Below, piece by piece: positions 1 to 37,557 of a stretch of DNA of 37,557 nt (within the stretch, counting starts at the first letter, position 1; every line of letters begins with the position of its first letter). The position numbers were made by a program, and so were the translations under genes. Source of the DNA: Bacteroidales bacterium (lineage in GTDB: Bacteria; Bacteroidota; Bacteroidia; Bacteroidales; WCHB1-69). Under the pieces are notes generated by a model. That model saw only the letters and a list, made by a program, of their open reading frames with translations. It was not told the DNA's origin and did no database searches. Where the stretch lies: contig JAITVP010000056.1 in assembly GCA_031285725.1 (NCBI GenBank), positions 1 through 37,557 on the forward strand, in the 5' to 3' direction.

Positions 1-266
1 CCGTAATCGTCATACGAAACGATAATCACACCCTCAGGACAATCAAAATAAGACTCCTCGCCGTTTTCATATTTGTTGAGGAGCGAAGCGGTGATGTGGA
101 AACTGAGCCGGCCGGAATCACTGAAAAAAATCTCAATGTCCTTGGCCGATTCTTCCGGAAATTTTCCGTCATATTCTTTAGGGGAAATGACGGAAAAATC
201 ATCATTGCAAGCCATAAAAAACACCATAACGAGACAAGTCGCTATGGTGTTTTTGTATTTTTTCAT
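1..266 (-). CDS. lptC: LPS export protein LptC-like lipoprotein (partial, C-terminus outside window)
   Basis: The first 88 codons are present; the gene runs off the left edge. LptC is the membrane-anchored periplasmic component that passes lipopolysaccharide from the LptBFG transporter to LptA. The protein starts with a short hydrophobic segment ending in FFMAC, a plausible lipoprotein signal, then shows a pattern I associate with Bacteroidota LptC: ESAKDIEIFFSDSGRLSF, then a line on a target being changed (HITASLLNKYENGEES) and PEGVIIVSYDD. The start is the ATG at 264-266, 20 bp after the TPR gene's stop, so it is the fourth gene of the coaX operon. An LptF/LptG-type permease lies far away at 27686. 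The family call rests on motif memory and gene order (coaX, barrel, TPR, lptC is a common Bacteroidales order). Confidence 0.75.
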   Translation of the reverse strand, partial: MKKYKNTIATCLVMVFFMACNDDFSVISPKEYDGKFPEESAKDIEIFFSDSGRLSFHITASLLNKYENGEESYFDCPEGVIIVSYDDY

Positions 267-286
267 ACCATATAAATTATAGTGTA

Positions 287-1726
287 TTAGCGGACGGTTG
301 TGTTTTCTTGTATCCAGCAGCCCACGCGGTAAGAATCGCCGGCTTTCAACGCGCGCATATTCTTATCACCTTCCGATGGGTAGGTCAATCCTGCCAGAGC
401 GGCTCTTGCGTCGCTGGCCACAGAAGAATCCACGGCCATCGCTCTATGGAACTTGTCGGCTGCCGCCCAGCTGGTAGCGTAAGGAAGCGCACCGTCCGTA
501 TTGCATTGTGAAGCAGAATAAGCATACAACTGACCGATCAAAATGTACGCCCGACCGAAATTGGGATTGATTCGCAACGCTTCCTGAGCGGCGCTTCTTG
601 CTCTAGAATATTCATTTTTCAATTGATAGCAAGAGGCCATTAAAAAATAGGCCATCACCTTGCTCTCGTTAGTTTCATACAGGCTAATTGCTTGTTGATA
701 ATAGCCGATCGCCTTGTCGTATTCTTTGGCTTTCAATGAGGAGTTTCCCAGCAGGAACGCACTGAACGCCGCCGGATTTTGCTCATGATAAAGCGACAAT
801 CCCTCCATGAAAACGGGAGAATCCACGCAGCCAGCCTTACTCATCGTTCTGACAATCTTGCCCACTACAGTTATATTGCTCTTGTTTTCAGCTAATTTAA
901 CAGCGTAAACTTTTTCCAATACTGAACACGGTGCATACGGCATGAAAATAAGCTCAATATTGGTCATCGTTTTTTGATAGTTGTCAACCAATTTCATTTG
1001 ACGTGCGGTGTCTTCGCTGGCCAATTTGAATTTTTTTTCGTAATCGACAGCCGAAATCCGGTTCGCTTCCCGCAACGAATCCAACACCGCTAACTCTGCC
1101 AACTGTTTTTCGTATTGTTTGTAAGCGTTTTCGATTGCCAAATCAATGGGTTCGCTGGCGCGTTCATAAGCCTCAATGATGTAGGTGGTATCCTTGTTCA
1201 TCTTCAACATGATTTCCGCTGTCCGCATATAATAATCCAAAATCGTGGGTTGTGATTTTTCCTTTTCCATATCGATGGATTTGACGAACAAGTCGTATGC
1301 TTTGGCATAATCGGTTCTCCGGCGATAGCGCATCAAATTGTAGCCTTGGAATCCAAAGCCGCTACCTTCCGAGAAATTTTCAGGAAAATGGATGTGTCGC
1401 ACTTGGTAAGACCAGAGCAACGAGTCGATCAGTCTCTCTTTTCTTACAGAATCTTCTTCGTCTTTGATCAAATTATCGAACATATTTTGCGAATAGCTAA
1501 ACAGTGCGGACCAAGAACGGGGACAAGCGTTCACCAAATCTTGCCAATATTCGTACGCTTTCTGGTAATCTTTTTGCGTGTAATAGGTTCTGAATCCGTT
1601 GAGATTCTCAATACATTTGATGGAATCCTCCGGATTTGCCCCATATTTGAAAGTGACTGTTTTTTGTGCCTGCAGGGCGGTAATGCTAATTAATAAAACT
1701 GAAATTAATAGACTTACTTTCTTCAT
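287..1726 (-). CDS. Secreted tetratricopeptide-repeat protein
   Basis: A protein of about 479 residues with a clear cleavable signal peptide (MKKVSLLISVLLISITALQAQ), so it should be periplasmic or outer-membrane associated. I chose the ATG at 1726 because it places the signal peptide at the very N-terminus; an in-frame ATG four codons upstream (1738) would also work. The central part is helical and rich in Lys/Glu. Two TPR-like helix pairs are visible near the C-terminal third (KEYDKAIGYYQQAISLYE and NEYSRARSAAQEALRINPNF), which would bind a protein partner. It ends in CWIQENTTVR, a tail I recall from Bacteroidales homologs. It lies between an outer-membrane barrel and lptC, so a job in envelope or LPS assembly is inferred from context. 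No catalytic motif is seen and the exact function is unknown. Confidence 0.8.
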   Translation of the reverse strand: MKKVSLLISVLLISITALQAQKTVTFKYGANPEDSIKCIENLNGFRTYYTQKDYQKAYEYWQDLVNACPRSWSALFSYSQNMFDNLIKDEEDSVRKERLIDSLLWSYQVRHIHFPENFSEGSGFGFQGYNLMRYRRRTDYAKAYDLFVKSIDMEKEKSQPTILDYYMRTAEIMLKMNKDTTYIIEAYERASEPIDLAIENAYKQYEKQLAELAVLDSLREANRISAVDYEKKFKLASEDTARQMKLVDNYQKTMTNIELIFMPYAPCSVLEKVYAVKLAENKSNITVVGKIVRTMSKAGCVDSPVFMEGLSLYHEQNPAAFSAFLLGNSSLKAKEYDKAIGYYQQAISLYETNESKVMAYFLMASCYQLKNEYSRARSAAQEALRINPNFGRAYILIGQLYAYSASQCNTDGALPYATSWAAADKFHRAMAVDSSVASDARAALAGLTYPSEGDKNMRALKAGDSYRVGCWIQENTTVR

Positions 1727-1791
1727 GTTTTTAACCATAACTACATTAATACTTATTTTTCTGGATAATTAACTTTAAAATCCAACTTTTA

Positions 1792-3060
1792 TTATTCCAA
1801 ACGAGTCCGTTGGTACCACTTTTCTTGTAAGATGAAATTGAAGGATATTTTGAGATAATCCTGCAAAATCAGATCGTAGGAAGTGGTTCCCATCCGCCCG
1901 TATTCAAAAACGATGTTGATAGTGGAGTTGGTGTTGAACGTTTGGAGCGGAATCCCGATTCCCAAGGAGATATTATACTCTGATAACACTTTCTCGTTGA
2001 GGGTTAGATAACCGGTGGAGTGCTTGAATCCGGCGCGGTATCTCAACTTCTTGAAAAACTTGGGCGATGCGGGATCTGCGCAGTATTGCAAACCGATAGA
2101 GGTTATCCAATTGTTGGAGAGGGAGTCGCTTTTCCCCATGCTTTCAAATTTCTTCCAATTTTGCCACGTCACATCCGCTCCGATAAGCCAAACATTTTTG
2201 AATGAATAAGATAGACCGGCTCCGATGGATTGTGGCAACTTCATCGTCCCTTTCACAGCTGCCGTACTGACAATGGTGTCCAAGGTATAGGAAGCATCGT
2301 ATTCTCCCGTGTAGTTTCCGATCATCAAGTCTTGCTTCACTCCGATATAGGCGGAATTTTCATATACCAATCCGAAACCCAGCTTGTGATTTTCCTTGAG
2401 CGGGAGGAAATATTGAAGACCTGCGGAGAGGTACAAACCGTCCACTTTGTCGCGTTGATCTATTCTCGTGTTAAAAAAATAATTCTCGTTATATTCGGCA
2501 TAGCGGGTATCGTGGAGCGTGCCCCACAAGTAGGATAGATTCAGCCCGATAGAGAGATTTCTCGTCAGTCGGAAAGCGTTTCCCCAGTACACTTGGTTCA
2601 GTCCGCCATCGCCTTCGTAGCGGTAGCTATAGCCTTCGTGGCCCGTATCATTGATTTTGTAACCTACATCGCTGAACGGCAACACACCGAGACTGGTGCG
2701 CCAGAACTTCGCCACTGAAAATCCAATGGTTAGATAATTGAACCGAGCCAGCGTGTTTTTTTGATTCATATCCGTGTTTTTCAAAGAGATAGAAGATGTT
2801 GAAAACGCAACATCAGCGATAAAAGAGAGCGAATCGAATGCGATGTAAGACGCCGGATTTTTATAGTTTACAAAACGGTTGCTTTGGATGGCATAGGAAG
2901 TTCCACCCATAGCACTGAGCGATGCGTTGGTGGTGTTACTCAAAATACCAATCCCAAAACCCGAGTAAGGTGAACTGATCCCCGTTTGTGCGTTTCCGAT
3001 GATGTGGATTCCCATCAGGATGATTAACGTAACGACCAGGATATTAAATTTTTTCAGCAT
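1792..3060 (-). CDS. Outer-membrane beta-barrel protein, function unknown
   Basis: 422 residues: signal peptide (hydrophobic stretch to about residue 24, ending GNAQ), then SSPYSGFGIGIL, a start typical of Bacteroidota outer-membrane barrels related to the FadL/OmpP1 style. The rest alternates polar and hydrophobic residues with many aromatics at strand ends (for example YLTIGFSVAKFWRTSLGV, LRYRAGFKHSTGYLT), as expected of transmembrane beta strands, and the final segment (DYLKISFNFILQEKWYQ) could be a C-terminal strand. The start overlaps the end of coaX by 17 bp, so the two are translationally linked. In Bacteroidales this barrel commonly sits between coaX and the TPR/lptC genes, which hints at a role in outer-membrane or LPS maintenance. 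The substrate, if any, cannot be told. Confidence 0.75.
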   Translation of the reverse strand: MLKKFNILVVTLIILMGIHIIGNAQTGISSPYSGFGIGILSNTTNASLSAMGGTSYAIQSNRFVNYKNPASYIAFDSLSFIADVAFSTSSISLKNTDMNQKNTLARFNYLTIGFSVAKFWRTSLGVLPFSDVGYKINDTGHEGYSYRYEGDGGLNQVYWGNAFRLTRNLSIGLNLSYLWGTLHDTRYAEYNENYFFNTRIDQRDKVDGLYLSAGLQYFLPLKENHKLGFGLVYENSAYIGVKQDLMIGNYTGEYDASYTLDTIVSTAAVKGTMKLPQSIGAGLSYSFKNVWLIGADVTWQNWKKFESMGKSDSLSNNWITSIGLQYCADPASPKFFKKLRYRAGFKHSTGYLTLNEKVLSEYNISLGIGIPLQTFNTNSTINIVFEYGRMGTTSYDLILQDYLKISFNFILQEKWYQRTRLE

Positions 3061-3775
3061 TTATTTTTAGTATTTCATGTAACCCTTTCAGGATAAAATT
3101 AGAGTCGGCAAATATCACATTTTTCACCGACTTTTGCAAGTACTCCGCATCGCCGCCCGTCAGTACCGTTTTGAGGAGAGGATAATTTTTTTGGTATTGA
3201 TTCATAAATCCTTGTATCTCAAAAACAAGCCCATTGATAACGCCGCTTTTGATAGATTGTTGTGTATCGTTGCCTACATAATAATCAATTTCATTTTTAC
3301 TCACTAACGGTAATTTTCCGGTGTATTGTTTCAGGGCGTTGAAGCGCATCTCCAAGCCCGGTGAAATCGCACCGCCGTGGTAAGCGCCGTGACGGTCAGT
3401 GAAATCATAAACGACACAAGTGCCCGCTTGGATAGACAATACATCCTCATCCGGAAAATAACAGGCGGCGGCCACGGCGTTGGCGATACGATCCAGTCCC
3501 AGCGTATGGGGGGAGGTGTAATTCAACGTGATCGGTAAGCGCAAAGTATGGGAGAACGAAACCGCCAGCGTGTGACTTGCGAGAAATGCCGTCCAATCAG
3601 GCATTATTGCCCGCACCGAAGAGACCATGGACCGTTTGACGGAATATGTTTCGCAAAGCGATTCAATTGTTTTTAATAAAATATCTTCTTGTTTATCAAA
3701 AAAAAACAACGTGCCATCCGGATCGAAAATCCCGATCTTGCACAAGGTGTTGCCGATGTCGATGACTAAATCCAT
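3044..3775 (-). CDS. coaX: Type III pantothenate kinase
   Basis: Phosphorylates pantothenate, the first step of coenzyme A synthesis, in the cytoplasm. The family motifs are in order: DIGNT at residues 6-10 (phosphate binding), PHTLGLDRIANAVAA in the middle (pantothenate-binding aspartate), GTCVVYDF, GGAISPGL and LTGGDAEYL. This is the acetate kinase-like fold of CoaX, not CoaA (P-loop) or PanK-II. I chose the ATG at 3773-3775 because it begins MDLVIDIGNT, the usual CoaX start, rather than the ATG 24 bp upstream, which adds MPFLKSII and would start within 22 bp of the promoter box. Length about 243 aa is normal. First gene of the minus-strand operon, driven by the box at 3797-3804. Confidence 0.93.
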   Translation of the reverse strand: MDLVIDIGNTLCKIGIFDPDGTLFFFDKQEDILLKTIESLCETYSVKRSMVSSVRAIMPDWTAFLASHTLAVSFSHTLRLPITLNYTSPHTLGLDRIANAVAAACYFPDEDVLSIQAGTCVVYDFTDRHGAYHGGAISPGLEMRFNALKQYTGKLPLVSKNEIDYYVGNDTQQSIKSGVINGLVFEIQGFMNQYQKNYPLLKTVLTGGDAEYLQKSVKNVIFADSNFILKGLHEILKINAEKI

Positions 3776-3796
3776 GATTATGCTCTTCAAAAACGG

Positions 3797-3804
3797 CAAA
3801 GGTA
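3797..3804 (-). promoter_or_regulatory. Bacteroidota -7 promoter box for coaX operon
   Basis: On the minus strand this reads TACCTTTG, a perfect match to the Bacteroidota primary-sigma -7 consensus TAnnTTTG, 21 bp before the chosen coaX start. No clear -33 TTTG is seen. It lies only 13 bp from the divergent box at 3818. Confidence 0.55.
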
Positions 3805-3817
3805 CGAAGTTTTTCGC

Positions 3818-3825
3818 TACCTTTG
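3818..3825 (+). promoter_or_regulatory. Bacteroidota -7 promoter box for dprA
   Basis: TACCTTTG on the plus strand, 19 bp before the dprA start codon. It matches TAnnTTTG exactly. A -33 TTTG is not evident. The dprA leader would be very short, a dozen nucleotides or so. Confidence 0.55.
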
Positions 3826-3844
3826 CTCCTCTAAAATCACTCCG

Positions 3845-4945
3845 ATGCTCAACGAAACTCTCTGCCGCTTGGCACTACAGTACCTGCCCAATTATGGCAA
3901 TGTCATCATCAAAAAAATCATTGAAGAGACTGGCAGCGCGCACGCTGTTTTTCACGATGTCGCTTTGCACAAACATTTCATTAAAAAGATTAACCGGGCG
4001 TTGTCCCGGCCGGTCATCACGGACGAAATCCGGAGGAAAATCGAGGATGAACTCGCATGGATGTCGGCCAACCACGTGAATATCTGTTTCGTGGCGGATG
4101 AGAATTATCCCCATCGTTTTCAAAATTGCAACGATACACCGTATATGTTTTATTATAAGGGGAATGGCCATTTTAACCGACAAAAAAGCGTGGCTATTGT
4201 GGGCACGCGTAATGCTTCAATTTATGGGAAAGAGGTTGTGAAAAAGATCATTTCCGAATTGGCTGCATGTAACTTATCCATTGTCAGTGGGTTGGCAGAG
4301 GGGATCGACACCATGGCTCACGAAGGGGCGTTGGCCTACAACCTTCACACCATTGCCGTGCTGGGTTCCGGCTTAGGTCGAATCTATCCTGACTCTAACC
4401 ACAAACTGGCCCGTGACATGGTGGAGCAAGGTGGGTCGCTGATTTCGGAGTTTCCCTACAGAACTATCCCCGACCGGGGCAACTTCCCTAAGCGTAACCG
4501 GATCATCGCCGCCTTGGCCGATGTGGTGATCGTAGCCGAAAGCGCGCTCAAGGGTGGTAGCATTATCACCGCATACATCGCCCACTCTTACAACCGCGAC
4601 ATTTTCGCCGTACCTGGTTCAGTGTTTCAGGGCTCGTCAGCGGGTTGCCACGAACTGATCCGGCGAAACATCGCTGGCATCATCACTTCCGGCAAGGAAC
4701 TCATGGAGATGATGCGCTGGTGCGATGAAAAACCCAAAACGGTGCAACGCGCGTTGTTCCTTGACCTTACGGAAGAAGAGAAAACGCTTACCACTCTCAT
4801 CGAATACCATGGCGAGTGTCCCATTGATATTATCAACGGTACTGTAAGCAACCTCACTCCCAGCAAAATAGCCGGAATATTGCTGGGACTCGAACTGAAA
4901 GGGGTATTGGAGTGCCGACCCGGAAAAGTATATCGGATGATATAA
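3845..4945 (+). CDS. dprA: DNA-processing protein DprA
   Basis: Binds incoming single-stranded DNA and loads RecA during natural transformation; also present in many species not known to be competent. The 366-residue protein has an N-terminal helical part, then the Rossmann-like DprA core: VGTRNASIYGKEV, SGLAEGIDTMAH, VLGSGLGRIYPDSN, LISEFPY, FPKRNRIIAALADVVIVAE, KGGSIITAYIA and a PGS...SAGCHELI element. The last ~60 residues (from about LTEEEKTLTTLIEY) look like the DprA winged-helix domain. All core motifs are intact, so it should be functional. The first ATG is used, 19 bp after the promoter box. It is divergent from coaX and is followed by an independent promoter, so it is probably monocistronic. 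Confidence 0.95.
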   Translation: MLNETLCRLALQYLPNYGNVIIKKIIEETGSAHAVFHDVALHKHFIKKINRALSRPVITDEIRRKIEDELAWMSANHVNICFVADENYPHRFQNCNDTPYMFYYKGNGHFNRQKSVAIVGTRNASIYGKEVVKKIISELAACNLSIVSGLAEGIDTMAHEGALAYNLHTIAVLGSGLGRIYPDSNHKLARDMVEQGGSLISEFPYRTIPDRGNFPKRNRIIAALADVVIVAESALKGGSIITAYIAHSYNRDIFAVPGSVFQGSSAGCHELIRRNIAGIITSGKELMEMMRWCDEKPKTVQRALFLDLTEEEKTLTTLIEYHGECPIDIINGTVSNLTPSKIAGILLGLELKGVLECRPGKVYRMI

Positions 4946-4974
4946 ACAGGAAAAAAAGGCAAAAGATAATTATG

Positions 4975-4982
4975 TACCTTTG
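4975..4982 (+). promoter_or_regulatory. Bacteroidota -7 promoter box for the lipoprotein/rSAM operon
   Basis: TACCTTTG followed by CGC, an exact TAnnTTTG match, 24 bp before the ATG at 5007. It would start the lipoprotein/rSAM transcript just after dprA. No strong -33 element is visible, only an A/G-rich tract upstream. Confidence 0.55.
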
Positions 4983-5006
4983 CGCATCGTTAAAGATCCA
5001 AACACT

Positions 5007-5435
5007 ATGAAAAAAATCGAATTAAAAACAAGAAAATGGCTTCGTACTCTTTTTGGCTGTGTCAGTTTGACTGCCGTGGCTTTTGTATTTCAGGCGTGTT
5101 ATGGAACAGGTCCTGATGAGTCTTTTGATGTGAAATTGACAGGCATGGTGACTTCGAAAAGTACCAATTTGCCGGTAAAAGGAATAACTGTTACGGTCAA
5201 TGAAGGCATTAATTATGGAATTACCGATGAGGACGGCAATTTTGATTTTTACGCCAGCATTAAACCTTTTGATTATTATAAAGACAGTGTGCATTATACT
5301 CCCGACAGCGTGAGAATCAATTTTTTAGACACTGACGGCGTTGAAAACGGCTTTTTCGTTGACACGATGATCATCATCAACCCCGTTAGCCAAGATGAGG
5401 CGAAAATCTTTATGGAGTTGGAAGAAAAGCAGTGA
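5007..5435 (+). CDS. Radical SAM-associated putative lipoprotein (rSAM/lipoprotein system)
   Basis: A 142-residue protein with N-terminal basic residues, a hydrophobic segment and a lipobox-like FQAC (Cys31), followed by YGTGPD. The mature part (SFDVKLTGMVTSKSTNLPVKGITV, then GITDEDGNFDFYA) looks like a small carboxypeptidase-regulatory-like beta sandwich. This combination (lipobox, YGTP/YGTG, VxG-V-TNLPVKGI) matches what I remember of the lipoprotein partner in the Bacteroidota 'rSAM/lipoprotein system', named from genomic co-occurrence. I use the ATG at 5007 (MKKIELK) because it follows the promoter box; the longer reading from 4980 would begin inside the box. Its stop overlaps the GTG start of the radical SAM gene. 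It may be the substrate of that enzyme, but this is not shown by the sequence. Confidence 0.78.
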   Translation: MKKIELKTRKWLRTLFGCVSLTAVAFVFQACYGTGPDESFDVKLTGMVTSKSTNLPVKGITVTVNEGINYGITDEDGNFDFYASIKPFDYYKDSVHYTPDSVRINFLDTDGVENGFFVDTMIIINPVSQDEAKIFMELEEKQ

Positions 5436-6571
5436 AAAAGGTCATAAAACGAATCATTTCCATATTCCTCCATCGCATTTTTCGTAAAAACGAAACTAAG
5501 TTACATATTCTCAACTATTTGTTTTGGGAGTGTACGTGGCGTTGCAATTTAAACTGCCTGCATTGCGGTTCCGATTGCCAGGCCAGCAGTACTGTTCCCG
5601 ATATGCCGTTTGAGGATTTTCTCGACGCTATCCAGCCGCTGAAGAGACACTATCCCAAAAATTCCATCTTGGTTGTGATCACTGGTGGCGAACCGTTGCT
5701 GCGGCAAGATTTGGCGGAGTGTGGTAAACGATTGCGCGACAAGGGTTTCCGCTGGAGCATGGTCACCAACGGCTACGCTTATGATGAGGCGATGCATGCT
5801 AAACTAGTCTCGGCGGGAATGGGTAGCATTACCGTGAGTTTGGATGGCTTAGAGACAAACCACAACTGGCTGAGAAACAATCCGAAAAGTTTCGACCGTG
5901 CAGTGAAAGCATTGGAACTGATTATCTCGTATCCTCGTCTGAATTACGATGTTGTCACGTGTGTAAATCAACGGAATGTGTTGGAACTTTCTGAATTGAA
6001 AGAGTTCTTGATTTCAAAAAAGATAAAAAAATGGCGCATTTTCACCATCGCTCCCATTGGCAGGGCGGACGAAAGTCCAGAGATGATGTTGACCAACGAG
6101 CAAACCCGGCAACTGATGGACTTTATCGCCGACACGCGCCGACACGACCCCCGCATAGCACTCACTTTCAGTTGTGAAAGCTACGTCGGCGACTACGAGA
6201 AGAAGGTGCGTGACAGCTATTTTTTTTGCCGTGCCGGTATTAACATTGGTTCGGTGTTGATCGATGGCGGCATCTCCGCCTGCCCGAATATCGACCGGAA
6301 TTTTGTGCAAGGCAACATCCACACAGATAATTTGTTAGATGTGTGGGAAAACCGTTTCGAGGTGATGCGAAACCGGCAATGGTGCAGAACGGGCATTTGC
6401 AGAAATTGTAAAGATTTCAAACATTGCAACGGCGGGGCCATGCACCTTTGGAATGTGGAACGGGAAGGGATAAAGGGGTGTGTGAAGGAGAAGATTCATT
6501 CCATTTCCGAAACTCAAAGCGAGCGCACCGTTTGCCTTGGGCCAGTCCACGACTATTTGGAGGGATTATAA
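5432..6571 (+). CDS. Radical SAM/SPASM-type enzyme of the rSAM/lipoprotein system
   Basis: 379 residues, GTG start inside the lipoprotein stop (4-bp overlap), so co-translated. The radical SAM 4Fe-4S motif C-x3-C-x2-C is at Cys38, Cys42 and Cys45 (CNLNCLHC); TGGEPLL (residues 84-90) is the SAM-binding GGEP motif. The C-terminal part holds a second cysteine set, C266, C284, C318, C323, C326, C332 and C350, in the layout of a SPASM/twitch domain that binds auxiliary Fe-S clusters and is typical of peptide-modifying enzymes. The N-terminal 25 residues are basic and amphipathic and may lie on the membrane. The likely role is post-translational modification of a peptide or protein, perhaps the adjacent lipoprotein. 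The substrate and chemistry are unknown. Confidence 0.88.
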   Translation: MKKVIKRIISIFLHRIFRKNETKLHILNYLFWECTWRCNLNCLHCGSDCQASSTVPDMPFEDFLDAIQPLKRHYPKNSILVVITGGEPLLRQDLAECGKRLRDKGFRWSMVTNGYAYDEAMHAKLVSAGMGSITVSLDGLETNHNWLRNNPKSFDRAVKALELIISYPRLNYDVVTCVNQRNVLELSELKEFLISKKIKKWRIFTIAPIGRADESPEMMLTNEQTRQLMDFIADTRRHDPRIALTFSCESYVGDYEKKVRDSYFFCRAGINIGSVLIDGGISACPNIDRNFVQGNIHTDNLLDVWENRFEVMRNRQWCRTGICRNCKDFKHCNGGAMHLWNVEREGIKGCVKEKIHSISETQSERTVCLGPVHDYLEGL

Positions 6572-6626
6572 CATTCTACTGTTCAAAACTCATCTTTCCA
6601 TAAAGTATTAACTGTTGTTTTTTTAT

Positions 6627-6634
6627 TACTTTTG
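6627..6634 (+). promoter_or_regulatory. Possible -7 promoter box for ddl cluster
   Basis: TACTTTTG fits TAnnTTTG and lies 22 bp before the ddl start. The region upstream is AT-rich without a correctly spaced TTTG, so this is a moderate call. It would drive the cell-wall gene run that follows. Confidence 0.42.
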
Positions 6635-6656
6635 CAAGATTTATAAGTTTATGATT

Positions 6657-7634
6657 ATGAAAATAATAGCCATATTAATGGGTGGCGATTCGGGGGAGTA
6701 TGAGATCTCGCTGAAGACCGCGGCCAATATTTTCGAAGTAGTGGATCGGACGAAATATGTTCCGTATCTGATCCATCTGAAAGGAAATTCTTGGAGCTAT
6801 ACAGATTCGGAAAATGTAGTATATCAGATAGATAAAAATGATTTTTCTTTACAGATTTCCGATAAGAAGGTTGCGTTCGACACCGTTTTCATTGCCATTC
6901 ACGGCAATCCCGGGGAGAACGGGCATTTGCAGGGATATTTCGATATGTTGAAGATTCCGTATACCGGTTGCGATCTGTTTACCTCGGCGCTCACGTTTAA
7001 CAAGTTTTTCTGCAATATGGCGGTGAAACAGTTCGGTTTTCCCGTTTCTTCGTCATTGCACTTCTACCATGATGAAAAAATGGATTACGAAAAGATCGAG
7101 GAAATGTGTGGTTACCCATGTTTTGTAAAACCTTGTAATTCTGGTTCCAGCGTGGGGGTTACGAAAGTCCGTGATCGCCAAGAACTGGTCAATGCACTGG
7201 TGTTGGCGTTTGAATTCGACGACCAAGTGATGGTCGAAAAATTCATCCCTGGTCGAGAGATGACCTGCGGTGTGGTGAAACTGGACGGACAAGTGAAAGC
7301 GATGGCGGTGACTGAAATTCTGAGTAAGAAGGAATATTACGACTACGAAGCCAAATACACGCCCGGATTTTTGGAATTGGTAACCCCGGCCGAGATCGAC
7401 TTCTTGTTGGAAAGTCAAATCCTCTCGTATTCCGAAAAAATTTTTACCCGACTGGGTTGCCGCGGAGTAGTGCGCATCGACTATATCGTCACCGCTGAAG
7501 GTGTGCCCTATTTTTTAGAAATCAACACGATACCGGGACAAACCGCCATGAGTATCATCCCGCGGCAGGTGCGATACCGAGGATGGGATATCAAAGATTT
7601 TTATAGTAGTTTGATAGAAGAATCATTTTATTGA
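6657..7634 (+). CDS. ddl: D-alanine--D-alanine ligase
   Basis: ATP-grasp enzyme that joins two D-alanines for the peptidoglycan stem peptide, in the cytoplasm. Motifs in order: GGDSGEYEISLKTA (N-terminal loop with the catalytic Glu/Ser region), AIHGNPGENGHLQG, KPCNSGSSVGVTKV (ATP-binding loop), EKFIPGREMTCGVV, EYYDYEAKYTPG (omega loop with the tyrosine found in D-Ala-D-Ala rather than D-Ala-D-Lac ligases) and FLEINTIPGQTAMSIIPRQ (Mg-binding Glu/Asn). I start at the ATG at 6657 (MKIIAILMGG); an in-frame ATG lies two codons upstream, and the longest reading from 6615 would start before the promoter box. First gene of a run of peptidoglycan genes, so it may be co-expressed with the hydrolases that follow. 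Confidence 0.95.
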   Translation: MKIIAILMGGDSGEYEISLKTAANIFEVVDRTKYVPYLIHLKGNSWSYTDSENVVYQIDKNDFSLQISDKKVAFDTVFIAIHGNPGENGHLQGYFDMLKIPYTGCDLFTSALTFNKFFCNMAVKQFGFPVSSSLHFYHDEKMDYEKIEEMCGYPCFVKPCNSGSSVGVTKVRDRQELVNALVLAFEFDDQVMVEKFIPGREMTCGVVKLDGQVKAMAVTEILSKKEYYDYEAKYTPGFLELVTPAEIDFLLESQILSYSEKIFTRLGCRGVVRIDYIVTAEGVPYFLEINTIPGQTAMSIIPRQVRYRGWDIKDFYSSLIEESFY

Positions 7635-7671
7635 TGGGACACGGATTGAGCGGATTTTAAAACATGAAAAC

Positions 7672-8718
7672 ATGAAAAGAGATTTTTTACTGATACTGTT
7701 GATTTTATTTACAACTTCAACTTTAGTAGCACAGTACACGGAGAAGGATATTCATTTGTATATCGAAAAGTATAAAGATCTGGCGATTCAGAAAATGTAT
7801 GAATATAAAATCCCGGCCAGCATTACGTTAGCACAAGGAGTTTTCGAGAGTGCTTGCGGCACCAGTCGTTTGGCAACTTATGGAAACAATCATTTCGGGA
7901 TAAAATGCCACAAAGAGTGGACGGGCGACACGCTGTTGGTGGATGATGATGCGCTGGGTGAATGTTTCCGGAAATACGAAAGGGTAGAGGAGTCCTTCAA
8001 CGATCACTCCCTTTTCTTGACGAGTCGTTCCCGCTACGAAAAGCTGTTCACGTTAGACATTATGGACTATGAAGCTTGGGCACACGGGCTTAAAACGGCC
8101 GGTTATGCGACCAATCCGCAATACGCCCACCGGTTGATCAGCCTGATCGAAAGGTTCGATATAGCCAAACATGATACTACTTATATAGAACGGTTGGAGT
8201 CAGGTTACTTTGAAAGGGAGGCGGAAGTAGAGCTGCAACCGCAAGTTACGGAAACGGTTACAGATAAAATTTCTATAGGGGACAAACCGGCGAAAGAGAC
8301 ACCGACAGCGGTGCAGGCAGGTTCACGGGTCTATTTCAAGGCGGATCCGAAGCAGTACAAACCGGTAAGCTATCCGTTTTCTGATCGTGCTGTGTATGAG
8401 AATAATAGAGTGCATTTTGTTATTACGGAAGAGGGGGAAACATTTGCGAGCATCGGGCAGGATGTGCAATTGACGGCGGCGGTCTTGCGGTCGTATAATA
8501 ACGCCGAGGCGGGCACTGAACCGCAACCGGGCGAGGTGATCTACGTGGAACGCAAGGTGAAAACCCACCCGATCGGTGTGCATATCGTGAAATCCGGTGA
8601 AACATTGCGCTTTATTTCGCAACAGTATGGAATAAGATTAGATATGCTATTGAGATACAATAATTTGAAGATAGATTCGATTATTCATCCGGAACAAGAA
8701 ATAAAACTTAAAAAATAG
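7672..8718 (+). CDS. LysM-containing N-acetylglucosaminidase (GH73-type), catalytic Glu present
   Basis: A 348-residue secreted protein: signal peptide to about residue 20 (STLVAQ), glucosaminidase domain about 25-165, then a linker and two LysM-like repeats (about 246-295 and 303-347; HIVKSGETLRFISQQYGI is the clearer one). The GH73 signature ITLAQGVFESACGTSRLA carries the expected catalytic Glu59; NNHFGIKC and DHSLFLTSRSRY also fit. It should cleave the glycan strands of peptidoglycan, bound there by the LysM repeats. The ATG at 7672 is used because the one at 7663 meets a stop after three codons. It is 37 bp after ddl and 3 bp before a paralog in the same order of domains, pointing to tandem duplication. 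Confidence 0.88.
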   Translation: MKRDFLLILLILFTTSTLVAQYTEKDIHLYIEKYKDLAIQKMYEYKIPASITLAQGVFESACGTSRLATYGNNHFGIKCHKEWTGDTLLVDDDALGECFRKYERVEESFNDHSLFLTSRSRYEKLFTLDIMDYEAWAHGLKTAGYATNPQYAHRLISLIERFDIAKHDTTYIERLESGYFEREAEVELQPQVTETVTDKISIGDKPAKETPTAVQAGSRVYFKADPKQYKPVSYPFSDRAVYENNRVHFVITEEGETFASIGQDVQLTAAVLRSYNNAEAGTEPQPGEVIYVERKVKTHPIGVHIVKSGETLRFISQQYGIRLDMLLRYNNLKIDSIIHPEQEIKLKK

Positions 8719-8721
8719 ATT

Positions 8722-9792
8722 GTGAAAAAAATACTGTTTATTATCGTTTTTGTGGCACCGCTTTTTGCGTTTGCGCAATACAAAACGGAAGAAGTGCACC
8801 GCTATGTTGAAGAGTATAAAGACTACGCTGTCAAGCTGATGCGGGAAGAATTGATCCCGGCGAGCGTTCGTTTAGCGCAGGCCATCCACGCTACCGAAGC
8901 AGGAACCAATAAGCTCTGCATGGATGCCAACAACCACTTCGCTATCATGTGTCCCGACGACCACCAAGGGAGTAGTTTTACCGTGAAAGAGGGAACCAGC
9001 AAGAAGTGCTACCTCAGTTACCGTTACCCTGCCGTTTCTTGGGCAGATCATTCGATTTCCCTGCGGAGCAACGACCGTTTTGCGCCACTTTTCAAGTTGA
9101 ATGTAATGGATTACAAAGGATGGGCACAAGGCTTGCAACGGGGAAAATACAGCAACACCCCGGACTATGCAAACACCCTCATCAGTATCATTGAAAGTCA
9201 CGGTTTGGCACGGTTCGACACTGTGGCGATGCGGGAGTTGGAGGTGACGAAGAAGGCGACCGTTCCGGATAATGTTTATTCTGAATCTGGCATAGAGGTC
9301 GTTATGCAAAAGCAACCAAAACCAACGGTAGAGCAAGAGTGCAAAAAAGATTCCGTGGAAATAAAAATTGCGGAGGAGAAAATTGACTTGTTGTTGTCGG
9401 TTTTCACGGCGAAGGAGTTTGAATACAACCCTGTTTATTATCCTCATGCGAAACGGAATGTGTATGAAAATAACAAAGTGAAATTTGTGTTGGCCAAGTT
9501 GGGCGATAGCTACGAAGGCATTGCGCGCGAGTTGAATGTGCTCGAATCCGCTATCAGGGGATATAACGATGTTTTTGATCAAAACCTGAAACCCATTGCT
9601 GGTGAGGTAGTTTACATTGAGGCGAAAAACAAAAAATCGCCTGCTGAGTATCACACCATTAGCAAGGGGGAGAGTGCGCGATTTATCGCTCAAAAATATG
9701 CGGTGCCGCTGTCGTTGTTGTTCGAACGCAACAACGAAACGTATGATGCGTTCGGTGTGGGAAACGTAATTTGCATATCATGTAAAAAATAG
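8722..9792 (+). CDS. LysM protein with degenerate glucosaminidase domain (paralog of the preceding gene)
   Basis: 356 residues with the same layout as the gene upstream: signal peptide (ending AFAQ), glucosaminidase-like domain, linker, two LysM-like repeats at the C-terminus (YHTISKGESARFIAQKYAV is the last). The two copies align without gaps over the active-site helix, but where the first has LAQGVFESACGTSRL this one has LAQAIHATEAGTNKL: the catalytic Glu is replaced by Ala57, and a Glu appears two positions later. The NNHFGIK motif is also changed (NNHFAIMC). I infer that it is a binding or regulatory partner or has altered activity; catalysis by the shifted Glu59 cannot be excluded. The start is GTG at 8722, 3 bp after the previous stop, so the pair is almost certainly co-translated. 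Confidence 0.82.
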   Translation: MKKILFIIVFVAPLFAFAQYKTEEVHRYVEEYKDYAVKLMREELIPASVRLAQAIHATEAGTNKLCMDANNHFAIMCPDDHQGSSFTVKEGTSKKCYLSYRYPAVSWADHSISLRSNDRFAPLFKLNVMDYKGWAQGLQRGKYSNTPDYANTLISIIESHGLARFDTVAMRELEVTKKATVPDNVYSESGIEVVMQKQPKPTVEQECKKDSVEIKIAEEKIDLLLSVFTAKEFEYNPVYYPHAKRNVYENNKVKFVLAKLGDSYEGIARELNVLESAIRGYNDVFDQNLKPIAGEVVYIEAKNKKSPAEYHTISKGESARFIAQKYAVPLSLLFERNNETYDAFGVGNVICISCKK

Positions 9793-9794
9793 CG

Positions 9795-10760
9795 ATGTCC
9801 GATAAAGAATTTTATCATTTTAATCCGGAAACACTCTCTTTTGAGAAGAAAAAGATATCGATTAAGGATATTCTTAAAAAGGTAGTGTGGTTTGCCGCCT
9901 CGGCCTTGTCCTTTTCGGTGTTGGTATTGTGGATATCGTTCTATCTATTTGATTCTCCGAAAGAAAAAATGTTGCAACGGGAAAACAATGAACTGAAACA
10001 AGCGTTGAAAAGTGTGAATCGGCGGTTGGATGTGATGAACACGATGTTGTTGGATATTGAGGAGCGGGACGATGAGGTGTACCGTACCATTTTCGAGACC
10101 GATCCGATGCCGCGGGCCGTGAAGTTTTCTTCATTATACAAGCAAACGAAGTATGACGAGTTGAATTCCACGGAAGCGGCTTTGTTGTTGAATGAGATCA
10201 GAGGGAAGAGTGACCTGCTGACATTGCGGTTGGCGGAGGAGTCGCGGTCGTTAGACACGGTGATGGAGCTGGCGCAGTCGCAATCGGAGATGTTGGCCGC
10301 CATTCCGGCGATCCGTCCGTTGAAGAACATGTACCGGATTACCTCCGGGTTTGGCAACCGTTATCATCCGATTTTGAAGACATTGCGGCCCCATACGGGA
10401 ATTGACATCGCCGCGCCGAAAGGAACGCCGGTCTATGCCACTGCAGATGGTGTAGTTTCTTATGAAGCTGCAGGTTCGGGATATGGGATCACCGTGATCC
10501 TTAACCATGGGTATTCTTATCAAACGGTCTATGGCCATCTTTCGAAAAAAGTGGTGAAAGTTGGACAGAAAGTGAAACGAGGGCAAATTATTGGTTATGT
10601 TGGTAATACAGGTCTTTCGATGGGATCGCATCTCCACTATGAGGTCATCAAGGGTGGAAAGTATGTGAATCCGGTACACTATTTTTTCAGCGATATCACC
10701 CCGGAAGAGTATGACGAAATACTCAAATCATCACAAGAAGTAAATCAGGCTCTTTCATAA
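9795..10760 (+). CDS. M23/LytM-family metallopeptidase, zinc ligands intact
   Basis: 321 residues: a cytoplasmic N-terminus, one membrane segment (about 31-52), a coiled-coil stretch (about 58-90, then further helix to ~170) and a C-terminal M23 domain (about 180-295). The metal and catalytic residues are present: HTGID (His200, Asp204), YGHLS (His248) and HLHYE (His279, His281). It is therefore a plausible peptidoglycan endopeptidase cutting stem-peptide crosslinks in the periplasm, anchored in the inner membrane. It starts 2 bp after the degenerate glucosaminidase and is followed by an M23 paralog lacking the ligands. M23 proteins of this shape are common in Bacteroidota; the exact cut site is not predictable here. 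Confidence 0.92.
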   Translation: MSDKEFYHFNPETLSFEKKKISIKDILKKVVWFAASALSFSVLVLWISFYLFDSPKEKMLQRENNELKQALKSVNRRLDVMNTMLLDIEERDDEVYRTIFETDPMPRAVKFSSLYKQTKYDELNSTEAALLLNEIRGKSDLLTLRLAEESRSLDTVMELAQSQSEMLAAIPAIRPLKNMYRITSGFGNRYHPILKTLRPHTGIDIAAPKGTPVYATADGVVSYEAAGSGYGITVILNHGYSYQTVYGHLSKKVVKVGQKVKRGQIIGYVGNTGLSMGSHLHYEVIKGGKYVNPVHYFFSDITPEEYDEILKSSQEVNQALS

Positions 10761-10761
10761 C

Positions 10762-11679
10762 ATGAAAATATTCAATAATATAAAATACTTTCTAAAAGCG
10801 ATCCGACGGAACTGGAAAAACAAGTATCGTTTGTTGATCCAAAATACGGATACTCATCAGAACAGGATATCTATCTTACTCAGTCCCAAGAATATATTCG
10901 TGTTATTGACTACATCGATTTTTATTTTGGTGCTGATTACCATTTTGTTGATAGCCTTTACGCCCTTGAAAGTGTATCTTCCTGGTTACACGCAACCCAA
11001 AGATTACCATGAATTTAGGCAATTGTCAGCAACGATGGATTCGTTGGATCAGGTGATTACCATCCATCAACAGTATATTGACAATTTTTATGATGTTTTG
11101 CACGGTCGTGACACGGAAAAGGAAGAGATGGTGGTGGCCATTAACGAGAAGATTGAGTCCAAGGAGGCGTTGAGTAATAAGGAAGTGCAGAAACGGTTGT
11201 CGACACGAGAGCGGATTTATGAGGAGGCGGAGATGATTCAAGAGGATGTCATCCATCAAAACAGCGTGCGGACGGTTTCTATTCCGTTGAGCAAACGGAA
11301 CGGGACGAGTTCATTACTCCTGTTACCGCCCACCCACGGCATCATTGCCGAGCGGTTTGATCCGACCAGTGGGCAAATGGGGATTGTCATTAAAAATCTT
11401 GCGGGTACGCTGATTTCTGCTACGTTGGATGGCGTGATCATCTTTGCAGGCTATGATCCGAAAGGAGGAAATACGGTTATCATACAGCATAACAATAACT
11501 TGTTATCGATCTACAAACATTGTGAGCAGCTGTTGAAAACGGTTTCCCAAAAAGTGAAAGCCGGCGAACCGATTGCAAAAATGGGCAACAGCGGACAAAC
11601 CGATGATGTCAATCTCTATTTTGAATTATGGTATAATGGCATTCAGGTGAACCCGTTGGATTATATGGTTGTTAACTAA
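10762..11679 (+). CDS. Degenerate M23/LytM-like protein (zinc ligands lost)
   Basis: 305 residues with a membrane segment (about 45-66), a helical region and a C-terminal LytM-like fold (about 190-300). The fold is recognisable (AGYDPKGGNTVIIQHNNN, SIYKHCEQ, VKAGEPIAKMGNSG) but three metal or catalytic positions are changed: HxxxD is QMGIV (Gln205, Val209) and HxH is NLY (Asn284, Tyr286); only the middle His253 remains. By analogy with EnvC and other LytM proteins, which activate amidases without being peptidases, it may be a regulator or partner of the active M23 protein directly upstream, whose stop is 1 bp before this start. The analogy is an inference; no partner is shown. Confidence 0.83.
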   Translation: MKIFNNIKYFLKAIRRNWKNKYRLLIQNTDTHQNRISILLSPKNIFVLLTTSIFILVLITILLIAFTPLKVYLPGYTQPKDYHEFRQLSATMDSLDQVITIHQQYIDNFYDVLHGRDTEKEEMVVAINEKIESKEALSNKEVQKRLSTRERIYEEAEMIQEDVIHQNSVRTVSIPLSKRNGTSSLLLLPPTHGIIAERFDPTSGQMGIVIKNLAGTLISATLDGVIIFAGYDPKGGNTVIIQHNNNLLSIYKHCEQLLKTVSQKVKAGEPIAKMGNSGQTDDVNLYFELWYNGIQVNPLDYMVVN

Positions 11680-11720
11680 CTCAACACGATTCATTGAATT
11701 ATTGATTTACTGAACTTTGT

Positions 11721-12695
11721 ATGGAAAAAACCTTCATGATCGACTCCGGCATCGCACCGGGATTATACGGAATCAACAATAAGAATGTGGAATTTTTATC
11801 CCATATTTTCCCCAAATTAAAAATCACGGCGCGGGGCAACGAACTCAAAATTGCCGGCGAAGAGGCCGAAATTGACACATTTATTGACCGGCTTAATCTG
11901 TTGGTGCTTCATTATGAGCGGTTTGGGGAGCTCACCGAGCATAATATCTTGAACATCACCTCTGCGGAAGATGATTCGTTCTATCGGTTGGATCGGGAAG
12001 GGACACCGGGTGATATTTTGTTGCATGGACGTGATGGCCGGATAATCAAGGCGATCACGCCAAACCAGAAGAAGTTGGTGGAGAGCAGTTCAGTGAACGA
12101 TATGGTTTTCGCCATCGGCCCTGCTGGTACCGGGAAAACATACACAGCCGTGGCACTCGCTGTGAGAGCGTTGAAAAACAAACAGATACGGAGAATCATT
12201 CTGACTCGTCCGGCCGTGGAAGCGGGCGAAAATCTGGGCTTCCTGCCCGGCGACCTCCGCGACAAACTCGATCCCTATCTGCAACCGCTCTACGATGCGC
12301 TGTGGGACATGATGCCTATGCAGAAACTGTTAAGCTATCTGGAAGATAAGACCATCGAGATCGCACCGCTCGCCTTCATGCGCGGACGCACCCTTGATAA
12401 TGCGTATGTTATTCTGGATGAAGCACAAAACGCTACTGAAAGCCAATTAAAAATGTTCTTGACCCGAATGGGAAAAAATGCCAAATTCTTCATTACGGGA
12501 GATATAACCCAAATCGACTTACCCCGTCATCAAAATTCCGGCCTCGTGCAAGCCACCCGGATCTTGAAAAATGTGAATGGCATTGATTTCGTCTATTTGG
12601 ATAATTCTGATGTAGTTCGTCATCAATTGGTTACGAAAATCATTCAACGTTACGAGCAGTGGGATCATGGAAAAGATGAAAATGCGAAGCGATGA
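11721..12695 (+). CDS. phoH: PhoH family ATPase
   Basis: 324 residues, cytoplasmic. N-terminal KH-like/PhoH-specific portion, then a P-loop ATPase: Walker A GPAGTGKT (about 133-140), followed by ILTRPAVEAGENLGFLPG, LDEAQNAT (Walker B region) and FITGDITQIDLPRHQNSGL, all typical of PhoH/PhoL proteins. Members are linked to RNA metabolism and RNA helicase/ribosome-associated functions, but the physiological role here is not defined. The gene begins 41 bp after the M23-like gene and shares a 4-bp ATGA overlap with lpxK, so it continues the same operon. Confidence 0.93.
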   Translation: MEKTFMIDSGIAPGLYGINNKNVEFLSHIFPKLKITARGNELKIAGEEAEIDTFIDRLNLLVLHYERFGELTEHNILNITSAEDDSFYRLDREGTPGDILLHGRDGRIIKAITPNQKKLVESSSVNDMVFAIGPAGTGKTYTAVALAVRALKNKQIRRIILTRPAVEAGENLGFLPGDLRDKLDPYLQPLYDALWDMMPMQKLLSYLEDKTIEIAPLAFMRGRTLDNAYVILDEAQNATESQLKMFLTRMGKNAKFFITGDITQIDLPRHQNSGLVQATRILKNVNGIDFVYLDNSDVVRHQLVTKIIQRYEQWDHGKDENAKR

Positions 12696-13774
12696 GGTGG
12701 CGGTGTCTTTTATTTCCATTTGCCTGGCTTTACGGTTGTGCCGCCGCTTTTCGAAGAGGATTGTACAATATGGGTGTGTGCCGGCGTTATCGCTCATTCA
12801 TTCCCACCTTTGTTGTGGGCAACTTGCGGGTGGGTGGCACGGGGAAAACACCTCACACCGAATATATTATACGATTGCTGAATCACACGGGACAAATTGC
12901 GCTCGTAAGTCGCGGATATGGGCGGAAAACCCGGGGTTATATCTTAGCTAATGATTTATTGAATAATCAGTTAACGGCGGAAAATATTGGTGATGAGCCG
13001 TTGCAGATCATGGAGAAGTTTTCCGGTTTACAGGTGGTCGTTTCCGAAAAACGAGTGGTCGCTTTGCGGGCGTTAGAGCAGTTGCCGAATCCGCCGCAGG
13101 CCATCATCCTTGATGATGCTTACCAGCACGTGGCGATTCAAGCCGGACTGAACATTTTGCTCACGGAATACAATGATCCTTATTACAACGACCTTCCTTT
13201 CCCGGCGGGAAACCTACGAGAGTTCGCTTCCGCCGCCCGCCATGCAGACCTCGTCATCGTTACCAAATCCCCCGTTGATTTTTCCCAACAACAAGCTGCG
13301 TGTATTCGGGAAAAATTGCGGTTGACAGGGAGTCAGATAGTATTATTTTCATATTACATATATAATAATATAATTCCGAAAAACAGTACGGCAGAGGCGG
13401 TAATACTTTCTCCATCTTTGCCGGTGCTATTGATCACGGGGATTGCAAAGCCCGATCCCATGAAGCAATATCTGACCGATAAATTTCATAAAATCAAACA
13501 TCTGTCCTATCAAGATCATCATACATATACTAAACAAGATATTGAAAAAATTAAAACAGCCTATAGTGAACTCGAAGCAGAGGCAGTTGTTATTACTACG
13601 GAAAAAGATTGGGCGCGGTTGAAAACGGAAACGGCTTCCGGTTTGTTAAGCCATCTTCCCGTTTTCGTTTTGCCAATTTCCGTGGCATTCCTGTTCGATG
13701 AGGAAGATAAATTCATTAAAATTATAGAAGACCATGTTAGAGAGAGTACAGAAAATAGCTCAGTTCTTGAATGA
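12692..13774 (+). CDS. lpxK: Tetraacyldisaccharide 4'-kinase
   Basis: Adds the 4'-phosphate to the lipid A precursor, a late step of lipid A synthesis at the inner-membrane face. The N-terminus begins MRWRCLLFPFAWLYG, a hydrophobic LpxK-type membrane anchor. Then the Walker A loop NLRVGGTGKTPHTEY (glycines 48-51, Lys52), SRGYGRKTRG, GDEPLQI, LDDAYQHV (the DDxxQH motif with the catalytic aspartate), FPAGNLREF and TEKDWARL follow in the usual order. The 360-aa length is normal. Start is the ATG inside the phoH stop (ATGA), and the 3' end overlaps punA by 41 bp. Confidence 0.93.
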   Translation: MRWRCLLFPFAWLYGCAAAFRRGLYNMGVCRRYRSFIPTFVVGNLRVGGTGKTPHTEYIIRLLNHTGQIALVSRGYGRKTRGYILANDLLNNQLTAENIGDEPLQIMEKFSGLQVVVSEKRVVALRALEQLPNPPQAIILDDAYQHVAIQAGLNILLTEYNDPYYNDLPFPAGNLREFASAARHADLVIVTKSPVDFSQQQAACIREKLRLTGSQIVLFSYYIYNNIIPKNSTAEAVILSPSLPVLLITGIAKPDPMKQYLTDKFHKIKHLSYQDHHTYTKQDIEKIKTAYSELEAEAVVITTEKDWARLKTETASGLLSHLPVFVLPISVAFLFDEEDKFIKIIEDHVRESTENSSVLE

Positions 13775-14546
13775 TAATAAACAAGGTAATCCGAAAATCG
13801 CTATCGTATTGGGTTCCGGTTTGGGAAATCTGGGGCAGATTGTGGAAAAATATGTCGAAATTCCATATAAGGATATTCCTGATTATCCGGTTTCCACGGT
13901 GCAAGGCCATGCCAGCACGTTCATTTTCGGCAAATTGAACGGTGTGGACATCGTGGTTCTCAACGGGCGGTTCCACTACTATGAAGGTTATGATATGAAA
14001 GAGGTGGTTTTACCGATTCAAGTACTGAAGGAGATTGGGATTGAGAAGCTGATCCTCTCTAATGCGGCGGGTGGCATGAACCCGACCTTCAAAGTAGGCG
14101 ATGTGATGATCATCAACGATCATATCAACTTGTTTGGTGACAATCCGTTACTGGGGAAAAATGAAGACAAGCTGGGTCCGCGTTTCTTGGACATGAGCGA
14201 GGCGTACTCCCGCGCCATGCGGAAAACCGCCTTCAAAGCGGCAAAGGAACACAAGTTGCACGTGCAGGAAGGTGTTTACATAGGGGTTTCCGGTCCGTGT
14301 TATGAAACGCCGGCCGAATACCGGATGTTCCACATCATGGGTGCCGATGCGGTGGGTATGTCCACCGTGCCCGAAACCATTATGGCGCGCTATCGGGGTA
14401 TGGAAGTTTTCGCTTTCTCCGTCATCACTGATTTAGGTATTGTGGGACAAGTGGAAAATGTTTCCCATGAGGAGGTGCTGAAAGCAGCACAAACCGCGGC
14501 GCCAGTGATGGAAAAGTTGGTTTTTGAAATGTTGCCTCAATTGTAG
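13734..14546 (+). CDS. punA: Purine nucleoside phosphorylase (trimeric PNP-I type)
   Basis: Phosphorolysis of purine nucleosides to base and ribose-1-phosphate in salvage. The family features are present: VLGSGLG (phosphate site), GRFHYYEG, SNAAGGMN, GPCYETPAEYR with the base-binding Glu191, and GADAVGMSTVPE. Counting from that Glu, the position equivalent to human Asn243 is Asp233 (VITDLG). Human PNP uses Asn243 to prefer 6-oxopurines, and changing it to Asp permits adenosine, so substrate range may differ from typical PNP-I; see findings. The 270-aa protein starts 41 bp inside the lpxK end. Its last 10 bp overlap the convergent Rieske-like gene. Confidence 0.92.
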   Translation: MLERVQKIAQFLNDNKQGNPKIAIVLGSGLGNLGQIVEKYVEIPYKDIPDYPVSTVQGHASTFIFGKLNGVDIVVLNGRFHYYEGYDMKEVVLPIQVLKEIGIEKLILSNAAGGMNPTFKVGDVMIINDHINLFGDNPLLGKNEDKLGPRFLDMSEAYSRAMRKTAFKAAKEHKLHVQEGVYIGVSGPCYETPAEYRMFHIMGADAVGMSTVPETIMARYRGMEVFAFSVITDLGIVGQVENVSHEEVLKAAQTAAPVMEKLVFEMLPQL

Positions 14547-14980
14547 ACCCGAAGGCGTAGCCCGTCATACTTTGTTTTATAATACTTAAGGGCGAGTTCT
14601 GATGGCCCGCTGATCGGAAGCCCGTCTAACACATTAAACTGTGATCCACAGCAACTATCGCTGAGGATCAATCCGTTGTCTTCCATTCGAATCCAAGCGT
14701 TGCTGTTTTCCCAGTCGTAAGGACACGCCCGGTCGTATGCGGCAAATGAGTCATAATCGACACGGTATACCACAATTCCGTTTACGCCGCCGGTGAAATA
14801 CATATACCCGCCATAGTGGTTCAACGCCGCATAGTTGGGATCGTTAGGATAGATAGTGAAGTCTACTTGCACACCCGGAATGGTTGGATGCACGTATTTT
14901 CCACATTTTATAGATATTACAAATAAAGAAAAAACGATAATGGGGAATAATATTCTCCTTTTCATGGATTCTTTTTTCAT
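14537..14980 (-). CDS. Rieske-fold-like envelope protein (ligands not canonical)
   Basis: 147 residues with a short N-terminal hydrophobic segment (ILFPIIVFSLFVISIKC, a poor lipobox because Lys precedes Cys). The C-terminal part resembles a Rieske domain: AYDRACPYDW, then DSCCGSQFNVLDGLPISGPS, matching the box II region and the following GP/Leu-Tyr turn. Canonical Rieske ligands are Cys-x-His and Cys-x2-His; here they read Cys86-x-Tyr88 and Asp108-x2-Cys111, so a normal 2Fe-2S centre is not expected. I recall similar proteins in Bacteroidota, hence a family feature rather than decay is likely. Two possible ATGs (14980 and 14965) come from a perfect 15-bp duplication; I give the longer one. 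The gene is convergent with punA and divergent from the small membrane protein. Confidence 0.6.
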   Translation of the reverse strand: MKKESMKRRILFPIIVFSLFVISIKCGKYVHPTIPGVQVDFTIYPNDPNYAALNHYGGYMYFTGGVNGIVVYRVDYDSFAAYDRACPYDWENSNAWIRMEDNGLILSDSCCGSQFNVLDGLPISGPSELALKYYKTKYDGLRLRVYN

Positions 14981-14990
14981 GGATTCTTTT
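14961..14990. repeat. Perfect 15-bp tandem duplication spanning a start codon
   Basis: Two identical copies of TTCATGGATTCTTTT (14961-14975 and 14976-14990). On the minus strand each contains an ATG followed by AA, giving the Rieske-like gene two in-frame starts exactly five codons apart. The direct repeat is exact, so it is either recent or maintained by slippage. Confidence 0.9.
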
Positions 14991-14995
14991 TTTTG

Positions 14996-15003
14996 TACCT
15001 TTG
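14996..15003 (+). promoter_or_regulatory. Bacteroidota -7 promoter box for the small membrane protein
   Basis: TACCTTTG followed by CGCCG, exact to TAnnTTTG, 46 bp before the ATG at 15050. It sits right beside the 15-bp duplication; no clear -33 box. Confidence 0.5.
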
Positions 15004-15049
15004 CGCCGCAAAATAATTAAAAATGACAACCCAATAACGAAAAAGGCTC

Positions 15050-15448
15050 ATGGATATTATCAAAATCCTCTTTCCCATCGTTGCGGCCTTGTTCTATTTT
15101 TATCTCACCAGTAGGAAAAAGAAGAATGAGGAATCCCCGCCTCCTATTTTTGAATACGATGACGAGTACGAAGAACAGTGTCGGGAAAACCCATCGGGAA
15201 AGGCTGTTTCTGCTGATTTTTTTGAAGAAAAGCACACGATTCCTCCTAAAAAAGGAGAATTTGTGAGTTATGATGAACTCGGTCAAGAGAAGTGGGAAGA
15301 AGAAAACTCCCGAATGAAAATAGAAGAACGCATGGCATATTCTTTTGATAATGAGGAAGAAAACGAGTTGGTGATTTCAACCGACATTGAAAATATACGG
15401 CAAGGGATCATTTATGCGGAAATTCTGAAAATACCTTATAAACAATAA
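15050..15448 (+). CDS. Small membrane-anchored acidic protein, unknown function
   Basis: 132 residues. An N-terminal hydrophobic helix (IIKILFPIVAALFYFYLT, about 3-20) followed by RKKK suggests a single-pass inner-membrane anchor with the C-terminus in the cytoplasm. The middle is strongly acidic (FEYDDEYEEQ, KWEEENSRMKIEE, DNEEENE) and probably flexible. The last residues (IRQGIIYAEILKIPYK) form a motif I recall from short conserved Bacteroidales proteins ending '...IYSEIL...PY', which may be a docking helix. No known function. The dedicated promoter and the AT-rich gap after it suggest a single-gene transcript. Confidence 0.65.
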   Translation: MDIIKILFPIVAALFYFYLTSRKKKNEESPPPIFEYDDEYEEQCRENPSGKAVSADFFEEKHTIPPKKGEFVSYDELGQEKWEEENSRMKIEERMAYSFDNEEENELVISTDIENIRQGIIYAEILKIPYKQ

Positions 15449-15488
15449 GTTGTGTAAAAAAATGAATTTTACGTTTGGAAAGGTTAGT

Positions 15489-15519
15489 GGCGGTGTATAT
15501 TTTTTATAAATTTACCGCC
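15489..15519 (+). other. Inverted repeat in the leader of the TonB-like operon
   Basis: GGCGGT at 15489-15494 pairs with ACCGCC at 15514-15519, and the 19-nt interior holds TATA...TATA arms around a T tract. It ends 42 bp before the start of the TonB-dependent receptor-like gene and 41 bp after the preceding gene's stop. It could be a weak terminator of the 15050 gene or a leader structure; the adjacent T run is inside rather than after the stem, so the terminator reading is poor. No riboswitch consensus is recognised. Confidence 0.4.
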
Positions 15520-15561
15520 CCAAAATGCAGATAAAATTTTATGTATGTTTAATATAAATTA

Positions 15562-18500
15562 ATGGCTATGATTAAAAAATTACTCTTATCAATTGGAGTG
15601 TTCCTTTGTTGCATAGGTTTTGTCTACCCACAGGCTATGATCAAGGGTGTGATTTCAGACAACGAAGGGAATGCGTTAGGAATAGCGCAAGGACAAGTTT
15701 TCCTAATTCAAGAAGGTGTCACGATTCGGGACGTGTTCACGGATGGCAACGGGGCATACCAATTTCCAAATCTACAATCAGGGACATACGATGTTAGGGC
15801 AGTTCATCTTGTTTCTGGAAAAGATCAAACCGTTGCGGGTATCAGGGTAAATCCTGACGCTATTGTGACGGAGGACATTAAAATTAACTTATCTTCGGAT
15901 GCCACCGTGTTACAGTCGGTTACGATTACCCACAGAGCTCCGATTATTGATCCGAATTCTACTGTTGCGGCCACAACCATTGACGGGAAGCAATTACAGA
16001 AATCTCCAGGTCGTGATTTGACCAAGGCACTGGCTTCTGCTGATGGAGTGAGTTCTGTGGATGGTGACATCAAGTCGGTGCGTGGTAACCGTTCAGACGG
16101 TCAAGTGGTAATTATCGACGGAGTGCGGGTGCGTGGTAGCGCATCCGTGGCGATGCAATCCATGGATGCGGCGCAGTTGATTCAAGGAGGGATTCCTGCC
16201 GAGTACGGCGATGGTACCAGTTTCCAGGTTTACAGTACCCGCGGTGTGCCGAAAAACTTCGCCTCTAGCGTTGAGTTCCGTGGTTCCGTAGACGGATACA
16301 ATAACTTCTTGGGTGCGGTTTCCGTTTCCGGTCCTATCGTGCGCAGCGACAGTAACAAGAAAGCCCGTATCGGTTTCATGTTGTCGGGCGAAGGTTACTT
16401 TAACCAAGATAATAGGCCAATGCGCGGCGGCACATGGAGAGCCACCGACGAAACCATTCAAAGTTTGAGGGAAACCCCCCTGCAATACAGTTTGACCGAT
16501 CTCGGTGCCTCCTCCTCTCCGGCAAATTATTTGTTGGAAGACGCTTTTGAGAAAAAAAGGGTAAGACAAAATGCTGAAAATTGGGGATACATCGTGCAAG
16601 GTAAAATCGACATCCAACCCATAAAAAGCACGGATGTGGTAAAAGCAAACAGCCTTAGACTCAGTTTGAACGGATCGTATGATTATGGGAAAGGTAAAAA
16701 CTGGAGTTTGGCGAATTCAATGTTCAATGTGGCCAACAACTCGGTGTATGACAACTCAACGTTGCGCTTGTTTGCTAGAGTGAATCACATGGTGGTGAAT
16801 AGTACCGATGAAAAAAAACTCTTGAAAAACTTAACCTATGACATCAATGTAAGCTACACGAAATACAATTACTCTACTTATGATAATAACTTTAAAGACA
16901 ACCTCTTCGCATACGGACATATTGGTAAATTCACGACAAGCTTAATGGATAGGTACCAATTGAGTTCATTTACAGATACCAATGGAATAGAATATGATGA
17001 TGTATGGGTAATGAATAGAAGAAATGATCCCTATTTTGTGGCTTTCACTCCGGGAGAATATAATCCGGATTTGGCGCAATACAACCGGATGCTTTTGGAT
17101 AATTTTGGACCGGAAACGGTAGAGGAATATTTCGGAATTCCCTACAATAAAGTTGCGTATCAACAATTTGGAGGTCTACTCAATGGGGAATCGCCGAGTA
17201 CGCTTTACAGTATGTATTATCTGCCAGGAATTCGCTCCAGCGGGTATCAAAAATCCGAAATAACCGCTTGGGGGGCGAAAGCGAGCCTGTCTATGAACTT
17301 GGGAAACCATGAAATTAAGTTGGGTTTTGAATTTGATCGACCCACAGAAAGAGGATATAGCATCTCGGCAGCCCCTCTGTGGACATTGATGAGAGGTCTT
17401 GTCAATACCCATTTTGCAGAACTTGATTTTGCGAATTATTCTTTCGTAGGAGAAGACTCGATAAGTTTCGGACTGCAAAACAACCTGGACGCTCAAAGTA
17501 CGTTTGATCGTAAACTGAGAGAAAAACTGGGTTATGATCCCAATGGAACCGACTGGATTGATGTGGACAACTTGGATCCCTCAACATTTGATGTGTCCAT
17601 GTTGTCGGCGGAAGACCTTTTGGTCGGTACAACCGCTACCGGTGGTAGCATGATACAATATTATGGATATGATTATACGGGAAAAAACAAGTATAACAAG
17701 AAAACCGACATTACCGATTTCTTCAACGCGAAGGATGCGAACGGACAAAGAACTTACAATATAGGTGCTTACGAGCCGGTTTACATGGCGATGTATTTGC
17801 AGGACAGGTTCTCTATCAGAACGTTGGTGTTTAACGTGGGTGTCCGTATCGACCGCTTCGATGCGAACCAATCCGTATTGAGAGACCCCTATTTGTTCAG
17901 ACCGGCTCACACGGTGGGATCCATCAAGGAAGATTTCGATGTGTCAAGCAACCTGTTTGTGGCCAATGCCCAAGATGATTGGGTAGTGTATGTGAATCAA
18001 CGTGACGAGATGTTGAACTTGGACGAATCCAACATCGTTGGGTATCGTAGCGGGGATACATGGTATGATGCGAATGGGCAAGAAGTGACCGACCCGGACG
18101 CATTATTAGGAGCCAATGGCGGGCCGGCTTTGGTGAGCGCTATTGATAACACTCTGATCTCCAAAGTGGATGAAAAAGCATTCATGGATTATGAAACACA
18201 ATGGTCCATTATGCCCCGTCTCTCATTCTCTTTCCCCGTTTCTACCAAATCCCGTTTCACGGCACACTATAATATTATCACCAGTCGTCCCACCAACTTG
18301 CGGTTGGAGCCGATTAGCTATCTGTTTGTTGAAAAATATGGCAAAAACCAAAACAATGTCATCAACAATCCTAATTTGAAATCTCAAAAAAGTATCGACT
18401 ATGAAGTGGGATTCGCACAAGCATTAGGCGATAACGCTGCGATCAATATTACGGCTTACTATTCTGAAAAACGCAATATGATCCAGTCGTATCGCTACAC

Positions 18501-19305
18501 ACAAGCATATCCGAGCACGTACTATTCGTATGCCAATATGGACTTCGGTACTGTGCAGGGTTTATCTTTAAGCTATGTCATGAGAGAGATAAAAAACATT
18601 TCATTGCGCGCAGGCTATACTCTCCAGTTTGCTAAAGGTACCGGTTCGACCGCTGGTTCCAACTTGGCGATCATCCAATCCGGTCAGCCTAACTTGAGAA
18701 CTCTGACTAATTTGGAATTTGACCAACGGCACAGATTGAACATGAGCGTGTCTTACACGTCACCGTCAGGGCAAGAATACGACGGACCCAAAAGCGTGAA
18801 GAAATTGAGCGACTCGACCAAAAAGGAAATCAGATGGTTCGAAGGTTTTGGCGTATCCTTGGTGTTCTCTGCGGCTTCAGGATTGCCATATAGCAAATCC
18901 AGCGTGGCCTATTCCGGAATTGTCAGCGGCCTGGGATCCTCTCGCCTCTCCGGAACCATCAATGGTTCACACAGACCTTGGACATACCAATGCGACTTGC
19001 GGATCGACAGAACCTTTAAATTGGGTGGAAAAACCAAAGACGACGGTAAAAAAAGAAAAACCACCGACTTGATGGTGTATGTTGATGTGACCAATCTCTT
19101 TAACTTCAAAAATGTGTTGTCGGTATATACATATACTGGAAATGCCGATGATGACGGTTATTTGACTGCATCCGAATACGAACAACAAATCAAATCACAA
19201 CTTTCCGTGGAATCTTACAAATGGTATTATGGAATGAGAGTTAAAAATCCTTACAATTACAGCGCACCAACGAGAGTTAGTTTAGGTTTCATGTTTTTAT
19301 TTTAA
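15562..19305 (+). CDS. TonB-dependent receptor-like outer-membrane protein with carboxypeptidase-like regulatory domain
   Basis: 1247 residues. Signal peptide to about residue 24 (GFVYPQ), then a carboxypeptidase-regulatory-like beta sandwich (about 27-112; MIKGVISDNEGNALG, YQFPNLQSGTYDVRAVH), a plug domain (about 120-240; VIIDGVRVRGSASVAMQSM and GGIPAEYGDGTS), and a long 22-strand-type barrel ending in Phe (RVSLGFMFLF). This is the layout of Bacteroidota TonB-linked barrels, but it is not a SusC (no SusD-like gene follows). The next two genes encode a giant T9SS cargo and a PorV-like barrel, so it may belong to a surface-display unit rather than nutrient uptake. Two in-frame starts (15562, 15568) precede the signal peptide; the first is listed. 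Confidence 0.87.
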   Translation: MAMIKKLLLSIGVFLCCIGFVYPQAMIKGVISDNEGNALGIAQGQVFLIQEGVTIRDVFTDGNGAYQFPNLQSGTYDVRAVHLVSGKDQTVAGIRVNPDAIVTEDIKINLSSDATVLQSVTITHRAPIIDPNSTVAATTIDGKQLQKSPGRDLTKALASADGVSSVDGDIKSVRGNRSDGQVVIIDGVRVRGSASVAMQSMDAAQLIQGGIPAEYGDGTSFQVYSTRGVPKNFASSVEFRGSVDGYNNFLGAVSVSGPIVRSDSNKKARIGFMLSGEGYFNQDNRPMRGGTWRATDETIQSLRETPLQYSLTDLGASSSPANYLLEDAFEKKRVRQNAENWGYIVQGKIDIQPIKSTDVVKANSLRLSLNGSYDYGKGKNWSLANSMFNVANNSVYDNSTLRLFARVNHMVVNSTDEKKLLKNLTYDINVSYTKYNYSTYDNNFKDNLFAYGHIGKFTTSLMDRYQLSSFTDTNGIEYDDVWVMNRRNDPYFVAFTPGEYNPDLAQYNRMLLDNFGPETVEEYFGIPYNKVAYQQFGGLLNGESPSTLYSMYYLPGIRSSGYQKSEITAWGAKASLSMNLGNHEIKLGFEFDRPTERGYSISAAPLWTLMRGLVNTHFAELDFANYSFVGEDSISFGLQNNLDAQSTFDRKLREKLGYDPNGTDWIDVDNLDPSTFDVSMLSAEDLLVGTTATGGSMIQYYGYDYTGKNKYNKKTDITDFFNAKDANGQRTYNIGAYEPVYMAMYLQDRFSIRTLVFNVGVRIDRFDANQSVLRDPYLFRPAHTVGSIKEDFDVSSNLFVANAQDDWVVYVNQRDEMLNLDESNIVGYRSGDTWYDANGQEVTDPDALLGANGGPALVSAIDNTLISKVDEKAFMDYETQWSIMPRLSFSFPVSTKSRFTAHYNIITSRPTNLRLEPISYLFVEKYGKNQNNVINNPNLKSQKSIDYEVGFAQALGDNAAINITAYYSEKRNMIQSYRYTQAYPSTYYSYANMDFGTVQGLSLSYVMREIKNISLRAGYTLQFAKGTGSTAGSNLAIIQSGQPNLRTLTNLEFDQRHRLNMSVSYTSPSGQEYDGPKSVKKLSDSTKKEIRWFEGFGVSLVFSAASGLPYSKSSVAYSGIVSGLGSSRLSGTINGSHRPWTYQCDLRIDRTFKLGGKTKDDGKKRKTTDLMVYVDVTNLFNFKNVLSVYTYTGNADDDGYLTASEYEQQIKSQLSVESYKWYYGMRVKNPYNYSAPTRVSLGFMFLF

Positions 19306-19325
19306 TCAAGGAAAAACAAAAAGAT

Positions 19326-22300
19326 ATGAGAAATATAAGTAAAATAGTTTTTTTAGTGGTCACACTTGCAGTTTTTGGTATTAGCCAACTGCATGCTGAA
19401 AAAAGTAGATATGTGATCCCCAAGGCGGCTCAACCGCGTTCAATCGGAACCTGTTTGCCTGCCTCAAACTCCAATGAATTAACAATTAATAACGTTAGAG
19501 CCTATTTGGAGACCAACGGTACCATGTGGTTTATCGAGACCGCGGAATATGAAGTTCCGAAAGGCTCCGGAAAGACCTCCATGTTCTGTGCAGCGTTGTG
19601 GATCGGTGGACGCGATGTGAACCAACAGTTGAAATTGGCTGCGGTTCGTTTCCGCCAAAACGGGGATGACTTTTGGACTGGTCCGCTCTCTACCATAGAC
19701 GCTACGATTTCACAACAAACCTGTATCGAATACGACAGATTCTTTAAGATCACCCGGGCTGAAGTGGAAGCGCATATCGCCAACTGGGAACGCCCTGATT
19801 ATACCATGCCGTCGATTATTCGGAATTGGCCGGCTCATGGTGACGTGTCTTTAGGACAATCTATGTTCTTGGCACCTTACTTTGATGGAAATGGGAATAA
19901 AAAATATGAGCCGGATCTCGGAGATTATCCTTATTACGATTTGGAAAACGAATTGTGTCCGTGGACAGCGGAGAATAAAGAGCTGGCTATTGCCGGACAA
20001 CTCCCCAAAACTCCCGAAGAATCAGCAGGAATTTCAACAGGGATGGTCTATGCCGATCATGTGTTGAAAGGGGATGAAACATTATTCTGGGTATTTAACG
20101 ACAAGGGTAACACACATACCGAAACCGGCGGTGAACCCATCGGATTGGAAATCCGCGGACAGGCGTTCGCTTTCGCTACCAATGACGAGCTGAACAACAT
20201 GACGTTCTATTCTTACGAGATCATCAACCGTTCCACGTATGAATTAACTAATACCTATTTTTCCCAATGGGTTGACCCTGATTTAGGATATTCGAAAGAT
20301 GATTATGTGGGTTGCGATGTTAGCAGGGGATTAGGGTATTGCTTCAACGGAAAAGATGTTGACGGACAAGGGGAAATCTTTGCCTATGGTTCACAGCCTC
20401 CGGCAGTTGGCGTGGACTTCTTTCAAGGACCTTACATTGATCCCGAACCCGAAAACATGTACGACAGACCGAAATTTAACATCGACTCCGTGTCTTATCC
20501 GGGATATTGTGAAAAATATGTGAATCATGAATATAATCAAATGTCAATCAATGGGGTGAACTTCGGCGATGGTATTCCCAACAATGAACGTTTTGGGATG
20601 AGACGTTTCGTGTATCACAACAATGACAATTCCGTTGTGGGGGATCCAAGTGTGGCTTATGAATACTACAATATGTTGCAAGCTATTTGGAAAGATAATA
20701 CGAGAATGCGTTACGGAGCAAACGGCCATCCGAGTAATGGAGCTAATGGCCCTGAGTGTGATTTCATGTTTCCGGGATTGACCGACCCATGTAACTGGGG
20801 AACGAAAGGGATTGACCCTAATCCCTTACAATACAGTGAAGATGGTTGGACCGAACCCGGTGTGGGCAATGCGCCGGAAGACCGGCGTTTCATGCAGTCC
20901 GCAGGACCTTTCACTTTGAAAGCCGGAGCGGTTAACTATATCACCGTGGGTATTCCATGGGCAAGAGCTTCCTCCGGTGGTGCTTGGGCATCTGTGGAAT
21001 TGCTGAAAACAGCCGACGACAAATGCCAAGCGTTGTTTGAAAACTGCTTCAAAGTACTTGACGGTCCCGATGCACCGGATGTGACCGTTCGCGAATTGGA
21101 AAATCAATTGATTCTTTACCTAAGCAATGATGATCCGTTAAGCAATAACCACAATGAAGGGTATAATGAAAATGACAATCAAATTCTGGCAGAACGGGAA
21201 ATCATTACAGAAGTGGAAATTCAAGATACCAACTGGATTACAGTGGGTGCGGTTGACACTTTTATAGTTGAAACCAAAACGGTGAAACAAATCACAACGG
21301 TAGACAATGATAGAACATACCGTTTCGAAGGGTATCAGATCTATCAATTGAAAAACAAAGACGTGAGCGTGACCGATTTGAACAACGCCGACTTGGCGCG
21401 TTTGGTTCGTCAATGTGACATTGAAAATTATAAAGAAAATGGTTCGGGTATCGCTCGATTGGTGAATTGGACTTACGATGATGTCGCAGGTACTTCCGTG
21501 GCGAAACCCATGGTGGATGGTGCGAATGCGGGCATTTCCCACTCGTTTCCTATTACCGAGGATGCGTTTGCTACAGGTAGTAATAGGATTTTGGTAAATC
21601 ATAAAGTGTATTATTTTATGGTGATCGCTTATGCTCACAATGAATATTTTCCTTTTTCCTTGGATAATGGTGCTGAAGGATTGACTGGACAAAAAACTCC
21701 TTATCTGGCAGGTAGAAAGAATATCAAAGTCTATTCGGGCATTCCCCATTCACCCGCTCCGCAATCGGAAGGAACAATTCTGAACGCTCAATATGGCACC
21801 CAACCCATGATCACCCGGATCGAAGGGCAGGGGAACGGTGGATTTTTCCTGGATTTGGTTGATGAAGATCGTGAAAAAATCTTGAAAGAAAATACAGTTC
21901 AACAGATCACCTATAAAAACAACTATGGCCCGTTGAACATTAAAGTGATTGACCCGTTGCAAGTGAAACCGTTCGACTATGAAATCAAATTCGTAGAATT
22001 AGGCGCAAAGGATGTTACTGACTCAACCTATTGGGTGATGACAATTGTGAACGCTACAGATGAAGAGATCATTGCCGCAGGTGCTTATACCGAGGATGCA
22101 CATGGAGTTAAAACAGCTATCAGGGAATATAGATCCGCTGTGCCGATCTCTCAGAAAAACGAGCAGTTGATTCTTAGCTTAGGTATCTCCATCTCTATTT
22201 TGGATTACGGTTTTCAAGTTCACCAGAGCGAAATTGCAGATTGGGTGAACAACAATTCCTCATGGACCTATGCGAACAAAGCAAGATATGCGCAAGTGGA

Positions 22301-24050
22301 CTTTTTAGGAAGTTCAATCACTTATGCGGATGAATCCAAACCGTGGTTTGCCGGTGTGCCGGATAGCGAAGGGAACAATCAAAGCAACTGGATTCGCTCG
22401 GGACTGCAAACCGCTGGTGCTTGGCAAGCTCTTAGCAGTGCGGATCAAGGAGTGAAGGATGTCTATTCTCAATGGAAAACAGAAGATATATTCATGGTGG
22501 TGAAAGACACCAATTTGAATGCCGGTGGATGGGAATCCCGCGTGTGGAAAGATCCGGAAGGACAATTCGAAGGCGTGCTCGGTGGCACGTGGGCACCCTA
22601 TGTGTTGTCTTCCCCTTACGATGGTGGGCCTCAAGCAAAATACATTAATCCGGAAACCGATGGTGTTACGGAACCCACGCCCGCTTATTTTAATTTTAAA
22701 GACCCTTCTTCGTTTGCAGTGGGTGGCCCCGGATACAATCAAACCATGACCAATTTATATTCCGTGGACATCGTGTTAACCTCCGACAAGGATAAATGGA
22801 CACGTTGTGTCGTGTTGGAAGCGTGCGAAGACAGGACGTTGTCTGAAGGCGGCGCATTGAAACACGAACCGAGAAAAGCCCCCTCTGTGGACAAATACGG
22901 CAACACGGATATCAATAATCCTGTGGCAAGCAATGATCCGAATTCTCCAAACTACATCAGCGCTACCGGAATGGGTTGGTTCCCCGGTTATGCGGTGAAT
23001 GTGGAAACCGGTGAAAGACTAAACCTTATGTTCTCTGAAAATTCTTCCGATGGGGATAATAAAGGTAATGATATGTTGTTTAACCCCACCGGTATTTATG
23101 GTTATTTCATTGGACAGTGGAATGGAAACGATACTGTTATGCCGTTAAACCAAGTGTCATTCAATAGCCTTTATCCACCTCCGGTTAATGCTAACTATGA
23201 GCTGAAGTTGGCGTGGGGTGGAATGCACTTTGTTTTCGTTTGCAACAGTGCCGGAAACACAGCCTCTACCTACTACAAGGTCGCAAGTGCGAACAAGGAA
23301 CGCAACTATAACGATAATAACTTGACAACTTATAGCCAAGGGTATACTCATGGCGGAACGATAGCAGATGGTAAATCTTACTATGAGTGCGGTCCTTATG
23401 ACCAAGGTCAATGGTTGTTGGCGAAGTTCAATACTTTCGTTGGCGAAGGAACAGGCACAGCGAAGGTGCAAATGCAAAAAATGCAATTGTTTAACAATGT
23501 GATGTGGACTAGCATCGCCATGCCGGCGTCTGGACAGGAAGACAATTGGCTTTCCAATAATGCGATACTGAAATTGCGCGTTTCCCGTCCTTACATGAGA
23601 TACTCTTCTCGCTGGTTTGACGATCCGAATCAATCCGGTGCGGCGGGCAGCAATTCCGGATACCCGATGTACAGTTTCACCACGAGAAACATTGCGCCGA
23701 CAACACAAGCTACCTCGCAACACGATCAAATCTTGGAAGACATTAATATTGTTCCCAATCCTTACTACGGATTCTCCACCTATGAATCCACAGCATTGGA
23801 AACTTACGTGAAAATTGTTAATCTCCCCGAAAAATGTACCATCTCGATCTTCACGGTCAATGGACTTTTGGTGAGGAAAATCACCAAAGGGGATGAGGGA
23901 ACGACTCACGTTGCTTGGAATTTGAAGAACAACGCAAATGTGCCTATCGCCAGTGGTATGTATATTATCCATGTTAATGCTCCAGGAATTGGGGAACGGA
24001 CGTTGAAGTTCTTCTGTGCGATGAGACCCACCGACTTAAATGCGTTTTAA
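19326..24050 (+). CDS. Giant T9SS cargo protein (type A sorting domain)
   Basis: 1574 residues, with a signal peptide (MRNISKIVFLVVTLAVFGISQLHAE). The N-terminal region carries GSGKTSMFCAALWIGGRD and RQNGDDFWTGPL, a pattern I associate with very large Bacteroidota surface proteins, then a Ca-binding-like DGNGNKKYEPDLGDYPYYD around residues 190-205. The middle has repeated Asn/Asp-rich loops with many Tyr and Trp but no enzyme motif that I recognise. The last ~104 residues (from EDINIVPNPYYGF) form a C-terminal sorting-type sandwich: TISIFTVNGLLVRKI, then WNLKNNANVPIASGMYIIHV and GERTLKF. It continues MRPTDLNAF beyond the final strand. It should be exported by T9SS and attached to the surface. 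It starts 20 bp after the TonB-like gene. Confidence 0.82.
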   Translation: MRNISKIVFLVVTLAVFGISQLHAEKSRYVIPKAAQPRSIGTCLPASNSNELTINNVRAYLETNGTMWFIETAEYEVPKGSGKTSMFCAALWIGGRDVNQQLKLAAVRFRQNGDDFWTGPLSTIDATISQQTCIEYDRFFKITRAEVEAHIANWERPDYTMPSIIRNWPAHGDVSLGQSMFLAPYFDGNGNKKYEPDLGDYPYYDLENELCPWTAENKELAIAGQLPKTPEESAGISTGMVYADHVLKGDETLFWVFNDKGNTHTETGGEPIGLEIRGQAFAFATNDELNNMTFYSYEIINRSTYELTNTYFSQWVDPDLGYSKDDYVGCDVSRGLGYCFNGKDVDGQGEIFAYGSQPPAVGVDFFQGPYIDPEPENMYDRPKFNIDSVSYPGYCEKYVNHEYNQMSINGVNFGDGIPNNERFGMRRFVYHNNDNSVVGDPSVAYEYYNMLQAIWKDNTRMRYGANGHPSNGANGPECDFMFPGLTDPCNWGTKGIDPNPLQYSEDGWTEPGVGNAPEDRRFMQSAGPFTLKAGAVNYITVGIPWARASSGGAWASVELLKTADDKCQALFENCFKVLDGPDAPDVTVRELENQLILYLSNDDPLSNNHNEGYNENDNQILAEREIITEVEIQDTNWITVGAVDTFIVETKTVKQITTVDNDRTYRFEGYQIYQLKNKDVSVTDLNNADLARLVRQCDIENYKENGSGIARLVNWTYDDVAGTSVAKPMVDGANAGISHSFPITEDAFATGSNRILVNHKVYYFMVIAYAHNEYFPFSLDNGAEGLTGQKTPYLAGRKNIKVYSGIPHSPAPQSEGTILNAQYGTQPMITRIEGQGNGGFFLDLVDEDREKILKENTVQQITYKNNYGPLNIKVIDPLQVKPFDYEIKFVELGAKDVTDSTYWVMTIVNATDEEIIAAGAYTEDAHGVKTAIREYRSAVPISQKNEQLILSLGISISILDYGFQVHQSEIADWVNNNSSWTYANKARYAQVDFLGSSITYADESKPWFAGVPDSEGNNQSNWIRSGLQTAGAWQALSSADQGVKDVYSQWKTEDIFMVVKDTNLNAGGWESRVWKDPEGQFEGVLGGTWAPYVLSSPYDGGPQAKYINPETDGVTEPTPAYFNFKDPSSFAVGGPGYNQTMTNLYSVDIVLTSDKDKWTRCVVLEACEDRTLSEGGALKHEPRKAPSVDKYGNTDINNPVASNDPNSPNYISATGMGWFPGYAVNVETGERLNLMFSENSSDGDNKGNDMLFNPTGIYGYFIGQWNGNDTVMPLNQVSFNSLYPPPVNANYELKLAWGGMHFVFVCNSAGNTASTYYKVASANKERNYNDNNLTTYSQGYTHGGTIADGKSYYECGPYDQGQWLLAKFNTFVGEGTGTAKVQMQKMQLFNNVMWTSIAMPASGQEDNWLSNNAILKLRVSRPYMRYSSRWFDDPNQSGAAGSNSGYPMYSFTTRNIAPTTQATSQHDQILEDINIVPNPYYGFSTYESTALETYVKIVNLPEKCTISIFTVNGLLVRKITKGDEGTTHVAWNLKNNANVPIASGMYIIHVNAPGIGERTLKFFCAMRPTDLNAF

Positions 24051-24086
24051 CATTATTAATCAGAGAAATTTTAATATTAAGAAATT

Positions 24087-25283
24087 ATGAATAATACATA
24101 TAGAACATTAATAATCGTTGCCTTGGTAAGTTTCTTTGCCGCATCCACTTCCGTTTTTGCGGGGAACAGGGACCGTGCGGGGCAGGCAGGCGCACAGCAT
24201 TTGCTTATCGACCCTTGGGCAAGATCTAACGGCTGGGGATCCGCCGGTGTTTCAGAAATTACCGGTTTGGAATCCATTTACACAAATATCGCCGGCATCG
24301 CGCGTGGACAAAACACGGAATTTGGATTCTCTCACACGCAATATCTTTCCGGTTCCGATGCTGGAATTAGCATCAACTCTTTCGGTGTGGTTCAGAGGTT
24401 GGCACGGAAAATCAAAGAAGGCGATCGCGTGAAAGAAACAAAAGAACTTGGTTATATCGGAGTATCTTTGTACACTATGAGTTTTGGGGATATTAAAAGA
24501 ACCACGGTAGATCAACCCGAAGGAAACATGGGTACATTTTCGCCCACGTTGAGCTACATTGGAATCCATTATGCCTATAAGTTTAACCGCTACATCAGTG
24601 CCGGTGCCAGCGTGAAAATCGTGACTGAGTCTATCGCTGACGTGAAAGCGGGCGGCGTTGCTATTGATGCGGGCGTGCAATACGTGGCTGGTTGGATGGA
24701 AAACTTCCGGATCGGCGTGGTGTTGAAAAATATCGGATTGCCGATCAGCTACAGCGGTGATGGTCTTTCTGTGAAAGGTTTTGTTTCCAATACGAATCAC
24801 GAAATTACAATGGAGCAACGTTCAGCGGAGGCTGAAATGCCCGTGCAGTTGACTATCGGTTTGTCGTATGACTTCTTGTTCTTTGGCGGAACCGCTTACG
24901 AAGGTCTCACAAGAGACGAGCGGAAAAAAAACGAAGCCGATTTGACCCGGAAAGACGCGTCTCACCGTTTGACGTTGGCCGGATCCTTCACTGCGAACTC
25001 CTATTCTCGCGACCAATTTGTATTGGGTCTTGAATACGGGATGGGTTACAAAGAAGGTATTGGCGACATCTTCCAATTGCGTGCGGGTTATACCCTTGAA
25101 GGCGGTATGTGGGATATCGAGGCAGCTGACACTTGGTATGCTGGTCCTTGTGCTGGCGCTTCTTTCGCTATTCCTTTGGCTAAGAAAAAACAAGGCGTTC
25201 AAAAAATATTGCTTGATTACGGGTATAGATTTACTAACAAATGGAAAGGTAATCATTATATTGGCATCAAAGTAGCCATTTAA
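24087..25283 (+). CDS. PorV/PorQ-family outer-membrane barrel
   Basis: 398 residues with a signal peptide (ending STSVFAG). The mature start, GQAGAQHLLIDPWARSNGW, GSAGVSE and NIAGIARG, is the hallmark N-terminus of PorV/PorQ family FadL-like barrels of the type IX secretion machinery. The rest is beta-barrel-like (FGFSHTQYLSGSDAG, GIHYAYKFNRYISAGASVKIV, FQLRAGYTLEGGMWD) and ends KGNHYIGIKVAI. In T9SS, PorV escorts cargo from the translocon to the attachment complex and binds the C-terminal sorting domain. This copy is co-transcribed with a giant sorting-domain protein, so a dedicated shuttle for that protein is a reasonable inference. True PorV elsewhere in the genome would distinguish it as a paralog. 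Followed by a strong terminator. Confidence 0.83.
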   Translation: MNNTYRTLIIVALVSFFAASTSVFAGNRDRAGQAGAQHLLIDPWARSNGWGSAGVSEITGLESIYTNIAGIARGQNTEFGFSHTQYLSGSDAGISINSFGVVQRLARKIKEGDRVKETKELGYIGVSLYTMSFGDIKRTTVDQPEGNMGTFSPTLSYIGIHYAYKFNRYISAGASVKIVTESIADVKAGGVAIDAGVQYVAGWMENFRIGVVLKNIGLPISYSGDGLSVKGFVSNTNHEITMEQRSAEAEMPVQLTIGLSYDFLFFGGTAYEGLTRDERKKNEADLTRKDASHRLTLAGSFTANSYSRDQFVLGLEYGMGYKEGIGDIFQLRAGYTLEGGMWDIEAADTWYAGPCAGASFAIPLAKKKQGVQKILLDYGYRFTNKWKGNHYIGIKVAI

Positions 25284-25308
25284 TAGTTAAATTTCCTTAT
25301 TCATCTTA

Positions 25309-25349
25309 AATTAAGGAGGCTTTTCCAAGCCTCTTTAATTTTTGTTTTA
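25309..25349 (+). terminator. Rho-independent terminator after the T9SS trio operon
   Basis: A 14-bp stem (25309-25322 with 25327-25340, including one G-U pair) around a TTCC loop, followed by TTTTGTTTT. It lies 26 bp after the PorV-like stop and closes the operon before greA. Confidence 0.85.
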
Positions 25350-25367
25350 TATTAAAAACCATTACAC

Positions 25368-25841
25368 ATGAGCACAATAAAATATTATTCACAAGATAGT
25401 CTGGACGCTTTGAAAAAGGAATTGAATGAATTGGAAACGATTGAACGTCCCAAAATATCGGCGGCGATTGCGGAAGCGCGAGACAAAGGCGACCTCTCCG
25501 AAAATGCCGAGTATGATGCGGCTAAGGAAGCCCAAGGTTTGTTGGAATTGAAAATCGTAAAACTGAAAAACCTCGTGGCCAATGCGAGATTGCTGGACGA
25601 GTCCAAATTGGATACCTCCAAAGTCTTGATCTATTCCATCGTAAAAATTAAAAACTTGGGCAATAATGCCATGATGACTTACACGCTGGTGCCGGAATCC
25701 GAAGCGGATTTGCGGTCAGGGAAAATATCGGTTACCTCGCCCATTGGAAAAACGCTGTTGGGCAATGCGGCTGGCAACACCATCACCGTGGATGCGCCGG
25801 CCGGAAAAATGCAGTTTGAAATCATTGAAATATCCCGTTAA
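25368..25841 (+). CDS. greA: Transcription elongation factor GreA
   Basis: 157 residues, normal for GreA. The N-terminal coiled coil carries the acidic tip GDLSENAEYDAAKEAQ (Asp42 and Glu45 match the catalytic acidic pair of E. coli GreA) and the C-terminal domain contains SVTSPIGKTLLG and GNTITVDAPAGKMQFEI. It enters the RNA polymerase secondary channel and stimulates cleavage of backtracked RNA. The gene follows the terminator and leads a tight cluster: the HIT gene starts 2 bp after its stop. Confidence 0.95.
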   Translation: MSTIKYYSQDSLDALKKELNELETIERPKISAAIAEARDKGDLSENAEYDAAKEAQGLLELKIVKLKNLVANARLLDESKLDTSKVLIYSIVKIKNLGNNAMMTYTLVPESEADLRSGKISVTSPIGKTLLGNAAGNTITVDAPAGKMQFEIIEISR

Positions 25842-25843
25842 TT

Positions 25844-26248
25844 ATGAGTACTCTATTTTCGAAAATTGTAAATGGCGAAATTCCTTCCTATAAAATTGCT
25901 GAAAATAATAGATTTTACTCTTTTTTGGACATCGCCCCGCTCACCAAAGGCCACGCCTTGGTAATTCCCAAAATCGAAGTGGATTACATTTTTGATTTGG
26001 AAGATAACCTGCTCGCTGAAATGACTGTTTTTGCGAAAAAAGTGGCGCTGGCCGTCGAGAAAAACGTAGAATGCCAGCGGATCGGTGTGGCGGTATTGGG
26101 AATAGAGGTCCCCCATGCCCACATCCATCTCATCCCGATTGTACGGGGTGACGAGATCAATTTCCAACAAGAGCGAATTAATTTGTCGAAAGATGAATTT
26201 TCCGAGTTGGCAAACAAAATTTTGAATACCTTTGAGCAAAATTTATAG
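25844..26248 (+). CDS. HIT family nucleotide-binding protein
   Basis: 134 residues. FSKIVNGEIPSYKIAE at the N-terminus and the histidine triad HAHIHLIP near residues 91-98 place it in the Hint branch of the HIT family, which hydrolyses nucleoside phosphoramidates or adenylylated substrates. Middle DIAPLTKGHALVIPK is typical. It begins 2 bp after greA, a frequent pairing in Bacteroidota, so it is likely co-transcribed; the physiological substrate is not known. Confidence 0.93.
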   Translation: MSTLFSKIVNGEIPSYKIAENNRFYSFLDIAPLTKGHALVIPKIEVDYIFDLEDNLLAEMTVFAKKVALAVEKNVECQRIGVAVLGIEVPHAHIHLIPIVRGDEINFQQERINLSKDEFSELANKILNTFEQNL

Positions 26249-26249
26249 T

Positions 26250-26774
26250 ATGAAGTCGATCAGCGAAAGTCCTATCACTACTTTGCAGATTATCAAACCT
26301 GATCTGATCAAAAAATATTATGAATTAAAATCCGGTGACGAGCTTTATGGTTCAGTGGAAGTCATGGACAATTCCGGAACCCTTGCTCGCATTGAGACCA
26401 CGCAGGGCGTTTTCACTGTGAAACGGGCCGGTTTTTTTAAACCTTACATCATCTTTCGAAAGGAAAAACACGCTGCCGACGAGATCATCGCATATCTCAA
26501 CATCGAAGACATTACCAAAATCGTGCTGGACAGCAATACCTACTATTTCCGGCTCGTCAATCTTTGGAAAAACCAATGGGGTTGGACGAACGAGAAAAAT
26601 CAGATTATTTTGCGTTATAAACCCACCATTGCCGGGTTGATCAAGGGTGATGTGGAAATATCCAAGGATTTCACATATCTCTCTTTTCTGGAAACTGTGA
26701 CCATTCTCGGCATCTATTTTTTAACACAATTGGAAGACGAAATCCTGCTACAGAATGAATTAACAGCTCAATAA
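26250..26774 (+). CDS. Conserved-looking protein of unknown function (possible tubby/LURP-like fold)
   Basis: 174 residues from the ATG at 26250, which immediately follows the HIT stop; a longer reading from a TTG at 26232 would overlap the HIT gene and is less likely. No signal peptide or membrane helix. The pattern of short beta strands (GSVEVMDNSGTLARIETTQGVFTVKRAGFFKPYIIFRK, VLDSNTYYFRLVNLWKNQWGWTNEKNQII) resembles a tubby/LURP-one-like sheet, but I cannot claim the family firmly. The hydrophobic stretch LETVTILGIYFLTQLEDE near the end fits the central helix of such folds. It lies between HIT and transketolase. Function unknown. Confidence 0.7.
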   Translation: MKSISESPITTLQIIKPDLIKKYYELKSGDELYGSVEVMDNSGTLARIETTQGVFTVKRAGFFKPYIIFRKEKHAADEIIAYLNIEDITKIVLDSNTYYFRLVNLWKNQWGWTNEKNQIILRYKPTIAGLIKGDVEISKDFTYLSFLETVTILGIYFLTQLEDEILLQNELTAQ

Positions 26775-26782
26775 TTTTTTAT

Positions 26783-27628
26783 ATGAAAAGCATTGCGGAA
26801 TTACAAGCTTTGGCGACTCAGGTGAGACGCGACATTTTACGAATGGTCTATCATGCGAAATCGGGACATCCGGGCGGCTCGCTGGGATGCACTGATTTCC
26901 TCGTGACGTTGTACACCAATATTATGAAAGCCGATCCCCAACATTTTACCGAAAAGGGTGAGGGAGAGGATATATTTTTCTTGTCTAACGGACATATTTC
27001 GCCGGTTTGGTACAGCGTGTTGGCCCGGACGGGATTTTTCCCGATCTCGGAACTGACGACCTTCCGTCAAGTGGGAAGTCGTCTGCAAGGCCATCCGACC
27101 AACCATTATCATCTGCCCGGTATCAGAATCGCATCAGGATCGTTGGGTCAAGGATTGTCCGTTGCCGTGGGTGCGGCCCTGGCGAAGAAGATGAACGATG
27201 ACAAACAGTTGGTGTACGTGCTCACTGGCGACGGCGAACTGGACGAAGGCCAGAACTGGGAAGCAATCCTGTTTGCTTCCGCCAATAAAGTGGATAACCT
27301 CATCACCGTGGTCGATTATAATAAAAAACAGATTGACGGTTCCACGGATGATGTTTGCTCGCTGGGTGATCTGAGAGCCAAATTCGAGGCGTTCGGCTGG
27401 GATGTGGTGGAGATGAACGGCAACGATATAGTGGATGTCATGGATAAAATGGACGTGGCGAAAAGCAAGCTGCATCGCCAAAAACCCGTGGTCGTCTTGA
27501 TGCACACCGAGATGAGCATGGGCGTGGATTTCATGATGGGCACGCACAAATGGCATGGCGTGGCTCCCAACGAAGAACAAATCAAAGTGGCCTTGGCACA
27601 ATTGCCGGAAACTATCGGAGACTATTAG
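26783..27628 (+). CDS. Transketolase, N-terminal subunit
   Basis: 281 residues, the length of the N-terminal half of a split transketolase, which binds the thiamine diphosphate pyrophosphate. AKSGHPGGSLG, FFLSNGHISPVWYSVL, GSLGQGLSVAVGAALA and the ThDP motif GDGELDEGQNWEA...N are present. The pyrimidine-binding C-terminal half is normally encoded directly downstream in Bacteroidota, but here the next gene is an LptF/G-type permease, so the partner must be elsewhere in the genome. As a complete enzyme it would transfer two-carbon units in the pentose phosphate pathway. It lies 8 bp after the unknown gene. Confidence 0.9.
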   Translation: MKSIAELQALATQVRRDILRMVYHAKSGHPGGSLGCTDFLVTLYTNIMKADPQHFTEKGEGEDIFFLSNGHISPVWYSVLARTGFFPISELTTFRQVGSRLQGHPTNHYHLPGIRIASGSLGQGLSVAVGAALAKKMNDDKQLVYVLTGDGELDEGQNWEAILFASANKVDNLITVVDYNKKQIDGSTDDVCSLGDLRAKFEAFGWDVVEMNGNDIVDVMDKMDVAKSKLHRQKPVVVLMHTEMSMGVDFMMGTHKWHGVAPNEEQIKVALAQLPETIGDY

Positions 27629-27685
27629 GTATTTTAAATTCGTGTTCCAAAGTCTGAAAATTGCTATTTTTACCCCTACCTCATT

Positions 27686-29149
27686 GTGAAGATCATCAAC
27701 TGCTATTTAATCAAAAAATTCATAGGGCCGTTTGTCATCACGTTTTTGTTTGCCTTAGTGATCCTTTTGATGCAGTTTTTATGGTTATGGGTGGATGAGC
27801 TGGTTGGTAAGGGTTTAGAAATAAAATACATACTTCGATTGTTGTTTTATGCTTCAGCTACGATGGTAAGTATGGCGGCACCGTTAGCAGTGCTGCTCTC
27901 CTCTTTGATGACCTTTGGCTCAATGGGCGAGCATTACGAATTAGTGGCCTTGAAAGCATCCGGGATTCCTCTCAGCAAATTGATGCTCCCGCTGGCGATT
28001 TTATGTATCTTGATCGGAATCGGAGCGTTTTGGTTTACCAACGATATCACTCCGAAATCGTGGCTGAAAATGAAATCCATACAGTATAATATAAAAAATC
28101 AGAAACCGACATTATCGATAGATGAGGGCGTTTTTTATGACGGATTTGATAATTACATCATTAGAATCGGTAAAAAACACCGTGATAACGAGACCATCGA
28201 GGATGTGTTGATTTACGACCATTCCCGACACCAGGGAAACACCACGATGACATACGCATCCAAAGGCACGATGAGTATCACGCCTGACGGGAATTATCTA
28301 TTGTTTTATTTGTATGATGGTTATTTTTGGGACGAAAGCAAGAATGACAACAGCCGCAGTTCCAAACTTCCGCTCAATCGAGCACATTTCAAAGAGCAAT
28401 ATAAGAGGTTTGATCTCTCCTCTTTTGAGATGAGTAAAGACGAACACAGTTTTTACCAATCCAATACAAAAGCGATGTCGATCGAGCAGTTGGAGGTGAA
28501 AATCGACACGATCAGTCAATTGATTGCCGGCATTTCTGATGAAGCGGTTCGGGCGTTTTACAATGGAATGCATCAGTTCCAAACTTTGCATGATGAGCCG
28601 GAAATGATCAAAGACACGGCGAAACTGTGCATCGAAAGCATTTTAAACCAATATGACAAACAAAAATTGCAAAACATCTTCGGGTTTGCCAACCAGGCAT
28701 CTTACAGCACGGCGGGTAACGTACGTTATACTTACGAGGATGTGAAATTTAAGAACGAATCACTGTGGAGCCACCAAATCGAGTGGCACCGGAAATTCAC
28801 TTCGGCCGCGGCTTGTTTCCTCTTCTTTTTCATCGGAGCCTCGCTGGGATCAATCATCCGCAAAGGGGGAATCGGGGTGCCATTGCTCATTACCGTGGTC
28901 TTTTTCGTCATCTATTTTGCCCTGTCGATTTTTGGCGAAAAACTGGCGAAAGGAAGCGCGGTGCCCGTTTGGTTCGGTATGTGGCTCTCCACGTTCGTAT
29001 TGATCCCGCTTTGCATCTTCCTGACCCGCAAAGCCACTACCGACTCCGCCATTTTCTCCATCGACGAATACACGAAATGGTTTGCAAAATTGAAGAAAAT
29101 AGGAAAAAATCAGTTAATAAACAATGAAAATATTACAGATTTGTCATAA
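27686..29149 (+). CDS. LptF/LptG-family LPS export permease
   Basis: 487 residues. Three N-terminal membrane helices (about 12-40, 55-75 and 100-122, LVTFGSM region between), a large periplasmic domain rich in beta strands (about 130-340) and three C-terminal helices (about 360-450). IIRKGGIGVPLLITVVFFVIYF and the terminal ILSKFIGPFV start pattern match the YjgP/YjgQ (LptF/LptG) family that, with LptB, extracts LPS from the inner membrane. LptC, its periplasmic partner, is encoded at the left edge of the window. The start is GTG at 27686. Bacteroidota often carry LptF and LptG separately; which one this is cannot be decided here. It overlaps the glycosyltransferase by 26 bp. Confidence 0.87.
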   Translation: MKIINCYLIKKFIGPFVITFLFALVILLMQFLWLWVDELVGKGLEIKYILRLLFYASATMVSMAAPLAVLLSSLMTFGSMGEHYELVALKASGIPLSKLMLPLAILCILIGIGAFWFTNDITPKSWLKMKSIQYNIKNQKPTLSIDEGVFYDGFDNYIIRIGKKHRDNETIEDVLIYDHSRHQGNTTMTYASKGTMSITPDGNYLLFYLYDGYFWDESKNDNSRSSKLPLNRAHFKEQYKRFDLSSFEMSKDEHSFYQSNTKAMSIEQLEVKIDTISQLIAGISDEAVRAFYNGMHQFQTLHDEPEMIKDTAKLCIESILNQYDKQKLQNIFGFANQASYSTAGNVRYTYEDVKFKNESLWSHQIEWHRKFTSAAACFLFFFIGASLGSIIRKGGIGVPLLITVVFFVIYFALSIFGEKLAKGSAVPVWFGMWLSTFVLIPLCIFLTRKATTDSAIFSIDEYTKWFAKLKKIGKNQLINNENITDLS

Positions 29150-30323
29150 GCCCCCCATGCCCGCCGTGGATGGTGGATGCATTGCGACCAACACGATCAC
29201 GCAGGGTTTGCTGCACAATGGCCACGAGGTAAAAGTGCTAGCCATTTCGACCCTGAAGCATCCTGCGGATTTTGACAAAATACCCCAAGAATATATCCAA
29301 GATACTGGTTTTGAAACTGTTTTCATGAATACCGCCGTCACACCATGGGGGGCTGCGAAATCGATGCTGCTGGGTCAATCGTATCATATCAACCGCTTTA
29401 TTTCCAAAGAGTTTTCCGCAAAAATCGTTGAAGTGTTACAAAAAGAAACGTTCGATGTCATCCAACTTGAATCGATTTTTGTGGCACCGTATATCGATAC
29501 GATCAGAAAACATAGTCAAGCGAAAATTGTCCTGCGGGCACATAATATAGAGCATAAAATCTGGGGACGTTTCATGATTCACCAGAAAAGTCCGATCAAG
29601 AAGTGGTTGTTGGAGAAGATGATTCGACAATTGCGGAGATACGAGATGGGAGTTTTCACCAAAGTGGATGGATTTTTGGCCATTTCTGCTCCAGATTATA
29701 ACTTTTTTCACAAACGTTTTCCCCAACTCAAAGGCAATGTGATTCCCATGGGGATCAATATTGATCATTATATAATTGAAAATGAGTATATTCCAACGAC
29801 TAATCCCAAACTATTCCACATTGGTAGCATGAACTGGATACCTAATTTGGAGGGATTGGAGTGGTTTTTCGATGAAGTGTGGAAGACCATCCTTTCCCGT
29901 CATCCCGGGTTGACCTTTAATTTGGCAGGACGAGGCATTCCCAAAAAATGGCAATCGTTGAACATTCCGAATGTTATTGTGGATGGTGAAGTGGAGGATG
30001 CAAACCAATACATTCTCTCTAAAGATATTATGATCGTTCCGTTGCTTTCGGGGAGCGGTGTCCGCATCAAGATCATTGAGGGGATGGCATTAGGCAAGAC
30101 CATCATCACCACGCCGATCGGGGCGGAAGGGTTGGAGGTGGAGCACGGCGTTAACATTTTTATCGCCGATACGCCGCAAGAATTTGCCAATTTAATCGAC
30201 AAATGTATCGACAATTCCGAGTTGTGCAAAATCATTGGCGAGAATGCGAGAAACTATGTGATTTTAAACCATAATAACGAGATAATAACCCAGAATATCA
30301 TTTCGTTATACGAGGAGATTTGA
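29124..30323 (+). CDS. Glycosyltransferase family 4 protein
   Basis: 399 residues with two Rossmann-like halves of the GT-B fold. The N-terminus MKILQICHKPPMPAVDGGCI is the acceptor-side start seen in GT4 enzymes; the C-terminal half has FHIGSMNWIPNLEGLEWF, IVPLLSGSGVRIKIIEGMALGKTIITTPIGAEGL (with the E-x7-E type pattern) that binds the nucleotide-sugar. It probably transfers a hexose to a surface polysaccharide or LPS core. The start overlaps the LptF/G gene by 26 bp, which supports a role in LPS or envelope polysaccharide. The donor sugar and acceptor are not predictable. Confidence 0.88.
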   Translation: MKILQICHKPPMPAVDGGCIATNTITQGLLHNGHEVKVLAISTLKHPADFDKIPQEYIQDTGFETVFMNTAVTPWGAAKSMLLGQSYHINRFISKEFSAKIVEVLQKETFDVIQLESIFVAPYIDTIRKHSQAKIVLRAHNIEHKIWGRFMIHQKSPIKKWLLEKMIRQLRRYEMGVFTKVDGFLAISAPDYNFFHKRFPQLKGNVIPMGINIDHYIIENEYIPTTNPKLFHIGSMNWIPNLEGLEWFFDEVWKTILSRHPGLTFNLAGRGIPKKWQSLNIPNVIVDGEVEDANQYILSKDIMIVPLLSGSGVRIKIIEGMALGKTIITTPIGAEGLEVEHGVNIFIADTPQEFANLIDKCIDNSELCKIIGENARNYVILNHNNEIITQNIISLYEEI

Positions 30324-30354
30324 CAACTCGTTATTTTTCATTAAAATTCTTTGA

Positions 30355-32238
30355 ATGAGTATATTAGATAATATAAACTATCCATCGGATCTCAAAAAGC
30401 TAAAACGGGAAGAACTTCCGGTTCTTTGTGAGGAACTGAGGAATTTTATTATCACCAACACGGCAGAAAATCCCGGCCACTTGGGTGCAAGTTTAGGCAC
30501 TGTGGAGTTGACCGTGGCTCTACACTATGTTTTTAACACACCCGATGATCAGATTGTGTGGGATGTCGGACATCAAGCATACGGTCACAAAATTTTGACC
30601 GGACGGAAAGAACGTTTTCATACCAATCGTAAATATCAAGGAATCAGCGGTTTTCCGAAAAGTTCGGAGAGTGTATTTGATGCTTTCGGGGCAGGCCACT
30701 CCTCCACTTCTGTATCGGCAGTGTTGGGTATGGCGATTGCTTCGGAATTGCGGGGAAATATGGAGCGGAATCACATTGCGGTCATAGGTGACGGCGCCAT
30801 GGGCGGCGGGATGGCATTCGAGGCCATGAACCAAGCGGGTATCAGCAATGCGAATGTGTTGATTATATTGAATGACAATAAGATATCTATTGACGACAGC
30901 GTGGGTGGGGTAAGCAAACATCTGCTCAACATCACTTCATCCCCAGCGTACAACCGTTTTAAGAACAAACTGTGGAACTTTTTCACTCTCAATACCCACC
31001 GTGCGAACTGGCTCACCCGTTTTTTTAGCGGACTGGGCAATGTGGTAAAAGGTTTCCTGTTAAGCGGAAGTAACATGTTTCAAAGTCTGGGGTTTCGTTA
31101 TTTCGGTCCCGCTAACGGTCATGATGTCATTCAGTTAGTAGATGTCTTCACTTCGTTGAAAAAGATCTCCGGTCCCAAGTTGCTCCATTTGGTGACGGTG
31201 AAAGGAAAAGGATTGCGGATGGCCGAGCAGGATCAGACGACGTATCATGCTCCCGGTCGGTTTAATCCGGATACCGGCGAAATCATTCTTGAATCCAATC
31301 CGGATGAACCGCCGAAATATCAGACTGTTTTTGGAGAAACTATTCTAGAATTGGCGAAAAACGACCCGAAAGTAGTTGGAATCACGCCGGCAATGATGAC
31401 TGGCTGTTCGTTGACCATCATGCGGGATGTATTCCCCGATCGGGTTTTCGATGTGGGCATTGCGGAGCAACATGCGGTCACTTTTTCGGCCGGATTGGCG
31501 AAAAGCGGTGCAATCCCGTTTTGCAATATTTACTCTTCTTTTATGCAGCGTGGGTATGATCAAGTAGTTCACGATGTGGCCTTGCAAAACTTGCCGGTAA
31601 TCTTTTGTTTGGATCGTGCGGGATTGGTGGGAGAGGATGGTGCCACACATCACGGCGCTTATGACCTCGCATTCATGCGGAGTATCCCGGGCATGATCAT
31701 CACCTCGCCCATTAACGAAAAAATTTTTCGTAACTTGCTCTATACAGCATACTTGAATCACTATAATCCTTTCACCATCCGTTATCCGCGCGGCAAAGGA
31801 ACCACCATCAATTGGCGAACACCGTTCGAGAAAATGGAAATTGGAAAGGCGAATATGTTGAAAAAAGGGGAGAAAATAGCAATTCTTTCACTAGGACCGT
31901 TGGGAAACATTGTTTCGCAAGTGCTCGTCGAACTGGAGTCCGAAAACATTCGTCCGGCGCATATTGATATGGTATTTTTGAAACCGTTGGATGAAGAATT
32001 ATTACACGAAGTGGCGAAAGAGTATCCGGTTATTGTCACGGTGGAAGAGGGTTGCGAAAAAGGGGGGCTATTCTCCGCCGTATCCGAATTTTTGCAAATT
32101 AATGGTTATAAAAACAGCGCACACGCTATTGCCTTGCCGGATCGTTTTATCGAGCACGGCGACATAAACTCGCTTTACAAAGAAGTCGGTTTTGATTCCG
32201 AATCAATGAAAGCATGTATACAAAAACTGATGAGATAA
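30355..32238 (+). CDS. dxs: 1-deoxy-D-xylulose-5-phosphate synthase
   Basis: First enzyme of the methylerythritol phosphate (non-mevalonate) isoprenoid pathway: condenses pyruvate and glyceraldehyde-3-phosphate using thiamine diphosphate. 627 residues, normal length. NPGHLGASLGTVELTVALHYVF, VWDVGHQAYGHKILTGR, GDGAMGGGMAFEAMN with NDNKISI (ThDP binding), FDVGIAEQHAVTFSAGLA and DRAGLVGEDGATHHGAYD are all present. This ThDP enzyme is complete, unlike the transketolase half at 26783, and cannot supply its missing half. It lies 31 bp after the GT4 gene. Confidence 0.95.
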   Translation: MSILDNINYPSDLKKLKREELPVLCEELRNFIITNTAENPGHLGASLGTVELTVALHYVFNTPDDQIVWDVGHQAYGHKILTGRKERFHTNRKYQGISGFPKSSESVFDAFGAGHSSTSVSAVLGMAIASELRGNMERNHIAVIGDGAMGGGMAFEAMNQAGISNANVLIILNDNKISIDDSVGGVSKHLLNITSSPAYNRFKNKLWNFFTLNTHRANWLTRFFSGLGNVVKGFLLSGSNMFQSLGFRYFGPANGHDVIQLVDVFTSLKKISGPKLLHLVTVKGKGLRMAEQDQTTYHAPGRFNPDTGEIILESNPDEPPKYQTVFGETILELAKNDPKVVGITPAMMTGCSLTIMRDVFPDRVFDVGIAEQHAVTFSAGLAKSGAIPFCNIYSSFMQRGYDQVVHDVALQNLPVIFCLDRAGLVGEDGATHHGAYDLAFMRSIPGMIITSPINEKIFRNLLYTAYLNHYNPFTIRYPRGKGTTINWRTPFEKMEIGKANMLKKGEKIAILSLGPLGNIVSQVLVELESENIRPAHIDMVFLKPLDEELLHEVAKEYPVIVTVEEGCEKGGLFSAVSEFLQINGYKNSAHAIALPDRFIEHGDINSLYKEVGFDSESMKACIQKLMR

Positions 32239-32314
32239 ATTTGTGCAAATCGACCCCAATCAATGTCATTTGTGTGTCATTTAAAAGAATGTAATAACAA
32301 CCAACCATATAGTT

Positions 32315-33289
32315 ATGAAAAAAACAAGATTATTTTCTCTACTATCTCAAATTACAATGATCATTTTGATCATTCATATAGCCGGATGTAAACCAAAAAC
32401 CACCGAGCCGTTACAAACTGCGACGGAAAAAGTGGACTATCCCGTGAGACCCGTTCCCAATATGATCGCCACTTCCATTGACGATGCGGAAACGCTGTAT
32501 CCTTTAGATGCGGATTTTGTCAAAGATTTCATGGAAAAAGCCCGTGATTACGAAGGTACGCATGTGCAGGCGGAGATTGCGTTTCCCGAAGCATGGGGTT
32601 TGTTGTCGGTCGAGTATTTGCCCGAAGGTCGAGAGTTGTGGCATCTGCAATCGCAATGTCGAGAGTGGATGTATTTGGTGATTACCTCCGGCATGGGCAC
32701 GCAACGGATTCTGGATTTGCTGCCCGTGGCCGTGAACCTCTCCGTGCATCGGGGAGACATTCTCCAAACCGAACTTTGGACCACCTGTCGCGAATCGGAC
32801 GGCGCATTCTTGGTCGAGAAGGCCTATGAATGGTTGCGTTCCATCGAGAATGTATCCAAACAAGATTTGGACACCAACTTCTCTGCTTATCAACATGAAA
32901 ATCACGTAATTGATAAATACTATATCAACGATATGAGCCGCTTTGAATACATTCCCCGAATCGACAGCATTGACTACAGCGCCGTGGTTTTCTACTACAA
33001 CCAAGAGACTAAACCGGACGAGTGGGACGAGGTGATCCCGATCCTGCAATCCTACTGTGAAGAGAAAAATATCTTTTTTGATGAGATCTATTCCGGTTAC
33101 AACAATGTGAAAATCACAGATTTTAGACTCAACGACATTGCTGAATTAGATATCACACCCTACATGGGTGTCACCGAATCCGGCATGGTGATGTTCCGCT
33201 CCGGTCAAGAACCCAAAAACGTCAGTTTCGGCAGCATGGAACGGATGAAGGTTGAGATACGGCGTTTTTTTAATTTATTGAGTCAATAG
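32315..33289 (+). CDS. Putative lipoprotein of unknown function
   Basis: 324 residues with a lipoprotein signal (ILIIHIAGC, Cys25 as the acylation site). The rest is a soluble mixed alpha/beta protein (EAWGLLSVEYLPEGRELWHLQSQCREWMYLVITSGMGTQRI, YSAVVFYYNQETKPDEWDEVI) ending RRFFNLLSQ. I recognise no domain or catalytic motif. Acidic residues in the linker after Cys25 do not include an obvious inner-membrane retention Asp at +2 (Lys follows Cys), so outer-membrane targeting is possible. Own ATG, 76 bp after dxs and followed by a ~275-bp gap; whether it is co-transcribed with dxs is unclear. Confidence 0.7.
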   Translation: MKKTRLFSLLSQITMIILIIHIAGCKPKTTEPLQTATEKVDYPVRPVPNMIATSIDDAETLYPLDADFVKDFMEKARDYEGTHVQAEIAFPEAWGLLSVEYLPEGRELWHLQSQCREWMYLVITSGMGTQRILDLLPVAVNLSVHRGDILQTELWTTCRESDGAFLVEKAYEWLRSIENVSKQDLDTNFSAYQHENHVIDKYYINDMSRFEYIPRIDSIDYSAVVFYYNQETKPDEWDEVIPILQSYCEEKNIFFDEIYSGYNNVKITDFRLNDIAELDITPYMGVTESGMVMFRSGQEPKNVSFGSMERMKVEIRRFFNLLSQ

Positions 33290-33313
33290 GGATTGACATT
33301 GATCCGGTGCCGA

Positions 33314-33349
33314 TTTGCAACATTATGGCATGGTAGCATGCCTTGCAAA
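33314..33349. repeat. Bulged inverted repeat in the 275-bp gap after the lipoprotein gene
   Basis: Outer arms TTTGCAA (33314-33320) and TTGCAAA (33343-33349), inner arms GGCATG and CATGCC (33327-33332 and 33337-33342) with a GTAG loop and a 6-nt bulge on one side. The gap 33290-33564 otherwise has no gene I can support: short open frames on both strands lack start context and family features. A later small palindrome (GTTGT...ACAAC near 33462) and the promoter at 33490 are the only other structures. Confidence 0.5.
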
Positions 33350-33489
33350 AACAAAAAAGGGGAAAGCTCAAAGATGGTGTCTTTTGAAGTATTCCCCTCT
33401 GAAATCAATGACACAATTATGTTTCCAACTGGAATCCCAACTGACTTTGACACTTCGATAAGTTGTGGGGCAACAACATAAAGATTTAA

Positions 33490-33519
33490 TTTGAAAATTT
33501 GAAAATTTCCGTACCTTTG
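33490..33519 (+). promoter_or_regulatory. Bacteroidota promoter (-33 TTTG and -7 TACCTTTG) for the CASDH-like gene
   Basis: TTTG at 33490-33493, an 18-bp spacer, then TACCTTTG at 33512-33519 followed by CGC. This is the only site in the window with both elements near the consensus spacing. It lies 45 bp before the start at 33565. Confidence 0.65.
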
Positions 33520-33564
33520 CGCATCTTTTGAAAAATAGAACACTTAATCAAATAAAACAAAGAA

Positions 33565-34764
33565 ATGTCAAGAGTATTAATTATCGGAGCCGGCGGAGTG
33601 GGCTCGGTGGTTGCGCACAAATGTGCGGCAGTTCCGGAAATTTTCAATGAAATTTTATTGGCGAGCAGAACGAAGGCGAAGGCGGATCAGATTGCGGCGG
33701 CGATCGGAAGCAGTAAAGTGCAAACCGCCCAAGTCGATGCCGATAACGTAGAGGAGACCATCGCACTGATCAACCGTTTCAAACCCGATTTATTGATCAA
33801 TGTAGCGCTGCCCTATCAAGACCTTCCGTTGATGGATGCTTGTCTGGCGACGAAAACAAGCTATATGGACACTGCAAATTACGAACCGAAAGACGAGGCG
33901 AAGTTCGAGTATAAATGGCAATGGGCATACCACGACCGTTTCAAGGAAGCCGGCATCATGGCACTGCTCGGGTGCGGATTCGACCCCGGCGTGACCAGCA
34001 TTTATACAGCGTATGCGGCAAAACACCATTTCGATGAAATACACCATTTAGACATTGTGGATTGTAATGCCGGCGATCACGGCAAGGCTTTTGCCACCAA
34101 CTTTAACCCTGAAATCAACATTCGCGAGATTACCCAAAAAGGGAAATATTGGGAAAATGGAAAATGGATTGAGATTGATGCGATGTCTATCCACAAACCA
34201 ATCGCATACCCCAACATTGGAGAAAGAGAATCGTATCTTCTTTATCATGAAGAACTTGAATCATTAGTAAAAAATTATCCTACCCTCAAACATGCCCGTT
34301 TTTGGATGACGTTCGGACAAAAATATATTACGGTGTTGAACGTGCTGCAAGAGGTCGGCATGACCAGCATCAAGCCAGTGATGTACGAGGGGCGGGAGAT
34401 CATTCCGTTGCAATTCCTGAAAGTTGTACTGCCAGAACCTTCTTCGTTGGGCGAAGGCTACAAAGGGGAAACTTCCATCGGTTGCCAAATCCGAGGAATC
34501 AAAAACGGCAAAGAGGCTACCTATTATATATGGAATAACTGCGACCACGAAGCCGCATTCAAAGATGTTGGCGCACAGGCGGTTTCCTACACCACAGGCG
34601 TTCCCGCCATGCTGGGCGCAAAGATGATTCTCGAAGGAAAATGGAAAAGTGCAGGTGTCTTCAACGTGGAAGAGTTCGATCCCGATCCATTCATGGCCGA
34701 AATCGGAAAATATGGCTTGCCGTGGAAAGAAGAAATCAACCAACCGTTGCCGGTGGAGAAGTGA
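33565..34764 (+). CDS. Saccharopine dehydrogenase-family protein, probable carboxynorspermidine/carboxyspermidine synthase
   Basis: 399 residues. N-terminal NAD(P)-binding Rossmann motif GAGGVGSVVAHKCA (residues 8-21), then LLASRTKAKADQIA, LLINVALPYQDLPLMDACLATKTSYMDTANYEPKDE and LLGCGFDPGVTSIYTAYAAKHHFDEI, which fit the saccharopine dehydrogenase-like family. The pattern NAGDHGKAFATNFNPEINIREI together with the 400-aa length matches Bacteroidota carboxynorspermidine dehydrogenase, the reductive aminating enzyme of the alternative spermidine pathway (aspartate semialdehyde plus putrescine or diaminopropane). The decarboxylase that usually completes the route is not in this window. Its own promoter suggests independent control. 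Specific substrate is inferred from family knowledge. Confidence 0.83.
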   Translation: MSRVLIIGAGGVGSVVAHKCAAVPEIFNEILLASRTKAKADQIAAAIGSSKVQTAQVDADNVEETIALINRFKPDLLINVALPYQDLPLMDACLATKTSYMDTANYEPKDEAKFEYKWQWAYHDRFKEAGIMALLGCGFDPGVTSIYTAYAAKHHFDEIHHLDIVDCNAGDHGKAFATNFNPEINIREITQKGKYWENGKWIEIDAMSIHKPIAYPNIGERESYLLYHEELESLVKNYPTLKHARFWMTFGQKYITVLNVLQEVGMTSIKPVMYEGREIIPLQFLKVVLPEPSSLGEGYKGETSIGCQIRGIKNGKEATYYIWNNCDHEAAFKDVGAQAVSYTTGVPAMLGAKMILEGKWKSAGVFNVEEFDPDPFMAEIGKYGLPWKEEINQPLPVEK

Positions 34765-34863
34765 CTCAATACTCATTGCTTCACCACCCGAAATCCGATA
34801 AAGGACGAAAAGGAAGCGGGGGGCAAAATTGGTGATTTGAGCCATCCGATTTGTGTTCACCTT

Positions 34864-37439
34864 TCACCTCACCACCGTCACTTCCCCTTTTACAGTGTGC
34901 CGTTTTCCGAAATGGTCCCGGTAGTGAATGATGTACACGAACATTGCGCCGTTGAGGGTATGCTTCCCGTTGCCGGTGCCGTTCCAGCCGCTGTCGGGGT
35001 TTTCAGTGTAGAAGATTAATGTTCCCCAGCGGTCGTAGATCGACATTTTGAATTCCGTCATATCTATCGTCACAAATTCGGGTTTGAAGAGGTCGTTCAA
35101 ACCATCGCCGTTGGGAGAGAAAGCGCTGGGGACAAAAAACGAGGTTTTGTCTTTGATATCCAAGGTCAAGGTCGTGCTATCTTCGCAGTCATTATCATCT
35201 CTCACATAAAGAGAGACTTCGTATTGCCCAATCTCATCATACCGATGCTCGGGATATTGGGTTGACGAACCGTTACCATCACCAAAATTCCACCGCCAAT
35301 AGGTCGCATTTTGGGAACAATCGACGAAACGCAACATGTCGTTGATGAAATTGGGCGGAGACGGAGATACCGTAATACATGCTTTAATATCCTGTATATT
35401 ATTGATAGTGAACGGGAAATCGATAGGGCATATTCCATCATCTACCGAAATCGTGTAATTTCCCGGCCGGAGATTGAAAGCGGTGCGATCTGTGTAATTT
35501 TCGATACCGTTCCAATAGACATCATAATGATCCGATGAGGTGCTGATGTTGATTTCAATGGAGCCGTTATCTTTATTGCATGTCGCATGCGTGATTTTGA
35601 CAATAGAGACCATGATTGGGTCTGGAATTGTGATTTCCACAATGCCGATTTCCAAGGTGTTACATTGATCGTGTACACTGACGATGACATCCGTCTCCTC
35701 GGTAATGATCGTTCCAACGGCTGGCGTTTGCGAGAAGGTGATCTCGTCGCTGCTCACGCAATTGTCATACGCCGCCGTATCGAACAGTTCCGTAATATCA
35801 GGGATAGAGTATTGTCCGTTTTGGCAAATCGCTTCTGCGGAATAGACAGTCGTTTCAATGGTAGGCGGTTCAATATCTTGTATCAAAATGGTGATCGTGT
35901 CCCGTTTCATGCAGTTATTCGCATCGGTGACTGCCAGATAGACTTCGACGAGGGAGTCACAGAGGTAAGCGGCAGAGATATTGGTCTGGGCGGAGGCAGG
36001 GTCGCCGGCAATAGCTGCGGCGTTACCATTCCACTGGTAAGAATAGGGTGGCGTTCCGCTCGTCACTTGTGCGGCGATGGTATGATTGATCTCGAAATGA
36101 CAAAAAGGATCAGGGAATTGTGTGACCACGGTTTCGACCGACGGATAGATGTGGACATACACACCGACGGCGGAACCGCACCCGTTGGCAGAGCCGACTA
36201 CTTGGAAATAGGTGGACGTGGTGGGTGCCACCAAAATCGTCGAGGTGTCGATCTCTGTGGTGTTCCAACGGTAGGAATCTGCACCGGAAGCCACCAAGCG
36301 GGTGGTGTCGTTGGCGCAAAGCGTGTCGCGGTAAGCGTAAACGCTAACATTGGGAAGGCTGTTTACTACCACGGGAATGGTGGTAACAACCGTGTCGCCA
36401 TCGGCAAGGAAAAGATAGAGTGTGTAATTGCCACTGTCCGCCGGCATGGCATCGTAAATGGTCGGAGCACGTTCCGTGGAAGTGAAACCATTGGGGCCTT
36501 CCCAGTAGACGGTGGATCCACTTTCCGAATTAGCGCAATAGAGGAAAAGAATATCACCCTCGCAAACCGGACTGTTGCTGCCGGCCAAGGAGAGCACGGA
36601 ACAGTCGGTTTCCGCTGTGGTGTAGTTTGTTTCCACGGCATTGAAAGAGATGACACCGGGCACGCTCGCAAAATTTGTAATGAGCAGCAAATAAAATTCC
36701 CCTTCTTGCGCATCGGGAATAAAACACCATTCCGTGCCTGCAGAGTGATAACTACAGTCTATCATATTGTCCACGGGATATCCTCCAAAATTTCCATTGG
36801 CATGGTCTCCGTTAGTAGGTCTATGGGTTGAGGTCGATTCAGTATAAAAATCGTATCTGCCGCAACACAAGTTATTTTTAAAATCGGCAGATGTGCTAGC
36901 GGCAAAAGGTCCCCAGCAGGCAAAATCCACATCCGATTCAGAGCCGTCCGAATCCCGAAATTGTTGCAAATAAATTAGCAGATTTCCGGGTTCGCTAATA
37001 CGCATATAGTACCAAGCGGCAGGTTTATCGATATTGCCCAGACAGCCCACGGAGGATTGTCCGAAAAAAACAGTCGGGTAACCGCCGGTGCCGGAAGGAT
37101 AGCTGATTCCGTCCGGGGTGTCGTCGGTACAGAACGGGTGCAGGCTTACTCCGTCGCAAGGCGATCCCAATGCGGAGGAAACGGTAAAGCAAGGTTTGCA
37201 GCTTAGACCCGCAGCCCACCCGGAACTTACCCCTTCGCCGTTTGACGTGAAAAAGAGGGTGATCACCTGACCGGTGGTTTCTATTCTGGGGGGAAGACTA
37301 TTTCCCATGAACGTACCCAACACCGGAGAGGAGGTCGATGCGCCGTCGTAAACATACAAACAATCATAATCACTCAAAGAAAACTCATAAAATTCCAACA
37401 CTAAGGGTTGGCCATCTTCTGAGATGTAAATTTGCGTCA
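34864..37439 (-). CDS. T9SS type B (CHU_C) surface protein, second exon; gene interrupted by a group II intron
   Basis: About 857 residues lie in the window. From the intron boundary: a CUB-like domain (QPLVLEFYEFSLSDYDCLYVYDG, then FTSNGEGVSSGWAAGLSC), a Cys-rich jellyroll-like part (NIDKPAAWYYMRISEPGNLLIYLQ), Ig-like segments (PVCEGDILFLYC; DTLCANDTTRLVASGADSYRWNTT), a PKD domain (YWRWNFGDGNGSSTQYPEHRY) and the gliding motility-type sorting domain (FVPSAFSPNGDGLNDLF, YDRWGTLIFYTENPDSGWNGTGNG, VKGEVTVVR). It should be secreted by T9SS and attached to the surface. The open frame continues upstream to an ATG at 37521, but that 27-residue start lies in intron domains V and VI, so it is not the native N-terminus: the signal peptide and first part of CUB must be in an upstream exon outside the window. 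Confidence 0.8.
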
Positions 37440-37497
37440 ATCGAGTAGGAGGAAAACGAAGTAGTTTGCTTCCTACTTTCGTTTTCCGACCTCTCAC

Positions 37498-37531
37498 ACC
37501 ACCGTACGTGCCGTTCGGCATACGGCGGTTC
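37498..37531 (-). ncRNA. Group II intron domain V (catalytic hairpin)
   Basis: On the minus strand the lower stem pairs 37529-37521 with 37506-37498, including a G-U pair at 37526/37501. The expected catalytic triad is CGC (37527-37525), as in IIC-type introns, rather than the more common AGC. A two-nucleotide bulge (37508-37507) separates the short upper stem, closed by a GAAC loop rather than a GNRA loop. Total length is about 32 nt. The fold was drawn by hand, so the alternative pairing with bulge AC is also possible. Confidence 0.75.
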
Positions 37532-37532
37532 T

Positions 37533-37557
37533 TTACCTACGATGCAATTTACTGTAA
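37533..37557 (-). CDS. Possible last codons of the intron-encoded reverse transcriptase/maturase (partial)
   Basis: Reading the minus strand in from the right edge gives YSKLHRR then a TAA stop (37533-37535), ending just before domain V, where group II intron reverse transcriptases normally end (their ORF sits in domain IV). A short basic tail is common at that end. Only seven codons are visible, so this is a weak, position-based suggestion. Confidence 0.3.

Follow-up and report, generated by a model that had tools for sequence, protein, structure and literature searches.

Some proteins of the T9SS are kept on a PorV-family barrel. In the T9SS attachment complex, PorZ, a protein with a T9SS C-terminal domain (CTD), stays uncleaved on the PorV-family barrel PorQ, as passages of PMC10202324 describe, and the CTDs of PorZ and PorU both stay on the protein (PMC10202324 and PMC11285876, in the parts concerned with these CTDs). 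The gene for PorU, whose long CTD is likewise uncleaved, adjoins that for the PorV-family barrel PorV. The sections of PMC11285876 on CTD length give 96 and 108 residues for the uncleaved CTDs of PorZ and PorU and 67-88 for cleaved ones, and state that the features separating the two kinds remain to be determined. Each type B cargo has one dedicated PorP/SprF barrel, encoded directly downstream (PMC12618676, in its part on type B). In the PorV2-PorU2 pair, so called after the NCBIfam names, one member is a PorV-family paralogue distinct from both PorV and PorQ. In the SusC-SusD pair, a TonB-type barrel with a regulatory domain adjoins a large surface protein; SusD is the lid of SusC.

Here we describe a three-gene module that shares something with each of these systems. 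It encodes a TonB-type barrel (TBD), a giant secreted protein (CARGO) and a barrel of the PorV/PorQ family (PORV). The predicted CTD fold of the cargo comes nearest to that of PorZ, yet PORV does not belong to the PorQ subfamily; compared with PorZ-PorQ, the trio includes a TonB-type barrel as well, and its surface protein differs from PorZ and is far larger. PorU acts as a sortase and PorV handles many cargos, whereas PORV seems tied to one. In contrast to type B systems, the CTD is of type A fold and the barrel belongs to the PorV family. TBD adjoins its surface partner as SusC does, but no SusC model is listed for it at E up to 1, and the partner is of T9SS type rather than a lipoprotein (judged from the signal region, by eye). 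By analogy, PorU-PorV and PorZ-PorQ would be the nearest known counterparts of the trio, rather than a novel shuttle for free cargo. Full-text searches of open-licence PMC, preprints aside, found no description of the trio in print.

Results

The DNA analysed (the window) is 37,557 nucleotides long and is contig C143 in a 2.1-Mb assembly; its nearest named relatives among the matches listed are Bacteroidales metagenome bins. The features discussed below are as follows.

15562..19305, + strand: TBD, TonB-dependent-receptor-like barrel, 1247 aa (Pfam domains; homologue directly upstream of the cargo)
19326..24050, + strand: CARGO, 1574-aa secreted protein (AlphaFold2 models, fold matches, conservation up to the last residues)
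23712..24047, + strand: cargo CTD and conserved C-terminal tail (fold nearest PorZ and PorU CTDs; tail length after GxY)
24087..25283, + strand: PORV, PorV/PorQ-family barrel of a subfamily of its own, 398 aa (NF033709; 100/100 clade)
25308..25341, + strand: terminator-like hairpin at the end of the trio (stem of 15 pairs, 4-nt loop, T tail)
25368..26248, + strand: greA and HIT-family genes, context outside the module (synteny with the trio in Bacteroidales)
34867-37521, − strand: type B CTD protein (TIGR04131, 51.5 bits, cut-off 35)
1795-3060, − strand: bamG (NF053685, 350.5, cut-off 250)

A preliminary description had read the three genes as an operon closed by a strong terminator, and the coordinates bear this out: the open reading frames all lie on one strand, with gaps of 20 bp between TBD and CARGO and 36 bp between CARGO and PORV. 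The hairpin that follows has by far the longest stem among the 18 terminator-like sites of the window, where shuffled sequences gave an expectation of 11.1. The lack of a nearby T9SS core gene, also described, holds for the 20 proteins of the window that were compared with NCBIfam models, which do include the type B CTD protein and BamG.

TBD has an N-terminal carboxypeptidase-regulatory-like domain, a plug and a barrel, which agrees with its first description as a TonB-like barrel with a regulatory domain. All three Pfam domains score at or over their cut-offs (CarboxypepD_reg 32.3 bits, cut-off 32.3; TonB plug 26.4, cut-off 23.9; TonB barrel 48.5, cut-off 27), and by its plug and barrel the protein resembles a TonB-dependent receptor. 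With typical Bacteroidota TonB boxes as a guide, a candidate TonB-box stretch could be seen by eye ahead of the plug in most TBD rows. A SusC-type TIGRFAM model exists; no such model was among the NCBIfam matches of TBD at E up to 1.

Two single-chain AlphaFold2 models of CARGO (mean pLDDT 83.9 and 82.3) show an N-terminal super-beta-sandwich at about residues 44-578 (N-domain), a further, mostly beta region, and a T9SS-type CTD at about 1463-1574. By eye-reading of its signal region CARGO is not a lipoprotein. Fold searches covered the parts of the chain before about residue 655 and after about 1460. The sandwich resembles a domain found in phosphorylases and in GH15, GH65, GH94 and GH116 enzymes. 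It matches dextran dextrinase with a Z of 18.9 (254 residues, rmsd 3.2), and Foldseek gave a match with E 4.6e-6 and a low TM. In enzymes of the GH15, GH94 and GH116 type a catalytic (alpha/alpha)6 barrel follows the sandwich; the CARGO models have no helical catalytic barrel, only a linker helix and then beta structure. Because the predicted N-domain has a sandwich of the sugar-enzyme type, a sugar-related role of CARGO is possible. No other part of the module is as conserved as the N-domain, which has a mean distance of 0.54 (0.64-1.10 for the other parts; 0.46 and 0.63 for the neighbouring greA and HIT genes). Sequence searches against solved structures with all three proteins gave no match apart from a chance one to an antibody (E 1).

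The preliminary description had named conservation of the gene order in other Bacteroidota as a test of its proposal, and the order is indeed conserved. Among 41 near genomes the cargo was found in 28, and 24 of these 28 stretches hold the complete order TBD-CARGO-PORV, the other four being cut at contig ends. A pattern search of genome_contigs gave at least 589 matches, at least 582 of which encode relatives; in the best 80 loci, some of which come from the same genomes as the near set, 77 trios are complete and the remaining three are cut at contig ends. Across the phylum the order was read in 40 genomes picked among the better-scoring N-domain carriers, and in these 40 loci from other families complete trios hold 38 of the 42 cargos. 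The four exceptions are L183 and L194, which lie at contig ends, one cargo of L216 cut by the fetch limits, and L217, which is at a contig end and also has no TBD on the readable upstream DNA. Each of the 11 incomplete trios of the three sets runs into a contig end or a limit of the fetched DNA. L216 also carries two complete trios in tandem, side by side. The same order in other genomes indicates linkage beyond chance. By contrast, greA lies downstream of the complete trio in 22 of 24 near genomes and in 75 of 77 of the best genome_contigs loci, but of only 6 of the 38 phylum trios, so that the trio persists as its neighbours change; the HIT gene likewise follows in the near set and seldom in remoter loci. 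The trio is, therefore, not the local, 'private' arrangement first proposed but an old module present in many families of Bacteroidota.

The N-domain was matched (E 1e-8) in 117 of 395 sampled genomes of the phylum, or 110 without seven matches weaker than 1e-12; the 117 include N-domain paralogues and are not a count of trios. The T9SS translocon SprA is present in all 117, and the N-domain is absent from each of the 92 genomes that lack SprA (Fisher p 6e-17, kinship ignored). The spread is patchy, with no N-domain match in 186 of the 303 SprA genomes. We dropped a count based on whole-cargo alignment (183 of 395 genomes, all with SprA), as the matches in 20 genomes checked were nearly all to the CTD only; many lay in frames of 1270-1570 aa, probably PorU, and among the matches listed there only G041 reached the N-domain region. 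The source genome has PorU, PorV, PorQ, PorV2 and a weak SprA match (E 3.6e-33). Its type A CTD matches number 65, the window's own included, and 62 exceed the cut-off.

The sorting domain ascribed to the cargo stands as a predicted fold, and less firmly as a sequence match. Against TIGR04183, CARGO scores 17.9 bits alone and 23.8 with its neighbours in frame, around the cut-off of 23, while the predicted domain matches the Ig-like, type A fold of T9SS CTDs. The top match is PorZ (5m11; Z 10.5, rmsd 2.7, 91 residues, 25% identity), followed by PorU (6za2; Z 9.4, rmsd 3.0, 88 residues), and cleaved CTDs rank lower (RemZ and RemA Z 7.4, NucA 7.3). This ranking supports retention but falls short of proof, since the CTD of mirolase, a Tannerella forsythia protease, is likewise nearer to PorZ and PorU than to RgpB (PMC11285876, in its comparison of CTDs). 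Type B models (TIGR04131 and PorP/SprF) were not listed for CARGO or PORV by NCBIfam at E up to 1.

The cargo CTD follows the motif VPNPY ... GxY ... LKFF-x3-RPTDLNAF and ends in a tail of about ten residues that ordinary cargos lack. The distance from GxY to the end is 27-31 residues in 79 of the best 80 near cargos and in 38 of 42 far ones; the four remaining far genes are truncated. In contrast, it is 17-20 residues in 26 of 30 ordinary cargos scored, out of the 65 type A CTD matches of the source genome, with four outside the pattern. The last residue is F, L, Y or I in 74 of the best 80 near trio cargos and all 38 intact far ones, and mostly K, N or Q in the ordinary cargos of the source genome. 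The cargo CTD thus differs from the ordinary type A CTDs of its genome. From PNP to the end it measures 96-118 residues (median 98) in the best 80 near cargos and, among the 42 far ones, 96-115 (median 97) in the 38 that have PNP, which the other four lack. Trio CTDs therefore exceed the length of cleaved CTDs, as in the retained pairs, with a starting point slightly unlike that used in the relevant part of PMC11285876. The tails of six N-domain paralogues found outside the trio are all of ordinary length (18-20 residues), and L068, an N-domain paralogue without the trio, has a CTD over the Pfam cut-off; the N-domain alone, thus, does not demand a long tail. The long tail goes with the trio context, and the non-trio paralogues are its best natural control. 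By itself the tail proves nothing, since C-terminal extensions of CTDs are tolerated (PMC11285876, in its part on extensions). Moreover, the Lys that type A CTDs share close to their end is kept as the nearly invariant K1561, at a fixed distance in 62 of 79 cargos of the near best-80 set and 38 of 38 far ones (a shifted Lys would be missed), so that ordinary PorV might still handle the cargo CTD.

PORV falls, as first described, within the PorV/PorQ family (NF033709, 107.2 bits, cut-off 90). As PorV or PorQ it scores far under the equivalog cut-offs (NF033710, 40.8 bits against 250; NF033711, 53.8 against 220), and the PorV2 model NF052325 was not listed at E up to 1. The source genome encodes a true PorV elsewhere (471 bits, beside PorU with 1199 bits), a PorQ (341) and a PorV2 (487). 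PORV, which the preliminary description had asked to be compared with the genome's PorV, proves distinct from this protein and also from PorQ and PorV2 (19-23% identity to the three); with these present, it is a fourth member. We built a tree of 87 PorV-family rows, of which L285, L275, L260 and L263 are long and unsure; of 18 genomes searched, 10 and the window's own supplied the non-trio rows, each with some of its members and G127 with its best only. The 44 trio PORVs represent 31 families by family numbers and group together (100/100) in a single clade that includes none of the 43 other rows and lies outside the PorV (100/100), PorQ and PorV2 (100/100) groups. On this sequence evidence, PORV forms a subfamily of its own within the PorV/PorQ family.

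Pairwise distances over 71 loci, left raw for length noise and shared descent, were compared between the parts of the module. Distances of the CARGO body agree best with those of TBD (r 0.89-0.91). Those of the CTD agree with PORV at r 0.82, against 0.78 for TBD, 0.68 for greA and 0.59 for HIT, and PORV agrees with the C-terminal half of the cargo (r 0.88) above the CTD. The pattern fits a CTD seated on PORV and a cargo body on TBD, for which it is only suggestive.

Discussion

We consider it probable, if modestly so, that the trio encodes a protein which the T9SS exports, which stays uncleaved on a PorV-family barrel of its own and which works with a TonB-type barrel. We infer retention on PORV from the fold and conserved tail of the CTD, the strict linkage of the genes and the standing of PORV as a separate subfamily. 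The three genes would thus give one outer-membrane surface complex. CARGO would cross the inner membrane via Sec, fold, and leave through the T9SS translocon by means of its CTD, a step in keeping with the co-occurrence observed. The co-encoded PORV would then bind the CTD, which, unlike that of an ordinary type A cargo, would stay attached; PORV may be carrier, permanent anchor or both, as PorQ is for PorZ and PorV for PorU. In the least certain step, the long N-terminal part of CARGO above TBD may aid the uptake or passing of a ligand, somewhat as SusD does for SusC. High conservation and the housekeeping genes nearby suggest that the complex has a general role in the envelope and does not serve a niche nutrient.

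CARGO could instead be an ordinary type A cargo, exported by PorV and cut by PorU for release or attachment to lipopolysaccharide, with PORV an unrelated FadL-type barrel, such as a small-molecule channel, that shares the operon. The type A fold and the Lys of the CTD fit this, the source genome has both PorV and PorU, and type A CTDs are reportedly all handled by PorV (PMC12618676, in its part on type A). We nevertheless think it unlikely, for the tail is unlike that of the ordinary cargos scored, N-domain paralogues without the trio bear ordinary CTDs, and PORV belongs to the PorV/PorQ family and adjoins the cargo in almost every intact locus. That the three genes are linked by chance or selfishly, with no shared function, is very improbable indeed: operons can be co-inherited, but this gene order is identical in dozens of families while other neighbours change, and L216 carries the trio in tandem.

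A TonB-dependent uptake system, in which the T9SS delivers a ligand-catching lid in place of a SusD-type lipoprotein and PORV is only the anchor, is a serious possibility, although we would stop short of calling it probable. Its plug and barrel over cut-off, the plausible TonB-box stretch seen by eye before the plug in most rows, the GH15/GH94/GH116-type sandwich and the agreement of TBD distances with the cargo body all speak for it. However, the N-domain is about as conserved as greA, which would be unusual for a nutrient receptor, the SusC model was not listed for TBD, and no sugar-enzyme gene was seen among the identified conserved neighbours. High conservation and the housekeeping gene neighbourhood would also suit an envelope-building machine, in which CARGO forms a chamber over TBD and PORV and folds or places other surface proteins, like the extracellular dome of the Bacteroidota BAM complex; a FadL-family barrel with large extracellular subunits is the design described for BAM in passages of PMC12578637. 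We regard this as quite improbable, since bamG is a separate gene within the same window and the patchy distribution argues against an essential role.

More tentatively, the trio may represent a third T9SS route besides type A with general PorV and type B with PorP/SprF: an ancient subfamily of PorV carriers with a single giant client, whose long-tailed, type A-like CTD it binds and which it holds permanently complexed with a TonB-powered barrel. The T9SS would then build an outer-membrane machine instead of releasing an effector. The module points to a conserved, unnamed complex of T9SS and TonB components in many uncultured Bacteroidota. It also offers natural pairs of a long-tailed CTD and its own barrel alongside N-domain paralogues with an ordinary CTD, so that the question of which CTDs are cut loose and which are kept can be addressed by tail swaps.

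Other PorV-family paralogues were found by pattern match beside CTD-bearing genes in G380, G058, G223 and G098 (3 of 40 loci gave no answer); the pairing of such a barrel with a CTD gene is, thus, in itself of a known kind. PorV2, which like PORV is set apart from PorV and PorQ, is nevertheless a separate clade and, in the locus L038, a separate gene. This PorV2 gene adjoins one that we take, by eye, for tgt.

Surroundings and relatives of the trio

Shortly 5′ of the trio in the window lies a gene for a small protein, which also adjoins the trios of some relatives:

15050-15448, +, 132 aa, hydrophobic at the N-terminus

A Pfam scan of this protein gave no match. At locus L216 of genome G377 we found copies of the trio in tandem, together with one additional gene for the PorV/PorQ-family barrel, and the tails of the C-terminal sorting domains (CTDs) of the paralogous cargos are unlike between the trio copies. 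Paralogues of the cargo N-domain also occur outside the trio (L068-L073; 285-923 aa), each as a single gene, and their CTDs are ordinary type A.

In several distant lineages the barrel gene is adjoined by a gene for 719-745 aa, seen at locus L215 and, in similar size, at L190, L196, L199, L200 and L219:

3066-5225 of L215, -, gene neighbouring the barrel gene

A domain scan, made of the L215 gene only, revealed TPR repeats and multihaem-cytochrome motifs.

Genes at the ends of the window

One end of the window carries a gene for a protein with a T9SS sorting domain:

34867-37521, -, 885 aa, sorting domain of type B (TIGR04131, 51.5 bits)

This protein looks like an orphan, without an adjoining PorP/SprF, because its downstream neighbour is on the opposite strand and resembles carboxynorspermidine synthase (score below cut-off). 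At the window start, bamG, which encodes the FadL-family component of the BAM complex in Bacteroidota, is followed by a TPR-repeat gene:

1795-3060, -, bamG (NF053685, 350.5 bits)
290-1738, -, TPR-repeat protein, 483 aa

Follow-up and report, generated by a model that had tools for sequence, protein, structure and literature searches.

A mobile group IIC-like intron cuts a CUB-domain gene in a Bacteroidales genome, most likely as its second in-frame insertion after lnt

The stretch of DNA analysed here (37,557 nt in all, hereafter the window) corresponds to contig 143 in a genome of Bacteroidales type that totals 2.11 Mb on 197 contigs. At its right-hand end, an open reading frame for a putative type IX secreted protein with a CUB domain runs straight into what had been predicted, from the letters alone, to be the 3' end of a group II intron. 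This raises the question of whether the intron splits the gene for a surface protein, so that the protein would depend on a ribozyme, or whether the gene has simply lost its beginning.

The identity of the intron is clear. A cmscan of the 37.6 kb window against all Rfam families returned a single match above the gathering threshold, namely Intron_gpII (RF00029) at 37440-37530 of the minus strand, which covers the full length of the model (1-77) with 45.4 bits (gathering cut-off, 40 bits) and an E-value of 6e-06; such a match had been anticipated near 37498-37531. A consensus fold was derived from the last 92 bases of 18 tails, that of the window and those of 17 relatives. It contains six base pairs with pair-keeping changes on both sides (for example GC/AU and CG/GC in domain V, UA/CG and GC/AU in domain VI), evidence that is limited to the apical parts, because the relatives had been picked by a pattern fixing the base of domain VI and the last bases of the intron. 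Domain V, domain VI and a bulged branch-point A seven nucleotides from the end, all of which the original prediction had named, are accommodated in this fold (Table 1), and the intron terminates in ...CTCGAT, i.e. in AT, in keeping with the AY requirement. The ascription of the first 27 residues of the naive open frame to intron sequence was likewise correct, both in count and in coordinates. The terminal segment of the window is therefore the 3' end of a group II intron that cuts a CUB coding sequence in the sense direction.

Table 1. Features of the intron, of the interrupted CUB gene and of the sister copy in lnt.
Feature	Position	Strand	Basis
Intron 3' part, last 118 nt, group IIC-like, cut by the contig end	37440..37557	-	RF00029 match; common to 8 contig ends of the genome
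Domain V	37498..37529	-	Consensus structure with compensatory pairs
Domain VI	37442..37496	-	Consensus structure with compensatory pairs
Branch-point A, bulged, 7th base of the intron counted from its 3' end	37446	-	Unpaired column in consensus fold, 3' strand of domain VI
First 3' exon base T, probable IBS3	37439	-	T in 8/8 own copies and in 79/80 related loci among the matches listed
3' exon: CUB, SprB, PKD, CHU_C type IX sorting domain	34864..37439	-	832 codons without a stop; the junction falls behind base 1 of the first codon
Spurious N-terminal extension, 27 intron-derived codons of the naive frame	37440..37521	-	Stretch recurs in other intron copies
lnt 5' half	Contig C38 (L106), junction 106 nt from contig end	-	Ends ATG...GCC ATT TTT G, then intron
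lnt 3' half	Contig C75 (L061)		Intron, then TT TTT GTG GCT and the rest of apolipoprotein N-acyltransferase

What remains of the gene breaks off at this very point. The Pfam CUB domain of the window gene spans only positions 35-108 of the 110 in the profile, its first third being absent, and the PKD and type IX sorting domains are intact. Alignments with homologues from the same bacterial family begin at residue 24-30 of the naive frame, i.e. at the junction, which bears out the expectation that the CUB domain would start abruptly just after the intron. Homologues in other genomes carry about 25-30 extra CUB residues upstream as well as an N-terminus that resembles a signal peptide by eye, and the start of the gene is thus missing from the window. 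The junction falls between the first and second bases of a codon (?TG ACG CAA; the 3' exon begins with TGACGCAAATT), and any base in the first position would yield Met, Val or Leu, which fits the mostly hydrophobic residue (I, F or Y) that homologues have there. Elsewhere in the window, a 1574-residue open frame (19326-24050) lies directly downstream of a gene for a TonB-dependent-receptor-like protein and has no Pfam match at 1e-5.

The intron is not confined to this locus. The genome holds eight 3' ends and ten 5' ends of it, all near contig ends, as one would expect of a repeated element that breaks up the assembly; the eight contigs with a 3' end each contain only 79-118 nt of intron before they stop. 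A single substitution, C in place of A at 37468, sets the 3' end of the window apart from the seven others, a private change which argues that it is a distinct genomic copy and no stray assembly join. The 5' end, which was located via a relative with a complete intron (L055), is GTTCGCCCAGCA and occurs at ten contig ends. Own copies begin with GTTCG, one base off GUGYG, and relatives begin with GTGCG, GTGTG, GTATG or GTTCG. The 5' part can be read for at most 300 nt in any own copy. A reverse transcriptase (RT) gene, which was expected to the right of the window, was not found in the bin by a search of this genome, and close relatives of the intron do encode one; the shared body of the intron has probably collapsed into an unbinned contig. 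Given that the bin holds no RT, we assume the splicing competence of the local copies. At another locus (L060:3342-3426), an intron copy with its 3' end on contig C49 adjoins a convergent tRNA-Leu(gag) gene.

Rho-independent terminators between genes make up nine of the ten own 5' exons, with the intron beginning right after the T-run, and the tenth is a hairpin with a T-run inside lnt. All ten reach -15 to -22 kcal/mol in their last 45 nt and have 5-7 T in their last 8; among 3000 random stretches of this genome, 0.1% show both a fold of -15 kcal/mol or less and five or more T among the final eight bases. As a rule, this element inserts behind terminators. Its 3' end recurs at no fewer than 80 loci of public genomes, mainly Bacteroidales, according to a pattern scan, and among the matches listed every related intron with a readable 5' flank (14 of 14) lies behind a hairpin, usually with a T-run; L190 and L138, the flanks of which are cut short by a contig end, are left out of this count. 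The relative L161, 80% identical to the own intron over the 5' 289 nt, encodes an RT in which only RVT_1 and GIIM domains were found, with no En domain, and which has its best PDB matches in the RT of GsI-IIC (E 5e-123) and a group II RT/maturase (7uim; 2e-121), LtrA matching far less well (5e-51). With terminators as 5' exons in nine cases of ten and the RT of a close relative nearest to that of GsI-IIC, the element looks like a group IIC (bacterial class C) intron.

Several of the related loci have features of their own. Long sense frames, suggestive of interrupted genes, follow 17 of the 76 usable related 3' junctions among the matches listed, and were set aside, as nearly all of them overlap longer antisense frames or have a nearby start. 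One doubtful case comes from an uncultured Prevotella (L143, 95-120), where a related intron is followed by TGGCAAATACT... and a 1390-residue open frame, the start codon of which would be completed by the 5' exon (A/TG) or would be a TTG that uses the last intron base. The complete related intron at L055:3480-5398 has the terminator of the preceding gene as its 5' flank and, by eye, something like the middle of an IS200-type transposase gene as its 3' flank; recombination between intron copies or misassembly may explain this mismatch. RT-less derivatives seem to be common in the family: the intron at L054:597-1282 and those in L154, L167, L139, L180 and L173 have both ends and are 0.5-1.0 kb long, too short for an RT gene. 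The locus G002, with a 90% identical tail, proved to be a degraded 3' remnant lacking the 5' part.

The copy in lnt, a gene of lipoprotein maturation, supplies a parallel to the CUB junction. On C38 the coding sequence reads MKIVFCLLSGLLLWLSWPPVGVAIF and one base of the next codon before the intron begins, the exon junction being ...GGCCATTTTTG/TTTTTGTGGC.... When C38 and C75 are joined at the intron ends, they encode an intact Lnt of 547 aa, exactly in frame, with LNT_N matched over its full profile (1-159) and a CN_hydrolase domain. A TIGR00546 search of the genome found its only lnt match on C75, and since the two contigs carry halves of the gene that complement each other, with no further lnt found in the genome, we infer that they flank one and the same intron copy. 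Within its last 45 bases the lnt 5' exon folds into a hairpin (-22 kcal/mol) and closes with TTTTTG, so that coding DNA here resembles a terminator. Read without splicing, lnt runs into a stop after eight further codons. Because only one lnt was found and its exons rejoin in frame, the intron there is most likely removed from the mRNA by splicing; the exactly in-frame split of the only lnt also implies that accurate splicing is probably needed. The literature searched, mostly outside subscription journals, contains no report of lnt split by a group II intron.

For the CUB gene, we consider it fairly probable that the mobile group IIC-like intron, whose 3' end closes the window, has made here a second in-frame insertion comparable to that in lnt. 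The element has spread to ten or more sites of the genome, retrotransposing to terminator-like DNA (a hairpin with a T-run), normally between genes; two of the eight visible 3' junctions lie within protein-coding genes, in the sense direction. In lnt, the coding sequence contains a terminator look-alike and the exons rejoin exactly in frame, and the gene for the CUB/type IX secreted protein has most likely received an in-frame insertion of the same kind. Its 5' exon, with the signal peptide, the first CUB strands and probably a T-run end, would then be on a contig missing from the bin. The codon phase shared with lnt, the conserved T at +1 and the intact 832-codon frame all suggest that the CUB copy is probably a second split gene, one that is interrupted and spliced. 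The residues that precede the junction in homologues (NNQD-I/F-TQ) show no obvious T-run coding, and the CUB target would therefore be less terminator-like than that of lnt, unless the window gene differs.

The upstream exon with signal peptide and CUB start, which had been expected, was not recovered in the bin: none of the ten own 5' junctions carries it, and neither a protein search with two homologues nor a degenerate 5' intron pattern gave a candidate. The bin is 94.6% complete, so that this does not amount to proof of absence. Contig C144 ends within a domain seen at the N-termini of some homologues and was weighed as the origin of the 5' part, but it reaches neither CUB nor intron and was rejected. 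The idea that an intron splits a surface-protein gene thus holds as regards a real, sense-direction cut in CUB, but not as regards a lone intron, as there are at least ten mobile, terminator-targeting copies. The further suggestion that a surface protein depends on ribozyme splicing is made plausible by the in-frame split of lnt, with the missing CUB 5' exon standing against it. That the intron has colonised coding sequences via accidental in-frame terminator look-alikes, making both the only lnt and the CUB protein dependent on splicing, is a broader proposal that we put forward tentatively.

A different history is conceivable, in which the CUB gene is a dead, 5'-truncated remnant: the intron would lie behind an ordinary terminator, as it usually does, and deletion or recombination between intron copies would have joined its 3' end to the middle of the gene. 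Intergenic insertion being the rule of the element, with terminators at nine of ten own 5' exons, and the CUB 5' exon being absent from the bin, such an event would account for the junction, and the flanks of L055, unlike two halves of one site, could be read in the same way. It would, however, demand a breakpoint that hits the intron 3' end exactly, with T at +1, and that leaves a frame of 832 codons intact, and elsewhere in the genome another copy does interrupt a gene in frame. We therefore hold truncation to be unlikely but not negligible.

Two further readings appear much weaker. The 3' exon might be expressed without splicing from an ATG in domain V (37521), whose frame fits the CUB exon as well as that of lnt, so that the products would have an intron-encoded N-terminus; no stop interrupts this frame in domains V and VI, and C75 has the identical leader, also in frame. 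This leader, MPNGTYGGVRGRKTKVGSKLLRFPPTR, is no signal peptide by eye, however, so that the type IX product would not leave the cell, both CUB and the first helix of Lnt would be incomplete, and a frame shared by the two exons has a 1 in 3 chance anyway, which makes expression of this kind very improbable. An artefact, the intron end and the CUB gene having been wrongly joined by the assembler, might be suspected because the contig ends in a repeat and the genome is fragmented into 197 contigs. Yet the repeat is entered only from a unique flank, the window copy has its private base change less than 30 nt away from the junction, and the similarity to other CUB proteins ends at the intron boundary; we regard it as the least probable of the readings. 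Interruption of the CUB gene by a second in-frame copy hence remains our preferred explanation.

Class C introns are thought to be little harmful, because they lie behind terminators. An in-frame copy in the only lnt, at a hairpin with a T-run, suggests a route by which a terminator-targeting intron could enter a core gene and bring about splicing dependence. Such a transition from parasite to obligatory intron has seldom been caught in bacteria, and this genome allows it to be tested directly.

Class C introns insert right after intrinsic terminators (Robart et al. 2007, as cited in PMC8919778; see also the review PMC4424553) and are stated not to break coding sequences (PMC8919778). The element described here resembles them in having a terminator hairpin with a T-run as 5' exon and T at +1, and in its close relatives of ~1.92 kb with one RT/maturase of ~475 aa, which has RT and maturase domains only and is closest to that of GsI-IIC; it differs in that one own copy lies in frame inside lnt and one inside a CUB domain. 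Bacterial introns in housekeeping genes are noted for cyanobacteria and for the CL and ML lineages (PMC4424553). There, as here, the host protein would require splicing, but the present intron is of another class with another target recognition. A precedent for the setting is C.te.I1 of Clostridium tetani, a group II intron that interrupts a surface layer protein gene and the splicing of which has been demonstrated (PMC3919590); the window intron likewise lies inside a gene for a probable cell-surface protein, from which it would be spliced. C.te.I1 lacks an RT, its 5' splice site is shifted, and alternative products arise through several domain V/VI units further downstream (PMC3919590). The window, in contrast, contains a single RF00029 match and no such series of units, and its intron is mobile, with just one domain V/VI and a 3' end of the usual kind. 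The intron itself is ordinary; what is unusual is where it lies, in lnt and probably also within the CUB gene.
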